Made by a program: the position numbers and the translations under genes
In this document: positions 1 through 64,000 of the stretch, in pieces
Layout of the letters: each line of letters begins with the position of its first letter
Position numbering within the stretch: the first letter of the stretch is position 1
The notes under the pieces: generated by a model
What the model saw: the letters and a program-made list of their open reading frames with translations, nothing else
What the model was told of the DNA's origin: nothing
Databases searched by the model: none
NCBI GenBank assembly: GCA_017514975.1
Contig: JAFWIF010000030.1
Coordinates: forward strand, 1 to 64,000
DNA: 64,000 bases
Source of the DNA: Candidatus Saccharimonadota bacterium
GTDB lineage: Bacteria > Patescibacteriota > Saccharimonadia > Saccharimonadales > Saccharimonadaceae
Reading direction: 5' to 3'

Positions 1-57
1 TCAGTTACGGCTAGATATCTAGCTTTTTCCTGTGCTTTATTGTTACAATACGCCATA

Positions 58-126
58 GGTAGTCTTCTCCTTCCGTAGAAATTAATTAGCGTTATTTATC
101 TACAGTTTAGAAGACTGCCTTTTTTG
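58..126 (+). terminator. Intrinsic terminator of an upstream gene outside the window
   Basis: An 11-bp stem, with arms at 58-68 and 109-119 (core AGTCTTCT / AGAAGACT), is followed directly by a run of T at 120-125. The loop is about 40 nt long. It probably ends transcription of a gene whose body lies left of the window. Positions 1-57 hold no gene I can support. Confidence 0.6.
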
Positions 127-156
127 TTGCAAAGGTATTGACGGGTTACGTGGTAC

Positions 157-185
157 TTGACTATTTGGGGAAATTGGAGTATAAT
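157..185 (+). promoter_or_regulatory. Sigma-70-type promoter of the glycosidase-like gene
   Basis: TTGACT at 157-162, a 17-bp spacer, and TATAAT at 180-185. The start codon follows at 225, so this gene has a leader of about 33 nt. The leader contains a GAGGAAAGG stretch, but it lies about 24 nt upstream of the ATG. Confidence 0.75.
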
Positions 186-224
186 AGAGAGAGGAAAGGT
201 CAAAAATAAACAAAAAACAAAACA

Positions 225-2390
225 ATGAGAAAGGGTTTAATATTGCGCAGGTATGCGTTTTTGTTGGTGGCGGTCGCAGTTTGTTTGGCTGGGCTGTTGC
301 TGTATAGGCAGATTGGGGCGGTTGCTGCGGGTGTGACGGGATGGCGCGAAGAATTAGGGACGTGGCGATATTATACGAACGGAGAGCTTGTTAAAAGGGC
401 GTGGATTGATAAAGATGGCGGCAAAGCATACGTGGATTATAACGGGGCCGCTTTGAATGGTTGGCATTGGATGAATGCTGTATATGGAGTGACTGAGCAG
501 GCGGAGCGCTACTATGCCTATTTTGACGAAAAGACGGGGAAGGCTTTGACGGGATTTCAAGTGATTGACGGATATCCGTATACGTTTGATAATGAGGGGC
601 GATTGTTGTCGGAGCCATTGACGCTATGGAATAGTGATGGGTCGGGGAATGTGCGGCCGCATAGAGATTTGATTGACGTTGAGACGGGATGGTACAAGAT
701 TGGTTGGTATACAAAGCATCAAGAAAAGGCGCAAACAAATATTAATATTGAGGGTGAAAGATTTTATATCGAAAAAATTGGACATTACCAATACAAGATA
801 TATACGGAGGATCGAACAAAAGCTTTTTCGAGTAATTTGAGGGCTGAGCGAGTGGCGGATAATGATAGCCAGACATGGTATATCGTACGAAACGATTCCG
901 ACTCGTCGATTAGTTTTGTTTCAAAAAGTAACGGTTTTGTGTTGACGGGAAGTGATACTTTTTCGTTGACGGCGCCTACTTATCAGGCAAATCAGAGATA
1001 TTTCTTGAGCGAAACGAGTGCAAATGGCAACGCTGCAGATACGAGTGCTTATACGCACGATTCGGCAAAACGCAAGACGGCTGGCGAGCGCAATAGTGAC
1101 GATTATTCTTTGGTTAAAGTCGGCAACAAGTATCAGTTGATTACAAAAGATACGAATGAGGTCGTTTCGTCTGGCGACGGTGTTTATATAGGGACGTTTT
1201 TTGGTAGCGATGCGGACGCGAGTCAGCATCGATTATTGACGTTGAACGGAACGGATTTTTACGACATTCCGAATACATGGTCGAGTGCGATTAGGGATTC
1301 GAGTCTGTTTGCGCGTAATGGGACATTTAACTACATACATTACGGAGGAACGGCCAACGGAACATTTTGGGTATCGAGAACGAATGATTTTGATAACTAT
1401 CAGAGATTGAATCCAAAACTTAATGCCTTATCGAGCTATACGCCAATATGGGCGCCAGAATGGTTTGAGGACGATAATGGCGACGTGTATGCCTTTTACT
1501 CGACGCAAATTGCGACGACTACGCAATTGAACGAGACGATTAATCGGGAACTTGCGGATAAGCGTGTATTTGGTATCGCGTATGCAAAGCTTGATTCGGT
1601 TAGCGATATGACCTTTGGGGAAGCGAAGTTGGCACAGTTTGATAAAAAACCTGGAGATGATGGTTTGCCTGGATATGGCAATTTGATTGATGCGCAGGTG
1701 ATTAAGCACGGGTCAGAATACGTGATGGTAGTTAAAAACGATGCGGCGGCGATATCGAGTGAGAAAGATAGTATATTGATTTACAAAACGGATAATCTAG
1801 ATGAAGTGTGGCGTTATCAGGGTACGGTTGATTGTTTTCCTGCGTGGAGCGAGGATTACAGTGCGTATGAAGCGCCAAATATTCAGTATATTAACGGGAA
1901 ATATTATCTATACGTCGATCATTACATAGACAGGGTATATGGACAGCGGACATACGATGGCGAGATATATTACGCGACAAGTACGGATTTAGAAAACTGG
2001 ACGTTTGAGGGGAATATTAATGTAGATAACGAAAGTTTGCGTCACGGTAGCGTTAATCGTATTACGGACGAGGCGGCGATTCGGCGCATTATGGAATTAT
2101 TTGGCGCTACCGAAACAGAGACGGATGAGCAGGCATTGAGTGATGGCGGTGATAATGGCGATAATTCGAGTTTGAATGACGGTTCGGAAGTCGACCATGA
2201 GACCAATGATTTTGAGACTAATCGGGTGCCTGAGAATGCGAAGTCCGCAAAAGGAGTCGAAGCTCAGTACGTAAAGACTATCGAAAACCCAAGAACTGCG
2301 ACCGATTCTCTTCCGATTATTCTTGTTGTTCCAGCAGCTTTGCTTGGTTTTATTGTGACGGGTTGCTGTCTCTTTGGTCGTCGCCGATAA
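225..2390 (+). CDS. Membrane-anchored surface protein with GH43-like five-bladed propeller
   Basis: 721 residues. The N-terminal hydrophobic segment (about residues 10-35) is a signal or anchor. Residues about 38-130 contain aromatic, glycine-rich repeats (WRYYTNGELV, YYAYFDEKTGKALTGFQ) that resemble choline- or glucan-binding wall repeats. A lectin-like beta region follows. Residues about 360-640 resemble a GH43/GH32-type five-bladed propeller (FNYIHYGG, WAPEWFED, YEAPNIQYINGKYYLYVDHY). An acidic linker (about 640-690) leads to a C-terminal transmembrane segment and an RRR tail, with no LPxTG motif. The likely role is cell-surface binding or trimming of host or own-wall polysaccharide. The fold assignment rests on motif resemblance only and the substrate is unknown. 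Confidence 0.6.
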   Translation: MRKGLILRRYAFLLVAVAVCLAGLLLYRQIGAVAAGVTGWREELGTWRYYTNGELVKRAWIDKDGGKAYVDYNGAALNGWHWMNAVYGVTEQAERYYAYFDEKTGKALTGFQVIDGYPYTFDNEGRLLSEPLTLWNSDGSGNVRPHRDLIDVETGWYKIGWYTKHQEKAQTNINIEGERFYIEKIGHYQYKIYTEDRTKAFSSNLRAERVADNDSQTWYIVRNDSDSSISFVSKSNGFVLTGSDTFSLTAPTYQANQRYFLSETSANGNAADTSAYTHDSAKRKTAGERNSDDYSLVKVGNKYQLITKDTNEVVSSGDGVYIGTFFGSDADASQHRLLTLNGTDFYDIPNTWSSAIRDSSLFARNGTFNYIHYGGTANGTFWVSRTNDFDNYQRLNPKLNALSSYTPIWAPEWFEDDNGDVYAFYSTQIATTTQLNETINRELADKRVFGIAYAKLDSVSDMTFGEAKLAQFDKKPGDDGLPGYGNLIDAQVIKHGSEYVMVVKNDAAAISSEKDSILIYKTDNLDEVWRYQGTVDCFPAWSEDYSAYEAPNIQYINGKYYLYVDHYIDRVYGQRTYDGEIYYATSTDLENWTFEGNINVDNESLRHGSVNRITDEAAIRRIMELFGATETETDEQALSDGGDNGDNSSLNDGSEVDHETNDFETNRVPENAKSAKGVEAQYVKTIENPRTATDSLPIILVVPAALLGFIVTGCCLFGRRR

Positions 2391-2401
2391 GTCGCGAAGG
2401 G

Positions 2402-3202
2402 CTATTGAGATGTGGATTCGGCGTATTTTTTGGAGTCTTTTTTGACAATGAGCCATAGTAAGGGCGCGATGAGTGTAGAGACGGCTGCGGAGGTGAGGTT
2501 TTTAGTCCAAACCATTGCGCGCGTATCTCCATCGATGACGTCGGATGCGGAGAAATCGTCTTCGACGCCGAGTGCTTGCTTGACGCGAGCCTCGGTAGTG
2601 ATGCTATGGAGTTGTTCTGCGCGTTTTTCTAGCGTGGCGATTTCGTCTATGGCGCTTACGGCGCTTGAGCCTAGGGAGTATATTATGCCAACGATAAGCC
2701 AAATGCCAAAGTAGAGGGCGACTTTTTTCGCAGTGTTTTGGGAGATGATTGCGCCGGTTTTGCGTTTTAGGGACATTCGGGTTGCGATTTTAACTGCGAC
2801 GAGACTTAAGATAGCAACAGGGATGCTAACTAATAGATAGAGCACGAGCACTTCTTGCCAGTTGGAGGGGTCCCGTTCACCCCAAAATAATGTAGCTACG
2901 AGGACGATAATTGGGGCAGAAAGAATTGCGGAGAGGACGAGGACGATGCCGTGGGCGAGGACGATACCGATGAGAACCTGGAAGGCGCTTGGTTCTTTGA
3001 TTGCGCCGCTAGGGGCGGATTGATTTTCTTGGGAAGTTTCTGGGGTACTAATGATAGGTTGAGGAGTTGTTGGGGCTATGGGAGTTGAGGGAGTTGAGGT
3101 GTTGTCGCTACTAATGATTGGTCGAGGGGGCGTTGGGGCTGCGGCGTTTGCTGTATCATTGCCGCTGCTAATGATAGGGGGCGTTGGAGCCGATTCGTTC
3201 AT
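2402..3202 (-). CDS. Proline/serine-rich N-terminus, multi-pass membrane protein
   Basis: 266 residues. The first ~75 residues are cytosolic-type low complexity with repeated PIISS/PTPP blocks. About four hydrophobic segments follow (near residues 78-108, 118-142, 160-182 and 240-258), separated by basic loops. I do not recognise the family. The gene is convergent with the glycosidase-like gene, with only 11 bp between the stop codons. The ATG at 3202 is preceded on its strand by AAAGGA about 8 nt upstream, which supports the start. Confidence 0.6.
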   Translation of the reverse strand: MNESAPTPPIISSGNDTANAAAPTPPRPIISSDNTSTPSTPIAPTTPQPIISTPETSQENQSAPSGAIKEPSAFQVLIGIVLAHGIVLVLSAILSAPIIVLVATLFWGERDPSNWQEVLVLYLLVSIPVAILSLVAVKIATRMSLKRKTGAIISQNTAKKVALYFGIWLIVGIIYSLGSSAVSAIDEIATLEKRAEQLHSITTEARVKQALGVEDDFSASDVIDGDTRAMVWTKNLTSAAVSTLIAPLLWLIVKKDSKKYAESTSQ

Positions 3203-3322
3203 AGGGTTATCCTTTGATTAAAAAATGTTTAAGCTTATAGTAGTATGTTTTGAGGGTTTTGTCGAGCTTTAGTGTTGTGAAAAATACTGAAGTTTCGTAA
3301 AATGAAATAAAAGAGGAGGTTA

Positions 3323-3625
3323 ATGCTAGACGTATTTGTGACGAGTCGCGTGCGCCGAAAGATTATTGTGGTTTTTGCTAAATACCCGGATTTCAAAACG
3401 CACGTAAGAGGCTTATCGAAGCTGATCAAGGAAGATCCTGGGAATATTCAGCGTGAATTGAGGCGGTTGGTCAAGGGTGGATTTTTGATGGTGAGCAAAA
3501 AAGGCAATACGAGCATTTATCAAACCAATAAGCAGTTTCCGATTTTGAAAGAGTTGCAGAGTATAGTGATCAAGAGTCAACAGCAAGAAGACGCCAAGAA
3601 GACGCCGAGCAAAATCATTGGTTAA
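3323..3625 (+). CDS. Winged-helix (ArsR-like) DNA-binding protein
   Basis: 100 residues. The segment around residues 25-75 (LSKLIKEDPGNIQRELRRLV, then KGGFLMVSKKGNTSIYQTN) is a helix-turn-helix plus beta-wing of the ArsR/MarR-like class seen in stand-alone regulators. A lysine-rich tail follows. No ligand-binding cysteines are visible. The start at 3323 has a strong AGGAGG 5 nt upstream. It is 32 bp upstream of recJ and may be co-transcribed with it. Target genes cannot be told from sequence. Confidence 0.65.
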   Translation: MLDVFVTSRVRRKIIVVFAKYPDFKTHVRGLSKLIKEDPGNIQRELRRLVKGGFLMVSKKGNTSIYQTNKQFPILKELQSIVIKSQQQEDAKKTPSKIIG

Positions 3626-3657
3626 GATTTCTGGATGATTAAATAAGAGCGAGAGAA

Positions 3658-5346
3658 ATGACGCGGATTTTTAGGGAGCTATTGAAGAAAAGGGGGCTTG
3701 ATGTTAGTTTTTTGCGTCCGCAATATGAAGACCTGTTTGATCCGTTTTTGATGCTAGGAGTAAAAGAGGCGGTTAAGCGAATAGAGGTGGCGCGCGAGAG
3801 GCGTGAGCGAATAGTGATTTATGGAGATTATGATGCTGATGGGGTGACGGCGAGTACGGTGATGGCGGAAGGGCTAGAATATTTTGGCTTTGGGCGGGAG
3901 CAGATTACGATAATGTTGCCAGATAGGTTTAAAGATGGCTACGGAATGAACGTGCCAGTGGTGCCAGAGATAGTGGCGACTGGGGCTACTTTGGTAATAA
4001 CAGTAGACTGTGGTAGTGGTTCAGAAGAGGCGATTGCGGTATTGCGTGCGGAAGGGGTCGAAACGATTGTCACCGATCATCATGAAATACCTCAGATGCC
4101 ACAGTCGGCGGTTACGGTGATTAATCCAAAATTGCCTGGTGAGCAAGTAGGGTTGAGGATGGCTGGCGTAGGGGTGGCGTTTACGGTGGTGAGAGCGTTG
4201 AATATGAGAAAAAGAGGGGTGGCTTGCGAGAAGTGCTTGAGCGAGGGGTTTGGGCGATGCGATAGGTGCGAGAGAGAGGGGGGGTGTGATGGGCAGGAAA
4301 AGTGGCTGTTGGATTTGGTAGCGATAGGGACGGTTTGTGATTCGATGGTTTTGCAAGAAGAAAATAGGATTATGGTGGCTTTTGGACTAAAAGTACTGAG
4401 AAAAACGCGACGAGTGGGCTTGCGTGAATTGGCGAAACGGGCAGGGGTGGTATTGGAGGCGGCGACGACGGAAACGATTGGTTTTCAGGTTGGACCGAGA
4501 ATAAATGCGGCAGGGAGACTAGCGAGCGCGAGAATTGCGCTGAATCTGCTCAGGGCGAAATCGAGAGCGGAGGCGGTAAAGTTGGCGGATAGATTAGAGG
4601 AGTTAAATAAAGAGCGGAGAAGATTGCAGGAGGCGGCGGTAAATGAGGTGGTGAACGGTATAGGAGATGAGGCGGTAATTGTTGTGGCGGGGAAATGGCA
4701 TGAAGGAGTAGTGGGAATTGTGGCGGGGCGATTGACAGAGCTGTACAAAAGACCAAGTTTTGCGTTGGCGGAGCTTGCGGATGGACGATTGAAGGGGAGC
4801 GGGCGGAGTTTTGGGGATTTTTCGTTAGCGCAGATGCTGCAGGGGGCGTTTACGCAGGAGCTGTTATTGACAGGGGGAGGACATGCAGGGGCATGTGGGT
4901 TGTCGCTGGAAAAGGAAAAGATAGCAGAGTTTCGAGAATTTGCGAATAGCTATTATGGGAAATTGGGACTTCGAAATCAGGAGCGGTATTTACAGGTAAA
5001 AAGCGATATTGTTTTGGATGATTTTAAGGAAGTGAACGAGGAGCTAGTAGAGGAGTTGGCGCAACTAGAGCCGTTTGGTGAAGGAAATCTCGAACCGGTA
5101 TTTGAGGTGGTTGGCTTGGTGACAGGATTGAAGATTCTAAAGGAAAAACATTTGAGCCTCATACTGCGCGACGTGAAGGGGCAATATTTAAAGATGATGG
5201 CGTTTTATGCGTCAAGAGAATGGATGATGGTTAAAGAAGGGGGGCGAGTACGGGTGAAATTTTACTTGATGCGCAATGAATGGCGAGGACAAGTGAGGAT
5301 AGAAGGACGCATAGCTGAGATAAGTATTGAGGACGATATTGAGTAG
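3658..5346 (+). CDS. recJ: Single-stranded-DNA-specific exonuclease RecJ
   Basis: 562 residues, the normal length for RecJ, the 5'-3' ssDNA exonuclease of recombination and mismatch repair. DHH-family motifs are clear: YGDYDADGVTAS (about residues 58-69), VDCGSGS and VTDHHEIP (about 118-142). The DHHA1 part has GGGHAGACGLS (about 402-412). An OB-like C-terminal domain follows (LEPFGEGNLEP). An unusual cysteine cluster (CEKC, then CDRCEREGGC) sits around residues 188-205 between motifs. The ATG follows AGCGAGAG, a weak ribosome binding site. Confidence 0.93.
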   Translation: MTRIFRELLKKRGLDVSFLRPQYEDLFDPFLMLGVKEAVKRIEVARERRERIVIYGDYDADGVTASTVMAEGLEYFGFGREQITIMLPDRFKDGYGMNVPVVPEIVATGATLVITVDCGSGSEEAIAVLRAEGVETIVTDHHEIPQMPQSAVTVINPKLPGEQVGLRMAGVGVAFTVVRALNMRKRGVACEKCLSEGFGRCDRCEREGGCDGQEKWLLDLVAIGTVCDSMVLQEENRIMVAFGLKVLRKTRRVGLRELAKRAGVVLEAATTETIGFQVGPRINAAGRLASARIALNLLRAKSRAEAVKLADRLEELNKERRRLQEAAVNEVVNGIGDEAVIVVAGKWHEGVVGIVAGRLTELYKRPSFALAELADGRLKGSGRSFGDFSLAQMLQGAFTQELLLTGGGHAGACGLSLEKEKIAEFREFANSYYGKLGLRNQERYLQVKSDIVLDDFKEVNEELVEELAQLEPFGEGNLEPVFEVVGLVTGLKILKEKHLSLILRDVKGQYLKMMAFYASREWMMVKEGGRVRVKFYLMRNEWRGQVRIEGRIAEISIEDDIE

Positions 5347-5368
5347 AGGCTAGGGGAGCTTACAAAAT

Positions 5369-5399
5369 CTAAACCCTTCACTGGAGGTGAAGGGTTTAG
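5369..5399 (-). terminator. Terminator between recJ and rpsU
   Basis: A perfect 13-bp stem at 5369-5381 and 5387-5399 with loop TGGAG. Read on the minus strand it is followed by ATTTTG, so it fits as the terminator of rpsU. On the plus strand no T-run follows, but the hairpin also separates the convergent recJ transcript. Confidence 0.7.
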
Positions 5400-5426
5400 G
5401 GTGAATAAATGCGCTGAGCGGCTTGA

Positions 5427-5645
5427 CTAGCGAAGTCCGAGCTTGATACGTTCGGTCTTTTCGGCTTTGCGCTGTTCGCGAAGAATCGCCTTTAGGCGAC
5501 GTTCTCGCTTAGAGATAGGCTTCGAAAAACGAAGGCTCTCTTTTGCGGTTGCCATTACGCCACTCTGTAAGACCTTGCGATTGAAGCGACGAATAATATT
5601 TTCGTTAGCCTCGCTCTGGTCTTTTCTTGTTACTTTGATTGACAT
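5427..5645 (-). CDS. rpsU: 30S ribosomal protein S21
   Basis: 72 residues, highly basic. The S21 signature is visible in the start MSIKVTRKDQSEANENIIRR and the repeated KRERRLKAILREQRKAEK helix. It is a peripheral small-subunit protein near the 3' end of 16S rRNA that assists initiation. No Shine-Dalgarno is visible. Instead an extended -10 box (TGCTAAAAT on the minus strand, hexamer at 5655-5660) lies 9 bases before the ATG, suggesting a leaderless or nearly leaderless mRNA. Confidence 0.92.
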   Translation of the reverse strand: MSIKVTRKDQSEANENIIRRFNRKVLQSGVMATAKESLRFSKPISKRERRLKAILREQRKAEKTERIKLGLR

Positions 5646-5740
5646 ATTGGGTTGATTTTAGCACAAGAAAGCTAGTTTTTCAAGGGACGTTTCAAGTGGG
5701 GTGATATGATATACTGAGGAAAAAGGAGAAATATAAGGGC

Positions 5741-6343
5741 ATGATAGTAATTTTGGGTGCGGCGGGGAGCGGTAAAAGCGTACAAGGACAGGCGCTTGCA
5801 GAGAGACATGGGTGGAAATGGATGTCGATGGGGCAACTGCTTCGAGAGCGCAAAGATCCGGAATTGGAGAAAGCGATGTCGGCGGGCGAGTTGGTGGATT
5901 ACCGAGTTGCTTCGCAGATGATCCATGATGCTGCAGAAGAGGCAGGAGCGGAAGGAAAGAAGGCAATCTATGATGGTTATCCGCGCAGTATGGAGCAATT
6001 GGGTTGGATGATAGAAAAGGGGGATGTTGAGAAGGTCGAAGGTGTAATAGTCTTGGATGTACCAAAAGATGAATTGTGGAGGAGGCTACAGGAGAGACGA
6101 CGTGAAGATGATGCTGATCGAGCAGTTGTGGAGAAGCGATGGAAAATCTTTGAACAAGAAAATTATTCAATTGTTGAAAAGTTGAGAGAGCATGGCGCGA
6201 AAATTGCGCAGGTGTCGGGCGATGCGGCGGTTGAAGTAGTGACGGATAGAATTGACCAAGTTTTGGAAGAGTGGGGACTGATAAATGATGTAGATTCTAG
6301 TGACATCGAAAGATGGGATGAGCGTGGAGACTGCAGTGATTAA
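5741..6343 (+). CDS. adk: Adenylate kinase, short-LID form
   Basis: 200 residues. P-loop GAAGSGKS at residues 6-13. NMP-binding segment with YDGYPRS (about 79-85). LID region RRREDDADRAVVEKR without the zinc-binding cysteines of long adenylate kinases. It interconverts 2 ADP with ATP and AMP. AAAGGAG lies about 10 nt upstream of the ATG. The end overlaps the next gene (map), as is common where adk-map sit together in ribosomal or housekeeping operons. Confidence 0.88.
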   Translation: MIVILGAAGSGKSVQGQALAERHGWKWMSMGQLLRERKDPELEKAMSAGELVDYRVASQMIHDAAEEAGAEGKKAIYDGYPRSMEQLGWMIEKGDVEKVEGVIVLDVPKDELWRRLQERRREDDADRAVVEKRWKIFEQENYSIVEKLREHGAKIAQVSGDAAVEVVTDRIDQVLEEWGLINDVDSSDIERWDERGDCSD

Positions 6344-7106
6344 GGATTCTGATAAAAAATTGTCCGAGAAGATCGAGGCGATGCGCGCGGGGGGTAAAAT
6401 TATGGCGCAAATTTTTGATGAGCTACGAGAGTATGTCGAGGTAGGCATGACGGGAAAAGAAATAGACGCATGGGTGGCTAAAAAAATTGTTGAGCTTGGT
6501 GCGGGGATAGCGTATTACGAGCCAGAGGTTAATTTTCCTGGAGCAATTTGTATATCGGTCAATAATGAATTGATCCACGGGACGCCAAAAAACGTAGTGC
6601 TGGAAGAGGGTGACAAGGTGAGTTTTGACTTGGTGATCAAATATCGTGGATATTATACGGATGCGGCGTTTACGATGGTACTTGGTGAGCCGACGGCGAT
6701 GCAAAAGCGATTGCTAAAGTATACTGAGATGGCGCTTTATAAGGGTATCGAAGAGGTGAGGCCTGGTGCGAGATTGGGGGATGTGGGATATGCAGTGCAA
6801 AAATGTCTTGAGGCGGGGAAACTGGGAGTGATTCGTAATTATGTGGGGCATGGGATTGGTGTAGAAATGCATATGCCGCCAGAAGTGCCTAATTTTGGCC
6901 GGCGAGGAAGTGGCCAGATGTTGCGAGTTGGCGATACGATCTGTATTGAGCCGATGTCTAGTTTGGGTAAGCCTGATACGGTGGTCGTAGAAGGTGAAGA
7001 TGACGGGTGGACGGTGTGCTTGAAGGATGGGTCGATTGGGGCGCATTTTGAGCACACGATATTAGTGACAGAGGATGGCTATGAGATTTTAACGCAAGCG
7101 GGTTGA
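6318..7106 (+). CDS. map: Methionine aminopeptidase, type I
   Basis: About 262 residues from the ATG at 6318; a GTG at 6300 would add six residues. It removes the N-terminal Met from new proteins. The pita-bread fold is recognisable: ISVNNELIHGTP carries the substrate His, FDLVIKYRGYYTDAAFT carries the two metal-binding Asp, YVGHGIG carries a metal His, and CIEPMSS and HFEHTILVTEDGYEI carry the metal Glu residues. It overlaps adk by 26-44 nt, indicating translational coupling. The longer start is possible because neither candidate has a good Shine-Dalgarno. Confidence 0.93.
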   Translation: MSVETAVIKDSDKKLSEKIEAMRAGGKIMAQIFDELREYVEVGMTGKEIDAWVAKKIVELGAGIAYYEPEVNFPGAICISVNNELIHGTPKNVVLEEGDKVSFDLVIKYRGYYTDAAFTMVLGEPTAMQKRLLKYTEMALYKGIEEVRPGARLGDVGYAVQKCLEAGKLGVIRNYVGHGIGVEMHMPPEVPNFGRRGSGQMLRVGDTICIEPMSSLGKPDTVVVEGEDDGWTVCLKDGSIGAHFEHTILVTEDGYEILTQAG

Positions 7107-7110
7107 GTTG

Positions 7111-7119
7111 TGGTACAAT
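7111..7119 (+). promoter_or_regulatory. Extended -10 box for ftsA (leaderless candidate)
   Basis: TGGTACAAT at 7111-7119 sits inside the end of the map region, and the ftsA ATG follows at 7127 after only 7 nt. With normal -10 to start-site spacing, transcription would begin at or next to the A of the ATG. Confidence 0.6.
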
Positions 7120-7126
7120 AAGAATT

Positions 7127-8350
7127 ATGGAAGAAAAAGTGCGCTTTGTGGTGGGGATTGATATTGGTACGAGTACTGTTCGTGCGGTGCTTGGTAGTGC
7201 AAGACCTAACGACGGAGTAGTATCGGTAGTTGGGTATGGCGAAGTAGAGTCGGCGGGATTGCGGAGGGGAGCGGTCAAGGAATTGAGTCTGCCGATTCAG
7301 GCGCTAGATAAGTGTTTGGCGGCGGTTGAGCAGATGAGCGGCGTGACGATCGATGCGGCGGCGGTGAATATTAATGGTGCGAATATCGTGAGTACGAAGC
7401 TGGACGGGATGATTGGGGTGGCGGATCACGAGATTAACGAAGACGATATCGTGCGACTTGAAGATGTGGCGACGGTTGGAAAAGTGCCTGGAAACCGAGC
7501 GCTGATTGATTTTTTGGCGCAAGAATATGTTTTAGATGGTCAGGGAGGGATACGAGAACCACTAGGAATGCAGGGTGCGCGACTTGAAGTGAAAGCGACG
7601 GCGATTACAGCGTTGCTGCCAGATTTTGAAAATGTACAGAGAGTGTGTGAGGGGGCGCATTTCCAGGCGCATATCGTTGAGCCTTCGGTGATGGCGGCCG
7701 CAAGGGCGGTATTGACGAATCAGCAAAAAGAAAACGGTGTAGCGGTGGTTGATATGGGTAGCGCAACGACGGGAATCGCGGTATATGACGAGGGGGAATT
7801 ACAATACGTCGGCGTGGTGCCAAAGGGGAGTAATGATATTACACGCGATCTTGCAACGTATTTGATGACAGTGCCAGAAGTCGCGGAAGAGATAAAGACG
7901 CGCTTTGCGACGGCGAGGCCGAGCGAGAGCGACAAAGATGTAGTGATAAAGCGGGGGCGCGATGAACTGAGATTTGAGCGTGCAAAGGTAGATGAAGCGG
8001 TAGAGGCGCGGCTAGATGAGATTTTTGAAGCTTTGAGAAAGCATTTAAAGCACGCGGGCTATGATAAGCGCTTGCCGGAAGGGATTGTCTTGGTTGGTGG
8101 AGGCGCAAAACTCAAAGGACTTGACGAGTATGTCAAAGATCGTATGGAGCTAGCGGCGCGCATCGGTAAGCCAATTGAAGTGATGGGGGTGAGCGAAGCG
8201 GTAATGAAGCCCGAATATGCGGCGGTTGTTGGGTTGATGTTTGCGGATAGAGATAAAATGGTGACATTTGAAAAACCAAGCATTGTAGCGGGTAAGGCGA
8301 AAGCAAAGGATGGCGGCTTCTTGTCTAAAATTTTTAAGTCGTTTAGGTAG
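7127..8350 (+). CDS. ftsA: Cell division protein FtsA
   Basis: 407 residues. Actin-like ATPase that tethers FtsZ to the membrane. Phosphate-1 motif VGIDIGTSTVRAVLG (about residues 8-22), phosphate-2 VVDMGSATTGIAV and adenosine motif GIVLVGGGAKLKGL are present. The C-terminal GGFLSKIFKSFR is a typical membrane-targeting amphipathic helix. The frame is open further upstream, but the ATG at 7127 matches the family N-terminus and the -10 box placement. A terminator separates it from ftsZ. Confidence 0.93.
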   Translation: MEEKVRFVVGIDIGTSTVRAVLGSARPNDGVVSVVGYGEVESAGLRRGAVKELSLPIQALDKCLAAVEQMSGVTIDAAAVNINGANIVSTKLDGMIGVADHEINEDDIVRLEDVATVGKVPGNRALIDFLAQEYVLDGQGGIREPLGMQGARLEVKATAITALLPDFENVQRVCEGAHFQAHIVEPSVMAAARAVLTNQQKENGVAVVDMGSATTGIAVYDEGELQYVGVVPKGSNDITRDLATYLMTVPEVAEEIKTRFATARPSESDKDVVIKRGRDELRFERAKVDEAVEARLDEIFEALRKHLKHAGYDKRLPEGIVLVGGGAKLKGLDEYVKDRMELAARIGKPIEVMGVSEAVMKPEYAAVVGLMFADRDKMVTFEKPSIVAGKAKAKDGGFLSKIFKSFR

Positions 8351-8368
8351 ATAGAAAATAGATTGCGT

Positions 8369-8401
8369 AAAAAGTTTTTCCCTTGTTGGGAAAAACTTTT
8401 T
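8369..8401 (+). terminator. Intrinsic terminator after ftsA
   Basis: A 14-bp perfect stem at 8369-8382 and 8388-8401 with loop TTGTT; the right arm itself ends in TTTTT. It shows that ftsA and ftsZ are separate transcription units here. Confidence 0.8.
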
Positions 8402-8510
8402 GGTTTGAATAAAGGTATTGAGTTGGAAAAAGACAAGGAATTTGGACTTGTCAAAAAATTTATGCAAGTGGTATTATATAATCAGAATATAGAAGATAGG
8501 AGTTTTGTGT

Positions 8511-9743
8511 ATGCCCGAAGTAAAACCCAGCGAGGTTGAAAGCATAGCTAGCATTAAAGTCGTAGGCGTTGGAGGCGCTGGCGGCTCAGCGATAAATCGA
8601 ATGCGTGAGGCGGGATTGTCTGGCGTGGAGTTTATCGCGATGAATACAGATGCGCAAGCATTGCATAATTCAAAGGCGGACGTAAAAGTGCATCTTGGGC
8701 ATGATGCGACGAATGGCCTTGGAGCTGGCGCAGATCCGACAGTTGGCGAGAAAGCAGCGGAAGAAAGCCGCGAAGAGATTAAGAACGCCCTGTCGGGCGC
8801 AGATATGGCCTTTATAACCTTTGGTGCGGGTGGTGGAACTGGTTCTGGTGCGGGATATATTGTCGCAGAAGAAGCACGAAAGCAGGGGATCCTCGCGGTA
8901 GGTGTTGTGACGAAGCCGTTTTCTTTTGAAGGGGCAAAGCGCAAAGCGAATTCGGACTGGGCGATTGACCACTTGGCGCGAAATGTTGACGCTTTGATTA
9001 CGATACCGAACGATAGATTGTTGCAGACGATTGACCAGAGGACGCCGATGGTCGAGACGTTTAAGATTGCAGACGAAGTGTTGCGTCAGGGCGTACAGGG
9101 AATATCGGAGCTAATTACAGAGCACTCGTTGATCAATCTGGACTTTGCGGATGTACAGGCGATCATGAAAGATGCCGGCTCGGCACTGATGGGAATTGGC
9201 CGTGCGTCTGGCGAGAATCGTGCAACGATTGCGGCGCAACAGGCGATCGAGTCGCCGCTTATTGAGGTGTCGATTGACGGCGCACGTGGTGTACTCTTTG
9301 CGGTTGCGGGTGGTTATGATGTTACGATGGCGGAAATGCAGGAGGCTGCAGAGTTGATTACGGCGAGCGTAAGCCCAGATGCGAATATTATTTGGGGTGC
9401 TTCGATACGACCAGAATTGGAAGACGAAGTGATTGTTACGGTTGTGGCGACTGGTTTTGATTCGGAATATTACAAAGACGACCCGCGCGCACGAGGTGAT
9501 TTTGCGACGAGCTTTGAGGAAAAGAAAGAAGATACGGCCGAGAAGACGGAAGAGAAGTCCGAAGAGCAGAAGGCAGAAGAGGCAGTAGATGCGCATGCGG
9601 CAGAGATTGCAGATGCGATACCTCAGGAAGCGGGAGCGGATTTTACGCAAACGAGCAACGTAAATATGTGGGATGTGGTCAGAACTGAGGAGGACGAAGA
9701 CGATATTCCGGCGATTTTGCGAAGACGAAAGAAGAATAAATAA
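8511..9743 (+). CDS. ftsZ: Cell division protein FtsZ
   Basis: 410 residues. Tubulin-like GTPase that forms the division ring. The nucleotide motif GGAGGSAINRM is near residues 19-30, and the tubulin signature GAGGGTGSG is near 104-112. The T7-loop region with NLDFADVQAIM is present. An acidic, low-complexity linker (about residues 335-395) leads to the conserved C-terminal peptide DIPAILRR, which binds FtsA. The ATG at 8511 has ATAGGAG 8 nt upstream; a TTG two codons earlier is less likely. Its own promoter probably includes TATAAT around 8476-8482. Confidence 0.96.
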   Translation: MPEVKPSEVESIASIKVVGVGGAGGSAINRMREAGLSGVEFIAMNTDAQALHNSKADVKVHLGHDATNGLGAGADPTVGEKAAEESREEIKNALSGADMAFITFGAGGGTGSGAGYIVAEEARKQGILAVGVVTKPFSFEGAKRKANSDWAIDHLARNVDALITIPNDRLLQTIDQRTPMVETFKIADEVLRQGVQGISELITEHSLINLDFADVQAIMKDAGSALMGIGRASGENRATIAAQQAIESPLIEVSIDGARGVLFAVAGGYDVTMAEMQEAAELITASVSPDANIIWGASIRPELEDEVIVTVVATGFDSEYYKDDPRARGDFATSFEEKKEDTAEKTEEKSEEQKAEEAVDAHAAEIADAIPQEAGADFTQTSNVNMWDVVRTEEDEDDIPAILRRRKKNK

Positions 9744-9823
9744 TAAGCGAGCGATAGTATTGCGCGATGCTGCGTGTTTGGCGGAATAAGCAATACAAAT
9801 AACTAGCGTAAAGAGGAGCTTGC

Positions 9824-10342
9824 GTGAGCAACTGGAGAATAGGTGAGAGTAAAGTGATAGAGAGCCGCGAGTCGCAAGATGGCACGATGATTCGACGGCG
9901 GCGGGTGTCTCTTGACGGAAAGCATCGCTTTACGACGTATGAACGTATTGAGCGTCCTGGGTTAATGGTGCGAAAAACAAGCGGCGCAAAAGAAGCGTTT
10001 GATAGGGAAAAGTTGGCGCGAGCGGTGCGTAATAGTGTAGGGAAATATTTCGAGAGTGACCTTGATGTGCAAGAAATAATCGAGAAGGTCGAGGAAGGAA
10101 TTTACGAGCTAGGAAAGGACGAAATACTTTCTAATGAGATAGGTGAGATGATACTTGAAGTATTGTCGGAAGTGAACGAGATGGCTTATGTGCGATTTGC
10201 GAGCGTGTTTAGGGGATTTAAGACGCTTGACGAATTGGAGCGTTCTATCGCAGAACAGCGCGAGCGCATGCGACGGAAAGCGGAGAATGAGCAAAGTGAA
10301 CGGGCGCGCAAGCGGAGAATAATTAAAACAGCAAAGGAGTAA
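9824..10342 (+). CDS. nrdR: NrdR-like transcriptional regulator without zinc ribbon
   Basis: 172 residues from a GTG with GAGGAG about 8 nt upstream. The ATP-cone part is clear: VRKTSGAKEAFDREKLARAV, then IGEMILEVLSEVNEMAYVRFASVFRGF. The N-terminal part aligns with the DNA-binding zinc ribbon (ESKVIESRESQDGTMIRRRR, RFTTYERIE), but all four cysteines expected there are missing. In typical NrdR the start is an MxCPxC-type knuckle with a second CxxC pair; here they are SNW and SLDGK. NrdR represses ribonucleotide reductase genes by sensing ATP/dATP. The basic helices remain, so DNA binding may persist without zinc. Confidence 0.82.
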   Translation: MSNWRIGESKVIESRESQDGTMIRRRRVSLDGKHRFTTYERIERPGLMVRKTSGAKEAFDREKLARAVRNSVGKYFESDLDVQEIIEKVEEGIYELGKDEILSNEIGEMILEVLSEVNEMAYVRFASVFRGFKTLDELERSIAEQRERMRRKAENEQSERARKRRIIKTAKE

Positions 10343-10345
10343 AAT

Positions 10346-10612
10346 ATGAGGGTGGTAATAATATGGCGGGAAGAATCAGATTATGGGCGAGAGGTGAGAG
10401 AATGGTTGCATGATTTTGAGCGGCAGACGGGCAAGGAGATAGAGAGTGTTAATCCGGATGAGCCAGAGGGGATTAGCATAGGAAAAACCTATGACGTGGT
10501 GGAGTACCCGACAATTTTGGCGTTTCGAGACAATGGCGAACTGCTGCAAATGTGGCGTGGTCGCGAATTGCCGCGCATGAGCGAAGTATCGTACTATTTG
10601 ATGGATAATTGA
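10346..10612 (+). CDS. Small thioredoxin-fold protein lacking the CxxC motif
   Basis: 88 residues. The alternation of beta and helix segments and the cis-proline-type motif VVEYPTILAFRDNGELLQMWRG match the thioredoxin fold. However, no cysteine is present at all, so it cannot act as a disulfide reductase. It starts 3 bp after the NrdR stop with AAAGGAG upstream, so the two are one operon. Its role is unknown; a scaffold or binding function is possible. Confidence 0.6.
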   Translation: MRVVIIWREESDYGREVREWLHDFERQTGKEIESVNPDEPEGISIGKTYDVVEYPTILAFRDNGELLQMWRGRELPRMSEVSYYLMDN

Positions 10613-10694
10613 TGCCGGGCTTTGATGGTGTATAAATAAATGCGCGATGCAAAAATAATTTTGTTTTTTTGAACAAGTGTGCTAAGATAAAAGC

Positions 10695-10968
10695 ATAAAG
10701 CGTTTGAACAGCGATCAACTGTGAGCTGGTGAAAGAAAAGCTTTTGCAACTGCGAGGCCTTGGTCGGAAGCGCGAAGGCGTTTCAAAAGAGACGAAGGCA
10801 TGCGAAGGCTGAGTAGAATCACTCGTGAATCTGCGTAAAAGATAGAATAAAGCGCCGAGTTGTGTTTCGGAGGGGAAGCATTGACGAGGAAATTGGATGG
10901 TACCGCTCAAAAAGTTTGTCACGATTGAAGTGGCAGCGAAAGAGTTCCAATGAAAGTTGGAATTTTTT
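10695..10968 (+). promoter_or_regulatory. T-box riboswitch controlling ileS
   Basis: The T-box core GGATGGTACCGC lies at 10895-10906. It offers UGGU to pair with the ACCA end of uncharged tRNA, which fits a tRNA with discriminator A such as tRNA-Ile. A terminator hairpin (TTCCAA at 10945-10950, TTGGAA at 10957-10962, then a T-run) lies between the T-box and the start of ileS. An extended -10 box TGCTAAGAT at 10680-10688 precedes the element. The expected AUC specifier cannot be placed with certainty by eye; an ATC in the segment around 10815-10835 is a candidate. Confidence 0.8.
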
Positions 10969-10995
10969 TGTTCAATTTAAAAAGGAGAGTTATTC

Positions 10996-13900
10996 ATGAG
11001 ATATAAATACGGCGAGCGACGAAAAGCGAGCGAGTATGAAAAGGCGCTGGTTGAGTTTTGGAAAAAGGAAAAGACATTTGAGCGTTCGGTTGAACAGCGA
11101 CCAAAGCATGATAGTTACGTGTTTTATGATGGGCCACCATTTATTACGGGTAAACCGCATCATGGAACTTTGTTGTCTAGCGTAGTGAAAGATGTTGTGC
11201 CGAGATTTTGGACAATGCAAGGGAGGCGGGTTGAGCGACGATGGGGATGGGATTGTCATGGTTTGCCGGCGGAAAATTTTGTAGAAAAGCAGTTGGGGAT
11301 TACCGACAGAAGAGAGATTGGCGGAAAAGTGTCGCTTGAGGCGTATATTACGAAGGCGCGAGAATCAATGGTGGCGAATTCTGCAACGTGGAAGGAAACA
11401 ATTGATCGCGTGGGGCGATGGGTGGATTTTGATGGTGCGTATCGCACGATGGATAAGGACTTCATGGAGTCGGTGTGGTGGGCGTTTAAACAGTTGTACG
11501 AGGCTGGTAAGATTTACGAAGGCGAGAAAGTCTTGATGTATGATACGAAGTTTGCGACGCCAGTTTCTAAGGCTGAAGTGACGATGGATAATGATGCGTA
11601 TCGGGAGGTAACAGACCCGAGTGCGTATGTGAAGTTTAGGGTTACGGACGGCGGTATACTGAAAGATGTCGAAGGCGATACTTATCTATTAGCATGGACG
11701 ACAACGCCTTGGACTTTGCCTGGCAACCTAGCATTAGCGGTGAGCGAGGAGCTTGAGTATGGGGTTTATGCGGTTGATGGTGTAAATTTAGTGATGGCGA
11801 CTGAATTGGCTGAGAAGGTATTTAACAATAAAAAACTTGTAGAAGGTGAATATGAATTGTTGCGAAAATATCACGGTAAGGATATTGTTGGATGGAAATA
11901 CGAAGGGCTGTTTGGAGCGCAGCTTTCGGAGGGAAGCAAGGAAGGCGCGGGGCATTGCGTGTATAGCGCGAAGTTTGTGAGCGCCGAAGAAGGAACTGGC
12001 ATTGTGCATATTGCGCCGGCGTATGGTGAAGATGATTTCGAGTTAGGAAAAAAGTATGGCTTAAAGCCGCTTCACGTGATTGACGAGAACGGGTATTACC
12101 TGGAAGAATGGGCGAAAAAATTGCGAGAGGTAGGAGTGCGAGATACGGATGAAAGCGGGATTGAGGTGTGGAGCGCGAATAAGTTTATCGCGAAATGTTT
12201 AGCGGAAAAGGGGGTGATTTGGGAGATTGCATATATTAAACACGAATATCCGTTTAATCCACGTTCTGGTCAGAGAATTATGTATCGAGCGTTTCCGAGT
12301 TGGTTTTTCGATATTCAAAGCTCAAAGAGTCTAATGATTGAGCAAAATGAGCATATTAATTGGTTCCCAGATTACCTAAAGCACGGTCGATTCGAGAAAA
12401 ACATTGAGCAGGCGCCGGACTGGAATTTGTCGCGAGATAGGTTTTGGGCGACGGCGATGCCGGTATGGAAAGGCGATAGGGGCACGGTGCGCGTGGTGGG
12501 GTCGTATGATGAGTTGTATGAGTTGTCGGGCGTGAGGCTTGAGGATTATCACAGGCCGTGGGTGGATGAGGTGAAGTTTGAGATTGATGGGGAGAAATTT
12601 GAACGGGTCGATAAGGTGTTGGATTGTTGGTTTGAGTCGGGATCGATGCCGTTTGCGCAGCTACATTATCCGTTTGAAAATCGTGAGAAGTTTGAGGCGA
12701 ATTATCCGGCAGATTTTATAGTGGAATACGTTGGGCAAGTGCGGGCGTGGTTTTATTATGTTCATGCGGTGAATACGGCTTTGGCAGAGGCGGGAGCATT
12801 TGGAGAGAAAAATGGCGAAAAGGGCGAACTGAATGCGTTTAAGAACGTGATAACGACGGGAACGCTTGCTGGCAATGATGGGCGGAAGATGTCGAAATCA
12901 CTCGGAAATTATACGGATCCTAACGAGTTAATGGATAAGTACTCGGCAGATGCGCTAAGGTTTCTCATGCTGTCGTCGCCAGTGTTGTCTGGGGAAGATT
13001 TTGCACTAATCGATAAGGACGTGTCCGATACGGCGCGGAAGTTGGCGATGATTTGGAACGTTTACGATTTCTTTACGATGTACGCAGAGGTAGATGGATG
13101 GGGGTTGAATGGAAAAGTGATGCGAGACGGCTGGGTTGAGGGGGGAAACGGAAAGCCGCGCGCCGGTGCGGAGAAGAGGAGATTTGAGAATCCGTTGGAC
13201 GAATGGATTGTGATGAGGCTATATCAGCTAAGAGACGAGATAACGGACGGCATGATGAAGTACAATTTGCCGGCGGCGTTAGAAACGGTATTGCCATTCG
13301 TGGACGACTTGTCGAATTGGTTTGTCAGGCGTAGCCGGCGCCGTTTTTGGAAAAATGGCGCGGGGGCTGATAAAGAGGAGGCGTATTGGACTCTGTGCTT
13401 TGTGCTGTGTAATTTAGCGATATTGATGGCACCATTTACGCCGTTTTTGGCGGAAGAGCTGTGGCAGAAGATGACCGGTGGCGAATTGGAGGCCGAGGAT
13501 GATGGTCGTGGGGTTACAAAAGCGGCGTTTGTAACGGATAGTGTACATTTGATGCGTTGGCCACAAGCGCGAACAATCGACGAATCGGTGTTGAATAAAA
13601 TGACGAACTGTAGAGCAATCATCACGGAAGGCTTGGCGCAAAGGATGGCTAGAGACGACGAATATGGCCAAATAAAGGTAAGGCAGCCGTTGGCGTCGTT
13701 GAGATATGGTGGTGAGCGCCTAGAGGAGTTTTATGAGAAGATTGTGGCGGAAGAAGTAAATGTGCGCGCAGTAGAACATGATGATACGGCGCAAGAAAAA
13801 ATTGTGCTCGATAAGAAGTTGACGGATGAATTGAGGCGCGAAGGCTTTGCGCGAGAATTGATACGGTTTGTGCAGGCGGCGCGAAAGAAGGCGGGGTTAA

Positions 13901-14079
13901 ATGTTGATGATAGGATTCGTTTGGTGATAACGGGGGCGGATCAGATTGTTGAGGAGTATCGAAAAATGATTAGTGACGAAGTGTTGGCGAAAGAATTGGC
14001 GCTAAAGGGGAATTATGCGTACGACGAAATCGTGAAGGTAGAGAATCAGCAAGTTACGATATCGTTAGAAAAAGCATAA
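10996..14079 (+). CDS. ileS: Isoleucyl-tRNA synthetase
   Basis: 1027 residues, class I aminoacyl-tRNA synthetase that charges tRNA-Ile in the cytoplasm. The HIGH-type motif reads GKPHHGTLL (about residues 50-58). The editing (CP1) region includes LAWTTTPWTLPGN. The second nucleotide motif is GRKMSKSLGNYTDP (about 632-645). The sequence style (HHGT, long C-terminus with anticodon-binding and extra domain) is that of the eukaryote-like type 2 enzyme, many members of which resist mupirocin. AAAGGAG lies about 9 nt before the ATG. Expression is governed by the T-box upstream. Confidence 0.96.
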   Translation: MRYKYGERRKASEYEKALVEFWKKEKTFERSVEQRPKHDSYVFYDGPPFITGKPHHGTLLSSVVKDVVPRFWTMQGRRVERRWGWDCHGLPAENFVEKQLGITDRREIGGKVSLEAYITKARESMVANSATWKETIDRVGRWVDFDGAYRTMDKDFMESVWWAFKQLYEAGKIYEGEKVLMYDTKFATPVSKAEVTMDNDAYREVTDPSAYVKFRVTDGGILKDVEGDTYLLAWTTTPWTLPGNLALAVSEELEYGVYAVDGVNLVMATELAEKVFNNKKLVEGEYELLRKYHGKDIVGWKYEGLFGAQLSEGSKEGAGHCVYSAKFVSAEEGTGIVHIAPAYGEDDFELGKKYGLKPLHVIDENGYYLEEWAKKLREVGVRDTDESGIEVWSANKFIAKCLAEKGVIWEIAYIKHEYPFNPRSGQRIMYRAFPSWFFDIQSSKSLMIEQNEHINWFPDYLKHGRFEKNIEQAPDWNLSRDRFWATAMPVWKGDRGTVRVVGSYDELYELSGVRLEDYHRPWVDEVKFEIDGEKFERVDKVLDCWFESGSMPFAQLHYPFENREKFEANYPADFIVEYVGQVRAWFYYVHAVNTALAEAGAFGEKNGEKGELNAFKNVITTGTLAGNDGRKMSKSLGNYTDPNELMDKYSADALRFLMLSSPVLSGEDFALIDKDVSDTARKLAMIWNVYDFFTMYAEVDGWGLNGKVMRDGWVEGGNGKPRAGAEKRRFENPLDEWIVMRLYQLRDEITDGMMKYNLPAALETVLPFVDDLSNWFVRRSRRRFWKNGAGADKEEAYWTLCFVLCNLAILMAPFTPFLAEELWQKMTGGELEAEDDGRGVTKAAFVTDSVHLMRWPQARTIDESVLNKMTNCRAIITEGLAQRMARDDEYGQIKVRQPLASLRYGGERLEEFYEKIVAEEVNVRAVEHDDTAQEKIVLDKKLTDELRREGFARELIRFVQAARKKAGLNVDDRIRLVITGADQIVEEYRKMISDEVLAKELALKGNYAYDEIVKVENQQVTISLEKA

Positions 14080-14140
14080 GATTTTTGGCGGATTAACAGG
14101 GGTCGATTTGACAAAATTGCAAAATAAAGCATAAGTAGTA

Positions 14141-14169
14141 TTGACAAAAAGCGCAAAGTGTGCTAGTAT
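14141..14169 (+). promoter_or_regulatory. Strong consensus promoter for 14287 gene
   Basis: TTGACA at 14141-14146, a 17-bp spacer ending in TGC, and TAGTAT at 14164-14169. The same architecture (TTGACA, 17 bp, TGC + TAGTAT) recurs at 17023-17051 before another gene of this cluster. A second TTGACA at 14108-14113 lacks a good -10 box. Confidence 0.75.
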
Positions 14170-14286
14170 GGTAGATAGTTAGATAACAAAAATAAACATC
14201 TAGCAAATAAACAAAACAAAAAGGCGCAAGATTGGGCGAAACGCTGCAAAATTGGCTCTACGGAGTCGGAAGGATGAAACATAAAC

Positions 14287-14880
14287 ATGAAAAATACCGA
14301 AAATAACAAGATGGCGTCAAATGCAATGTGGTGGAACGTGGGGCAAGCCTTTAGGAAAGGGCGCGTTAGTGGTGCAGCGGAGTCTAGTAGTGCAGCGGAG
14401 TTGCCGCAACCGAGCAAGAAGTACGGAAAGGCGATGTTGGATGCAAAAGGCGGCGGTGTTTTGGGTAGCAAGATGTATATGATACCGCCGAAGGAGACGG
14501 GTCGGTATGACGAGAATGATACAAAGGAGTACTACATGTACGCGGGGAAAGAGAGCGATGAGGTGCTTGCGAATGACGAGTCGTTAGAATTGGCAGAGAA
14601 GCCACCGCGCAAGGCGACGCAAGGATTTTTGAGTAGATTGGTGAGGGTTGCGAAAAATAAAAAGATTGGTGAGAAGAAGACGAAAGAGCGTGACTTGAAA
14701 GAGAGCGAACTGAAGGAGCGTGGACTGAAAGAGCGTGGGGGTGAATCTGAATCTGAATACGAAGAGATAAAAGGTGGGGGCGGCGTGATGGGGCGTGATG
14801 GTGAGGTGATGTTGAGGATTGCGATGTTTTTGCAGAAAAGGCGACAGAATGGGCCGGTTTTGAAGGGAGCGAGGCGGTAA
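14287..14880 (+). CDS. Unrecognised charged protein, surface-cluster gene 1
   Basis: 197 residues with no signal peptide and no membrane segment. The middle part is SKMYMIPPKETGRYDENDTKEYYMY. A later stretch has degenerate KERDLKE/SELKERGLKERG repeats, then a glycine-rich and basic C-terminus. I do not recognise it. It begins the block of four unfamiliar genes between ileS and rplU. A roughly 110-nt leader separates promoter and ATG, with GGAAGG 14 nt upstream, so the start is not certain. Confidence 0.5.
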   Translation: MKNTENNKMASNAMWWNVGQAFRKGRVSGAAESSSAAELPQPSKKYGKAMLDAKGGGVLGSKMYMIPPKETGRYDENDTKEYYMYAGKESDEVLANDESLELAEKPPRKATQGFLSRLVRVAKNKKIGEKKTKERDLKESELKERGLKERGGESESEYEEIKGGGGVMGRDGEVMLRIAMFLQKRRQNGPVLKGARR

Positions 14881-14982
14881 TGTGATGAGAATGTAAAAAA
14901 AGGGGGGGATTTTTTGATGTAGAGAAAGGTGCTTGTGGCGTAGCGTTTATGGTATAATCGGTCAAAAGGAGATAATACTAGC

Positions 14983-16998
14983 ATGGGCGAAAACGCGCGC
15001 AAACAAGAATTCGTGGATGGCGATGGTTACTATGGTGGCTGGCAAAAGTTAACCACAGTCAACGTGGGTCATGAGAATAACAGTAAGAGTGTTGCTGGAG
15101 AAGATGCGACAGGCGATAAACCTAAGGATAATTTATTGCAGTTTCCGGTGAAGACGGAGCAAGAAGCAGGAGGCGGCGGCGAGAAGGGCGACGAAACAAA
15201 AAATGACGACGAGAAGAGTGACGAAACAAGAAATGACGACGAGAAGAGTGACGAAACAAGAAACGGTGACGAGAAGAGTGGCGAAACGGGAAACGGTGAC
15301 ACGGCAGGCGCCGAAACAGTATCTAGTACGGAAGATGGAGAGGAAGTTGTTGATGAGGCATTGGGCCGCAGCGTGAAAGGTGGAGAGAATGTTGTTGATG
15401 AAGCATTGAATCACAGTGCTGACGGAGAGATAATTGCGCAGATTAATGGAGAACAAAGTGGGCAAGGGTTTGTAGGGGGCGATATGGGTGAAGTGCGACC
15501 GGTAAGTGAGGCGGACGCAGGAAGCGAGACGCATGGCAGCAACTTGGCAAGTGGTGAATATGTGAATGCGCGCAAAGACATAAACCTACTCGGCATAGGT
15601 AAAAAGGTAGAGGTAGACAAAAAAGAAAGAACCGAGGCAGGTCAGGAGAAAAAAACAGATGAAACCTGGCTTGATAAGGAACTACGGAGAAAGATAGAGG
15701 CTTTGCGGTATTGGGCGGATAAGGGAACGCCTGAAACGTATATGACGAAGCAAGGTAAGCTTTTGGGGTCAGACATCGTTAACGAGAGTGTAAAAGTAGG
15801 AGTAGGCGAGTGGGGCGATCAGAAGGGCAAGGTGTTGCGTGATAAATTGCTGGTAGAGGACGGGCAGATAGTGTTTATACAGAATTATAGGGCAGAAGAA
15901 GATAGTAATTACGTGAACGAAAAAGAAGTGCCGGTGCGCAGGTTCTTTGGGTTGGGGCCAATTAAGAAAGATCGCAATGGCAATCCGATTACAAAAACAA
16001 AGTGGGTGCATGTGCCGACGTATGGAAGAATAAGCCAGAGAAAGATTAAGCTAGACGATTTGATTGCGGATACGGAAAACCCAGATCCAGACGAAGCGGA
16101 GCTAGCAAAGCATAAGCTAAACGAGATTATCAGTCCCTTCGTAAAGGTTGAGGGGCTGGAGATGCCGGAGGCGATAAAGCTAAGAGCGCAGATACAAGAA
16201 AACAAACAGGGGTCGCAAGAGAAAGGGATGGAAAATAAAACGGATTGGATGGATGCGCTAAGGTTTAAGGTGAAGGAGGAGCAAAAGTTAAATGCGTACA
16301 AAAACGCTAGTCTGCAGGATGTCGAGAAGTGGAAGGGCGACGCAATGGTAGATTATGTAGCGCAGAAGTTAGAGCAAGCGTCGCCTGCGGTTAGAGCGCG
16401 CGTAAATGCTGTAAAATACGATACGCAGATAGCATCTCTAAAAGAAGAAGTGACGGATATGCAGGATGAAATTCGCTCATTGGGGTTCGCGTTCCCGTTT
16501 ACGCGTAAGGCGCGACGAAAGCGAGCGATGCGCGAGGAGCTTGCAGAGCGCCAAGAAGAGCTTGATGCTGTGTACAGGGAAAAAGATGAGGTGCATATCG
16601 ACAGGTACAAGAGTGCGACATTGAGTGACGACGAAAGAGAGGAAGTGCGAGATTTTACAGAGATTATAGGTAAAGCCGTGAAAAAACAGGAGCGTGAAAG
16701 AATAAAGGCGTTACTTAAAGAGTGTGAAACGATAATAGATAATAACTTAACTGGCTCGATTACTGGTGACTATGGACAGATTCGTTATCCAATAGTAGAA
16801 GATAAAGGCCCGAGAGATGCCGTGATAAAAAGGTCTCTATATAATGTCTGGAGATATTCGAGGCGCATCAATCGCTATGCGGCAAAAAATCCCGATTTTA
16901 AAAAAGATAGTGAACAAGCAATTGCATTCGCGAATGGCGCGAAGTATAGAGAATTGCGCGAGGCGATAGATAGGGCGCCAGAACGAGGAGGGTGGTAG
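14983..16998 (+). CDS. Unrecognised large cytosolic-type protein with 10-residue repeats
   Basis: 671 residues, no signal peptide or membrane helix. Residues about 67-106 hold four tandem, partly decayed copies of a DETRNDDEKS unit, encoded by a 30-bp DNA repeat (15187-15300). VVDEAL is repeated after it. The C-terminal two thirds are globular-looking, with a predicted coiled coil around residues 475-545 (EEVTDMQDEIRSL, REELAERQEELDAVYREKDE). Function unknown. An extended -10 box TGGTATAAT (14950-14958) and AAAGGAG precede the ATG. Confidence 0.55.
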   Translation: MGENARKQEFVDGDGYYGGWQKLTTVNVGHENNSKSVAGEDATGDKPKDNLLQFPVKTEQEAGGGGEKGDETKNDDEKSDETRNDDEKSDETRNGDEKSGETGNGDTAGAETVSSTEDGEEVVDEALGRSVKGGENVVDEALNHSADGEIIAQINGEQSGQGFVGGDMGEVRPVSEADAGSETHGSNLASGEYVNARKDINLLGIGKKVEVDKKERTEAGQEKKTDETWLDKELRRKIEALRYWADKGTPETYMTKQGKLLGSDIVNESVKVGVGEWGDQKGKVLRDKLLVEDGQIVFIQNYRAEEDSNYVNEKEVPVRRFFGLGPIKKDRNGNPITKTKWVHVPTYGRISQRKIKLDDLIADTENPDPDEAELAKHKLNEIISPFVKVEGLEMPEAIKLRAQIQENKQGSQEKGMENKTDWMDALRFKVKEEQKLNAYKNASLQDVEKWKGDAMVDYVAQKLEQASPAVRARVNAVKYDTQIASLKEEVTDMQDEIRSLGFAFPFTRKARRKRAMREELAERQEELDAVYREKDEVHIDRYKSATLSDDEREEVRDFTEIIGKAVKKQERERIKALLKECETIIDNNLTGSITGDYGQIRYPIVEDKGPRDAVIKRSLYNVWRYSRRINRYAAKNPDFKKDSEQAIAFANGAKYRELREAIDRAPERGGW

Positions 16999-17022
16999 TG
17001 CGAGTGGTGTATGATTTCTCAC

Positions 17023-17051
17023 TTGACAAGCGTAAGCTTCTTTGCTAGTAT
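17023..17051 (+). promoter_or_regulatory. Consensus promoter for 17097 gene
   Basis: TTGACA at 17023-17028, a 17-bp spacer ending in TGC, and TAGTAT at 17046-17051. It is the twin of the promoter at 14141 and suggests co-regulation of genes within this cluster. Confidence 0.75.
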
Positions 17052-17096
17052 GCCAGTATATATTGGTCAAACATAAACAAGAAAAGGAAAAAAGAG

Positions 17097-19145
17097 ATGA
17101 CAGAAAAAATTACAAATCCTTCTGCTCGGAATGGTGAAGGCACGGGGGAGGGTTCATCGGAAAAAGAGACAAATGAGAAAATAGCTAAAGACCTCATCAA
17201 GGCATACGAGGAGGCGACGAAGGGAGGCGATAGTTCCGATGGCGGCAAATTGACGCTAATGCATCGAGGAATCGCGGAAACAGACAAGGCAGAATTCATG
17301 AATACTGAAGAGTTTCGAGGATGTAATACTCCGAAGGAAGCTCAGGTTGCTTACTTTAAGTACTTAAATGAAAAGTATCCTGGTGGATTTGAAATGTATC
17401 TATCGGAAGAAGAAAAAGATGATGGCGAGACAGACGAGGAGCCAGATGAAGAACCCGAGGTCGAGACAGACGAGGAGACAGATGAAGAGCCGTTAAATGA
17501 TGATAGTGAAACGCAGAATGGCTTAAAACGTAAGAAGAAGATTGGCTTAGGCGCTCTTGCTGGTTTTGCTGCTGGTGCCGCTGCTGGTGGTGTTGCTGCT
17601 GCTGCTATTATCGGTGCTGGCGGCGCTGGCGCTGGCGCGAATAATCCCGCCGTTGAGACGGTAGAAACATATACAGAGGAGGGCACCGCCGGTAGCTTAC
17701 AAGAGTTGGAAAACTCAGATGACGTAAGGGGCATTAATGATGTTGAGAGCGGCACTGAGACGGAAAAGAATGCAGAGATGACGCGAGAGCAGAAAATTGC
17801 TGAGATGTCGAAGCTGGCAGATGAACACGCGGCGTATATGATGGAGGGGAAAAAGCTTCCAACGAACTATTCGATAGATTGTCGTGAGATGAGCGAAGAC
17901 GAAGCGCGAGATATGTTTGCTCAGGTATATATGGATACGTCAACGATGGCGGTTTGGGTGTTGGATTGGGGGGAGAAGGTTGGGCTTAATGAGTTTAATG
18001 GTAAGACGAATGCGAGTGAGGTGCAGGCGTTAATTGAGAGCGATGCGGCATTGAAGGCGAAGTGTAGGGCGGCAGTTTATGATTTTGCGCATGATGAAAA
18101 CCTACAAATTACCCCTACGACTATTGAAGGACAAATAATGAATCATCGTCAAGTTCCGGATGGCAAGGGAGGATTTAAGGTTGTAGCATACGAGGATGAG
18201 GTGCGTGCAGGCGATCCAGAGTCGAAGGGATTCCGAGTTAGCTTTGAAGGCCAGGAGAGAGATTATATTGGGATATGCGGATTCCAGGGGGCCAAAGCTA
18301 TAAAGGCGAGTGAAGCGTACAGTAGTGTTGATATCGTTAACAAGTCGGATGTTACGGAAAATACCGGACAATATGTGACGGAAGCGCAGAAAGTCATAGT
18401 GACACATACTACTAAGGAGACGGTCGTGAAGGCGCCAGATAATGTAGTGATAGTAACGGAAGTCGAAAAGAAAGAAACGCCTCCGGAAACACCTCCAGAA
18501 ACGCCTCCGGAAACACCTCCAGAAACGCCTCCGGAAACACCTCCAGAAACGCCTCCGGAAACACCTCCAGAAACGCCTCCAGAAACGCCTCCAGAAACGC
18601 CTCCAGAAACGCCTCCGGAAACACCTCCAGAAACGCCTCCGGAAACACCTCCAGAAACGCCTCCAGAAACGCCTCCAGAAACGCCTCCGGTAGTTCTAGA
18701 AGAAAAAGATGTAGAGAATCTTGAGGAGCGGGCATATTCACACGCATCAGAAACCACGAATATTGAACTAGATGCGTCTGCGTCTATGTACCAAGCAACC
18801 AAACCGAACACGGACGAGGAAACTGGTAGTTTGCCTAATGGTGTTGTGATAAATGGGGCAGTGGTGAATGTGGATGGGTCTATGTCGAATGAGAAGGCAC
18901 CAGATGCGGATGTGTCCTATGCGGGCGATTATCTAACCGCTGAAGATAGTAGCGCGCCGAATGACGCACAGGGAAGGCAGGAGCAGGCCGCGGCAAATGA
19001 ACAGGCTGCAGCAGAAGAGGCGGCGGCGCAAGAGGCAGGTTACGATACGTACACTCAGGATGAAGCGGCGAACTGGTTCCAGAGCCAAGGGTTTTCGAGC
19101 TATAACGGCGGGGGTACTGTCGAAACGGGGCAAAACGGACAATAG
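17097..19145 (+). CDS. Single-pass membrane protein with long TPPE repeat stalk
   Basis: 682 residues. The first ~140 residues are acidic and cytosolic (DEEPDEEPEVETDEETDEEP). A small-residue membrane helix lies at about 147-183 (LGALAGFAAGAAAGGVAAAA). An extracellular domain with a few cysteines follows (about 230-430). Then comes a stalk of about 17 perfect TPPE units encoded by a 12-bp repeat (18477-18690), and an acidic, glutamine/alanine-rich tail. It looks like a stalked surface protein, perhaps displaying the distal tail beyond the cell wall. I do not recognise the family. Confidence 0.6.
   Translation: MTEKITNPSARNGEGTGEGSSEKETNEKIAKDLIKAYEEATKGGDSSDGGKLTLMHRGIAETDKAEFMNTEEFRGCNTPKEAQVAYFKYLNEKYPGGFEMYLSEEEKDDGETDEEPDEEPEVETDEETDEEPLNDDSETQNGLKRKKKIGLGALAGFAAGAAAGGVAAAAIIGAGGAGAGANNPAVETVETYTEEGTAGSLQELENSDDVRGINDVESGTETEKNAEMTREQKIAEMSKLADEHAAYMMEGKKLPTNYSIDCREMSEDEARDMFAQVYMDTSTMAVWVLDWGEKVGLNEFNGKTNASEVQALIESDAALKAKCRAAVYDFAHDENLQITPTTIEGQIMNHRQVPDGKGGFKVVAYEDEVRAGDPESKGFRVSFEGQERDYIGICGFQGAKAIKASEAYSSVDIVNKSDVTENTGQYVTEAQKVIVTHTTKETVVKAPDNVVIVTEVEKKETPPETPPETPPETPPETPPETPPETPPETPPETPPETPPETPPETPPETPPETPPETPPETPPETPPETPPVVLEEKDVENLEERAYSHASETTNIELDASASMYQATKPNTDEETGSLPNGVVINGAVVNVDGSMSNEKAPDADVSYAGDYLTAEDSSAPNDAQGRQEQAAANEQAAAEEAAAQEAGYDTYTQDEAANWFQSQGFSSYNGGGTVETGQNGQ
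18477..18690 (+). repeat. 12-bp coding minisatellite (TPPE stalk)
   Basis: About 17 tandem 12-bp units encoding Thr-Pro-Pro-Glu. Units alternate between ACGCCTCCGGAA and ACACCTCCAGAA forms, with a run of ACGCCTCCAGAA, so the array seems to have grown by duplication of 24-bp pairs. Because the unit is a multiple of three, copy-number change keeps the frame and would alter stalk length. Confidence 0.9.
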
Positions 19146-19177
19146 ATGATAGAATGTGTTCGAATAAAGGAGAAAAA

Positions 19178-20590
19178 ATGAAAAATAAAAAACAAAAAAT
19201 AATTGGCTTGGGATTGTCGACCTTGAGCTTGGCGATAATGGCGTCGGCGTCAGCATCGGCGTGGGGGCCTGAGCGGCCTACATATACCGTTAAGAATCCT
19301 GCCGATCATGTGACGTTTAATTCGATTACGGACCATCCGTCACTGGGCGATGAGCGTAACTTTGTGCGTGTCGCGGAAGCTGGAGTAAAAGGTGTATTTA
19401 AGGATGAAGTGAAAGTCGAGGCTGGAAAAGAATATGAGGTATATATTTGGTATCACAATAATGCGGCGTCAAATTTGAATCCGAGTGGTAAAGGAATAGC
19501 GACCGGAACGCGTGTATACTCAAAATTCCCGTCATCTATCAACTCGTCAAAAAAATGGGAAGTTAATGGAACGATTTCGTCGACCAACGCAACGCCAGAG
19601 TCGGTTTGGGATCAAGCTTACTTTACGACTGATTCTAAGGAAGATATCCTTTTGCAATACGTTCCTGGGTCGGCAATTCTCAGCAATGGATATAAAGCGA
19701 ATGGTCGAGTGATGAGCGACAAAATGTTTACGAGCGAAGGGGCGTATTTGGGCGTAGATGAATTGAACGGGATGCTTCCTGGTTGTGATGAATTTTCGGG
19801 AAATATCGTATATAGAGTGCGCGCTGTAAAACGTACGGCAGACGTGAGTAAAAGCGCTTCGCTAGACGGAAAGAACTTCTTCAAGAGCGTCTCGCCGCAA
19901 CCTGGGGATACAATTACGTATAAAATAGAATTTGCTAATACAGGAAATGTGGATTTGGCAAATATCGTTTTTCGGGATAAATTGCCAGAACATACGACAT
20001 TGATCCCTGGGACGACGAAGATGATTAATAAGAATTATCCTGACGGTACGATTATGCCAGATACGATTACGGAAAATGGCTTCAATGTTGGTACGTTTGC
20101 GCCTGGGGCGAAAGCAACAATCTATTATCAGGTAAAAGTTGACGAAGATGCTGCGGAGAGTGGCTCATGTGGAATGAATTCGCTCAATAATACGGTTATA
20201 GTGAATTATGACCACAACGTGGCGACGGGGGATAATGGTGGAGATGTAGAAGATACGGCTACGATAAATATTGAGCGCGTGTGTACGGAAGAAGAAAAGA
20301 AGATTGAGGAAAAACAAGAAAAGAAGATCGTGAATACTCCTAAAGAGTTGCCGAAGACTGGTCCTGGAGAAGTGGCGTTAGTAATTGTTGGAGTAGCGGC
20401 ACTTGTAGCGGTAGTGTGGTACTGGTATAAGAGTCAGCAAGATCTGAATCGTGTAACAAGCGCAATCAAAGGTGCGACGAAGAAAAATAGTGGCACTGCT
20501 GCGACAAAAGATGATGGAGCAAAGATTGCGGAAATAAAGGCAAGTGAAAAGATTGCTGAAAAAATCACGGGTAAAAAAGACGAAAAATAA
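19178..20590 (+). CDS. DUF11-type surface protein with LPKTG sorting motif
   Basis: About 470 residues from the ATG at 19178, which has AAAGGAG 5 nt upstream. A signal peptide (LGLSTLSLAIMASASASA) is followed by beta-rich extracellular domains. Residues about 228-370 match the DUF11/conserved-repeat style (GDTITYKIEFANTGNVDLANIVFRD, LPEHTTLIPGT). A sortase-type LPKTG motif (about residue 393) and a hydrophobic helix follow. Unusually, about 60 residues of lysine-rich tail come after the helix, whereas sortase signals normally end within a few basic residues. A sortase is encoded at 40.9 kb. Either the tail is tolerated or the motif is not processed. Confidence 0.65.
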   Translation: MKNKKQKIIGLGLSTLSLAIMASASASAWGPERPTYTVKNPADHVTFNSITDHPSLGDERNFVRVAEAGVKGVFKDEVKVEAGKEYEVYIWYHNNAASNLNPSGKGIATGTRVYSKFPSSINSSKKWEVNGTISSTNATPESVWDQAYFTTDSKEDILLQYVPGSAILSNGYKANGRVMSDKMFTSEGAYLGVDELNGMLPGCDEFSGNIVYRVRAVKRTADVSKSASLDGKNFFKSVSPQPGDTITYKIEFANTGNVDLANIVFRDKLPEHTTLIPGTTKMINKNYPDGTIMPDTITENGFNVGTFAPGAKATIYYQVKVDEDAAESGSCGMNSLNNTVIVNYDHNVATGDNGGDVEDTATINIERVCTEEEKKIEEKQEKKIVNTPKELPKTGPGEVALVIVGVAALVAVVWYWYKSQQDLNRVTSAIKGATKKNSGTAATKDDGAKIAEIKASEKIAEKITGKKDEK

Positions 20591-20649
20591 CAGTTGCTTA
20601 ATCTAGAGGTGCGATTTGGGCAGCACTTTGAGTTAGGTAAGTGATAAAT

Positions 20650-20681
20650 AAAAGGCGACAAGGTAAAGTGGGTCGCCTTTT
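20650..20681 (+). terminator. Terminator of the surface-protein cluster
   Basis: A 10-bp stem (AAAAGGCGAC at 20650-20659, GTCGCCTTTT at 20672-20681) whose right arm ends in T-rich sequence. It separates the LPKTG protein gene from rplU. Confidence 0.75.
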
Positions 20682-20708
20682 ATGATGGGGCAGCCAGAAG
20701 TGTGCTTG

Positions 20709-20737
20709 TTGCATTTTTTAGAGAAATCTGGTAGAAT
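20709..20737 (+). promoter_or_regulatory. Promoter of rplU
   Basis: TTGCAT at 20709-20714, 17-bp spacer ending in TGG, TAGAAT at 20732-20737. The ATG follows at 20763 with AAAGGAT as ribosome binding site, giving a leader of about 19 nt. Confidence 0.7.
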
Positions 20738-20762
20738 TTCTAGGGTAATATAAAGGATAATT

Positions 20763-21074
20763 ATGAAGAAAGCAGTCATAAAGGTCGGTGGCAAGCAGTA
20801 TATTGTCGCCGAAAAAGAGACCCTACGGGTGGACCTCCTCCCGGAAGGAACAAAAGAGCTCGCTTTGGATGCTTTGCTGGTAATTGACGGCGACAAGACA
20901 ACAGTCGGAACGCCGACGGTTAGCGGAGTAAAGGTTAAGGCGAAGGTCGTAAACGAAAAAGTGGCGGGAGAGAAAGTGCGCGTAATTCGCTATAAGTCGA
21001 AGAAGCGTGTGCATAAAGAGACGGGGCATCGCCAAAAGTACTCCGAAATTGAAATTTCCAGTATCGGAAAATAA
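20763..21074 (+). CDS. rplU: 50S ribosomal protein L21
   Basis: 103 residues. The start MKKAVIKVGGKQYIV and the end YKSKKRVHKETGHRQKYSEIEI are the L21 signature. It binds 23S rRNA domain VI. In many bacteria rplU is directly followed by rpmA (L27); here rpmA lies 4.4 kb away on the opposite strand, so the usual pair is split. Confidence 0.95.
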   Translation: MKKAVIKVGGKQYIVAEKETLRVDLLPEGTKELALDALLVIDGDKTTVGTPTVSGVKVKAKVVNEKVAGEKVRVIRYKSKKRVHKETGHRQKYSEIEISSIGK

Positions 21075-21083
21075 ACAAAAATC

Positions 21084-21112
21084 GAAAAGCGTCGCGTGGG
21101 GGCGCTTTTTTT
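21084..21112 (+). terminator. Terminator after rplU
   Basis: A short hairpin (AAAGCG ... CGCTTT around 21085-21107) is followed by a run of T to 21112. It ends the single-gene rplU transcript. Confidence 0.65.
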
Positions 21113-21191
21113 GATGACGTGATTAAATTGTAGAAAAACGAATGCTTATGGTTTGCGTATTTTGGCAATTGCATGATATCATATTTTTTAT

Positions 21192-22421
21192 ATGATGATA
21201 GTTATAGGTGTAATTGTGGGGTTGATTGCGTTGATGCTGTTAGTGACGGCGCACGAATTTGGGCATTTTTTGATGGCGCGACGCAATGGGGTGGAAGTTG
21301 AAGAATTCGGCATTGGGTTTATGCCGCGAGCGATAGCTTGGCGTAAAGTCGACGGCAAGTGGAGAAAATTGACGCGGGCCGAATGGAAAAAACCGCCTGG
21401 AAAGGGTTTGATTATATCGCTGAACTGGTTGCCGATTGGTGGTTTTTGTCAGATGAAAGGAGAGAGCGACGCGGCAAAGGAAAAAGGAAGTTTTGGACAG
21501 GCGACGTTTTGGCAAAAAACGAAGATATTATTCGGTGGGGTGTTGGCGAACTGGTTGGTTGCGTGGGTGATTTTGTCGGCGTTGGCGTTTGTTGGGATGC
21601 CGCATTTTCTTGAAAATCAGTTTATGATAGAGAGCGACGCAAAGGTTGTAGCGACAAAGCCAGTAACGATATCGGATATAGTTGAGGGTGGTCCGGCGGC
21701 GCAGGCGGGGATGCAGAACGGTGACGTGATTGTGTCGATGCGACAGGCGCAAGATGAAAACGGCGAGGGCTTGAAAATAGCAAACATCCTCTTGGTTGAT
21801 GACGTAACGGCGTTTACGAAGGAATTTGCAGGTCAGGAGATTTATATTAGCTACGAGCGGGGCGGAGACACTGTGACGAGGGCGGTGAAATTGAATGATA
21901 GGGATAGTGAGTATATTTTGGGGGCTGGATTGACGGGCGATGCGGTGTATATGAGCTCGTGGAGTGCTCCAATCGTAGGCTTAGGTACGATGTTTCAGGT
22001 AACTGGAGAAACGTTTAAAGGGATTGGTGAATTGGTTGTGAATTTTGTAGGCGGGGTTGCGAAACAGGTGAATCCTAACGAGGAAGTACGTAAGGATGGC
22101 GCAAAGGAATTAAAAGAGGCGGGTGATTCGGTGAGTGGTCCAGTGGGAATTGTGGGGATTTTATTCCCTGCGTTTACGCAAAGTGGGCCGAGAAATTTGA
22201 TGTTCTTGGTGGCCTTGATTTCGATTTCGTTGGCGTGTATGAATGTTTTGCCGATTCCGGCGCTTGATGGTGGGCGATGGCTGCTGATTGCGATTTGGCG
22301 ATTGAGGGGCAAAAAGCTAAAAAAGGAGACTGAAGAGAAAATTGTTGGTCGAGCGTTTTTAGCGATTTTGATTTTAGCAGTAGTAGTAACTATCCTAGAC
22401 GTTATGAGGCTGGCTAGATAA
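21192..22421 (+). CDS. rseP: RIP zinc metalloprotease (site-2 protease, RseP family)
   Basis: 409 residues. Membrane-embedded protease that cuts regulatory membrane proteins. The zinc motif HEFGH lies in the first helix (about residues 20-24) and the second metal motif NVLPIPALDGG lies near residue 355. A PDZ domain sits between them (GGPAAQAGMQNGDVIVSM, about 160-180). At least four membrane helices are visible. An extended -10 box TGATATCAT lies 9 nt before the ATG, and there is no Shine-Dalgarno, so the mRNA may be leaderless. It is followed without a gap by a second membrane protease. Confidence 0.9.
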   Translation: MMIVIGVIVGLIALMLLVTAHEFGHFLMARRNGVEVEEFGIGFMPRAIAWRKVDGKWRKLTRAEWKKPPGKGLIISLNWLPIGGFCQMKGESDAAKEKGSFGQATFWQKTKILFGGVLANWLVAWVILSALAFVGMPHFLENQFMIESDAKVVATKPVTISDIVEGGPAAQAGMQNGDVIVSMRQAQDENGEGLKIANILLVDDVTAFTKEFAGQEIYISYERGGDTVTRAVKLNDRDSEYILGAGLTGDAVYMSSWSAPIVGLGTMFQVTGETFKGIGELVVNFVGGVAKQVNPNEEVRKDGAKELKEAGDSVSGPVGIVGILFPAFTQSGPRNLMFLVALISISLACMNVLPIPALDGGRWLLIAIWRLRGKKLKKETEEKIVGRAFLAILILAVVVTILDVMRLAR

Positions 22422-23237
22422 ATGGGCAGCAAGGCGAAAGGTGCGACGACAAAGAAAATACGCTCGCAGTCAAAAATAACAAAGCGATTAATTTTGGAGG
22501 CGTTAGCGTTGGTGCTATGGGTGGTAGCGGTATTTTATGGTGTGCAATGGTTAGTCGGGATAATCTTGGGGCTGATTATAAATGCGAGTGGTGGAACTGC
22601 GGAAGTTGGCGTGGCGACAAGTACGCTCGTGTCGGCAATTATCTATCTGATTAGTTGTCTTATAATCATATTGGTGCCGAAGTTGATCTTGAAAGGCCGC
22701 GGAGGAACATCGAGAGATGAATTAGGTTTACGGGGATTGCCGACCTGGACGGATATTGGACTGGCGCCGATTGGATATATTGTTTCGAGCATTGTTGGTG
22801 CGTTGTTGTTGGCGCTTTGTTCGATAGTATTCTCTGGGTTGAATATTGATTGGAATCAGAGTCAAGATTTGGGTGGTTTTGAACTAGCGTCAACGGTAGG
22901 GGAAAAATGGTTGGCGTTTGTAGCGCTAGTTGTGATCGCGCCAATTGCGGAGGAAGTCATATTTCGCGGCTGGTTATATGGCAAGTTGCGTGCAAGAATG
23001 TCGGCGTTGCCGGCGATTTTAATTGTTTCGATATTATTTGGCGTAGTGCATGGACAGTGGAATGTCGGGATATTGGTTGCGATAATGAGTGTGGCGATGT
23101 GTTTGATAAGAGAGTTGACGGGAACAATATGGTCGGGAATTTTGGTACACATGATTCGTAATGGGATTGCGTTTTACCTACTATTTTCTGCGGCTTATGG
23201 GGGATTAGGCGGTGAGGCGGCTGGTTGGCTACTATAG
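22422..23237 (+). CDS. CPBP-family intramembrane metalloprotease (Abi/CAAX type)
   Basis: 271 residues, about eight hydrophobic helices. The family motifs are EEVIFRGWLYGKLR (EExxxR, about residues 172-185) and the downstream FGVVHGQWN (FxxxH). These residues form the catalytic site of Rce1/CPBP proteases. The ATG abuts the rseP stop (TAAATG), indicating translational coupling. The substrate is unknown. Confidence 0.85.
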   Translation: MGSKAKGATTKKIRSQSKITKRLILEALALVLWVVAVFYGVQWLVGIILGLIINASGGTAEVGVATSTLVSAIIYLISCLIIILVPKLILKGRGGTSRDELGLRGLPTWTDIGLAPIGYIVSSIVGALLLALCSIVFSGLNIDWNQSQDLGGFELASTVGEKWLAFVALVVIAPIAEEVIFRGWLYGKLRARMSALPAILIVSILFGVVHGQWNVGILVAIMSVAMCLIRELTGTIWSGILVHMIRNGIAFYLLFSAAYGGLGGEAAGWLL

Positions 23238-23305
23238 AGCCGTGATGGGTAGTTTGGCGTGATTTTGTGCTGAGTTGTTGAGCGATGATATAATGAAGGG
23301 TAACT

Positions 23306-24187
23306 ATGCCGGAGTTGCCAGAAGTAGAAACGATTAAACGGGGATTGTTGACGCGAATTCTCAATAAGAGGATCATGCGTATTGTGGTATTGAACGAAAA
23401 AAGCTGGAGGGGGTTGCCGAGTGAACGGATTGTCGGTGAGAGTATTGTAGCGATAGAGCGCAGAGGCAAGGCTTTATTATTGAGAATGTCGAATGGTCTT
23501 TATGTAATGGTGCACCTGCGAATGACTGGGCAGATTATTGTAGATGAGGGGGAGAGTGGCGAGGAAGCTGCGCGGTTTGCGGCGGGACATCCAGACGAGA
23601 GTTTTCGAGAGAAGATGCCTGGGCGACATACGAGAGTGGTGATAGAGTTTGAAGATGGCGTAAGGCTGTATTTTAATGATTTGCGAAAGTTTGGCTTTAT
23701 GAAAGTGTTAGACGAGCTGGGAGTACAAGAAGAGAGGTTTTTGCGAAAGTTGGGACCTGAGCCGTGGGAGATGACTGAGGATGATTTTTGGGAGCGCTTA
23801 CAGCGACACCGAACGGCGCCCGTAAAAGCGGTGATTTTAAATCAGGAAGTGATTGCAGGAGTTGGTAATATTTATGCGGATGAGGGGTGCTTTGTTGCGA
23901 GAATATATCCTGGCGTAAGATGTGGAGAATTGACACGTGAAGAGGCGGATAAATTGCTGGAAGGATTGCGCGAGGTAATGCAGGCGTCGATCGATAGTGG
24001 CGGCTCGACAATGAAGGATTATGTAAAGGCGGACGGAACGAGGGGGGATTATTTGGAAAAATTTGCACAAGTGTTTAGGCGCAACGGCAAGAGTTGTCGT
24101 GAATGTGGAGCGGAAATTTTAAAGACTCGAGTGGCAGGAAGGGGGACGCATTATTGTCCGCGATGCCAAAGAGGGGCGGAATGTTAA
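23306..24187 (+). CDS. mutM: Formamidopyrimidine-DNA glycosylase
   Basis: 293 residues. Base-excision repair enzyme that removes 8-oxoguanine and nicks the abasic site. The N-terminal catalytic PELPEVETIKRGL (Pro-2 nucleophile) is intact. LNQEVIAGVGNIYADEG is the helix-two-turn-helix. The C-terminal zinc finger is complete (CRECGAEIL ... CPRC). An extended -10 box TGATATAAT (23286-23294) lies 11 nt before the ATG. Confidence 0.95.
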   Translation: MPELPEVETIKRGLLTRILNKRIMRIVVLNEKSWRGLPSERIVGESIVAIERRGKALLLRMSNGLYVMVHLRMTGQIIVDEGESGEEAARFAAGHPDESFREKMPGRHTRVVIEFEDGVRLYFNDLRKFGFMKVLDELGVQEERFLRKLGPEPWEMTEDDFWERLQRHRTAPVKAVILNQEVIAGVGNIYADEGCFVARIYPGVRCGELTREEADKLLEGLREVMQASIDSGGSTMKDYVKADGTRGDYLEKFAQVFRRNGKSCRECGAEILKTRVAGRGTHYCPRCQRGAEC

Positions 24188-24828
24188 AGATTTTTTATGG
24201 CGATGACCGGAAGAAAGCGCTTGATGCTGTTGAGCGTTTGCTTGGGAAAGATTATGAAGTGGTTGAAGCAGATAATTTGACGACGAGCGATATGGCGTCG
24301 GTGTTTTTGGGAACGTCGATCTTCGGAGAAAAACGTAAGATTTTGTTAAAGGCCTTGAGCGAAAACAAGGATTGTTGGGAGAAATTACCGAACTTTATCG
24401 ATACGCCGCATGATATTGTGATTCTTGAGGCGTCGCTAGACAAGCGGACGACGACGTATAAAGAATTGGCAAAGAATAAAAGCCTTGAGGTGAAAGAATT
24501 TTTATTGGTTGACCCGATGGATGCGAAGGCGGCGCGGAGTCGCAACTTTGAGGTATTTAAGCTGGCGTTTCGAGGTCAGGGGGCGAAGGCGGTTGCGTTG
24601 TGTGATGAACTGGCGAAACAGAATGATCCGTATATGATGTTGGGGTTATTGACGGCGCAAGCAATGAGGGAACTAGAAAGGGGGAGTGGCGCTAGATTGT
24701 CGAAGACGCAACAAAAGGCGGTGGCGGCGTTGAAGATTTTGGCAGAAGCGGATATAGCGATGAAATCGACGGCGATTGAGGCATGGAATTTAGTGAAGAT
24801 GGCGTTGTTGCGGATTGGGCAATTGTAG
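24181..24828 (+). CDS. holA: DNA polymerase III delta subunit-like protein
   Basis: About 215 residues. The start MLKIFYGDDRKKALDAVERLL and the later LLTAQAMRELERGSG are typical of HolA, the clamp-loader subunit that opens the beta clamp. It is shorter than the usual 320-340 residues, lacking much of the N-terminal AAA+-like part. The ATG at 24181 overlaps the end of mutM, so it is translationally coupled. Confidence 0.65.
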   Translation: MLKIFYGDDRKKALDAVERLLGKDYEVVEADNLTTSDMASVFLGTSIFGEKRKILLKALSENKDCWEKLPNFIDTPHDIVILEASLDKRTTTYKELAKNKSLEVKEFLLVDPMDAKAARSRNFEVFKLAFRGQGAKAVALCDELAKQNDPYMMLGLLTAQAMRELERGSGARLSKTQQKAVAALKILAEADIAMKSTAIEAWNLVKMALLRIGQL

Positions 24829-24879
24829 CAATACGCGCAGCGTGGCGGTGGCGAAAGGGCGTTTTGATATAATAGAGAA

Positions 24880-25359
24880 ATGAGCGTTAAAAAGAATGAA
24901 AAAAGCTTAGCGAGATTGGCGCGAAATGTGGGTAGGATTGCGCGAGGTGTGGGGGCGATAAGTGGTGGCGTGATGATAGTGGCGCTAGTGATGATGTTGA
25001 TGCAAAAAAATATTTCGCTTTTGCCGGAACATGTGACGGGCTACGGTGCGACAGTGTGTGGATTGTATGGGGCGGGTATCGGGTTTTATTTGGGGTATAT
25101 TTTGCAACGAGAAATTGTGCAGCCGGTAAGTAACTATAAAGGCGAAGCTTTAGAGAGCGAGCGAGTAGAAGCTTGCAGAAATCAAGTAGTTGGACTATTA
25201 GTGATGCTAGGGATTGGGATAGCGATAATGACAACGCTAGCGTTTGGTGGCGTGGGAAAGTTTGGGTGGATATTGGGCGTATATTATGTACAAAGCGTGG
25301 TGTTGATTTGTGGTGGGGTGTTGGTGGAGCGTGCGCTGAAAAAAGCGCGAGGATGGTAG
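24880..25359 (+). CDS. Four-helix membrane protein of unknown function
   Basis: 159 residues. Four hydrophobic segments (about residues 26-47, 58-80, 108-130 and 134-155) with a basic N-terminus. No family recognised. An extended -10 box TGATATAAT (24865-24873) is 6 nt before the ATG and there is no Shine-Dalgarno, so a leaderless mRNA is likely. Confidence 0.6.
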   Translation: MSVKKNEKSLARLARNVGRIARGVGAISGGVMIVALVMMLMQKNISLLPEHVTGYGATVCGLYGAGIGFYLGYILQREIVQPVSNYKGEALESERVEACRNQVVGLLVMLGIGIAIMTTLAFGGVGKFGWILGVYYVQSVVLICGGVLVERALKKARGW

Positions 25360-25422
25360 AAAGTCGGGGGGTGTGAAGTCTGAAGATGAGTTGAGAGATT
25401 GAGCTAAAAACGTGAATCAGAC

Positions 25423-25455
25423 AAAAATCTCCCGTCGCAACGAGGGGAGATTTTT
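25423..25455 (-). terminator. Terminator of rpmA
   Basis: An 11-bp stem (25423-25433 and 25445-25455). It is flanked by A-rich sequence on the left, which is T-rich on the minus strand, as expected for the end of the minus-strand rpmA transcript. Confidence 0.75.
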
Positions 25456-25486
25456 TGTAAGAATCCGACACGTAAAAATGTGGGGC

Positions 25487-25765
25487 TTAGGCAGCGTGAA
25501 CTTCGACGCGAGTGCGTGGAACGTTGTGGCCAGAGAAGTGGGTCTTTTTGGTCTTTACGAAAGCAACTTTGCCATCAATCGCGGCATGGATAGTGAAATT
25601 GCGACTCATAAAGGTGCCTGGGCCGGCGATTTTTGTCGCGCCAGTTTGACGGACGAGGACTTCGCCAGTCTTGACGGTTTGGCCGCCAAAGCGCTTGACG
25701 CCAAGGCGTTGGCCGGCGTTATTATGGTTGTTTTTGCTGGTACCGCCAGCTTTGACATGGGACAT
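25487..25765 (-). CDS. rpmA: 50S ribosomal protein L27
   Basis: 92 residues. MSHVKAGGTSKNNHNNAGQRLGVKRFGG is the L27 start, with HVKAGG in place of the common AHKKGGGS-type N-terminus. L27 reaches the peptidyl transferase centre. The N-terminus has no Firmicutes-type cleavage extension. AAGGAA lies upstream on the minus strand. It follows the methyltransferase gene by a very short gap and is probably in the same transcript. Confidence 0.93.
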   Translation of the reverse strand: MSHVKAGGTSKNNHNNAGQRLGVKRFGGQTVKTGEVLVRQTGATKIAGPGTFMSRNFTIHAAIDGKVAFVKTKKTHFSGHNVPRTRVEVHAA

Positions 25766-25766
25766 A

Positions 25767-26966
25767 CTATTTTTTCCTTAACACTATTATTTTGCGTGCG
25801 ACAACCTGACTTTTGCGATGATAAATAAAGTCTTCGGCTCGCACATAACGATATCTCTTGACATTATAGTTGAGTTTTGCGATTTCGTCAAGGATGTCGG
25901 GCATTTCATAGGAGCCGTCGGGGCGGAGCCAAGCTGGTATTGCGAGAGCAAGAGAGGTTCCTTGCGGAATTTGCGGTGAAAGGTTTTTTAGGAAAGCGAT
26001 AACAAGAGTGGCGGCTTCGGTCTTGAGGTGGTTGAGAGTCGATTGATTGGGAGGAGAGGATAAGGGTTGACCGAGGTAAATTTCGGAAGCAATGGCGAGT
26101 GGAGGGGTGATTTGCCAGTGGTGTGTGGTGGCGTCGCCAAGTTCGAGAGGAACGGGTTTTGTCTCAAGGTTTAGGTCGGGATAGCGTTCGGCGAGCCAGA
26201 GGAGGTTTTGCTGGGTATAATCGAGCATTTTTTGGGAGAGGTCGGAGCCGTATGTGGAATAGCCCATCAATAAGGCTTCTTGCAAAATAACGCCTGTACC
26301 GCAAAAGGGGTCGAGGATAGTAGTGGAGGGGGATGTTGGGGTGGAAAGATTGATGAGGATTTGGGCAAGTTTTGGCGGGAGCATGCCGACGAAAGCGTCG
26401 CGCGCAGGGCGAGCGTGATCGCGTTTAGCATAGGCGGAAATATCTTGAACGGCAAGCGTGACGGCGTAAAGGTCGTTATAGCGAATAATTTCGTAGCGGG
26501 TGCGTATAGATTGGGTGTGCGAGGAGCTATTAGGGGTGAGGCGGTTGTAGATGATAGTGGCGGCGGAGAGTGTGGCGGAAGTGTTTGGGACGAGGCGAAC
26601 CGAGCGGCCTTGGCGACGGAGAAGATGTTTTTGCTTGAGGGCGAATTGCCAAGTAGAGGCCTTTGAGGCGGATTTGGAGTAATCAGAAAAACCAAGCGTG
26701 AGTTTGTGATCCTTGGGGAGAGTACTGAGGAAAGAAGCAAGGGGTTGGTCGAGAATCTGAGCGATTTTGATAGTGCCGCCGAGGCGATTGATGATAGCGG
26801 GTTCGAGGGGAGACGTAGTATCGAGAATGGCGAAAATAGGCGCGGGTGCGCAAGGTGTAGCGGCGGGCTGGGCAGGGAATGGTCGGAGCTTGGTAGCGCC
26901 AAAGACAGATTCAAGTTCGGCAAAAGACAAAAGTGGCTCGCGACCGAGGACGAAGAGATATTGCAT
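25767..26966 (-). CDS. Trm11/TrmG10-like tRNA (guanine-N2) methyltransferase
   Basis: 399 residues. The N-terminal segment (MQYLFVLGREPLLSFAELES) resembles the THUMP-containing Trm11 family. The C-terminal Rossmann methyltransferase has DPFCGTGVILQEALLMGYSTYGSDLS (SAM binding) and the later LAIASEIYLGQPL in the position of the D/NPPY motif. The motif is degenerate, which makes the exact reaction uncertain. An extended -10 box TGATACAAT (minus strand, hexamer at 26976-26981) lies 9 nt before the ATG. Confidence 0.7.
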   Translation of the reverse strand: MQYLFVLGREPLLSFAELESVFGATKLRPFPAQPAATPCAPAPIFAILDTTSPLEPAIINRLGGTIKIAQILDQPLASFLSTLPKDHKLTLGFSDYSKSASKASTWQFALKQKHLLRRQGRSVRLVPNTSATLSAATIIYNRLTPNSSSHTQSIRTRYEIIRYNDLYAVTLAVQDISAYAKRDHARPARDAFVGMLPPKLAQILINLSTPTSPSTTILDPFCGTGVILQEALLMGYSTYGSDLSQKMLDYTQQNLLWLAERYPDLNLETKPVPLELGDATTHHWQITPPLAIASEIYLGQPLSSPPNQSTLNHLKTEAATLVIAFLKNLSPQIPQGTSLALAIPAWLRPDGSYEMPDILDEIAKLNYNVKRYRYVRAEDFIYHRKSQVVARKIIVLRKK

Positions 26967-27045
26967 ATTAAGAGTATTGTATCATGATTGGACGCGGAAA
27001 GATTCTTTGAATGAGATAGGATGGTTAGTGTTATGATAAGCTTAT

Positions 27046-28158
27046 ATGGAGATGCAAAAAGTGGAGCAGGTATATAGCGTTGGCGAATTTCAGGCGGTTT
27101 GTAACCAGATTTTAGATACGGCATTTGCGGGAGTGGTTATAGAGGGTGAGGTGGCGAGCTTTAAGGTCAATCAAGGCAAGTATGTATTTTTTGATTTGAA
27201 AGATGAAGAGGCGAGCGTGGGGTGTTTTATAATGTTGTTTGCGTTGAAATATCCGTTAGAAGATGGGATGAGAGTGCGAGTGAGGGCGGTGCCGAAAGTG
27301 ACGGCGTGGGGGAAGTTTTCGTTGACGGTGCAAGCGATTATGCCGGTTGGAGAAGGAAGTTTGAAAAAGAGTTTTGAGTTGTTGAAGAAAAAGCTTGAAA
27401 AAGAAGGGTTATTTGATGTGCGGCGGAAGCGTGGGCTACCTGCGCCAGAGTCGATTCGGACGATTGGCGTAATCTCAAGTACGCAAGCGGCAGGATATGC
27501 GGATTTTTGCAAAATATTAAACGAGAGGTGGGGTGGCTTAAAGGTTTTGACGGCGCATTGCCAAGTGCAAGGAATGGTAGCGGCGGAGCAGATTGTGCGA
27601 GCGCTGAAATATTTTAACGAGAAGGGCGAGGTTGATGTGATCGCAATAATGCGTGGCGGCGGTAGCGCAGATGATTTGGCGGCGTTTAATGATGAGGAGC
27701 TAGTGAGAGCGATTGCGGGCTCAAAGATAAGGGTTGTGACAGGAATTGGGCATGAGGTTGATGAATCGTTGGCGGATTTGGCGGCAGATTTTGCGGCGTC
27801 GACGCCGAGTAATGTGGCGCAGGTTTTGACGAGAGACAGGCGAGAGGTTGTAAGAATGGTACGAGATACGGTGAATCGAACAAAAAATTTGTTCAGCGTG
27901 AAAATTCGTGAAATGTTGGAGCAGAACAGAGGTAGGGTAGCGGAAGTGGAAGCAAAGGTAGTGGAGCGTATTGAGCAGAAAATGAACGAAATTGTACAGC
28001 TGAAAAGAAATTTAGAACAGGTTGATCCAGAGCGGGTGCTAGAGAGAGGATATGTGTTAGTTAGAGGGGAGTGGGTGGTTGGCGAAGAAATTGAGGTGAT
28101 TGGATTAAAGAAAGTTGCGAAGGCGAAAATAGAGAAAGTCTCGCCGAGAAAAGCTTAG
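27046..28158 (+). CDS. xseA: Exodeoxyribonuclease VII large subunit
   Basis: 370 residues; the family is usually 400-450, and the missing part is mainly the C-terminal coiled coil. N-terminal OB domain (FAGVVIEGEVASFKV), catalytic domain with IGVISSTQAAGYADF, RGGGSADDLAAFNDEELVRAI and TGIGHEVDESLADLAAD are intact. It degrades ssDNA with the small subunit encoded next door. TGTTATGAT (27029-27037) is 8 nt before the ATG, suggesting a leaderless mRNA. Confidence 0.92.
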   Translation: MEMQKVEQVYSVGEFQAVCNQILDTAFAGVVIEGEVASFKVNQGKYVFFDLKDEEASVGCFIMLFALKYPLEDGMRVRVRAVPKVTAWGKFSLTVQAIMPVGEGSLKKSFELLKKKLEKEGLFDVRRKRGLPAPESIRTIGVISSTQAAGYADFCKILNERWGGLKVLTAHCQVQGMVAAEQIVRALKYFNEKGEVDVIAIMRGGGSADDLAAFNDEELVRAIAGSKIRVVTGIGHEVDESLADLAADFAASTPSNVAQVLTRDRREVVRMVRDTVNRTKNLFSVKIREMLEQNRGRVAEVEAKVVERIEQKMNEIVQLKRNLEQVDPERVLERGYVLVRGEWVVGEEIEVIGLKKVAKAKIEKVSPRKA

Positions 28159-28183
28159 TCAAGGTTAAAAAGAAAGGAAGAGT

Positions 28184-28378
28184 ATGACGAAACATATAAA
28201 CGAGAAAATTGAAGAGCTACAAGAGGGGGCAGAGTGGTTTTATGGTGATGAGTTTAAGCTGGAAGAAGCGAGTGGGCGTTATAAAAAATTAGTAAAATTG
28301 GCGAATGAGGTTGAAGGGGATTTGGAAAAACTAAAGAATGAGATAGAGGTGATAGGGAAAGATTTTAGCCAGAGTTAA
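28184..28378 (+). CDS. xseB: Exodeoxyribonuclease VII small subunit
   Basis: 64 residues, a two-helix protein (LEEASGRYKKLVKLANEVEGDLEKLKNEIEV) as in XseB, although sequence identity looks low. Position 25 bp after xseA and the GGAAGAG ribosome binding site support the call. Confidence 0.75.
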   Translation: MTKHINEKIEELQEGAEWFYGDEFKLEEASGRYKKLVKLANEVEGDLEKLKNEIEVIGKDFSQS

Positions 28379-28411
28379 TGTCGAATGATGCGTTAAGGAG
28401 GAGATTTTTGG

Positions 28412-28440
28412 TTGCAAAAAAGCTAGCGGTAAAATATAAT
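28412..28440 (+). promoter_or_regulatory. Promoter with -10 box 7 nt from the start codon
   Basis: TTGCAA at 28412-28417, 17-bp spacer, TATAAT at 28435-28440. The ATG of the next gene is at 28448. The good -35 match makes this one of the strongest cases for leaderless transcription in the window. Confidence 0.7.
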
Positions 28441-28447
28441 ATTGGGT

Positions 28448-29377
28448 ATGGATCAGAATAATAACTTTGGGGCAGGAAACGGGATGCCGAATGGCATGAA
28501 TGCGGTGCCGAGCAACGGAAACGTTCCGAATAATGGCGCGCCGACGGCTTCGTGGATGAATAGCGGGAATAATGCGTATGGGGGTGGAGCGCCAGCTGGC
28601 GGGATGCCGGCGACGAATGGGGTGCCGATGCAGAATGGTGGAGTCGGCATGCAGGCGACAGGTAGCGCAGGAGTGCCACCATTGATGCCGCAACAGCAGA
28701 GCGCGAGTGTCGTGGCGCCGTTGCGAGCGGAAAAACAAAAAGGCTCATTGCTGGAAACGATTATTTTAGTTGTGGTGTGTTTGATAGCGGCGGCAGCGAT
28801 TGTGGCGGCGGTATATTTCTTTATGAAGTTTAACGAATTAAATGGAGAACAGGAAATTAGAGAGCAGCAGGCGGCAATTGAGGCGGCGGCGCAACAGAAA
28901 GAGATTGACGAGAAGGCGCGCGAAGAAGCGGACAAAGAGCCAAATAAAGAGTTTTTGGGGCCGAGTGATTATGGTTCGATTAGTTTCTATTATCCAAAAA
29001 CTTGGAGTATGTATGTTGAGAAAGACGGAACAAATAATAGCGACTATCAGGCGTATTTTCGTCCAGATCATGTTGATCCGGTAAGCGATAGGGCGTCGCG
29101 CTATTCATTGAGGTTTTCGATTTTGAATCGTCAGATTACAGATGTGCAGAAGACGTATCAGTCGAAGGTGCAAAATGGCGATATGAGTGCAGATACGTTT
29201 AATGCGGACGACAATAATATATCTGGTACGAAATATACTGGAAAAATCGAAGAGGGTATCGAAGGGGTAGTCACTTTAGTAAAGGTTAATGATAAAACGG
29301 TAGTATTGCAGACCGACGCGGCGACGTATAAGGCCGATTACGAAAAATTATTGCAGACTTTGCGGCGAAATTCTTAA
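28448..29377 (+). CDS. Single-pass membrane protein with Gly/Asn/Pro-rich tail
   Basis: About 309 residues. The cytosolic N-terminus (about 100 residues) is rich in Asn, Gly, Met and Pro. One helix (ETIILVVVCLIAAAAIVAAVYFFM) and a coiled segment follow. An extracellular PsbP/DUF-like domain contains YGSISFYYPKTWSMYV and repeats of beta strands. The same architecture appears at 35532 and 49095, so these form a family of outward-facing proteins. Function unknown. Confidence 0.6.
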   Translation: MDQNNNFGAGNGMPNGMNAVPSNGNVPNNGAPTASWMNSGNNAYGGGAPAGGMPATNGVPMQNGGVGMQATGSAGVPPLMPQQQSASVVAPLRAEKQKGSLLETIILVVVCLIAAAAIVAAVYFFMKFNELNGEQEIREQQAAIEAAAQQKEIDEKAREEADKEPNKEFLGPSDYGSISFYYPKTWSMYVEKDGTNNSDYQAYFRPDHVDPVSDRASRYSLRFSILNRQITDVQKTYQSKVQNGDMSADTFNADDNNISGTKYTGKIEEGIEGVVTLVKVNDKTVVLQTDAATYKADYEKLLQTLRRNS

Positions 29378-29504
29378 CGAGAGTTGCTTGGGCTTTCGAA
29401 GAACGTTTTGGTGAGATTCTCTATGCTTGGCGGTCGTACGGCGATGACTCGGCGAGACGGTTGAGGGTTTTGCGGTAGGCGAAGAGTTGGTGTAGAATAG
29501 AAAT

Positions 29505-30209
29505 ATGGAAAGCGAGGTATCGGGTGTGGATGCGAGCGCGGTGGTGGTAGCTCATGAATTAAAGGCGCCGCTTAGTTTGGTTAGGCAACTGGCGCTGACT
29601 TTGGAGATGGGGCAAGGATTGGACTTGGAGACGACCAGACGGACAAGCGAGAGGATTGTGGCGACAAGCGAGAGGGCTTTGAGACAAGTGCAGGATTTAC
29701 TGCGTGTAGCGAGGTTGGAAGAAGCGATGTTTGAAATGGAGCCAGTGAACCCGCGCGCAGTGTGCGATGAAGTGGTGAGCGAACTGTGGACTTTGTTTAA
29801 ATTTAATCGGCGAGAGATCGAGATAGATTATCGCAATAAAAAACGGTTGGCGGTAGCGAATAGGCAATTGCTGTATTCGGTAGTGTATAATTTTTGCCTA
29901 AACGCGATGAATTATGGCGGAGAGGAGTTGCCGAGCAAAGTAATCGTGCGAGACAAAAGCGATAAAATACGTATAGAAGTGCGAGATTATGGGCCAACGG
30001 TACCAACAAGGGTGTGGCGCGAGATAAAAGATGGGTATGTAAAACGGCCGGTAGAGATTGCGATGCGTCCTGGATCGAGTGGGATGGGCTTGTATATAGC
30101 GGCGAAGTTTGCGAATTATATGAATAGTAAATTTGGCTTAATTCGTCATCGAGATGGAACGAGTTTTTATGTAGACTTAGCAACAAGCGGTCAGCTGAGC
30201 ATGGTTTAG
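29505..30209 (+). CDS. Soluble histidine kinase without sensor domain
   Basis: 234 residues. The phosphoacceptor box is VVAHELKAPLSLVRQLALTLE (about residues 11-31). ATP-binding motifs follow: NFCLNAMNYG (N box), VRDYGPTVP (G1) and GSSGMGLYIAAKFANYM (G2). There is no membrane helix, PAS or other sensory domain, so the input must come from a partner or from the dimer itself. TAGAAT at 29493-29498 lies 6 nt before the ATG. The receiver protein next door is the expected partner. Confidence 0.85.
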   Translation: MESEVSGVDASAVVVAHELKAPLSLVRQLALTLEMGQGLDLETTRRTSERIVATSERALRQVQDLLRVARLEEAMFEMEPVNPRAVCDEVVSELWTLFKFNRREIEIDYRNKKRLAVANRQLLYSVVYNFCLNAMNYGGEELPSKVIVRDKSDKIRIEVRDYGPTVPTRVWREIKDGYVKRPVEIAMRPGSSGMGLYIAAKFANYMNSKFGLIRHRDGTSFYVDLATSGQLSMV

Positions 30210-30218
30210 GAGCGTGGA

Positions 30219-30593
30219 GTGAGATTGGCAGTGATCGAAGATGATAGGGGTTGGGAGGAATATTATCGAGACGTGTTGGGGTATGATGATGGCATAAAAG
30301 AGCTGCGATTTTTTCGCGATGGAGTAGTTGCGGTGCAGGCGATGGATGAGTGGGTGCCTGACGTGGTGATCCTGGATGTTTTATTGACTGGCCCAACAGG
30401 GTTTGCGGTACTGAATGAGATGCGTAGTTATGAGGAGTTGATGAAAGTGCCTGTAATAATCGTGAGTAGCGTTGAGGTTGGAGAGGATATAGCGGCGGAA
30501 TATGGGGTAGTGAAAGCTTTAGATAAAAGCCTGATGACGCCGCAAGAGTTGCTCGGCGCAATTAGAGAGGTGAGGAGCAAAGATGGCGAATAG
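30219..30593 (+). CDS. Stand-alone response-regulator receiver
   Basis: 124 residues from a GTG with TAGGAG upstream. Receiver residues are visible: IEDDRGW (acidic pair), VVILDVLLTGPTGF (phosphoacceptor Asp about residue 50), VIIVSS (Thr/Ser switch) and KALDKS (Lys). No output domain is attached. It overlaps the start of recO by 11 nt, so the signalling pair and a repair gene form one operon. Confidence 0.85.
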   Translation: MRLAVIEDDRGWEEYYRDVLGYDDGIKELRFFRDGVVAVQAMDEWVPDVVILDVLLTGPTGFAVLNEMRSYEELMKVPVIIVSSVEVGEDIAAEYGVVKALDKSLMTPQELLGAIREVRSKDGE

Positions 30594-31269
30594 AGAGAGC
30601 TTGCGCACGAAAGCGATAGTATTGAGGAGAACGAATTATGGGGAAGCGGATAGGATATTGCAGATTTTGACGCCAGAGGGGAAGATGGGCGTTTTGGCGC
30701 GAGGAGTGAGGCGCGAGAAGTCGCGGCTGGCAGGAGGAATTGAGCTGTTTTCGGTTTCGGATGTTGTAATACATCGTGGAAAGGGAGACTTAGGGATTTT
30801 GGCGAGCGTAAAGTTGGTAGAGTACTTTGATGCATTGACGAAGGATTTAGAATTGTTGGAGATGGGGGGAGTGATGATGAAAAAAGTCTCAGCGCGTGCG
30901 GAGCAGGTTGAATCGGCAGAATACTTTGAGTTGCTGAGAGAGGCGTTGCGGGTAATGCAGAGACGTGTTGGGCAGGAGGGAAGTTGGAAAGAGGTGGTAT
31001 GGGCGTGGTGGGGACTGAATTTAGGACGAGTATCTGGTGACGAGGTGAATTTGTGGTTTGACGGAGCGGGCGAGAAGTTGTTGGCTGAGGCGCGGTATAG
31101 GTGGGATGACGAACAGATGGCGTTATGTGTATGCGAAGACGGTAAGGTGGGGGCGGAGCATATTAAGCTATTGCGATTGATGCAAAAAATGCCATTGGAA
31201 ATGATTTTGCGAGTAAAGGGGGTCGAGAGCTTAGTGAGAGACTGTGAAGAGGTGGTGCGGTGTTTTTAG
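30583..31269 (+). CDS. recO: DNA repair protein RecO
   Basis: 228 residues. RecO loads RecA on gapped DNA with RecR. The start LRTKAIVLRRTNYGEADRIL, then ILTPEGKMGVLARGVRREKSRLAGGIELFS, is the OB-fold signature. The helical C-terminus lacks the zinc-finger cysteine set found in some RecO proteins. Translationally coupled to the upstream receiver gene. Confidence 0.88.
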   Translation: MANRESLRTKAIVLRRTNYGEADRILQILTPEGKMGVLARGVRREKSRLAGGIELFSVSDVVIHRGKGDLGILASVKLVEYFDALTKDLELLEMGGVMMKKVSARAEQVESAEYFELLREALRVMQRRVGQEGSWKEVVWAWWGLNLGRVSGDEVNLWFDGAGEKLLAEARYRWDDEQMALCVCEDGKVGAEHIKLLRLMQKMPLEMILRVKGVESLVRDCEEVVRCF

Positions 31270-31340
31270 TATTGTGTAACTTTTTGATAAATTAGGGGGT
31301 ATGATATAATTTCGGAAAGAAAAGAGGAGAAAGCTGCTAG

Positions 31341-32648
31341 ATGGAAAAAATTGTGAATTTATGTAAGAGGCGCGGGTTTATTTGGCAAGGGTCAGATGTG
31401 TACGGGGGGATGGCGGGTACATGGGATTTTGGGCCGTTGGGCGTAACATTAAAGAAGCGCATTATGGATGAATGGTGGAAGTTTTTTGTTGAAGAACGTG
31501 AAGATATGTATGGGGTAGACGCGGCGATTATTATGAACCCGCGGACATGGGAGGCTTCGGGGCATACGAAGACGTTTTCGGATCCGTTAGTAGAGTGTAA
31601 AGAATGCCATCAGAGGTTTCGCGCAGATAAGCTTGGCGAGTTTGGGGCGGACGTCGAGACAAAAGCGTTGGTTGCGGCGAAAGTGAAATGTCCGAGTTGC
31701 GGAAAGATGAATTGGTCGGAGGTGAGGCAGTTTAATATGATGTTTGAGACGCTAGTCGGGGCGACTGGAGAGGACGAGGCGTATTTGCGACCAGAAACGG
31801 CGCAAGGGATTTTTACGAATTATAAGAACGTGGTAGATACGGTGTATCCAGATTTGCCGTTTGGGTTAGCGCAGCAAGGGAAGGCGTTTCGGAACGAAAT
31901 TTCGCCGAGAGATTTTGTGTTTCGGTCGCGAGAATTTTCGCAGATGGAGATTGAATACTTTGTGAACCCGACGACTTGGGAAGAGCAGTTTGAGAAGTTA
32001 TTGGCAAGTTGTCGAGAATTTTTGCGCGAGAAGATGGGCTTGCCGGCCGAGGCGATACATGAACTCGAAGTTCCAGAAAATGACCGAGCACACTATTCGA
32101 AGCGGACGGTTGATATTGAGTTTGATTATCCGATTGGGCGTGAGGAATTGATGGGGATAGCGTACCGGACGGATTTTGATTTGATGAATATCCAGCGAGA
32201 AGCGGGGAAATCGATGGAGTATATCGTAAAGGGTTCGACGGAGCGTTTTGTGCCGCACGTGATTGAGCCGTCATTTGGAGTGGAGCGTTTGTTGATGGCG
32301 GTGTTGTGTGCGGCGTATCGCGAAGAGGCAGTTGAGGGCGGGGAGACGCGAGTGGTATTGGCTTTGCCGGAAAATTTGGCACCGTATCGATATTGTGTTT
32401 CGCCGTTATTGAAGAACAAGCCGGAGTTGGTGGAAAAAGCGCGCGAGGTATATGCGACGTTGCGAGCGAAATATGGACGTGTAACGTGGGACGATTCGGG
32501 GAATATCGGCAAACGTTATCGTAAGCAAGATGAGATTGGTACGCCGAAATGTGTTGTGATTGATTTTGATAGTCTAGAAGACGGAACAGTAACGGTGAGA
32601 GACAGAGATACGATGGCGCAAGAGCGCGTGGCGGTAGAGAAATTGTAA
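31341..32648 (+). CDS. glyS: Glycyl-tRNA synthetase (alpha-2 type)
   Basis: 435 residues, class II synthetase. Motif 2 region FRNEISPRDFVFRSREFSQMEIEYFV and motif 3 region PHVIEPSFGVERLLMAVL are present. The insertion with CKECHQRF ... CPSCGKM is a probable zinc site. The C-terminal anticodon-binding domain has VALPENLAPYRYCVSPLL. This single-chain form is the archaeal/eukaryal-like dimer type. TATAAT near 31305 and AGGAG about 14 nt upstream of the ATG give a leadered transcript. Confidence 0.95.
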   Translation: MEKIVNLCKRRGFIWQGSDVYGGMAGTWDFGPLGVTLKKRIMDEWWKFFVEEREDMYGVDAAIIMNPRTWEASGHTKTFSDPLVECKECHQRFRADKLGEFGADVETKALVAAKVKCPSCGKMNWSEVRQFNMMFETLVGATGEDEAYLRPETAQGIFTNYKNVVDTVYPDLPFGLAQQGKAFRNEISPRDFVFRSREFSQMEIEYFVNPTTWEEQFEKLLASCREFLREKMGLPAEAIHELEVPENDRAHYSKRTVDIEFDYPIGREELMGIAYRTDFDLMNIQREAGKSMEYIVKGSTERFVPHVIEPSFGVERLLMAVLCAAYREEAVEGGETRVVLALPENLAPYRYCVSPLLKNKPELVEKAREVYATLRAKYGRVTWDDSGNIGKRYRKQDEIGTPKCVVIDFDSLEDGTVTVRDRDTMAQERVAVEKL

Positions 32649-32698
32649 GATATTGGGCTGGCGAGAGTTTTTTGGGCGGCGCGATTTTCGCTATTTGC

Positions 32699-32727
32699 TT
32701 GACTTTTTTCGCAAAGTGTGATACAAT
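32699..32727 (+). promoter_or_regulatory. Promoter for the two small membrane proteins
   Basis: TTGACT at 32699-32704, a 17-bp spacer ending in TGA, TACAAT at 32722-32727. It is followed by a roughly 40-nt leader and the ribosome binding site AAGGAGGTGG at 32761. Confidence 0.75.
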
Positions 32728-32775
32728 AAGGAGAGGAACAGTTTATTGTTTTTGAACCTTAAGGAGGTGGTTGGT

Positions 32776-32871
32776 TTGAAGTATGTTGTCATAGGGTTAA
32801 GTATAGGCTTTGCATGCCTAACGTTGTTAGGCTTGGCAGCAGTTAAAGGCTACGAGGCATGGGATGAATGA
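32776..32871 (+). CDS. Small membrane protein, 31 residues
   Basis: A TTG start 5 nt after AAGGAGGTGG, a near-perfect Shine-Dalgarno. The product is almost entirely one hydrophobic helix (VVIGLSIGFACLTLLGLAAV) with a short charged C-terminus (KGYEAWDE). It is too short for most gene callers. The strong promoter, ribosome binding site and the coupled second frame support it. Confidence 0.55.
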   Translation: MKYVVIGLSIGFACLTLLGLAAVKGYEAWDE

Positions 32872-32889
32872 TTGGAGGTGAAAAGAAAG

Positions 32890-33012
32890 ATGAAGTTTGT
32901 AATGAGGACGCTGGCGACGATAGCATTATTGAACGCATTTGGCGCTATGGTGTTAGTGTCGACCGTAATGTTTAAGAGTGGTGTTGCGGCGCGGAAGCGA
33001 AGTAGGCGTTAG
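32890..33012 (+). CDS. Small membrane protein, 40 residues
   Basis: An ATG preceded by GGAGGTGAAAAGAAAG. The product has a hydrophobic helix (LATIALLNAFGAMVLVSTVM) and a strongly basic C-terminus (RKRSRR), an N-out or N-in single-pass topology. It lies 18 bp after the 31-residue gene and the pair ends at a terminator. Function unknown; such pairs can be stress peptides, membrane regulators or type I toxins. Confidence 0.55.
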   Translation: MKFVMRTLATIALLNAFGAMVLVSTVMFKSGVAARKRSRR

Positions 33013-33060
33013 CTTTTAAAAAACCACCGGGATTTTTAGCAAGAGATTGCGAGTGGTTTT

Positions 33061-33083
33061 GGCCCCGTTTGGGGTCTTTTTTT
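33061..33083 (+). terminator. Terminator of the small-protein pair
   Basis: GGCCCC/GGGGTC stem with loop GTTT at 33061-33076, then a run of seven T. A second stem (AAAACCAC at 33020-33027, GTGGTTTT at 33053-33060) lies just upstream. Confidence 0.8.
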
Positions 33084-33162
33084 ATCGTGATTGAGATTGA
33101 CGGGGAGGTTGGTGTGATGGGGGTGTTGGTTTAATGTTGAGTGTTTTGATTTGTAGTCGATT

Positions 33163-34770
33163 TTAGGGGTGATTGTTTTTGGGGAAGAGGTTGTGGAGTT
33201 GGGAGGTGAGTTTTTGGCGGGCATGGCGACTAAAGACTTTTTCGAGCCAGCCGGGGTTGGGTTTGGCGTTTTTGGCGGTAATAATTTCGACGATGTCGCC
33301 TTGGTTGAGTTTTGTGTTGAGGCTGACCATTTTGCCGTTAACTTTGGCGCCGGTGCAACTGGCGCCGATTTCGCTGTGGAGGCGGTAGGCGAAATCGAGA
33401 GGCATGGAGCCTTTGGGGAGATCGATAATGTCGCCAGTTGGGGTATAGACGAAGATTTTATCGGAGAAGAGGTCGAGTTTGAGCTTTTTGGTGTCGACTT
33501 TTTCGCCTTGGCTGAGTTTGGTGGCGGATTCTTGGAGATCTTTGATCCAGAGGAGGTTGCTCGGAAGGGAGCTGACGCGGCCTTCGGCGTAGGCAGAGGT
33601 GAGTTTTTGCTCGTTGTAAAAGAAGGTGGCGGCGAGACCGCGTTCGGCGTAATCGTGCATTTCGTGGGTGCGGATTTGGAACTCGACGATTTGGCCGTCG
33701 GGGGTGATAACGGTGGTATGGAGGGATTGGTATCCGTTTTGCTTGGGCATGGCGATGTAATCTTTGACGCGGCCTGGCATGGGTTTGAAGAGGGAATGGA
33801 TGATGCCGAGGACGAGGTAGCAGGTCGTGACATCGGCGACGATGAAGCGGAGGGCGATGAGGTCGTAGATGCGCTCGATGTCTTGGTTGTATTTGGCGAG
33901 CTTTTTGTGGAGGCTATAGATAGATTTGGTGCGGCCGTCGCATTGGTATTTGATACGTTCTTTCTTGAGGGCGGTTTCGACGGCGTGTTGGGCTTTTTTG
34001 AGTTTTTTGTCGGCTTGTTTGAGGCGATCTTTGGTCAAGGTTTTTAGTTCTTCGTAGCGTTTTGGGTTGAGGTAGCGAAAGCTGGTTTCTTCGATTTCGA
34101 CGCGAACATGACCCATCTGGAGGCGGTCGGCGAGTGGGGCGAAGACTTCGAGGGATTCGCGGGCGATTTTTTGCTGTTTGGCGGGTGGGAGAGCGCTGAG
34201 AGTTCTTAAGTTATGGAGGCGGTCGGCGAGTTTGATGATCAGGACACGGATGTCTTGGCCGGTGGCGATGAGGAGCTTGAGGAGGTTGTCGGAAGTTTGG
34301 GGAAGATATTCGTCGAGATCTTTCATGCCAGAGCGAGTTTTGCTTAGTTTGGTGACGCCGTTGACGAGAAAGGCGACGTCTTTGCCGAATTGTTGCTCGA
34401 TTTCTTTGAGGGTTAAATCGGTGTCTTCGACAGTGTCGTGAAGAATGCCGGCGATAACGGTATCTTCGTCCATATGCCATTCTTCAAGGATTTTTTGAAC
34501 GGCAAGGGGGTGGATGATGTAGGGTTCGCCAGTTTTTCTTGATTGGCCTTCATGGGCTTTGGTGGCGAGAGCGATGGCTTGTTGGAGTTTGGAAGGCTTT
34601 GGCGGTTGGGGTTTCTGGGGGTTGTTGGGTTTTGGGGGTTGTTGGGTTTTGGTGGTTTTAGGTTTGGCGGGGTTTGTTTTGGTCGTGTTGGAAGTTTTGG
34701 TTGCTTTGGAGGCTTTTGGGGCTTTTTGGGCTTTTTGGGCGGGGGATTTGGGTGAAGATTTGGTGGTCAT
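33163..34770 (-). CDS. relA: RelA/SpoT-family (p)ppGpp hydrolase/synthetase
   Basis: 535 residues. The first ~65 residues are Lys/Pro/Thr-rich low complexity. The HD hydrolase domain is intact (HPLAVQKILEEW, GILHDTVEDT). The synthetase domain contains RVKDYIAMPKQNGYQSLHT. A TGS domain ends the protein (VYTPTGDIIDLPKGSMPLDFAYRLHSEIG). The C-terminal zinc-finger/ACT part of full-length Rel is missing. It makes and breaks the alarmone (p)ppGpp. On the minus strand TATAAT (34777-34782) lies 6 nt before the ATG, so the mRNA is probably leaderless. Confidence 0.92.
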   Translation of the reverse strand: MTTKSSPKSPAQKAQKAPKASKATKTSNTTKTNPAKPKTTKTQQPPKPNNPQKPQPPKPSKLQQAIALATKAHEGQSRKTGEPYIIHPLAVQKILEEWHMDEDTVIAGILHDTVEDTDLTLKEIEQQFGKDVAFLVNGVTKLSKTRSGMKDLDEYLPQTSDNLLKLLIATGQDIRVLIIKLADRLHNLRTLSALPPAKQQKIARESLEVFAPLADRLQMGHVRVEIEETSFRYLNPKRYEELKTLTKDRLKQADKKLKKAQHAVETALKKERIKYQCDGRTKSIYSLHKKLAKYNQDIERIYDLIALRFIVADVTTCYLVLGIIHSLFKPMPGRVKDYIAMPKQNGYQSLHTTVITPDGQIVEFQIRTHEMHDYAERGLAATFFYNEQKLTSAYAEGRVSSLPSNLLWIKDLQESATKLSQGEKVDTKKLKLDLFSDKIFVYTPTGDIIDLPKGSMPLDFAYRLHSEIGASCTGAKVNGKMVSLNTKLNQGDIVEIITAKNAKPNPGWLEKVFSRHARQKLTSQLHNLFPKNNHP

Positions 34771-34910
34771 AGGGATATTATACGATATTTTGGGAGTGAT
34801 GCGCGTAGGGTCGTCGTATGTTAGGGTCGTCGTATGTGGACGATGAGATTGTATAAAAGTATTGTAATTGTGTTTTATGGTTTAAGGGTGTTTTGATAGG
34901 GTTAATATGT

Positions 34911-35306
34911 ATGCGCAGAGGAAAAATTAAAATCGAGAATGGAGCGATGCCTGATAGGTATGAGCTGGAAATAGCGAGGGTTTTTATAGAAGATGGTTTC
35001 GAATTGAGGTTTTTGAAGCCGGTCAATCAGGACAAAGTAAAGACGCCAGATGTGGTGATAGGCGGGGTGGCGTGGGAGATGAAGACGTTGCGGACGAAGA
35101 AGATGTCTGGGGTTGAGCAGGCTCTGAAGCGTGCGTCGAAACAATCTAGCTATGTGATTATTTCGATGTTATATAATAAATATCTTGACGAGGCGGATGT
35201 GGAGAAGTTTTTGGGTAAAAAACTTAAAGAGCAAAAAAGCATAAAGCGCATTATTATAATCAAGCGAAGTAGAGGAGGAAGAAAAAGGTGGAAGGAAATT
35301 ATTTGA
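34911..35306 (+). CDS. CdiA-CT-like PD-(D/E)xK nuclease candidate
   Basis: About 131 residues. The segment TPDVVIGGVAWEMKTLRTKK has the PD...ExK active-site pattern and the MKT/KTxKxM context seen in contact-dependent CdiA C-terminal tRNases and related stand-alone proteins. The preceding helix (DRYELEIARVFIEDGFEL) and the following HELIX-QALKRASKQSSYVIISM fit that fold. There is no export signal and no recognisable immunity gene next to it. The start at ATG 34911 is preferred over an in-frame TTG at 34893. The function is inferred from motif resemblance. Confidence 0.5.
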   Translation: MRRGKIKIENGAMPDRYELEIARVFIEDGFELRFLKPVNQDKVKTPDVVIGGVAWEMKTLRTKKMSGVEQALKRASKQSSYVIISMLYNKYLDEADVEKFLGKKLKEQKSIKRIIIIKRSRGGRKRWKEII

Positions 35307-35325
35307 TGAGGTTTTTTGGGGGTGC

Positions 35326-35355
35326 TTGACGAAGAAAAACTGAATCTGGTAGAAT
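35326..35355 (+). promoter_or_regulatory. Promoter of the 35362 small RNA
   Basis: TTGACG at 35326-35331, an 18-bp spacer ending in TGG, TAGAAT at 35350-35355. No coding frame follows before the next terminator, which begins only about 5 nt after the expected start site. Confidence 0.7.
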
Positions 35356-35361
35356 AGGCGA

Positions 35362-35411
35362 TATAGGGATGTCAGGGCGGAGCAGTATGCTTAGCTCGGA
35401 CATCCTTTTTT
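35362..35411 (+). ncRNA. Candidate ~50-nt small RNA with branched hairpin
   Basis: Between the promoter and a run of T (35406-35411) lies only a hairpin. The outer stem is GGATGTC (35367-35373) with GACATCC (35399-35405), and the inner stem is GAGC/GCTC. The internal loop holds AGGGCG. There is no start codon with a ribosome binding site. It is either a very small RNA or a truncated transcript unit. SRP RNA was considered, but the GGAA tetraloop and AGCAG motif are absent. Confidence 0.5.
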
Positions 35412-35531
35412 GTTTGTTGAGGAGAGGTGGATTGATGTAAGAAGGTCGTAGGCGAAGAGACTTGTTGAGGCTATTAGTATTGATTGTGCTTTAGTGGTAT
35501 AATGGGGACAATATTAACATAAGGATTTTTT

Positions 35532-36275
35532 ATGAGCGAAGAAGCGCAAAATAGTCAGACAAATGTAAATCTTGGGGGAGCGATGGGGGCACAGGGGGCG
35601 AGGAGTGCTGGAGCGGCGAACTTTGGACAGAAGAAGCAGGGCGGTAAAATGGGGATAGTGGCGGCTTTGTGCGCGGTGTTGGCGATTGGGGGAGTGGGGT
35701 TTGGGATTTATGAGATGATTGAGCGGCAAAATGCGGACAAGGAAGTGTCGGAGCTGAAAGTCAAGGTTTCAGACGCAGACGGGACGGAGTCGGAGATGGA
35801 GGCGGAAGAAATTACGGTAAAGAAGGCGGATGGGTCGACGGCGACGATTAGTGATTCGGCGGAGCCGTCGGCGGAAGATTTGTCGAGTTATATCTATATT
35901 GCGCAATGGGGGCTGAAGATTAAGGCAGAGGGATTATCTGGGGTAAGCTATAGATTTGATCAAGAAGCTGGGCGTCAGAGTTTGGCGTTGATGGGGGCGG
36001 ATTGTAGCAGCGAGTGTCATTATGCGCCGAAGTTTGCAGAGCCAACAGAGAATTCGAGTTATCTCGGTTGGATATCGAGATATGCAGAAGGGGAAGAGTT
36101 TGACTGTGTAGCGAGTTGCGACGAGAAGGTGTTTACGCTTGACGGGTACGATTATTACTATGCGCATCCGCAACAGGTGATGTCGACGGACAAGGCTGAG
36201 CAAGAATGGGAAATGCGTTCTGTAGAATTGATTAGGCAGATTGTGACAAATCCGGAGAATTATTCGAGGATTTAA
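35532..36275 (+). CDS. Single-pass membrane protein, outward domain with cysteines
   Basis: 247 residues. An N-terminal Gly/Ala/Gln-rich cytosolic part, one helix (MGIVAALCAVLAIGGVGFGIYEMI), an acidic linker and an extracellular domain with paired cysteines (CSSEC, CVASC). Similar in build to the 28448 protein, but without clear sequence match. Extended -10 TGGTATAAT near 35496-35504 gives a leader of about 20 nt. AAGGAT precedes the ATG. Confidence 0.55.
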   Translation: MSEEAQNSQTNVNLGGAMGAQGARSAGAANFGQKKQGGKMGIVAALCAVLAIGGVGFGIYEMIERQNADKEVSELKVKVSDADGTESEMEAEEITVKKADGSTATISDSAEPSAEDLSSYIYIAQWGLKIKAEGLSGVSYRFDQEAGRQSLALMGADCSSECHYAPKFAEPTENSSYLGWISRYAEGEEFDCVASCDEKVFTLDGYDYYYAHPQQVMSTDKAEQEWEMRSVELIRQIVTNPENYSRI

Positions 36276-36351
36276 GAGTTGTCGTGGGAGGGGCTGGGGT
36301 GCGGATGGCGCGTGATGGGGGTCTTGTTTTTGAGCTAGAGAGAATGCATAA

Positions 36352-36395
36352 ATAACCCAAAACTTATATTTTTAGCGGTTTTGGGTTATCTTGTT
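36352..36395 (+). terminator. Terminator after 35532 gene
   Basis: A 12-bp stem, ATAACCCAAAAC (36352-36363) with GTTTTGGGTTAT (36378-36389), followed by CTTGTTTT. Confidence 0.7.
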
Positions 36396-36534
36396 TTGGC
36401 GTTTGTGCTGCAAAATAGCATATTTTGTGCAAGAGTTGGGTGCGCAGTATTACGGGGGCGAAGATGACAAGATAAGGGGGCGATATGGATGACAAGATAG
36501 ATGCTGAGGGGCTTTGGCGTGGTAAAATAGAGGG

Positions 36535-37353
36535 ATGAAGATTGTCTCGTGGAACGTGAATGGGGTGAGGGCGATTTTGAAGAAGGGGGCGTTGCAAGAG
36601 TTTGTGGCGCAGTATCAGCCGGATATTTTGTGTTTACAAGAGACGAAGGCGAAGCAGGGGCAGGCGGAAGTGGATTTTGAGGAGTATGAGGAGATTTGGA
36701 ATTCGGCAGAGCGAGCAGGTTATTCGGGGACGGCGATTTTTACGAAAAAAGAGCCGGAGGCGGTGTTTTTTGGTTTTCCTGAGGGGGGAGAGTTTGAGGG
36801 GTATGGTTGGGAGGATAAGTTTGGCGATGCGCGCAAAGAGGGGAGGATTTTGACGGCGGAATTTGACGAGTTTTTTCTCGTGAATGTATATGTGCCAAAT
36901 GAAAAAGATGATTTAGGACGATTGAAATATCGTGAGAAGGTGTGGGATAGAGCATTGTTGGCGCATTTGAAGAAGTTGGATGAGCAAAAGCCGGTGATTG
37001 TTTGTGGCGATTTTAATGTGGCGCATGAGGAAATTGATCTGGCGCGACCCGAGCAAAATCGTGGGCATGCGGGATTTACGGATGAAGGGCGACAAGGGAT
37101 GACGAATTATTTACGGAATGGATTCAGAGATGTGTGGAGAGAGACGAATCCTGGCGTGCGGAAGTATACTTGGTGGTCGTATCGGGGTGGAGCGAGGCAG
37201 AGAGGGGTTGGATGGCGGATTGATTATTTTTTGGCGAGTGAGAGCTTGATGACTGGCGAAAGGACAATGCGTGTGGTGGGGGCGGAAATTTTGGACGAAG
37301 TGATGGGGAGCGATCATTGCCCGATTATGGTGGAGTTGCAAGGAGAAGAATAG
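36535..37353 (+). CDS. xth: Exodeoxyribonuclease III (AP endonuclease)
   Basis: 272 residues. Cuts abasic sites in base-excision repair. The EEP-family motifs are clear: WNVNGVRAI, DILCLQETKA (catalytic Glu), GDFNVAHEEIDL (catalytic Asp and Asn) and GSDHCPIMVEL (catalytic Asp-His). Extended -10 TGGTAAAAT (36520-36528) lies 6 nt before the ATG, indicating a leaderless transcript. Together with mutM and recO in this window, it forms a basic oxidative-damage repair set. Confidence 0.95.
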   Translation: MKIVSWNVNGVRAILKKGALQEFVAQYQPDILCLQETKAKQGQAEVDFEEYEEIWNSAERAGYSGTAIFTKKEPEAVFFGFPEGGEFEGYGWEDKFGDARKEGRILTAEFDEFFLVNVYVPNEKDDLGRLKYREKVWDRALLAHLKKLDEQKPVIVCGDFNVAHEEIDLARPEQNRGHAGFTDEGRQGMTNYLRNGFRDVWRETNPGVRKYTWWSYRGGARQRGVGWRIDYFLASESLMTGERTMRVVGAEILDEVMGSDHCPIMVELQGEE

Positions 37354-37354
37354 G

Positions 37355-38152
37355 ATGTTGGAATATTGGCATAGGCAAGAAAAGAGGAAAAGGTTGTTTG
37401 AGAGTGAAATTGATGCGGAAAAACCTGAACAGAAGCGATTGGCGGGGAAATTAGTGATTGTGGGAGGGCATGAAGGGGCGTTTTTTGCGGTAGCGGCGGC
37501 GGCAGAGGAGGCGATGAGGCTTGGTGTAGGCGAAGTTGTAACGGTGTTGCCTGAAAGCTTGCGGGGGAAGGTACCGGAAGGTGACGGAGTGTGTTTTTTG
37601 GAAGCGGAAGCGTCGGGTGGGTTTGCGCGTGGGGCGTGGCGAGGGCTGACAGAGATGGCGAAGACGGCGGATTTGGCTTTAATAGTGGGAGATTTGGGAA
37701 AAAACACAGAAACGGCAGAATTTTTACGAGAATTTTTGCGAGAATATGAGGGCGAAGTAGTGTTGGCGAGAGATGCGATTGATAGGATGATGGATGATGT
37801 GGCGGATTGGGCGTCGCGCGAGAATTTGACGATATGTTTGACGATGAGGCAACTGCAAAAAATGACGCAAGCGTTATATTATCCGCGAATGGTAACATTG
37901 ACAACGCCGGTAAACCAGTTAGTTGAAACGTTGCATAAGATGACGTTGTCGCTTGGAATGACGGTGGTGACGTTGAGCGGCGGGCAAATTTTAGTGGCAA
38001 GGAACGGCGAGGTGATTTCGACGACGATAGCAGAGACGGCGTGGACGCCGATTACGTTATGGGGTGGACAGTTTTTGGCGCGTGGGGCGACGCTGAGAAT
38101 ATGGAATCGGGGGGTCGGGGCAGAGAAGATATGGTCTCGGGCGGTTTTATAG
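37355..38152 (+). CDS. Ribokinase-like / NAD(P)H-hydrate dehydratase-like protein
   Basis: 265 residues. The core (KLVIVGGHEGAFFAVAAAAEEAMRLGVGEVV, LALIVGDLGKNTETAEFLREFLRE) resembles the C-terminal NnrD/YjeF domain of the ribokinase superfamily. A conserved GxGxxGD-type catalytic motif is not evident, so the enzyme may be divergent or inactive. It follows xth by 1 bp with AAGGAG about 9 nt upstream, and the two are one operon. Function uncertain. Confidence 0.5.
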   Translation: MLEYWHRQEKRKRLFESEIDAEKPEQKRLAGKLVIVGGHEGAFFAVAAAAEEAMRLGVGEVVTVLPESLRGKVPEGDGVCFLEAEASGGFARGAWRGLTEMAKTADLALIVGDLGKNTETAEFLREFLREYEGEVVLARDAIDRMMDDVADWASRENLTICLTMRQLQKMTQALYYPRMVTLTTPVNQLVETLHKMTLSLGMTVVTLSGGQILVARNGEVISTTIAETAWTPITLWGGQFLARGATLRIWNRGVGAEKIWSRAVL

Positions 38153-38326
38153 AGGGTGTAAGGCGATTGTTTAAAAAATGTACGGACGTGAACAGTTAGT
38201 TTATAAAATGTAAGAATAAATTGTTAAATGTAATTGACGGAGCTATGTGTGTTTAATTTTGCCGACCTTATTTCGACAAAAATTGTTGCATTTTACCTCT
38301 GTTAAAATTTTTTTGTCGCCGTAATA

Positions 38327-38355
38327 TTGACAAAATAAAGCATACGTGTTATTAT
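38327..38355 (+). promoter_or_regulatory. Near-consensus promoter of the KH-domain gene
   Basis: TTGACA at 38327-38332, 17-bp spacer ending in TGT, TATTAT at 38350-38355. Transcription would start near 38362, giving a leader of about 317 nt. The region 38153-38326 upstream is AT-rich and holds no gene I can see. Confidence 0.8.
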
Positions 38356-38361
38356 ATGAGA

Positions 38362-38678
38362 ATAAGCTTTTAATTGCTTGAAAGCTTATAGTAAATGAAA
38401 AATCTAAAACAAGCGTCGAAAGGTAACGCTAAATGATATTTCATTTTAACAATTTAACTGGAACTCCACTATCATGGAATGAAAGTAGAAAAACAATTTG
38501 AAGCTAAACGATTGCTAAGTTCCGAAATTTCCTTCTTACTTTTTAGGTAGCGTAGAGCAGATAACGCGATTATCTGTTGCACGCTACCTAAAAGGGTGGT
38601 GTGGCGGTGGTCGATGCGGGGAAAATCCCCTTAATTCTTCAAGAACAGCGGCCTGTTTTCTAAAAGGAGGAAAAAATT
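38362..38678 (+). promoter_or_regulatory. Long structured 5' leader
   Basis: No gene in this stretch. A hairpin at its 5' end has ATAAGCTTT ... AAAGCTTAT. A long imperfect hairpin at about 38538-38594 has outer arms TTTTAGGTAGCGT and ACGCTACCTAAAA and an inner AGATAA/TTATCT pair. It is followed by GGGGAAAATCCCC and TTCTTCAAGAA hairpins, then the ribosome binding site AAAGGAGG at 38665-38672. There is no T-run, so it is unlikely to be a simple attenuator; it could be a protein-binding or ligand-binding leader. Confidence 0.5.
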
Positions 38679-40529
38679 ATGAGTATCAGGATTTTAGTCA
38701 ACAAACAGATGAAAGAGTTCGTTCTCTATAGTGAGTATCGGGATTCGACTGGCGAGTCTAATGATGGAATGCGTAGCGGTTACTCTTACACCGTTCATGT
38801 GACTCACACATTTTCTTTCGAGAATGAAAAGAAAGAAAATGAAGGCTATTCGTACGATCTCCGCGTAGTAAAGAATACGGACGACTATGTCCGTAACTAC
38901 GACATGACGGAAACGGCGAAGGAATTCGAGGAAAACTTCGACTATATCGCTACTGTACTGAGGAATAGAGGTGTTTTTATGCTGAATATCCCCGCGTACA
39001 TGAGTGTGAGGTGCGAATTCCGCGAGTTCATCCATCGTTGGAGCATCAATGAAGGCTTAGTAGCGACAGAGCCGGATGAAAATGCAGTAGAATTAAGCTT
39101 CAACGGCAGATTCTATCCGGTTAAAGAAGACACTGATGACATTATCACCGCATCCGATCTAATCGCCCGCGTAAGCGAAGATGATGAAGAAAAGAAGTGG
39201 ATGATGATTGCCCGGGCGCTTGGCGATAAGAGCTTGCTCAATAAGACTTATTGTGTAACGCTCGATTCTATACCAGATGAGCTGTATGGAAGCACGAAGC
39301 TTATCCGGTTGAAGGAAGTAACCGCAAATGGCCTCATTGAGGCAGGAATCGCCGATGATGCTGATATTGAGCAGGCCTTGACAGATTTCGCAGCAAGAGT
39401 CGAAGAGGCTGATAGCTACTATCCAATCAGCACGGAGGGAATCGAAAGATTCATTATCGAGCTTCCCGGTGAGCTGAGAAAGGACATTTTAAGACACTGT
39501 TACCAAACTTCCGGCAATCTTCAGATATTCCGAGACTACTGCCCAGAGTATATCAGTTGGCGTAGTGTCAAATTGGAAGATTACGTTGACTCTGATTTGG
39601 ATCTCATGATTCAAAGGAAAGAGTACGCGTATGAGCGTCAGCAGTGGGATTTTATCGAGCGCTGCATGGAGGAGCCGGAGCTTGAGAAGAAAGTTGTCGA
39701 AAACGCATACGCGATTGGTCGCTGCGATCTTTCAAAGATCGCTAACAACCTCCATAAATGCACTACAACCGACCTGCTTCGTTCTATCATGAAATACGAC
39801 AAAGAGAATCCGGGTTGCGTCAAGCTTTCCGATATCTCTTGCGTTTTTAGGTTAGAGTACACGGGTCTGGAAAGAAAGGACTATAATGGCTGTTTGGCAA
39901 TGGCCGATGGGTGTAATTCAACTGAGATGATTGCCTTCGTACTGAGGATTGGTCTCCTTGTTGGCGTAAGTGAAAGAGAACTTGTCGAAATGCTTCTCGA
40001 TAAAGAGACCAGTGTACGCATCGCGCTCTATAGTTGGTCGCTTAAAGAGATCTACGAAAAGTTTAATTTTGCGCCTGGGCTTGCCTGGGTTAAAGCCGAA
40101 GAGGATCGTCGCGAAGCGGAAAAGCAGCGTATCGCTAAAGAACGAGCAGACAGCAATGAAAAAGTTGTAACCTTCGTTAAGGATAGCGGAAAACTGGCCG
40201 TCCGCGTGTCGCTTGACCACTACTACAGTTCGGCAGATGGATGTAATGTTTGCCGTCCGGATGGCGAGCGGGTAGGCAACCTACAGCCCAATGAAGACCG
40301 CATATTAGTAGTCGAGGGTAATAGGTATTGCTGCCTCGTCAACGTAGAGCGCGTCAAGAAACTCCGTAATGGCGTGTTTCACTTTGATGTACTAGAAGGT
40401 GATGCCGGATATGTGATAGGCCCGAAAGGTCGTCATATAAAAGAAGTCACCGAGCAGCTGAACGAGCTAGGCTGCCAGCTAAAGGCAATCAAAATCCATG
40501 CCCATGACAAACAGGAACAGGCAGTCTAG
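38679..40529 (+). CDS. Unrecognised protein with C-terminal KH-like RNA-binding motif
   Basis: 616 residues, no signal peptide or membrane helix. The first ~480 residues are mostly helical and unfamiliar. A basic/acidic helix (about 455-490) precedes an OB-like or beta segment. The C-terminus contains GDAGYVIGPKGRHIKEVTEQL, a GxxG (GPKG) type KH loop. Codon use differs from all neighbours: ATC, TTC, CGC and GAG/GAA are mixed, whereas nearby genes favour ATT, TTT and GCG. This suggests recent transfer. AAAGGAGG lies 7 nt upstream of the ATG. It may be an RNA-binding regulator, perhaps of its own leader. Confidence 0.5.
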   Translation: MSIRILVNKQMKEFVLYSEYRDSTGESNDGMRSGYSYTVHVTHTFSFENEKKENEGYSYDLRVVKNTDDYVRNYDMTETAKEFEENFDYIATVLRNRGVFMLNIPAYMSVRCEFREFIHRWSINEGLVATEPDENAVELSFNGRFYPVKEDTDDIITASDLIARVSEDDEEKKWMMIARALGDKSLLNKTYCVTLDSIPDELYGSTKLIRLKEVTANGLIEAGIADDADIEQALTDFAARVEEADSYYPISTEGIERFIIELPGELRKDILRHCYQTSGNLQIFRDYCPEYISWRSVKLEDYVDSDLDLMIQRKEYAYERQQWDFIERCMEEPELEKKVVENAYAIGRCDLSKIANNLHKCTTTDLLRSIMKYDKENPGCVKLSDISCVFRLEYTGLERKDYNGCLAMADGCNSTEMIAFVLRIGLLVGVSERELVEMLLDKETSVRIALYSWSLKEIYEKFNFAPGLAWVKAEEDRREAEKQRIAKERADSNEKVVTFVKDSGKLAVRVSLDHYYSSADGCNVCRPDGERVGNLQPNEDRILVVEGNRYCCLVNVERVKKLRNGVFHFDVLEGDAGYVIGPKGRHIKEVTEQLNELGCQLKAIKIHAHDKQEQAV

Positions 40530-40575
40530 CTTCAAAAGAGTGCACCATCACTTATAAACTGGATCGCACATTATG

Positions 40576-40606
40576 ACCCTCGGGCTTAGGTCCGGGGGTA
40601 TTTTTT
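40576..40606 (+). terminator. Terminator of the KH-domain gene
   Basis: An 8-bp GC-rich stem (ACCCTCGG at 40576-40583 with CCGGGGGT at 40592-40599) then T6. A second small CCGC/GCGG hairpin plus T-run follows at about 40611-40635. Confidence 0.8.
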
Positions 40607-40673
40607 AAGAAAGCCGCGGAAGCGGTATTTTTTATGCTTGATTGTTTAGGGCAGTTATAGATATTTACTACTA

Positions 40674-40699
40674 AAAAATCGGCTAAAATGCCGATTTGT
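40674..40699 (-). terminator. Terminator of tRNA-Leu
   Basis: On the minus strand a hairpin AAATCGGC ... GCCGATTT is followed by TTTTT, starting 8 nt after the encoded CCA of tRNA-Leu. Confidence 0.75.
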
Positions 40700-40707
40700 G
40701 AATCTTC

Positions 40708-40794
40708 TGGTGGGCGAGGAGGGACTTGAACCCTCACGACATTACTGTCACAAGATTTTGAGTCTAGCGTGTCTACCAATTCCACCACTCGCCC
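40708..40794 (-). tRNA. tRNA-Leu (anticodon CAA)
   Basis: 87 nt including an encoded CCA. Acceptor arms GGGCGAG (40788-40794) and CTCGCCC (40712-40718) pair perfectly. The T-arm carries GGTTCAAGTCC. The D-loop has TTGGTAGAC. The anticodon loop is CTCAAAA, giving CAA. A long variable arm, as expected for a class II leucine tRNA, is present. The anticodon stem has one U-U pair. tRNA genes are common integration sites, and the atypical KH-domain gene lies just downstream of its 3' end, but I found no second copy of the tRNA end. Confidence 0.93.
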
Positions 40795-40909
40795 AAAGAA
40801 TTTATGACTGAAAATACTTCTTACGCGCGGCAAAGACCACGGCGTGGGCAAACGGCGCGCAATGTGCTTATTCTACCATATAATTGGCATTTGTGCTAGA
40901 ATAAGGACA

Positions 40910-42199
40910 ATGGATAATACGCACGGTGGGCAGAGTAGCGGAAGCGCGAATAGTTTGGGAAGCGGAAGTCAGAAAATGACGGCGGCGGATTTGGCGCGCC
41001 AAAAAGTGCTTGACGCATACCGAGAACAGGCGAGTTTGCGGCAGGGCGGCGAGAGCGTGGTGCGGACGAGCGGCGGCGCGACTGATAAGAAGGCTGAAAA
41101 TCAGCCGCATTATGCGACGACGAGACAGAGTGCGCAAAGTTATAGAGAAGGAACGGTTGGCTCGCCGATGCCACAGGCAAAAGCGGCGGAGTGGCAGAGA
41201 TATCATTCGGCGTGGCAAGATTATTACCAGAAGTATTATGGCGAATACTATGGTCGGGCGGCGCAAGAATACATTGCGAGAGAAAAAATGCGCTACGAGA
41301 GAGAACGGGCGGAAACGCAAGCAAAGCACGAAGCGGCATTGCGCCAGCAGCAAGGCGCAATTGTGTCGGTAGCGACGGACGAGATGGCGGGGGAGGATGT
41401 ACAAAAAAATATTCGCTCAAAAATTCGCGATACAGCAGCGAAAAGGGCGAAAAAGGTACGAAAATCAAAACATTTCGTACCGCTGGTGATTGGTTTGTCG
41501 ATTTTGGTGGTGGGGTTGCTGTTTCAGTATAATCAGGTGATTTTGGCGAACGCGGTGGCGTATATTTCCCCTGGCGGAACGGAAGTAAATCAAATACAGG
41601 CACTGGATCCGACGGTATCGGCAAAAACGCATGAAGAGCCGACTTTGATGATTCCGAAGCTAAACGTGGAAGTGCCAGTGAAATTTGGTGCTAATAATGA
41701 TGTGAATTCGATGGCGGTGGCAATGAATAACGGAGTTGCTCACTTTGCGGTGCCTGGTGCGTCGGCGTTGCCTGGTCAGATTGGTAATTTTGCGATTTCG
41801 GGCCATTCGGCTGGCAACGTATACCAAAATTCGGATTATAAGTTTATCTTTTCGGGTTTGACGCGGATGGTGGAGGGTGATTTGATGTACATGGACTATG
41901 AGGGGAAACGGTATAGTTATAAGGTGACCGGTACGGAGACGGTTAACCCAACAGACGTGGCGTCGTTGGTAAAAATTGCGCAAGATAGCCCAGATAAGCC
42001 GATGATAACGCTGATTACTTGTACGCCGCTAGGAACGTCACGTTACCGATTGTTGGTGTATGGTGAGCAAATATATCCTAGTTATGAGGGTGCAGCATCG
42101 GCGGCGCCTGGAAATGACGAAAAAGGTGATTTGGAGATGCCGGCTAATGACCCGTCGCCGCTTGAGCAGTTTTGGAAGTGGCTAACGGGGGCAAACTAA
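40910..42199 (+). CDS. Sortase with long cytosolic N-terminus
   Basis: About 429 residues from the ATG at 40910. The first ~165 residues are polar and cytosolic with Tyr/Gln/Ala-rich helices. One helix (PLVIGLSILVVGLLFQYN) anchors the enzyme. The sortase domain has the catalytic His in FAISGHSAGN, the Cys in LITCTPLGT and the Arg in SRYRLLVYGE. Class cannot be fixed by eye, but the D/E-like sequence fits best. It would join LPxTG proteins to the envelope, and the 19178 protein has LPKTG. Extended -10 TGCTAGAAT (40894-40902) lies 7 nt before this ATG, which supports it over upstream frames. Confidence 0.85.
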   Translation: MDNTHGGQSSGSANSLGSGSQKMTAADLARQKVLDAYREQASLRQGGESVVRTSGGATDKKAENQPHYATTRQSAQSYREGTVGSPMPQAKAAEWQRYHSAWQDYYQKYYGEYYGRAAQEYIAREKMRYERERAETQAKHEAALRQQQGAIVSVATDEMAGEDVQKNIRSKIRDTAAKRAKKVRKSKHFVPLVIGLSILVVGLLFQYNQVILANAVAYISPGGTEVNQIQALDPTVSAKTHEEPTLMIPKLNVEVPVKFGANNDVNSMAVAMNNGVAHFAVPGASALPGQIGNFAISGHSAGNVYQNSDYKFIFSGLTRMVEGDLMYMDYEGKRYSYKVTGTETVNPTDVASLVKIAQDSPDKPMITLITCTPLGTSRYRLLVYGEQIYPSYEGAASAAPGNDEKGDLEMPANDPSPLEQFWKWLTGAN

Positions 42200-42219
42200 A
42201 AAGTTTGGATTTAGCTTGT

Positions 42220-43779
42220 TTAGATGTTGAGGTGGAGTCGTTTGAGAATGTAGGTCGCTGAGGGAGTGGCTGATGAATCTTGTGGCGTTTCAGATTCAGA
42301 TGCGCCTGTATCGGCGGTGTTTGGTGCGAATTTGAAGTAATAAAGATATTTATTGTTGGCGGTGAGATTGATTGGGAAATCGGCGTCGGTTGCGCTCAGG
42401 AGTTCGCGTTGATTGGAGCCGTCAAAATCGCGTACAGTGACTTTATGATGTGTAGTGTCGCGTTCGTAAAAAAGATAATCGTCGAGCCAAGAAAGCGATT
42501 GTAGGGAAATAGTAGGGGTTGAATCGTAGTAATCTTTGGTTTCAAAATCGATTGTCGTGAGATGTTTCTCGGAGGCGTAGGCGAGAATGCGTGATTCTTG
42601 GTTGACGGAAACGATAGAAGGTGTGTATTCTAGGGAATGCTGAAAAACACGCTTAAAAGAGGCGGAATCTTTCTTTGAAGATGGATAAGCTGAGTCGCTA
42701 TAGATTTCGACGACATTATTGAGAGAAACGGCGAGCCAATAATCTCTCCAGAAAGTTCCCATGGCCAGCTGGACGCGAGCGTCTGATTCGAGGTCGAGGA
42801 TTTTAGTGGAGGCATTTTCGCCGTCGCGGTAGATATTGAGCGTGCGAGCTTTGGTTGTGGGATTGGTTGCGATATATGAAACGACGCCCTTGTTGCAGGT
42901 GATTTGTTCGACATTGTCGGCGATGGCGCTGCCGACGGTGAGGTTGGCGATATCGATAAGATGGAGTTTGTTGTTTTCGAGAGCCCAAAGCTTTGAGGCG
43001 GAATCGTTGGCAATTAAGATATTAGAGAAGTTGAGACCAAATTGTGTACTGAGGTCGTGGCTATTGGCGGGAGTCTCAAGGTCGAAAAGGTGCCATGAGA
43101 CGGATTCGCCTTGCTTGTGCGTTGCGATGAGCTTTGTATTGTCGTTGTTCCATGCAATGATGTCAATCTTGCCAAGTGAATCGACATTGAAAGACGAATC
43201 TGAAGCGGCGGAAGTTTCGGTTTGGGTAGTGGTCTTGGTGAGTGGCGAGAGAAGGTCGGATAACGGAAGAGTGCGGCGAGTGAGCCGGTCGCCTTGAAGG
43301 TCGATATACAAGAGGTTGGGTGAAGACTTTTCGATTGCTAGGAGATGTTTGCGGTCGGGAGTAAAAGCGACGAAGTGCAAATCCTGAAAACTATCGCTGT
43401 TGTCGATAGTAGGATGTAGAGGAAAGAGGCGAATCCAATCAATGCGCGTGAGAAGTCCAGCGTCGATTTTGACGTTGCGTTGCCAAGTATCATAACCTGG
43501 CTTTGTTACTTTTAAGGTGTGGTTGCCGGTTGGAAGCATTTTGTTGACGTTGGTAAGAGTGAACTGATTTTCATCGTCAATTTCTACGGTGGTACTACGG
43601 GGGTATGAGGAGACTTGGAGAAGACCCGATTGTTCGAGCTTGCCGGAATCGTTGAAAGAAAAACCCATGGCGAATAATAGGAGGGCGGCCGTGATAACGA
43701 TGACGGAAATAGCCATAAAAATATTCGCGGTCATGACGCGTGCGTTACGGATTTTTTTATTACGTTTGCGACGTTCCAT
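42220..43779 (-). CDS. PEGA-domain membrane protein with beta-propeller-like part
   Basis: 519 residues. A basic N-terminus, one membrane helix (about residues 15-42), then a PEGA-type beta segment (GLLQVSSYPRSTTVEID, LPTGNHTLKVTKPGYDTWQRNV). The rest has WD/propeller-like strands (FVAFTPDRKHLLAIE, DIIAWNNDNTKLIATH, ILAYASEKHLTTIDF). It is a surface protein of unknown role, convergent with the sortase gene. Confidence 0.65.
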   Translation of the reverse strand: MERRKRNKKIRNARVMTANIFMAISVIVITAALLLFAMGFSFNDSGKLEQSGLLQVSSYPRSTTVEIDDENQFTLTNVNKMLPTGNHTLKVTKPGYDTWQRNVKIDAGLLTRIDWIRLFPLHPTIDNSDSFQDLHFVAFTPDRKHLLAIEKSSPNLLYIDLQGDRLTRRTLPLSDLLSPLTKTTTQTETSAASDSSFNVDSLGKIDIIAWNNDNTKLIATHKQGESVSWHLFDLETPANSHDLSTQFGLNFSNILIANDSASKLWALENNKLHLIDIANLTVGSAIADNVEQITCNKGVVSYIATNPTTKARTLNIYRDGENASTKILDLESDARVQLAMGTFWRDYWLAVSLNNVVEIYSDSAYPSSKKDSASFKRVFQHSLEYTPSIVSVNQESRILAYASEKHLTTIDFETKDYYDSTPTISLQSLSWLDDYLFYERDTTHHKVTVRDFDGSNQRELLSATDADFPINLTANNKYLYYFKFAPNTADTGASESETPQDSSATPSATYILKRLHLNI

Positions 43780-43954
43780 AAATGTTTATTAAATTAGAAT
43801 AAAAACCCACCACAGGATTGATTGCTAATTTAAGGTTATTATACAACGAAATAATGATTATGGTTAGATTTTGCGTTTAATTTGGCGTGTGGGGATGTTG
43901 ATTTTTTAGGTTGATTGTTTTAAGATAGCTTTAGCAGTATAAAGCGAGGGAAGA

Positions 43955-45163
43955 ATGGACGAAGCTAGACAAAAAACAGAAAAACTCATCAATCGTCGTC
44001 ATGTAGGTGTGACGGCGAAGAGGCGCGTCCAGCAGTCGCAGACTTTGAATAGACGATTTGTAAAGCGTCCGCAGGGCAGTAGAACGACTGTGGCACAAGT
44101 GAATGATGTAATGGCGGCGAGAACAGTTGATGTGCGAAAAAATCCTCAAAAGACAACGAAGGTCGTCGCGAAACATGCGGAGGCGGCGTCTACGGCGACG
44201 ACAAAGAAGAGCGTAATCGTGAAAGAGGCGGCAAAAGTGCGGCAGGTGCGTTCTGGCGCGACGAGAGCGACGAGTGGTAGCGAGAAAAGGCTACTAAAAA
44301 AGAAGGGGGTAAAGTTGCAGCCAAGCCAGGCATTTATGGCTGACTATAGTCACAATAGTGAAAAGCAACAACGCGTAAATGACACTATCAAGGTTGCGCA
44401 GGCAAGAATGCAGGCGCGTAAGGCAGGAAAGCAGGCGGCGCAGGATGCGAAAGCGTCAAGGAAGATGTCGCGCGTGGCGCGGGTGGCGCAGGCAACGAAG
44501 GCGCAGGCGGTGCGGGTGGCGCAGCTGAGAGGTGAAGCGGCGCATAAAGATGATAATGCGACAAAGATGGCGGCTGCTAAGAGGCAGCTAAGTGCGCAGG
44601 AGCTGAAGGATAAGGCGATTAAGCAAGCTCTGAGAAAGATGTACGTGAAAGATGAAGAAAGTGCGCAATTTGAAAAGATGATGCAGCCAAAACAAAGTTT
44701 CTGGAAGCGAAGAGGCTTTGCGGTAGCGTGCGCAGTGGTGGTAGTGTCGGTTTTGGTGTTGGGGTACTTAGTGAAGCTCAATTTACCAGATATATCAGTG
44801 AGAGTGACGGCGATGCAGACTGGGATTGAAAAGATTTATCCGAGTTATGTGCCGGCGAATTACCGATTAGACGGCATGGTGAAAGAGGAAAATGGCAGAG
44901 TGACGATGAAGTTTAAAAACGATATAGGGGAAACTTTTGTACTGAAAGAGCAAAAATCGAGCTGGGATTCAACGGCGGTATTAGAAAATTACGTAAAGAA
45001 AGAATGGAAAGACAATTATACGACCGCGAAAGGGCAAGGATTGACGATTTATATATCAGAATCGCGAGCGGCATGGGTGAATGCGGGTGTATTTTATGAA
45101 ATTGTTGATGATGGGAAAAGTTTGAGCGCGAACGACTTACACGACATTGCGGTGAGTCTGTAG
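43955..45163 (+). CDS. Single-pass membrane protein with long basic cytosolic domain
   Basis: 402 residues. Residues 1-250 are extremely rich in Lys, Arg, Ala and Gln with amphipathic helices (KAGKQAAQDAKASRKMSRVA, RVAQATKAQAVRVAQLRGEAA), resembling nucleic-acid-binding or H1-like tails. One helix (FAVACAVVVVSVLVLGYLV) leads to an extracellular DUF4367-like domain (YPSYVPANYRLDGMV). It might tether the chromosome or RNA to the membrane; this is inference from composition. Confidence 0.55.
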   Translation: MDEARQKTEKLINRRHVGVTAKRRVQQSQTLNRRFVKRPQGSRTTVAQVNDVMAARTVDVRKNPQKTTKVVAKHAEAASTATTKKSVIVKEAAKVRQVRSGATRATSGSEKRLLKKKGVKLQPSQAFMADYSHNSEKQQRVNDTIKVAQARMQARKAGKQAAQDAKASRKMSRVARVAQATKAQAVRVAQLRGEAAHKDDNATKMAAAKRQLSAQELKDKAIKQALRKMYVKDEESAQFEKMMQPKQSFWKRRGFAVACAVVVVSVLVLGYLVKLNLPDISVRVTAMQTGIEKIYPSYVPANYRLDGMVKEENGRVTMKFKNDIGETFVLKEQKSSWDSTAVLENYVKKEWKDNYTTAKGQGLTIYISESRAAWVNAGVFYEIVDDGKSLSANDLHDIAVSL

Positions 45164-45207
45164 AGGCTGTTGATAGAGTGATATAATGAGGGAAAGGAGA
45201 ATTTTTG

Positions 45208-46497
45208 ATGATTAAATATGAGGTCAAGTTGCTTGAGGGGATAGAGAGAAAAGAGATTGAAGAAAAAAGGTCAGGCGCGGCGGCGTTGATTGAGAAGATG
45301 CGTGGCGATGAATTTGGGGGATGGGTAGATTTACCGGAGAATTACGATAAAGAGGAGTTTGCGAAGATAAAGGCGGCGGCGGAGAGAATTCGTGAGCAAG
45401 CGGAGATTTTGGTGTGTATTGGAATTGGAGGGAGCTATCTTGGACATAGGGCGTTGATAGAAGCATTAGGGGGTGAGAGAGGCAGAACAAAAATATTGTT
45501 CGCTGGCAATTCGTTAAGCGCAAGAGAGTTGCGGAAAGTGATTGCGGAAGTTCAAGGAAAGGATTTTGCAATAAATGTGATATCGAAATCAGGAACGACG
45601 ACTGAGCCGGCAATTGCGTTTCGGGTGTTCAAGAAATTGTTGATTGAAAAGTACGGCGAAGATGAGGCGGCAAAGCGGATTTATGCGACAACTGATAAAT
45701 CAAAAGGCGCCTTGCATGATGAAGCGGTTGATAAGGGATATGAAATGTTTGTGGTGCCGGATAATATTGGGGGAAGGTATTCGGTTTTGACGGCGGTAGG
45801 GCTTTTAGCGATTGCGGTGGCGGGCATTGATATCGATAAGCTGATGGCGGGCGCAAAAAAAGAAATGGAAGCGTTAAGGGTAGACGGCGGAGCGGCGGCA
45901 GAATATGCGGCGACACGCAATGTATTGCTCGAAAAAGGGTACGATATCGAGATTTTGGCGAATTTTGAGCCGAGTTTTGGGCAATTTAACGAATGGTGGA
46001 AGCAGTTGTTTGGCGAAAGTGAAGGAAAGGACGGAAAGGGGATTTTTCCGGCGAGCGTGATTGACTCGACGGATTTACATTCGCTTGGGCAATATATTCA
46101 AGATGGAAGGCGCTCGCTGTTTGAGACTTTTGTAGAGACTGAAGAGAAGTTGACTGGTGTCTTAGTTCCGGAAATGGAGGGTGATATTGACGGGCTGGCT
46201 TATCTGGAAGGACGAGAGATTGACGAAATAAATAAATTAGCTAATCTAGCGACGCGAGAGGCGCATTTTGTGGGTGGCGTATCGGTTGGAAGAGTGATTA
46301 TGCTGCGCATCGACGAAGAGGCGATAGGTGCGTTAATCTATTTCTTTGAGATGAGCTGCGCGTTGAGCGGTCTGATGTTGGGTGTAAATCCGTTTAATCA
46401 GCCTGGAGTGGAAGAGTACAAAACGAAAATGTTTGAACGGCTGGGGAAGCCTGGCTATGGCGAAAAATCCAAACCAGAAGACAGGAGCGTGGAGTAG
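45208..46497 (+). CDS. pgi: Glucose-6-phosphate isomerase
   Basis: 429 residues, interconverts glucose-6-P and fructose-6-P. Motifs GIGGSYLGHRALIEAL, ISKSGTTTEPAIAFRVF, GGRYSVLTAVGLL and DSTDLHSLGQYIQDG are those of bacterial Pgi. GGAAAGGAG lies about 9 nt upstream of the ATG, with TATAAT just before it. Together with eno it shows at least partial glycolysis. Confidence 0.95.
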   Translation: MIKYEVKLLEGIERKEIEEKRSGAAALIEKMRGDEFGGWVDLPENYDKEEFAKIKAAAERIREQAEILVCIGIGGSYLGHRALIEALGGERGRTKILFAGNSLSARELRKVIAEVQGKDFAINVISKSGTTTEPAIAFRVFKKLLIEKYGEDEAAKRIYATTDKSKGALHDEAVDKGYEMFVVPDNIGGRYSVLTAVGLLAIAVAGIDIDKLMAGAKKEMEALRVDGGAAAEYAATRNVLLEKGYDIEILANFEPSFGQFNEWWKQLFGESEGKDGKGIFPASVIDSTDLHSLGQYIQDGRRSLFETFVETEEKLTGVLVPEMEGDIDGLAYLEGREIDEINKLANLATREAHFVGGVSVGRVIMLRIDEEAIGALIYFFEMSCALSGLMLGVNPFNQPGVEEYKTKMFERLGKPGYGEKSKPEDRSVE

Positions 46498-46502
46498 AGT
46501 AG

Positions 46503-46961
46503 ATGATTGGTGGTTTTTTGAAGATTTTTTTCATTTCGATGTTGCCGCTGATTGAATTGCGAGGGGCGATACCGGTTTCACGATTGATGGATTTGCCATT
46601 GATACCGTCATTTTTGATTTGTATTGCAGGAAATCTACTACCAATGCCGTTTATTTATAAATTTGCGCGAGGAATCTTGGAATGGGGAAGAGATAAGAGG
46701 GGGATTGGGAAGTTTTGTACGTGGTGTATAGAAAAGGGGCACAAGGCAAGCAAGAAACTAACAAAGAAAAAAGCCGGAAGAGAAGGGCTTTTTTGGGCTT
46801 TGGTGTTTTTTGTGGGGATACCGATACCTGGAACGGGGGCATGGACGGGAATTTTGGCGGCAAGCTTTTTGGAGATGGGATGGAAAAGGGCGTTTTTGGC
46901 GGTCTCGATAGGCGTGTTGATGGCAGGCGCAATCATGGCGATTGCAAGTTCGTGGGTTTAG
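46503..46961 (+). CDS. Small multidrug export family membrane protein
   Basis: 152 residues, three or four helices. IELRGAIPVS near the start and the GIPIPGTGAWTG motif near residue 103 identify the Sm_multidrug_ex (COG2426) family. It begins 5 bp after pgi. The substrate is unknown; the family name is older than firm data. Confidence 0.8.
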   Translation: MIGGFLKIFFISMLPLIELRGAIPVSRLMDLPLIPSFLICIAGNLLPMPFIYKFARGILEWGRDKRGIGKFCTWCIEKGHKASKKLTKKKAGREGLFWALVFFVGIPIPGTGAWTGILAASFLEMGWKRAFLAVSIGVLMAGAIMAIASSWV

Positions 46962-47028
46962 GGTGGCCGCGTATGGTCGAAGCCCACAGTAAAGCGCCAA
47001 GCCAAAGAGCGAGAAATTCAGAAGAATT

Positions 47029-47060
47029 CCTCGGAACATAACTTTCCGAGGTTGCTCTTC
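47029..47060 (+). terminator. Hairpin between the export protein and eno
   Basis: CCTCGGAA (47029-47036) pairs with TTCCGAGG (47044-47051), loop CATAACT, then TTGCTCTTCT. The T-run is broken, so termination may be weak. Confidence 0.5.
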
Positions 47061-47154
47061 TATTATATCACACTTAGCTTAAAAAGTCAAGCATTGACGG
47101 AATGGAGGGGGCTGTGGGGGCGTGGTGACGTAGATTGAGTCGGAGGAAATTTGC

Positions 47155-47198
47155 CGGAAATAGGGCGACCGACGCTCGAAATAGGGCGACGCTCGGGG
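47155..47198. repeat. Short direct repeat CGAAATAGGGCGAC
   Basis: GAAATAGGGCGAC occurs twice, 20 bp apart, in the 240-bp gap between the export-protein gene and the end of eno. Each copy is followed by CGCTCG within a few bases. No gene lies here. Confidence 0.5.
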
Positions 47199-47203
47199 GT
47201 TGA

Positions 47204-48496
47204 TTATTTAAAAGGATTGGTGAGGGTGAGGCGACGATTAGCTTCGGCGATGCGAATAAGTTCGTTGTATTTGCAGAGACGGTCGGTGCGGGAGAGAGAG
47301 CCGGTTTTGATCTGGCCAGTACCGAGGCCGACGGCGAGATGGGCGATAGAAGTGTCTTCGGTTTCGCCAGAGCGGTGAGACATGACGCAACGGAAGCCGT
47401 TTTGTTTGGCGAGTTTGACGGCTTTGATAGTCTCGGTGAGGGAGCCGATTTGGTTGGGCTTGATAAGGATGGCGTTGCCGGCTTTTTCGTCGATGCCGCG
47501 CTTGAGGAGCTTGGTGTTAGTCACGAAGAGGTCGTCGCCGACAAGTTGGATGCGGTTGCCGAAGCGTTGGGTAAGATTTTGCCAGCCATGCCAATCGTTT
47601 TCGCTAAGGCCGTCTTCGATGGAGACGACGGGATAGTTGTCGATGATCCACTGATACCAGTTGGAAAGGTCATCGCTCGACTTCCAGTCGCCGTTGGTTT
47701 TGAGCTCATAATGATCGTCTTTGGCAAACTCGGAAGCGGCAATATCCATAGCGATAGCGACATCGTCGCCGAGACGGTAGTTGGCGGCTTCGACAGCGAG
47801 CTTAATAAGTTCGAGAGGTTCGTTGTTGCCATCTTTGACTTTTGGCGCGTAGCCGCCCTCGTCGCCGACGGTGGTGGCGTAGCCGCGGTCTTTGAGAACC
47901 TTTTTTAGAGCATGGAAGATTTCGGAGCCCATGCGGATAGCTTCGGGGATGGTACCGGCGCTAACTGGAACAATCATGTATTCTTGAAAATCGGTTGACC
48001 AATCGGCGTGTGCGCCGCCGTTCATGACGTTCATCATTGGCATAGGAAGCTTCATCTCGTCGTTTGTGTTGGCGAGGTCGGCGACGTATTCGTAAAAGCG
48101 GCGACCTTTTGCGTGGGCGACGGCCTTGGCGGTAGCGAGAGACACAGAGAGGATGGCGTTGGCGCCAAGATTTGACTTATTTTCGGTACCGTCAAGGTCG
48201 AGCATGAGTTGGTCGACTTGGGATTGGTCTTCGGCGCTGTTGCCAGTCAGGACATCGCTGATTTTGTTATTGACGTTCCAAACGGCTTTGCTAACACCTT
48301 TTCCGCCAAAGCGTTCGGGGTCGCCGTCGCGGAGTTCGAGGGCTTCGCCAGCACCGGTTGAGGCGCCCGACGGAACAGCAGCGCGCCCAGCGTGACCGCT
48401 TTCGAGAACGACGTCGGTCTCGACGGTGGGGTTGCCGCGCGAGTCGAGAATCTGGCGAGCTTTGATGAATTTAATATTGTAATTGGTGTGTTGCAT
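47204..48496 (-). CDS. eno: Enolase
   Basis: 430 residues, glycolytic 2-phosphoglycerate dehydratase. [73 protein letters not shown] and [19 protein letters not shown] are intact. The frame runs upstream without a stop to 48679, but the family start and AAAGGAGG fix the ATG at 48496. An extended -10 TGCTAAAAT near 48615-48623 on the minus strand gives a leader of about 110 nt. Confidence 0.96.
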
Positions 48497-48722
48497 AGTT
48501 TTGATGCCTCCTTTGCTCCCTAAATATGCTGGTTTTTTGGCTCGGGCGCTGTTTGGTTGTGTTTTTCCTTTTGCGCTTTTGCCTTGCCGTCTGCGGGCAA
48601 TGATTATGGTTATTATTTTAGCATAAAGTGATTCATTTGGAGTGCGATATGATAATATATTTTTAATATGGGGTGTCAAAGGTAGCGGAAAGTAATAAAA
48701 TTACATAAAGGAGAAGTTTAGG

Positions 48723-48977
48723 GTGGAAATGAATAATGGGGTTAAAAAGAAGGGGAATGGGGGAGTTATATTGGCGAGCATTTTGATTATTTTGGCGGGG
48801 GCGGGGATTGGAGCGGGACTTGGACTGTACGTGAAACATGTTAACGATGGTTTGGACGAGACCGCAGAAGCCTTAGAAAGAAGCAAGCAGTCTTTGATGA
48901 GGGCGGTCGAAAAGAAAGAGGCGAGAGAAGAGGAAGATGAAGATGAAGAGAGTAAGACTGGCGAGGAGGTAGAGTAG
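48723..48977 (+). CDS. Small single-pass membrane protein with acidic tail
   Basis: 84 residues. One helix (GGVILASILIILAGAGIGAGLGLYV) and a charged, helical C-terminus ending in a Glu/Asp-rich run. The start is GTG at 48723 with AAGGAG 8 nt upstream; an ATG at 48729 is possible. Function unknown. It precedes the larger 49095 membrane protein and may work with it. Confidence 0.55.
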   Translation: MEMNNGVKKKGNGGVILASILIILAGAGIGAGLGLYVKHVNDGLDETAEALERSKQSLMRAVEKKEAREEEDEDEESKTGEEVE

Positions 48978-49094
48978 AGTGCGGGCGAGATTGGCACAGA
49001 ATCCGATGACGTTTTGTAAAGAAATCGAATAGTGTGTTATGATTTATACAATAGCGTTTTTGCGCAAATAAATTAAGTGGAGGAGAGAAAAAAT

Positions 49095-50960
49095 ATGACG
49101 CCTTCGGAAGAAGACAAAAGGTTGCAAGAGGAAGAGGCGCGAGCCGAAGAAGCCTTTATTAACGATAGAGAGGACGAGGTGGACAATCCGCTTGTGCCGA
49201 ATAGTGCGCCGACGCTTGACGAGCCGCAGGCGGTCTCAGCCGAGGCGATGCTTGAGAGTGCGAGTGGTGAACAAGATGTATCGGGGGTGGCGAGTTTTGG
49301 GAACAACAGTGCGACACAAGGGGATGGTGCGGCAACAGCGGAAGCGCCAGTCAGTAATGAACAAATTTTTCAAAGCAGGAGTACAGAAAATGTCGTAAGG
49401 GCTGGTTACGGTCAGGTTACGGAAGCAACAGATAGCAACGTTAATGAGGGGGTAGCGGAAAGTGCGATAGAACAGGCGAATCAGGCTGACGTAACGACAG
49501 GGATAGCGAATGGTGTGCAAGGGGTGCCGAACCAAGCCTCGGTAGCGACAGCCGCAAATGTGCCAAAGGAAAAGAAGAGTAAAAAAGGATTGGCAATCGC
49601 GTTGATTGTTGCATTTGTGCTGTTGGTTGGTGGAACGGTAGCGGCGATTTTGCTGATGAATAATCACGAAAAGCCAGAAAGAATGCTGAAAGATGCGGTT
49701 GTAAAATACCTGCAGGCAGAAGACGTGAGCTACGAAAGCACAATGAAATATGTGCCGGCTAATGATGACGACTCGACGAATAGTCTAGGCCTAGAGGCTC
49801 GCTTTAAGATGAACGATAGTGACAATGGTTCAGGCGGAAATGGTACGATTACGATTAAGCGCGAAGAGGGCGAAGATGTCGAGGTGAATCTAGACGCCGC
49901 ATATCTAAAAGACGGTAATGGGCGGTTTTACTTTAAGTTGGGGGAGGTGAAGAATCTATCAAGCCTCTTTGGGAGTGGCGATACAGAAGAGACAAGTACG
50001 AATAATGGCGCCGAAGAGCAACAGGCGACAGAGGGAAGCGACGATGATTGCGAAGACGGGGCGGCGAGCGAAGAGACGACGAAATGCGTCGATGCATCTT
50101 CGCAAATACAAGAGCTTTATGCGCGCATTTTTGATACTTTTGTCAATAAAGTCGGCGAAACATGGTACGAGATAGATCTAAATGAAGTCGCTACGTCGGG
50201 AACGGCGACTGGGAGTGACTCGACGATAGCGGACGATGATCCAGAGGAAGTGGCGGCGCAGTGTAGCGAAGAGGCGAATAAAGTGTCGAGTAAAGCGGTG
50301 CGTCAGAGTCTCGCAAAGGTATACGAAGCACATCCATTTATCGGGTTTAAGGAAGGTGAACGTGAAAGTAATGGAACGCTTGAGTACTTCACGATACAAA
50401 AGAATGATACAGAGTTGGAGAACTTTGGCAAGGCGGCGGGCGAAATTAGCGAGATAAAGGCTTATCTTGATTGCACGGGAACGACCGCAGAGGAATTTGC
50501 GAAAAAATTGGTGGGTGACAAAGACGATGATGAAGAAGTGAGCGAAGAAGCGGACAGCACGAAGCAGGAAGCAGTAGTTAAAATAGGGGTGACTCCGTGG
50601 TCGCACGAACTTAAGGAGATTACAACGTCGCTTGAGGGGGATGGTGGAGCGTCGCAGACGGCGAGCGTGGTGTTTGATTATAGCACGAAAGAAGTAGAAG
50701 AGCCGGTAGAGGCGAAGAGTATTAAAGAATTTAGCAAAGATTTGGTTACTTCGATTAAAGAGGGGTATCAGGAATACGGGAAAACATACGCAAAGCAAGT
50801 GTGTGCCGAGCAGAAGAAGGCTGGCAATATTAGCACAAATGAAGAGATGGCGAGCTGTGAAGCGCAAGTAAATGGGATGATAGATGAGTCGGTGAAAGAT
50901 TTGAATGAGGAGCAGTTTGACGTGAGTGACTTGGTGCAGTCTGGGGCGGGATTAATTTAA
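49095..50960 (+). CDS. Large single-pass membrane protein with acidic tail and outward domain
   Basis: About 621 residues. A cytosolic acidic N-terminus of ~165 residues, one helix (GLAIALIVAFVLLVGGTVAAILLMN), then a Ser/Asp/Glu-rich extracellular region containing a YARIFDTFVNKVGETWYEIDL-like domain and several cysteines. The build resembles the 28448 and 35532 proteins. GGAGGAGAG about 9 nt upstream of the ATG supports this start over an in-frame GTG at 49077. Function unknown. Confidence 0.6.
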   Translation: MTPSEEDKRLQEEEARAEEAFINDREDEVDNPLVPNSAPTLDEPQAVSAEAMLESASGEQDVSGVASFGNNSATQGDGAATAEAPVSNEQIFQSRSTENVVRAGYGQVTEATDSNVNEGVAESAIEQANQADVTTGIANGVQGVPNQASVATAANVPKEKKSKKGLAIALIVAFVLLVGGTVAAILLMNNHEKPERMLKDAVVKYLQAEDVSYESTMKYVPANDDDSTNSLGLEARFKMNDSDNGSGGNGTITIKREEGEDVEVNLDAAYLKDGNGRFYFKLGEVKNLSSLFGSGDTEETSTNNGAEEQQATEGSDDDCEDGAASEETTKCVDASSQIQELYARIFDTFVNKVGETWYEIDLNEVATSGTATGSDSTIADDDPEEVAAQCSEEANKVSSKAVRQSLAKVYEAHPFIGFKEGERESNGTLEYFTIQKNDTELENFGKAAGEISEIKAYLDCTGTTAEEFAKKLVGDKDDDEEVSEEADSTKQEAVVKIGVTPWSHELKEITTSLEGDGGASQTASVVFDYSTKEVEEPVEAKSIKEFSKDLVTSIKEGYQEYGKTYAKQVCAEQKKAGNISTNEEMASCEAQVNGMIDESVKDLNEEQFDVSDLVQSGAGLI

Positions 50961-51036
50961 GATTGTAGCGATGGGGCGGCAAGAGAGTTTGGGTATTTGT
51001 CGCCTTTCGCAGTATCCGCAGTAAAAATATAAGTTG

Positions 51037-51079
51037 AAATACCGCACAACAGAAGAAAAAGTTGTGCGGTATTTTTTTG
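51037..51079 (+). terminator. Strong terminator of the 49095 gene
   Basis: A perfect 14-bp stem (51037-51050 with 51061-51074), loop AGAAGAAAAA, then T7. The stretch from here to 52171 has no gene with good support; it is covered below. Confidence 0.9.
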
Positions 51080-51299
51080 TTGTCAATATAATTCAAGGTG
51101 AGATGATTGAGTGGATTTGGTTGTTAATTGGGGTGAGGCGGTCGATTGGTATTGGGTTGCTAATGGAGAGTGGGATGGTCGATGCGTGTTGGATTGAGGG
51201 TAGGGGCAAAGTGGCCGACACGATAGGTGCTAAGGTTTGCGGAGAGTGATTGGGGATAATGTGGGGCGTCGCCGTTGTAAGGTCCTGGTGCGAAGGATT

Positions 51300-51375
51300 G
51301 GAAGAGCGGCGTGCGAGGGGGTCGGAAGAGCGGTGTGTGCGAGGGAACTGCAAAATTATTCTCGGGGTCTCGCAC
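51300..51375 (+). repeat. Direct repeat GGAAGAGCGG and hairpin
   Basis: GGAAGAGCGG followed by a G-rich GTGCGAGGG occurs at 51300-51319 and again, slightly altered, at 51324-51345. The second copy's GTGCGAG (51337-51343) can pair with CTCGCAC at 51369-51375. The GC-rich composition and pairing suggest a structured or repeated element, not a coding one. Confidence 0.4.
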
Positions 51376-51662
51376 TCGAGTATCTTTATATTAGCACGAA
51401 AACTTGTTTTTGTCAAGAGGGTAGGGAAGTATAGCTATAAACTATTTATGAAAAAATGCAAGGTGGGTAATGATGTGGTTATAAAATATTTTTGCTAAAA
51501 AACAAGAGTAAAAAAGGAGACGCGAGAAGTTTTGTAAGACAATAATACGCGGAGTTTGGCAATGGTGGAAAAAGACGAAAAAAGGATTTTTTTGTTCGGG
51601 GTTTTATCTGTTGTTTGAAAAATTTTTACACGTAATTGTGGAAAAAGGGAATAAAAAGGGTC

Positions 51663-51691
51663 TTGATTTTGGGAAAAAAGTTATTTAATAT
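51663..51691 (+). promoter_or_regulatory. Promoter upstream of the dcw cluster
   Basis: TTGATT at 51663-51668, a 17-bp spacer, TAATAT at 51686-51691. Transcription from here would give a leader of about 470 nt before rsmH. The leader contains a possible 22-codon frame (51774-51842) without a ribosome binding site and a CGCGT/ACGCG hairpin around 51935-51953. No mraZ gene is present in the position where many dcw clusters have it. Confidence 0.5.
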
Positions 51692-52158
51692 AGGGCTAAG
51701 TGGAAACAAAAACACAAAAACCACGAAATAAAAATAAAAACTCACCAGATTGGTGGAAAACGAAAGATAAACAATGAAAACAAAAATCCAAGTCGTACAC
51801 CAGTCGGAAGACTATCAGATAGTAGAACTAGCTAAACATTAATTGTGAAGCAGCGAAGCTTTTGATTGTTTGGAAAAGTTTTTATCTGTACATTGACAAT
51901 ATGTTCGAGTCCGGTCATCTAGGAGTTACCAGGCGCGTTTAGGATACGCGTTAAGGAAACCGTGGGTACTTTCTAAAATACACACCTCCCAAACATAATA
52001 ACTCCACCTAAACAGATTAAGTCTCTCAACGCCATAATCAATTACGGTTGGCTATACGCCGGCGAGATTGTGGTTGTCTTAAGATGTTATAAGGCGAAAA
52101 ACAAACAACAAACAAAAACAAACACCTGGAATTTCTAGATGTCTGGACTTGAACGATA

Positions 52159-52164
52159 TATAAT
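52159..52164 (+). promoter_or_regulatory. -10 box 7 nt before rsmH start
   Basis: TATAAT at 52159-52164 and ATG at 52172. This placement matches the leaderless pattern seen elsewhere and supports 52172 as the true start of rsmH. Confidence 0.5.
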
Positions 52165-52171
52165 TGAAGAA

Positions 52172-53050
52172 ATGAATGAAATCCATATACCAGTTTTGTG
52201 GTCGGAAGTGTTGCAGTATCTTGCGCCAAAATCGGGCGAAAGCTATTTAGATTTGACGGCAGGATATGGTGGACACGCGGATAAAATTTTGGAAGTAACG
52301 CAGAATTATAATGAGGCGGTCTTGAATGACCGTGATCAGAATGCAATTGAGTTCCTTAAAGCGAAGTACCAAAAGGTGAAGCTGGAAATCAGGCATGATG
52401 ATTTTTATAATACGGCGCTACAGCTAGTGGAGAATGAAAAAAAGTTTGACCTAATACTGGCGGATTTAGGAGTTTCTTCGCCGCAACTAGACAGGGGCGA
52501 AAGGGGTTTTGCGTTCTCGAAAGATGCGCGATTGGATATGCGCATGGATCAGAGGCAGAATCTTGATGCGTGGTCGATCGTGAACTCATGGAGCGAAAGA
52601 CGATTGAGAGAGATTTTTGTGCAATATGCGGAAGCAAGCGAAGGACGGGCGGCTGTATGGGCGCGAGCGATTGTATCGGCGCGACCAGTTGAGACGACAG
52701 CGGAGCTTGCTGAGGTAATACGAAGAACGACAGGACATTACGAAAGAACGCATCCGGCTACAAAAGTATTCCAAGCGATTCGAATAGTAGTAAATGATGA
52801 GTTAGGGCTTTTGGAGCGTAGCTTGCCTTTGATAGTGAAATTATTGAAGCCTGGGGGGAGAGTGGGAATAATTTCGTTTCATAGCCTAGAAGATAGAATA
52901 GTCAAAGATTTTTTTCGTGAAGAAAGCTCGTTGGGTCTAGAATCGAGGCTGGAAGTAGTGACAAAGAAGGCGATAGTTGCGGAAAAAACTGAATTAGCTA
53001 ACAATCCGCGTGCTAGAAGTGCAAAGCTTCGAGTAGCAAGGCGAAGATAG
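52172..53050 (+). CDS. rsmH: 16S rRNA (cytosine-1402-N4) methyltransferase
   Basis: About 292 residues, starting MNEIHIPVLWSEVLQYL, which fits the family N-terminus better than the in-frame ATG at 52139. SAM motif YLDLTAGYGGHADKIL, LADLGVSSPQLDRGERGFAF, RGRAAVWARAIV-type region and GGRVGIISFHSLEDRIVKDFF are typical. It is the usual first or second gene of the division and cell-wall cluster. No mraZ is present upstream. Confidence 0.92.
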   Translation: MNEIHIPVLWSEVLQYLAPKSGESYLDLTAGYGGHADKILEVTQNYNEAVLNDRDQNAIEFLKAKYQKVKLEIRHDDFYNTALQLVENEKKFDLILADLGVSSPQLDRGERGFAFSKDARLDMRMDQRQNLDAWSIVNSWSERRLREIFVQYAEASEGRAAVWARAIVSARPVETTAELAEVIRRTTGHYERTHPATKVFQAIRIVVNDELGLLERSLPLIVKLLKPGGRVGIISFHSLEDRIVKDFFREESSLGLESRLEVVTKKAIVAEKTELANNPRARSAKLRVARRR

Positions 53051-53208
53051 CGAAGGTGGGAATTGGAAAATTCTATGATTCTGATTTTTTTGCTTTTTTA
53101 GGAATGATAGAATTGGAAAGGTTTTGACTTTGGCGATTGGAGCGTTGATACGAGAAGAGCAGTGAAGGCGCGTATCGTAAAAATAAAAACAAAAAGGAGC
53201 AAACGAGT

Positions 53209-53271
53209 ATGGCAAAAATCGTCGTGACCAATCGATCACGCGCACAGCAAGTAAAAGTACATTTCCGCTAA
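53209..53271 (+). CDS. Possible 20-residue basic leader peptide
   Basis: The ATG has AAGGAG 9 nt upstream and encodes a 20-residue peptide rich in Arg, Lys, Val and Gln, ending at TAA. It immediately precedes two hairpins and the tandem AATATTTTGACCTA repeats. The good ribosome binding site and position between rsmH and ftsL-like gene suggest a leader peptide. It could also be a chance frame. Confidence 0.35.
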   Translation: MAKIVVTNRSRAQQVKVHFR

Positions 53272-53272
53272 C

Positions 53273-53431
53273 TTTGCGGTAGAGAATATTTTGACCTAGG
53301 GGCGACATGCCCCCAACTCGGGGGTACCGCAAAAAGGTGAAGTTACATTTGGGAGTGTAAAAAAATATTTTGACCTACCTTGAGATGTAAATTTAGCGTT
53401 TTCTCTCTTGTCGTTAGATTTACATCCAAGG
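53273..53431 (+). promoter_or_regulatory. Two tandem structured elements after rsmH
   Basis: A 14-nt sequence, AATATTTTGACCTA, occurs twice (53285-53298 and 53364-53377). The first lies inside a stem TTTGCGGTA (53273-53281) / TACCGCAAA (53325-53333) and is followed by a GGGGC/GCCCC hairpin. The second is followed by a long stem of 14 bp with one bulge (53378-53392 with 53418-53431). This repeat-plus-hairpin plan suggests a tandem RNA regulatory element or binding sites for one protein. Apart from the 20-codon frame at 53209, no gene lies between 53050 and 53580. Confidence 0.5.
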
Positions 53432-53579
53432 ACTAAGATGATTTTGTTACTATCGCGAAATTGCGAAAGTGGATTTTTTGAGGCTTTGGCGGTTTCGGGA
53501 TGGGGAGAAAATGGGGAATTGGGGGAGCGAGTGGGGCGAAAACAAACATAAAAAATAAAAAGAAAGGACGTAAAGCTTG

Positions 53580-54017
53580 ATGTCAGCTTATTATGCGGCG
53601 ACGCGAAGAATGAACGTGGCGGGCGCGACGACGATGCGACGTGGGATAGGCGGCAGGACAGGTGCGAATAGGCGAAGTAGTAGTGCGAGCGGGATGAGTA
53701 CAGGAGGAAGTTGGGCGCGCAATCGTAATGCGGTGCGCCACGAGCCAAAGGCGGTGTTGGGGCCGGTTTGGCATACTTTGGCGGTAATTGCATTAGTGTT
53801 AGTTGCAGGCTTGATTTTCTTGACGCAGAGTACGAAAGCGGCGAATTATGATTTGGCGATTGCCGATGCGAACGGTGAAATTGCTAGTCTTGAAGCGCAA
53901 AGGGACGCTTTGGTCGTTGAAAATGCGAAATTGACGGCGGAAGCGGCGACAGAAGGAAGCAATGAAGTGGCGGCAGCGATGCCGGATGCGGTAAGTGCGG
54001 ATTTTGTTGAACAATAA
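53580..54017 (+). CDS. FtsL/DivIC-like division protein
   Basis: 145 residues. A basic cytosolic N-terminus (about 60 residues), one helix (VWHTLAVIALVLVAGLIFL) and a short extracellular coiled coil (DLAIADANGEIASLEAQRDALVVENAKL). Position between rsmH and pbp is that of ftsL. Sequence identity is too low to assert the name, but the build and place agree. Confidence 0.6.
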   Translation: MSAYYAATRRMNVAGATTMRRGIGGRTGANRRSSSASGMSTGGSWARNRNAVRHEPKAVLGPVWHTLAVIALVLVAGLIFLTQSTKAANYDLAIADANGEIASLEAQRDALVVENAKLTAEAATEGSNEVAAAMPDAVSADFVEQ

Positions 54018-54084
54018 GAGTGATTTGGTGTGAAGGATAGTCGCAATAGCGAAATTTTGCGACGGAAAAAGAGTTGTTTAAATA

Positions 54085-54090
54085 TATAAT
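54085..54090 (+). promoter_or_regulatory. -10 box 6 nt before the pbp start
   Basis: TATAAT at 54085-54090 and ATG at 54097. The pbp-mraY-ftsW-murG block may have its own leaderless transcript in addition to read-through from upstream. Confidence 0.5.
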
Positions 54091-54096
54091 ATAAGT

Positions 54097-55842
54097 ATGT
54101 CAACGAAGAAAGTGCGGTTTTCTTGTTTAAAAATGATAGTCGTTGGGCTGTTTTTGGTGGCGGTAGCGAGATTATTTTACGTGCAGATTATTCAGCATGG
54201 ACGATATGCGGCGGAGGCGAGTGAGACGCATATGAAACAGTTTACGCTAACGGCGAAGCGTGGTGAAGTGTATTTCTCGAATCGAGATGGCGAGACGTCG
54301 CCGGCGATTTTGAATGAGCGGACGTGGACGATTTTTGTAGATCCGAGTTACGTAAAAGATAAAGAGAAAGTTGAAGAAAAATTAACGGATATTTTGGGGA
54401 AAAAGATGGAATTGGAATGGAAAGAAATATGGAAAGATATGACGAGAGGGTATGTTGAGGTGGCAAAAGGTGTGGATTATAAGACGATGATGGCGGTAAA
54501 AGAGGCGGATTTGAGGGGCGTAGGGCGAAAAGAGACGTCGCGGCGCATATATCCGGCAAAAAATCTGGCGAGTCAGGTGTTGGGCTTTGTGAACGCAGAG
54601 GGAGTTGGTACGGGGATAGAAGGGGCGATGAATAAGCGCCTTGAGGGTTCTGACGGGCTATTGAAGACGGTGACGGACGTGAACGATATACCGTTGTCAA
54701 TCGGGGACGAGAATATAGAGATTCCAGCGAAAAACGGTGAAAACGTAGTTTTGTCGATTGATGAAAATGTGCAGCGAAAGGTTGAAAAAGTTTTAGCAAC
54801 AACGATGTATAACAATAGCGGAATACGGAGCGCGAGCGCAATTGTAATGAATCCAAATAATGGTCAAATTTATGCAATGGCGAATTATCCGACATTTAAT
54901 CCAGAGCTGTATTATAAGGAAACGGATGCAAACGTTTATGTTAATCGAACGACAGAGAATGCTTATGAGCCGGCGAGTGTATGTAAGCCGTTTACGTATG
55001 CGATGGCGCTGAATGAAGGGAAGCTTTCGCCTGATGATACGTATAAGAATGAAGGCAAAACAACGGTAGCGGACAGGGTGATTCGTAATGCGAGTACGAG
55101 TATGAATATGCATTTGGGCAAAATTAACTTTCGGACAGCGCTGGACTATTCGTTTAATACGGGTAGCGTTGAGGTGCTAAGGAGAATGGGCGATGGAGCG
55201 ATTTCAAAAGATGCGCGTAGGACGATGTATGACTACCTATATAATCGGTTTGGTCTAGGAAGGGAGACGGGCGTTGAATTGTATGAAGCGACAGGTAAAA
55301 TTATTAGCCCGGAAGAGACAGAGGGGAATGCGGTGCGATACGCGAATATGACGTTTGGGCAAGGTATGAATTTGACGATGGTGCAGGTTGCGGCGGGTTT
55401 TGCGTCGATCGTAAACGGCGGACAATACTATCAGCCGACAATCGTCGCAGGGAAACTTGAGGACGGAAAAATGATACCGGCGGGAGCGCCTGAGACGAAG
55501 CGGCAGACGATAAGTGCAGAAACGAGTGCGACGATGCGAGAAATGTTGCGCGAAGTGCGTAGTAAGAATGGCGGGGAGTATGATAAAGAAGGGTACTACG
55601 TAGGAATCAAGACTGGTACGGCGGAAACTTATGATGCGAAAGGGAATTATACCTCGGACAGAACCGTGGCGGGGGCAATTGGATTTGGGGGCGTGGCGGA
55701 TGAGAATGCGATGCCGCAATATGTGGTGATAGTGAGACTAGATGGCGATACGTTACTGTGGGGCTCACAGAATGCGGTGCCGGTGTTTACGCAGATTAGT
55801 AACTATATGTTGGAATATTTAAGGCTTGCGCCAAGGAGATAA
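54097..55842 (+). CDS. ftsI: Penicillin-binding protein 2 / FtsI-type transpeptidase
   Basis: 581 residues. A short cytosolic tail, one helix (MIVVGLFLVAVARLFYVQII), dimerisation domain and transpeptidase domain. Active-site motifs: EPASVCKPFTYAMAL (SxxK), SFNTGSVEVL (SxN) and GIKTGTAETY (KTG). It cross-links peptidoglycan at the septum. SVCK has Cys where Thr or Phe is usual. Gene order (rsmH, ftsL-like, pbp, mraY) fits FtsI. Confidence 0.9.
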   Translation: MSTKKVRFSCLKMIVVGLFLVAVARLFYVQIIQHGRYAAEASETHMKQFTLTAKRGEVYFSNRDGETSPAILNERTWTIFVDPSYVKDKEKVEEKLTDILGKKMELEWKEIWKDMTRGYVEVAKGVDYKTMMAVKEADLRGVGRKETSRRIYPAKNLASQVLGFVNAEGVGTGIEGAMNKRLEGSDGLLKTVTDVNDIPLSIGDENIEIPAKNGENVVLSIDENVQRKVEKVLATTMYNNSGIRSASAIVMNPNNGQIYAMANYPTFNPELYYKETDANVYVNRTTENAYEPASVCKPFTYAMALNEGKLSPDDTYKNEGKTTVADRVIRNASTSMNMHLGKINFRTALDYSFNTGSVEVLRRMGDGAISKDARRTMYDYLYNRFGLGRETGVELYEATGKIISPEETEGNAVRYANMTFGQGMNLTMVQVAAGFASIVNGGQYYQPTIVAGKLEDGKMIPAGAPETKRQTISAETSATMREMLREVRSKNGGEYDKEGYYVGIKTGTAETYDAKGNYTSDRTVAGAIGFGGVADENAMPQYVVIVRLDGDTLLWGSQNAVPVFTQISNYMLEYLRLAPRR

Positions 55843-55846
55843 TAAG

Positions 55847-56881
55847 ATGTTGCTGAGTGATATTAATGAAAATATGGGCTATGAGCTAGTATTGGCTTTG
55901 GCGGCTTTCTTGTTGGCGATGTTTTTGACGCCATTTTATACTAATTTTGCGTATAAGCATAAGTTATGGAAGCGACAAAAGAGCGTAGCGGTGACAGGCG
56001 AGGAACTAAAAGTGATGAATAAGTTGCATCAGAAGAAAATTGGACGACATTTTCCGACGATGGCTGGCATGATTATGTTGGTAGCGGTGCCTACAGTGGT
56101 GTTTGCGTGTCACGCGCTAAATCGAGGGCAGACTTGGTTGCCGCTAGCGGCGTTTGTGGGTGGTGGCGTGATTGGCTTGATTGATGATGCGATTAACTTA
56201 TTTGGTAAAAATGCGGCGGCAGGATTAAGGGCGCCAGTGAAATTTGCAATGATAACGGCGTTGGGTGTATTTTTGGGATGGTTTTTTGCGGTTAAATTGG
56301 GGTGGACGAGTATTACAGTGCCGTTTTTGGGTCCAATTTCGCTGGGCGTGGTGGGGATGATTATACTGTTCGCGTTTGCGGTTGTTGCGACGGGGAATGC
56401 GGTGAATATTACGGATGGGATGGACGGCTTGGCGGGGGGATTAGCGATGTTGGCGTATGGAGCGTTTGGGGTGATTGCGTTGATGCAGGAACAATGGTAT
56501 CTAGCGGGTTTTTGTTTTGTGGTGATTGGTGCGCTCCTGTCGTATATTTGGTTTAACGTTTATCCGGCGCGATTTATGATGGGAGATACGGGGTCGTTTG
56601 CGCTCGGGGCAGGCTTGGGCGTGGTGGCGATGATGACGAATGCCTTTTTCCTGTTGCCAATTATCGGATGTTTATTTGTAGTAGAGGCGGGCAGCTCGCT
56701 GATTCAGATTTTGTCGAAAAAAATATTGAAGCGAAAAATTTTCTTATCGGCGCCACTACATCATCATTTGCAAGCGAAAGGTTGGGAGGAGAGTAAGGTC
56801 GTGATGCGGTTTTGGGTGATTGGCGGGATTACGGCGATGTTGGGCGTCTTTTTGGCGATGGGAGGTGGTATTGTAGGATGA
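55847..56881 (+). CDS. mraY: Phospho-MurNAc-pentapeptide transferase
   Basis: 344 residues, about ten helices. It makes lipid I. Motifs GLIDDAINLFGK, NAVNITDGMDGLAGG and PARFMMGDTGSFALGAGLG (with the Asp residues that bind Mg) and PLHHHLQAKGWEE match the family. The ATG at 55847 has AAGGAG 8 nt upstream. murE and murF, often next to mraY, are absent here. Confidence 0.95.
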   Translation: MLLSDINENMGYELVLALAAFLLAMFLTPFYTNFAYKHKLWKRQKSVAVTGEELKVMNKLHQKKIGRHFPTMAGMIMLVAVPTVVFACHALNRGQTWLPLAAFVGGGVIGLIDDAINLFGKNAAAGLRAPVKFAMITALGVFLGWFFAVKLGWTSITVPFLGPISLGVVGMIILFAFAVVATGNAVNITDGMDGLAGGLAMLAYGAFGVIALMQEQWYLAGFCFVVIGALLSYIWFNVYPARFMMGDTGSFALGAGLGVVAMMTNAFFLLPIIGCLFVVEAGSSLIQILSKKILKRKIFLSAPLHHHLQAKGWEESKVVMRFWVIGGITAMLGVFLAMGGGIVG

Positions 56882-58059
56882 AAAAAGCGATGCGGATGCA
56901 TAAGGCCGATGTGTTTATTGGGCTGATTGTGGCGGGATTGATGACGGCTGGGTTGGTGATAATTTATGCGATTGGACCGAGAGTGGCGCAAGCGGAAAGT
57001 GGTAGTGCGGGAGACATGTCGTATTTCTGGCATTATGCGATATTTGTTGGTTTGGCGTTTGCGGCTTTGGTAGCGGGCTATTTTTTGCCGTTTGAGCAAC
57101 AGCAAAAGTGGGCGCGAGCAATTTTGTGGCTGGGGGTGATTTTGTGTGTTGCGGTGACGATTTTGGGGAAGATGGGGAGTAGTTTGGTGTATTGTAACTT
57201 GGGAGCTTGCCGCGCGTTTAGCGTGGGGTTTCAGCCGGCGGAGTTGTTAAAGTTGGGGATTTTGTTTTATACGGCTGGCCTAATTACAGAGAGAAAAAAG
57301 CAGAAAAAGCTGGAAGGGCAAGAATTTTGGATACCGATTGCGACGATGTTTGTGATGACGGGAGTATTGATTGGTTGGTGGCAAAAAGATTTAGGTAGTA
57401 CGGTGGTGATTTTTGCAATGTTGACGGCGATGTTGTTTATGGCGGGTGTCAGAGGGCGATATTTGGCGGCGGTGCTATTAGTGATGGCGGCGGCGGCGGT
57501 GATTTTGGTGATGAGTTCTGAGCATCGTGCGAGGCGTTTGGCGAGTTTTAGCGGAGATGGTGATACGTATCATATTGATAATTCGTTGTTGGGCATGGGT
57601 GCAGGAGGGTTGTTTGGAGTAGGTTTAGGTAACAGTGTGCAATCGACGGGATATTTGCCGGAAGCGTTGAGTGATTCGATTTTTTCGGTTATTGGAGAGA
57701 TGTGGGGGTTTGCGGGCGCGATATTGATTTTGGCGTTGTATTTGATGTTGTTTTTGCGCATGATTAAAGTTGCGCACAAGACACAAGAAGAAGAGAGGAG
57801 TTTGTTTACGATTGGGGTTTTTGCGTGGATTTTGGCGCATGTTATACTGAACGTAGGGGGTATGACAGGGTTGCTTCCGATGAAGGGCATAACGTTGCCG
57901 TTTCTGAGTTACGGAGGATCTAGCATGTTGGTGCTAGGTTTTGCGGTGGGTGATGTTTTGCAGCTATCAAGAATGACGCAAAGAGAGGAAATAAATGAAG
58001 ATACTAGTAGTGGGGGGCGGCAGCGGCGGACACGTTACGCCAGTAGTCGCCGTAGTTAG
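56878..58059 (+). CDS. ftsW: Lipid II polymerase FtsW
   Basis: 393 residues, SEDS family with about ten helices. Motifs: WQKDLGSTVVIFAMLTAMLF, DNSLLGMGAGGLFGVGLGNS, and GMTGLLPMKGITLPFLSYGGSS near the end. The ATG overlaps the mraY stop (ATGA). It works with the septal transpeptidase. The C-terminus is arginine/serine rich. Confidence 0.95.
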   Translation: MKKAMRMHKADVFIGLIVAGLMTAGLVIIYAIGPRVAQAESGSAGDMSYFWHYAIFVGLAFAALVAGYFLPFEQQQKWARAILWLGVILCVAVTILGKMGSSLVYCNLGACRAFSVGFQPAELLKLGILFYTAGLITERKKQKKLEGQEFWIPIATMFVMTGVLIGWWQKDLGSTVVIFAMLTAMLFMAGVRGRYLAAVLLVMAAAAVILVMSSEHRARRLASFSGDGDTYHIDNSLLGMGAGGLFGVGLGNSVQSTGYLPEALSDSIFSVIGEMWGFAGAILILALYLMLFLRMIKVAHKTQEEERSLFTIGVFAWILAHVILNVGGMTGLLPMKGITLPFLSYGGSSMLVLGFAVGDVLQLSRMTQREEINEDTSSGGRQRRTRYASSRRS

Positions 58060-59179
58060 TGAGATTTGGAAAATACGGCCACGTGCGAAGGTTGAGTTTT
58101 GGACGGATAGGAAATACTTTAGGAATGCGCGAAAGATAACAATTGAAAATGGCATGAAATTGAAGATTAAGAAGGTGGCAGCAGGGAAGTTAAGGAGATA
58201 TACAAACTTTAAATTGATGGATTATTTGGAGCATTTTGATGTGGTGCTTTTGAATGTTTGGGATGGATTTAGATTGATTTTTGGCTTTTTGCAAAGCTTG
58301 GTGAGATTATTATTCTTGAAACCGAATGTAATATTTTTAAAGGGAGGCTATACGTGTTTGCCGGTGGGGTTGGCGGCAAGGCTTTTACGGATACCGTATG
58401 TGATTCACGACAGTGACGCGGTTCCTGGGCTGACGAATCGAGTGCTGGCGGGATGCGCGAGGAGAATCGCGACAGGGATGCCGCTTGAATATTACAATTA
58501 TCCGACAGAGAGAGCGGTATGGACGGGGATTCCTATCGGGGAGGAATTTCGAGCAGTGTCGGAGAGTCGCCAGAAGGCGTTAAAGAAGGAATTAGGGTTC
58601 CGAGAGGAGAAGTTGCTGGTGGTGGTAACGGGTGGAAGCCAGGGGGCAGAGCATATTAACTTAGCGATGAGGGAAATTTTGCCTGCACTACTAGAAAAAG
58701 CGAGTGTCTTGCTGGTAGCGGGGAGAGCGAGATATGACGAGATGTTGGACTTAAAGAAATATGAGACATGGGAAAATGGGGAGTTGAAATCGAATTTTCG
58801 GATGATTGAGTTTTCGAGCGAAATGTATAAGTTGTTTGGCGCGGCGGACGTGGTGGTGAGTCGAGCAGGGGCATCAACAATGACAGAGCTGGCGAAGATG
58901 GGGAAGGCGGTAGTGATGGTGCCGTATGAAAAATTACCTGGATTTCACCAAGTTAAGAATGCAGAGGCGTATGAGGCGGGAGGGGCAGCGATAGTGGTGT
59001 TTGACGATAAGATGAATAAAGAGCCAAAGTTATTGCTTGAAGCGCTCGAGAAGGTGCTTGGCAAGAGCAGAGAAAAAGTCGAGAAAAGGGAGGAGCTAGG
59101 GAAGAATTTGCGAAAGTTTGCAAAGGCGAATGCGGCGGAAGAGTTGGCGAAGATCGTGGTAGAGGTTGGGAGTAGATAG
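57995..59179 (+). CDS. murG: UDP-GlcNAc:lipid I GlcNAc transferase
   Basis: 394 residues. N-terminal VVGGGSGGHVTPVVAV is the glycine-rich loop. YVIHDSDAVPGLTNRVLAG, VVTGGSQGAEHINLAMREILP and SRAGASTMTELAKMGKAVVMVPYE are characteristic. It makes lipid II. It overlaps ftsW by 65 nt, an unusually long overlap, which implies tight coupling. It is the last recognised gene of the cluster in this window. Confidence 0.95.
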   Translation: MKILVVGGGSGGHVTPVVAVVSEIWKIRPRAKVEFWTDRKYFRNARKITIENGMKLKIKKVAAGKLRRYTNFKLMDYLEHFDVVLLNVWDGFRLIFGFLQSLVRLLFLKPNVIFLKGGYTCLPVGLAARLLRIPYVIHDSDAVPGLTNRVLAGCARRIATGMPLEYYNYPTERAVWTGIPIGEEFRAVSESRQKALKKELGFREEKLLVVVTGGSQGAEHINLAMREILPALLEKASVLLVAGRARYDEMLDLKKYETWENGELKSNFRMIEFSSEMYKLFGAADVVVSRAGASTMTELAKMGKAVVMVPYEKLPGFHQVKNAEAYEAGGAAIVVFDDKMNKEPKLLLEALEKVLGKSREKVEKREELGKNLRKFAKANAAEELAKIVVEVGSR

Positions 59180-60300
59180 GGACGGCGGTTAAGCGGTTGG
59201 GCTTAGCGGATGGAAAATTTCCCTGTGAGTTCCCTTTATGTTCGGTTTTTGTTCTTTTGGAATTTTTTGGTAGCGGGGGGATTTTTTGAGGCAGAGACGT
59301 TTGGCGGGGGCGGTTGGTGGAGAAATTGAGATTTTGACGGGTAGGGCGGAAACTGGGAAAAATTGGCGATTTTTTGGATTTTTGATGGCGGGAATTTGGC
59401 TAAATATGGTCTAATATATGATTTATAGGGGTAGATTTTGGTGACATTTTTTAGCGTGTCAAGGGCGTGTACTTCTGGGTGCTTCCCCGGAGTCCCCCGA
59501 AAAATAATCAATCGCGCATGAGGGGTGTTTATGGGGTTTTATGGAGTGGGTTTTACGGTGTTGCTGAGTGGTTTGATGAGCGAGTTTAAGAGAGAAATGG
59601 GCGTAACATGTTGGGGCGTGGATATGTTTTAGGTTTGTAGACGAATATGTTGAATCGCGGTGAGGCTACTTGGTTAATGTCGTAAAATATACATTGTGCG
59701 ACATTAAATATTTATGGAAAAGTTGATATTATACTCATGACTTGGCCGCGGTTCTGATAGCCTGCTGGTGAATTTTTGTCGTTTTTGTGCCCTATTTTGC
59801 GTTTTAAGGCCCTTTTGGGCGCAAAGACGGTATTTTATATGGTTATGGCTAATTTTGGCGATTTTAAGCGATTTTGCGCGTTTTTTGCATATTTGTATAT
59901 TAACGGTGCTTTAGGGATAAAAATGGGTAGATCTTGAAAAATAACAGGGGTCGAACAGGGGTGAATCATTGCTGCGCGCCAGGGGAGCAACAGGGAAATC
60001 GTAACATCAATAGAGAAAAAAGGGCGAAAAAGGAGAAGGGGAGTTATGTGTGTTTTTTTTGTTGGCTTTTTGTCTAATTCCTTGCCCGTCGTGCGTGAAA
60101 TAAGATATACTTAAACCATTTGCTTTGTGGTGGACTGATCGATCGCATCGTCTCTGATAGCACTGCTCAAATCCTTGTCGCGTAATTCCCTGCCAGTCGC
60201 TAGGCTGCGCCTATTGTCGTAAGCGCCAATGGCCAAACGAGCCGACCGAGCTATATACGCAAAGCCGTCGGGTAAGGTCAAAGAAACTTTATAGTCGAAA
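59180..60300. other. Gene-poor region after murG
   Basis: No gene I can support. The base composition changes from G-rich coding sequence to T-rich stretches. A 9-bp inverted repeat (TTAATGTCG at 59674-59682, CGACATTAA at 59699-59707) has the look of an operator or a small hairpin. AACAGGGGT is repeated at about 59944 and 59953. From about 60120 the composition shifts again to more C-rich sequence, marking the start of the accessory block. Confidence 0.5.
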
Positions 60301-60317
60301 GGAGTTAATTATATGAG

Positions 60318-60400
60318 GCGGTAAAATAACGGCTACTCCCCTGCACTTTTTAACATCGCCTTATTTCAGCGCTCGCGCAGGCTTTCGCCGTTATTTACCT
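60318..60400 (+). repeat. Structured element, copy 1 (most diverged)
   Basis: The outer stem is AAATAACGGC (60324-60333) with GCCGTTATTT (60387-60396), ten perfect pairs. An inner CGC...GCG hairpin encloses CTTATTTCA. An AGGAG-type site and an ATG (60313) lie just before it, as in the other copies, but the frame stops after three codons, which shows that the conserved feature here is the structure and not the peptide. Confidence 0.6.
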
Positions 60401-60457
60401 ATACTATACCATACAACAGCAAAGCATTGCAACTTGAGGGTTAGAGGAGCTAATATC

Positions 60458-60545
60458 ATGACAACAAAAATAGCGGCTTTACCCTCGCATTTTCTGACGG
60501 CGTTTTATTTCAACGCTCACGCTCGGTCACACCGCTACCTGTAAT
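60458..60545 (+). repeat. Structured element, copy 2
   Basis: AGAGGAGC then ATG at 60458 opens a 28-codon frame. The outer stem is TAGCGG (60471-60476) with CCGCTA (60532-60537). An inner stem GCGTT/AACGC encloses TTATTTC. The core (60483-60527) is nearly identical to copy 3. It ends about 40 nt before a Com-like frame at 60582. Confidence 0.65.
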
Positions 60546-60581
60546 TATATCGCAGCTTGAACACAAAAGGAAGAATAATTT

Positions 60582-60918
60582 ATGCCAATTAAACTTACCG
60601 GCGCGCATATTAGGCGATACGAAAAACACCTATCAGAATAACGTAAAGACGTACGCCAAAAAACAGCAGCCTCTAACTAACCCGATAAGCCAATTTCTAC
60701 CAACATCTATTTCAAAAGAGATTGCCGATGAGTTTTCAGAACACAAAGGCGGCGACACTCTAACACTCAGGGTCAACTCTGGCACGAGAGCCTTATTTGT
60801 CGGACCACATTCTAACAGCAACTTCAACGTACTTGAGGTGTTGTTTCCCGAAGATGCTACAATACGAATCATAGAAAACGACGGCAAAAATATAATAGGA
60901 GAGCTTTATTATGACTAA
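60582..60918 (+). pseudogene. Com-like zinc-ribbon gene with extended C-terminus, frameshifted
   Basis: It begins MPIKLT like the intact copy at 61647, but a 13-base deletion removes CPECG and shifts the frame, giving a stop after 19 codons. In the restored frame the reading continues as RILGDTKNT and then about 95 residues (including ADEFSEHKGGDTLTLRV and VLFPEDATIRI) to a stop at 60916-60918. That stop overlaps the next ATG. So the original gene joined a conserved N-terminal zinc-ribbon to a different C-terminal domain. Confidence 0.6.
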
Positions 60919-61114
60919 GAGAATAAACGGAGTCGAGGTGTCCGATGAAGTATTCGAGCAACAGGCGAATAGGTTTTGCGACGGCGGAAGAATATTCGAC
61001 AGCGAAGAGGAGCTTAGAGAGCATAAGGCACGACTTAAAGAGAAGCGTCGCAAAGCATGGGGAAAAGAGTTTTTCGAGTTGACATACGGCGAAGGGAGCT
61101 ACGATGCCAATTAA
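60911..61114 (+). CDS. Unrecognised 67-residue protein
   Basis: A charged, mostly helical protein (RINGVEVSDEVFEQQANRF, EEELREHKARLKEKRRKAWG). The start overlaps the stop of the upstream pseudogene and the end (DAN, stop) overlaps the start of another MPIK frame. This overlap pattern repeats in the next unit. No family recognised. Confidence 0.5.
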   Translation: MTKRINGVEVSDEVFEQQANRFCDGGRIFDSEEELREHKARLKEKRRKAWGKEFFELTYGEGSYDAN

Positions 61115-61118
61115 ATAA
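61104..61118 (+). pseudogene. Truncated Com-like frame (MPIK only)
   Basis: ATGCCAATTAAA overlaps the end of the 67-residue gene exactly as the intact copy overlaps the 78-residue gene, but a TAA follows after four codons. It is a remnant of the conserved module. Confidence 0.5.
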
Positions 61119-61160
61119 ATTTACGCCCTAACTGAAAAATGGGCTAGAGGGGCTAGTTTC

Positions 61161-61262
61161 ATGATTAATCAAAAAAGCAGCCTCTCCTCGCATTTTCTGA
61201 CGGCGTTTTATTTCAACGCTCACGCTCGGCTAAGCTGCTACCTACCATTATACCGCAACTTG
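61161..61262 (+). repeat. Structured element, copy 3
   Basis: Preceded by AGAGGGGC and an ATG at 61161. The outer stem is AGCAGC (61176-61181) with GCTGCT (61234-61239). Compared with copy 2, a G-C pair has become A-T on both sides while the stem is kept, a compensatory change. The frame from 61161 runs 44 codons and ends in AN-stop overlapping the MPIK frame at 61285. Confidence 0.65.
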
Positions 61263-61359
61263 AGCACAAAAGGAAGTATGGTTTATGCCAATTAAACTTA
61301 TCTGCCCCGAATGTGGGCGCATACTAGGCGACACGTTATAGTCCCTTAACAATTTCAAT
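61255..61359 (-). ncRNA. Candidate tracrRNA from a degenerate CRISPR repeat
   Basis: On the minus strand, TTGATT (61388-61393), 16 bp, TATTAT (61366-61371) form a promoter. The transcript would begin near 61359 with an anti-repeat: GTTAAGGGACTATAAC pairs with the first 16 bases of the array repeat with one mismatch. Downstream comes a short GCCC/GGGC hairpin, then GTTTA/TAAAC, then CTTCCTTTT as a weak end. This matches the layout of a type II tracrRNA. The alternative is that it is only a solitary degenerate repeat. Confidence 0.4.
61285..61341 (+). pseudogene. Com-like frame cut short by a CRISPR-like repeat
   Basis: MPIKLICPECGRILGDTL then stop. It matches the intact copy at 61647 through CPECGRILGDT. 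The stop codon TTA-TAG lies inside the degenerate CRISPR repeat that begins at 61335, so the second half of the zinc ribbon is replaced. Confidence 0.55.
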
Positions 61360-61370
61360 TAGTGTATAAT
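61335..61370 (+). repeat. Solitary degenerate CRISPR repeat
   Basis: 36 bases long, matching the array repeat at 31 of 36 positions by eye, with the differences in the middle. Both ends (GTTATAGTCCC and TAGTGTATAAT) are conserved. It lies 494 bp before the array. Its TATAAT can serve as a -10 box for the 61421 gene on the plus strand and its other strand may give the tracrRNA. Confidence 0.7.
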
Positions 61371-61420
61371 ACGTCTGACGAAAAAATAATCAAAGCGGCC
61401 GTAAAGAAAGGAGGCGAAAA

Positions 61421-61657
61421 ATGAGCAACGACGAAGCAAGAAGACTACTGGAAGAATTCAGTGGAGTAGATGAGGAAACTGGAGAAAAATATCACCTCAA
61501 AGTCAAAGGCGCAATCGGGCAAAACGCTTATTTCTGCGATTATATTGACGACAATGAAAATGTTATAGCGAAAAACATCCCATGCCAACCATGCGTAATG
61601 GACAACGGGACAATCGAGGTTGCTATTTTGCCTATGGGGAACGACGATGCCAATTAA
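61421..61657 (+). CDS. Unrecognised 78-residue protein
   Basis: An acidic protein (NDEARRLLEEFSGVDEETGEKYHLKV, IDDNENVIAKNIPCQPC) with GGAGG 8 nt before the ATG. It ends in DDAN and overlaps the start of the Com-like gene by 11 bases, so the two are coupled. The probable promoter is the TATAAT at the end of the degenerate CRISPR repeat. No family recognised. Confidence 0.5.
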   Translation: MSNDEARRLLEEFSGVDEETGEKYHLKVKGAIGQNAYFCDYIDDNENVIAKNIPCQPCVMDNGTIEVAILPMGNDDAN

Positions 61658-61757
61658 ACTTACCTGCCCCGAATGTGGGCGCATACTAGGCGATACGAAG
61701 AACACCGTAGATTGTTACATAAACTGTCGGGGCTGTAGACCGTCCACATACACATGA
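61647..61757 (+). CDS. Com-like small zinc-ribbon protein, intact copy
   Basis: 36 residues. CPEC ... CRGC with a further Cys (about residue 23) gives a compact zinc ribbon. The spacing and the start (MPIKLTCPECGRIL) resemble phage Mu Com, a small RNA-binding translational activator, and other tiny zinc ribbons. It is too short for most gene callers. Four copies of its start are found within 1.1 kb, each at the end of a unit. Confidence 0.5.
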   Translation: MPIKLTCPECGRILGDTKNTVDCYINCRGCRPSTYT

Positions 61758-61817
61758 TGGTCGCTGAAACTGCCGACTATTTATGGCTCAAACGTAAAAA
61801 TAACAAGGAGAACAATA

Positions 61818-61871
61818 ATGACAAATCCGGCAATAGTTGTCATTCGACAACGAAGATACCGCGGGTTATAG
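61818..61871 (+). CDS. Possible 17-codon frame ending in the first CRISPR repeat
   Basis: AAGGAG lies 7 nt before an ATG at 61818, and the frame encodes a short basic peptide (MTNPAIVVIRQRRYRGL). Its stop TAG lies in the first repeat (TTA-TAG at 61866-61871). The array therefore begins inside what was probably a longer frame. Confidence 0.3.
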   Translation: MTNPAIVVIRQRRYRGL

Positions 61872-62032
61872 TCCCCTAACATTTTAGAATAGTGTATAAT
61901 GGGAATCCCAAAGGGGATTAACGGGGAAGTGTTATAGTCCCCTAACATTTTAGAATAGTGTATAATAAGGAAAATTTCCGTTTTACATAATTGCAAGTTA
62001 TAGTCCCCTAACATTTTAGAATAGTGTATAAT
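61865..62032 (+). CRISPR. Three-repeat, two-spacer type II-C CRISPR array
   Basis: Three identical 36-base repeats at 61865-61900, 61931-61966 and 61997-62032, separated by two 30-base spacers. The repeat begins GTTATAGTCCCC and ends GTGTATAAT. That 3' TATAAT can be a -10 box, as in Neisseria-type II-C arrays, where each crRNA is transcribed from its own repeat; the direction would be plus, toward cas2. Spacer 1 contains AATCCC/GGGATT and spacer 2 GGAAAATTTCC. The 36/30 geometry and II-C cas genes agree. Confidence 0.92.
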
Positions 62033-62052
62033 ATTTAATCAACTTAACTTAT

Positions 62053-62086
62053 AAAATTACCCCTGTAAACAGGGGTAATTTTATTT
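62053..62086. terminator. Bidirectional terminator between array and cas2
   Basis: A 13-bp stem (AAAATTACCCCTG at 62053-62065, CAGGGGTAATTTT at 62070-62082) with loop TAAA. T-rich sequence follows on both strands. It can end cas transcription (minus) and array transcription (plus). Confidence 0.75.
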
Positions 62087-62096
62087 GCGTTTATTC

Positions 62097-62426
62097 TTAG
62101 AAAAATGATAATTGAAAGGCTGTATCTAATCGTTCTTGAATAGTTTTTTCGCCACTAACAATATGCATGTTGCAGTATTGATTTTCTGTCAACACTATCA
62201 TGCGAATTGAGCCATTATTGGGAGCAAAACGTTTAACGCGGCTAAGATGGGTATTTGCATTGTCGCGATTAGGACAGAGCCTGGTGTAGACTGAATATTG
62301 CAACATCTCAAAGCCGTCATCTAGTAACGCCTTACGGAATTGTGTAGCCAAGCGTCGCTCTCTTTTGGTAGTGACCGGCAGGTCAAAAAATACCATTGCT
62401 CGCATAAATCTATAAGTTGAAAACAT
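62097..62426 (-). CDS. cas2: CRISPR-associated endoribonuclease Cas2
   Basis: 109 residues. The start RFMRAMVFFDLPVTTKRERRLA has the conserved Asp of the ferredoxin-fold Cas2, with YSVYTRLCPNRDNANTHLSRV following. Cas2 pairs with Cas1 to integrate spacers. Type II members have this length and motif. It lies 1 bp after cas1. Confidence 0.93.
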   Translation of the reverse strand: MFSTYRFMRAMVFFDLPVTTKRERRLATQFRKALLDDGFEMLQYSVYTRLCPNRDNANTHLSRVKRFAPNNGSIRMIVLTENQYCNMHIVSGEKTIQERLDTAFQLSFF

Positions 62427-62427
62427 T

Positions 62428-63321
62428 TTATGAAATAACTATTGGAAGAAGCAATTCATCCACGTCGTCTTCGGATATGGCCTTGACAAAACTGTCTACC
62501 ATAATATCAGTAGCTAATCGGATTGGATACTTCCTACTTTGTATTATAACATTTTGGTTTAAAATGTCAACTATAAGATGTCTATCAGTTTTACTGAGTA
62601 CTTCAAAATCGTCTGTGCTAATATGCCGTGATGCTGCTGTGGATACAATAAAATCATCAACAAGTGGCCTAAAAGACTCTATCAAGTCATCTACTAGATT
62701 ATATTGATTTAGCTCAGAATGATGGTTAATTCCTACTGATGCTATTAGGCCATGTGCTGCTATCGAGCGCGCAATATTGCTACGAACAATAGCATAGCCA
62801 TAATTTAAGGCTGAATTGAACCAAGTAGGTTTGCGCCTGGTGGAATCCTGCAATAATCGATCAAAATAAATGCGTGCGGCAGTAGATTCATTATTAGAAA
62901 TATCACCGGAGCGCACGGTGCGGGACAGTTCTACCAGATCTTCTGATGGATAATTATTTTTAGCAAGAATAGCAGCTTGATTGGCAATTTTTTGGATGAT
63001 ATTTTTACGCCAAAGTTGTTTTTTGGTAGGCGCTGATAAGCTGAGTTGGACTTTGGCAACTTTAGCTCCTCGTGATGCCTGCGAATATGGCATAAGCGTA
63101 GCACTGGGTAAATGCTTGCTGTCGCAGATTACAGTACTGACGCCAGCGCTGCTTAATTCCGCCAAAAGATTCTGCGATATAGTAATTCCGTAGCTATCTA
63201 GTACCAGCGTGCTGATATCTTCTAGTGGAATGGCCACATCTTCTTCTTGCCTAATAATCATCTTATTATCACGCAGCTTGAGATGTGCGGGATTTTCAAT
63301 TACGACTGAACGCCAGGCCAT
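62428..63321 (-). CDS. cas1: CRISPR-associated integrase Cas1 (type II)
   Basis: 297 residues. The type II start MAWRSVVIENPAHLKLRDN is present. Metal-binding residues lie in NESTAARIYFDRLL (Glu), NHHSELNQYNLVDDLIESFRPLVD (His and Asp/Glu). It inserts new spacers into the array. No cas4 or csn2 follows, which points to subtype II-C. Confidence 0.95.
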   Translation of the reverse strand: MAWRSVVIENPAHLKLRDNKMIIRQEEDVAIPLEDISTLVLDSYGITISQNLLAELSSAGVSTVICDSKHLPSATLMPYSQASRGAKVAKVQLSLSAPTKKQLWRKNIIQKIANQAAILAKNNYPSEDLVELSRTVRSGDISNNESTAARIYFDRLLQDSTRRKPTWFNSALNYGYAIVRSNIARSIAAHGLIASVGINHHSELNQYNLVDDLIESFRPLVDDFIVSTAASRHISTDDFEVLSKTDRHLIVDILNQNVIIQSRKYPIRLATDIMVDSFVKAISEDDVDELLLPIVIS

Positions 63322-63323
63322 AA

Positions 63324-64000
63324 TTATTCCTGTCTCTTTGATGGGCGATAATTATCGCCTAGGACGGAAATATCTAACTTTTCGATACTGATCGCTGGTC
63401 CAACTGAACAATGTATCATATCCGAATCGTTTTTAGAGGTGCTATTATGACCAATCAAGCTGAGTGCGCCACTAGATATTGCATACTTTACATAATACCC
63501 TTCTGCAATATGATCTGAATAGGTTAATCTAATGTAATCATTCGGATACACTGAAAATACCTTCTCAAAGCCGCTTTCTTCTGTAGCAAAGATCTTTCTT
63601 TCTTCATTGCGTAACTTATCATACTCTGCTTTTTCTTCAGCGGAGCGGCCTTTTGGAGTGGGTAAAATTTCATAAGCCTTAGCGTGAAGCGAATGTGCAT
63701 AAACTGGCGCACAGAATAATTTGTATTTTCCAGACTGGTCTTTACGACGATAAATATTAAGACAAACTGTATACCCATTGTTTACAAACTGTGTCCCGTG
63801 ATTAATTAAAATACCAGATGGTTCAGTAGAATAAACCTTAATAGTAGAGATTGGTGAGAGTTGGCAACCGTTTTTGTCTACTTTTTTATTATTTTTATAA
63901 ATGGGCTCCTTAAAGGCATTCTTCCCCTTTTCCTTCCAGAGTCCCTTGAGTTGTTCATAGAGCACCTTATCGCTAACTGGCAGAACCGAATTTTCTATAT
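63324..64000 (-). CDS. cas9: Cas9, C-terminal part (cut by window edge)
   Basis: The frame is open from the window edge, giving about 225 C-terminal residues. They resemble the PAM-interacting domain of II-C Cas9: ISTIKVYSTEPSGILINHGTQF, then GYTVCLNIYRRKDQSGKYKLFCAPVYAHSLH corresponds to the (V/I)DVF-GKYYLVP-Y pattern of NmeCas9. The end is VLGDNYRPSKRQE. HNH and RuvC domains lie outside. It is the first gene of the cas9-cas1-cas2 operon, with a 2-bp gap to cas1. Confidence 0.85.
   Translation of the reverse strand, partial: IENSVLPVSDKVLYEQLKGLWKEKGKNAFKEPIYKNNKKVDKNGCQLSPISTIKVYSTEPSGILINHGTQFVNNGYTVCLNIYRRKDQSGKYKLFCAPVYAHSLHAKAYEILPTPKGRSAEEKAEYDKLRNEERKIFATEESGFEKVFSVYPNDYIRLTYSDHIAEGYYVKYAISSGALSLIGHNSTSKNDSDMIHCSVGPAISIEKLDISVLGDNYRPSKRQE

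Follow-up and report, generated by a model that had tools for sequence, protein, structure and literature searches.

The window analysed here, a stretch of 64,000 nucleotides, is part of a 128-kb contig from an 886-kb genome, which its size and its many small relatives mark as of the CPR type. The gene murG ends at 59179, and from about 60.1 kb the GC skew falls from about +0.45 to about 0, to go back to about +0.2 past about 66.8 kb. The stretch between these points (about 60.1-66.8 kb) is of foreign composition and holds three structured elements, several short ORFs and a type II CRISPR-Cas9 locus (Table 1). Cas1 was matched in none of 150 relatives, and among 380 genomes of the phylum it had just three matches, all distant (36-39%); together with the shift in composition this suggests that the segment carrying the elements and CRISPR-Cas9 was most likely acquired. 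The region 3' of murG is variable among the six relatives compared, which left no clean empty site to be defined. Type II-C1 systems have been described in Saccharibacteria (PMC10746230), so the CRISPR locus as such is not new.

Table 1. Features of the foreign segment and of the structured elements, in positions of the window.
Feature	Coordinates	Strand	Remarks
SD-like AAAGGAG and ATG (60313), upstream of copy 1	60298..60315	+	ORF is ATG AGG CGG TAA, stop after three codons
Copy 1, structured RNA (predicted)	60323..60396	-	Outer stem up to 10 bp, loop GAAAUAA, A-rich bulge
Promoter-like site, copy 1	60403..60432	-	TTGCAA, 18 nt, TATAGT, with TG ahead of the -10; consensus match only
SD-like AGAGGAG and ATG (60458), upstream of copy 2	60443..60460	+	28-codon ORF, no coding signature
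Copy 2, structured RNA (predicted)	60467..60539	-	
-10-like TATAAT, copy 2	60544..60549	-	Without a good -35
Degenerate copy, MPIKLT... Zn-ribbon gene start	60583..60630	+	Adjoins copy 2
SD-like AGAGGGG and ATG (61161), upstream of copy 3	61146..61163	+	44-codon ORF
Copy 3, structured RNA (predicted)	61171..61242	-	Ends in TTTTTT
-10-like TATAAT, copy 3	61247..61252	-	Without a good -35
Truncated copy, MPIKLTCPECGR gene start	61285..61335	+	Ends at the degenerate CRISPR repeat
Solitary degenerate CRISPR repeat	61335..61371	+	86% identical
CRISPR array	61865..62033	+	Three 36-nt repeats, two 30-nt spacers
cas2 and cas1 (type II), within the foreign segment	62097..63321	-	cas9 continues outside the window

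Several smaller features accompany this arrangement. An anti-repeat scan gave a site upstream of cas9 (L004:3726, minus strand) that is likely the anti-repeat of the tracrRNA. The cas9 gene itself (L004:325-3568, contig positions 63324-66567) is divided between two overlapping frames in its HNH region, owing either to a frameshift or to an error of assembly. The stretch 60636-60915 resembles the C-terminal portion of an ADP-ribosyltransferase (E 0.0005-0.001 to PF03496, under the curated cut-off) and has no in-frame start codon; it is probably a decayed gene. In the non-coding stretch ahead of the foreign segment an inverted repeat (TTAATGTCG and CGACATTAA, 59674-59707, with 16 nt between the arms) is possibly a recombination site.

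An earlier note on this DNA had described three copies of an element with outer stems that differ in sequence and always pair. On the plus strand these stems do pair, as AAATAACGGC (60324-60333) with GCCGTTATTT (60387-60396) in copy 1, TAGCGG (60471-60476) with CCGCTA (60532-60537) in copy 2 and AGCAGC (61176-61181) with GCTGCT (61234-61239) in copy 3, and the reported change of a G-C to an A-T pair between copies 2 and 3 is found at columns 7/65 of the alignment (A2, in which the three copies are aligned as the minus strand). Copies 2 and 3 do share a core of about 45 bases, but copy 1 does not: it is only about two-thirds identical, with 22 differences from copy 2 in 70 positions. Copies 2 and 3 form one duplicated block of 120 nt (87% identity) whose homology extends well past the element and which we read as a recent duplication. 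With copies 2 and 3 derived from one duplication and copy 1 diverged, the three copies amount to effectively two independent sequences.

The strand had been misread as plus, since every fold test and the positions of the G-U pairs identify the minus strand as the structured one. The minus-strand folds of copies 1, 2 and 3 reach -24.8, -25.8 and -25.4 kcal/mol with z scores of -2.6, -3.3 and -2.7, against -0.9, -1.1 and -0.8 on the plus strand, and the consensus fold of the alignment has a z score of -5.9 on the minus strand and -3.5 on the plus strand. G-U pairs of the minus strand (columns 9/63, 20/51 and 28/36) become A-C mismatches when read on the plus strand. The fold consists of an outer stem (columns 3-9/63-69), a second stem (columns 15-21/50-56) and a hairpin (columns 24-28/36-40) with the loop GAAAUAA, together with an A-rich bulge on the 3' side. 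Four of its 19 pairs (5/67, 7/65, 21/50 and 27/37) have changed on both sides with pairing kept, and two have changed on one side. In the second stem of copies 2 and 3 two pairs are replaced by neighbouring G-A and A-G, possibly forming a tandem sheared G-A pair.

The consensus energy (-22.1 kcal/mol) was reached by none of 400 column shuffles and by none of 3000 neutral simulations (best -20.5), in which random pieces of the window diverged to an equal extent with no selection; these chance figures favour the structure, which was itself drawn from the sequences tested. Compensatory pairs number four against 1.3 expected by shuffling, and four double changes arose in 6 of 500 shuffles of the 3' partners. 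A stricter test of where substitutions are placed gave P values of 0.002 to 0.05 in the comparisons with copy 1. The proposal of the earlier note that structure is under selection is thus supported by the z score of the consensus and the excess of compensatory pairs, and covariation among the three copies lies above background, with the structure taken from these same copies and effectively two independent sequences behind it. We regard the case for a structure as good, and short of proof by covariation.

Conservation is strongest in the unpaired apical bases, that is the loop GAAAUAA (seven of seven columns invariant), the GA bulge (two of two) and most of the A-rich 3' bulge (six of nine). 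The outer stem, second stem and hairpin stem are invariant in 8/14, 8/14 and 6/10 columns, and the basal internal loop in 1/11. Fixed loops on drifting stems suggest that the apical part may be recognised by a partner, an argument whose basis is effectively two sequences.

Each element is flanked by signals that would suit a transcript from the minus strand. In every copy a -10-like box is found 6 nt ahead of the outer stem (first bases 60408, 60549 and 61252), and the minus strand of the 2 kb segment has exact TATAAT at just four places; only copy 1 also has a match to a -35. On the other side, the outer stem is followed in every copy by a U-rich run (TTATTTTA, TATTTTTG and CTTTTTTG). A terminator scan did not flag the element stems, because their loops exceed the limit of the scan.

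The ribosome-binding-site-like sequence and ATG that had been reported ahead of each copy are present on the plus strand, but because the fold belongs to the minus strand they do not lead into the folded RNA. Substitutions fall on codon positions 1/2/3 in counts of 7/7/8 (copies 1 and 2), 11/5/9 (copies 1 and 3) and 4/4/2 (copies 2 and 3), with no excess at third positions in any of the three comparisons, and the plus-strand ORFs have no match in Pfam or PHROGs. The reading as a protein-coding repeat (HFLTAFYFNAHAR) was rejected on these counts and because copy 1 has no start. The plus-strand SD sequences of copies 2 and 3 (60441-60453 and 61144-61156) sit in the loop of a small potential hairpin, not clear in copy 1, whose stems differ yet pair (TTAG-AGGAG-CTAA and CTAG-AGGGG-CTAG).

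Judged by sequence and predicted folding, the elements are a real and unclassified candidate for a structured RNA, present in three copies and probably transcribed. The reading that we prefer, with a confidence somewhat above even, is that they are three paralogous minus-strand genes for an independent non-coding RNA of ~72 nt that would be recognised by its loops and would most likely act as a regulator within the foreign segment, a reading drawn from no more than three copies, of which two are recent duplicates, with no relative in the genomes searched. Transcription would begin just ahead of the outer stem, which would clamp the 5' and 3' ends of the RNA, and the U run 3' of this stem would terminate the transcript. 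The second stem and the hairpin would display the fixed unpaired bases (the 5' GA bulge, the loop GAAAUAA and the 3' bulge, which contains GUYARAAA) while the paired bases drift through compensated changes. A protein or RNA partner may then recognise the RNA by these loops, and the genes that it regulates would most likely be those of the surrounding CRISPR-Cas9 segment.

A minus-strand RNA could also work as a cis-antisense RNA that blocks translation of a small, SD-preceded ORF on the plus strand, as in type I toxin-antitoxin pairs, and in each copy the U-run that marks the 3' end reaches +9 to +11 relative to the ATG on the plus strand. We nevertheless consider this unlikely, as the ORFs are unconserved (3, 28 and 44 codons), carry no coding signature and match no known family in the databases named above, and a perfect cis-antisense pair does not need conserved loops. 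Fixed loops on drifting stems are our reason for favouring an RNA recognised by its loops over cis-antisense action and over a DNA site.

It appears rather more doubtful that the elements act as plus-strand RNA within a polycistronic message, influencing translation beside the SD and ATG that precede every copy. A promoter-like site on that strand (TTGCCC-18-TATACT, 60082-60111) and the still low z score of the plus-strand consensus are consistent with such a role, but the plus strand fares worse in every fold test, the G-U pairs belong to the minus strand, and the ATG of copy 1 runs into a stop after three codons.

A DNA element, either a recombination site in the form of a single-stranded hairpin or a mobile site bounding gene cassettes, would suit copies that have short ORFs on either side and repeated gene starts nearby, but we hold it to be quite improbable. 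Integron attC sites carry an R' box (GTTRRRY) and an R'' box (RYYYAAC) at the stem ends; on inspection the stem ends of the three copies fit neither, and the cassette boundaries suggested by the earlier note were not borne out. Conservation moreover lies in the loops rather than at the stem ends, the homology of copies 2 and 3 runs well beyond the element, and the genome holds no more copies. We give just as little credence to neutral duplication of a functionless sequence with a chance structure; the elements come from a single genome in three copies, and the placement of substitutions reaches only the P values given above in a structure chosen from the same data, but neither the column shuffles nor the neutral simulations attained the consensus energy. 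It is also very improbable that the elements form a new RNA family that travels with the CRISPR-Cas9 locus and acts on or guards it as a type II counterpart of the RNA regulators linked to type I CRISPR, with the solitary repeat as part of the circuit.

The earlier note had held that a lack of further copies with covariation, or covariation no better than background, would refute its reading; on the first point, which thus counts against it, a covariance model (R1) searched against CPR genomes returned no further copies, and on the second the covariation of the three copies was above background. Among 200 relatives it found just the three copies and one match (G072, E 0.019, 22.7 bits) that is without the hairpin and was rejected as chance, and it found none beyond the three copies in 380 genomes of the phylum, elsewhere in the source genome or in three distant type II loci (G778, G725 and G718). 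In 393 genomes of the order a loose pattern of the unpaired bases recovered these three copies alone. Stricter filters, which may lose weak matches, were applied in the searches of many genomes, and the collections may leave out records very near the source genome. No similar DNA was found in phage or plasmid records, and Rfam gave no family at the gathering threshold and none even with E up to 10. Degenerate short-pattern matches in the genome and viral contig collections were rejected for absence of the flanking fold, and those in genome contigs numbered 39 against an estimated 60 or so expected by chance. Neighbouring proteins used as bait in viral contigs, phages and relatives yielded no convincing relatives.

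Of known RNAs, the small RNAs of bacteria and phages filed in Rfam under 'Gene; sRNA' resemble the elements in being short, with a promoter-like box of their own, a closing stem and a U-run, but the elements match none of these families. A conserved secondary structure without a coding signature, as expected of a small non-coding RNA, is what we find, from effectively two independent sequences. The tracrRNA of a Cas9 locus is likewise small and structured. The anti-repeat scan finds only the array, the solitary repeat and the site upstream of cas9, and no anti-repeat in the elements; duplex energies between the elements and the CRISPR repeat or tracrRNA were not clearly beyond those of shuffles. 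RNA anti-CRISPRs (Racr) mimic the CRISPR repeat in sequence (PMC10651486), and a small RNA near CRISPR with a solitary repeat at 61335 is similar in setting; the elements are unlike the CRISPR repeat, with a best local alignment score of 9 against up to 15 in shuffles of the region.

The RNA toxin CreT of CreTA has an SD, an AUG, two consecutive minor codons for Arg or Ile and a stable stem-loop, and CreTA modules as described belong to type I systems (PMC8501985). Copy 1 on the plus strand likewise has an SD, AUG, two arginine codons (AGG CGG, used at 8.0 and 6.1 per thousand codons in the window), a stop and then a stem, and there is an ectopic CRISPR repeat at a distance of 1 kb. The present locus, however, is type II, the fold of the elements prefers the opposite strand, and the AUG AGG CGG UAA mini-ORF occurs in copy 1 only, not in copies 2 and 3. 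A CreTA module was also rejected, as the search gave no guide to match the element promoters; the flanks of the solitary repeat match the MPIK gene copy (29/30 at 61667).

With three paralogues, compensated stems and fixed loops in a foreign CRISPR-Cas9 segment, the elements offer a concrete RNA candidate. The non-coding RNAs of CPR-type bacteria seem to be barely catalogued, and a literature search gave nothing relevant. Should homologues appear in metagenomes, their function could be read from their neighbours.

Around the solitary repeat (61285-61371) the truncated MPIKLTCPECGR gene start stops exactly at the first base of the repeat, and the 30 nt upstream of the repeat are identical to 61667-61696 at all but one position. 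A crRNA from this repeat would target the neighbouring gene copy, though the homology extends over 51 nt and resembles a duplication. The gene start ATGCCAATTAAA is found four times (60583, 61102, 61285 and 61647) and in at least two of these places overlaps the stop of the ORF before it (..DAN*), which gives the impression of a single gene start put to use in several settings.
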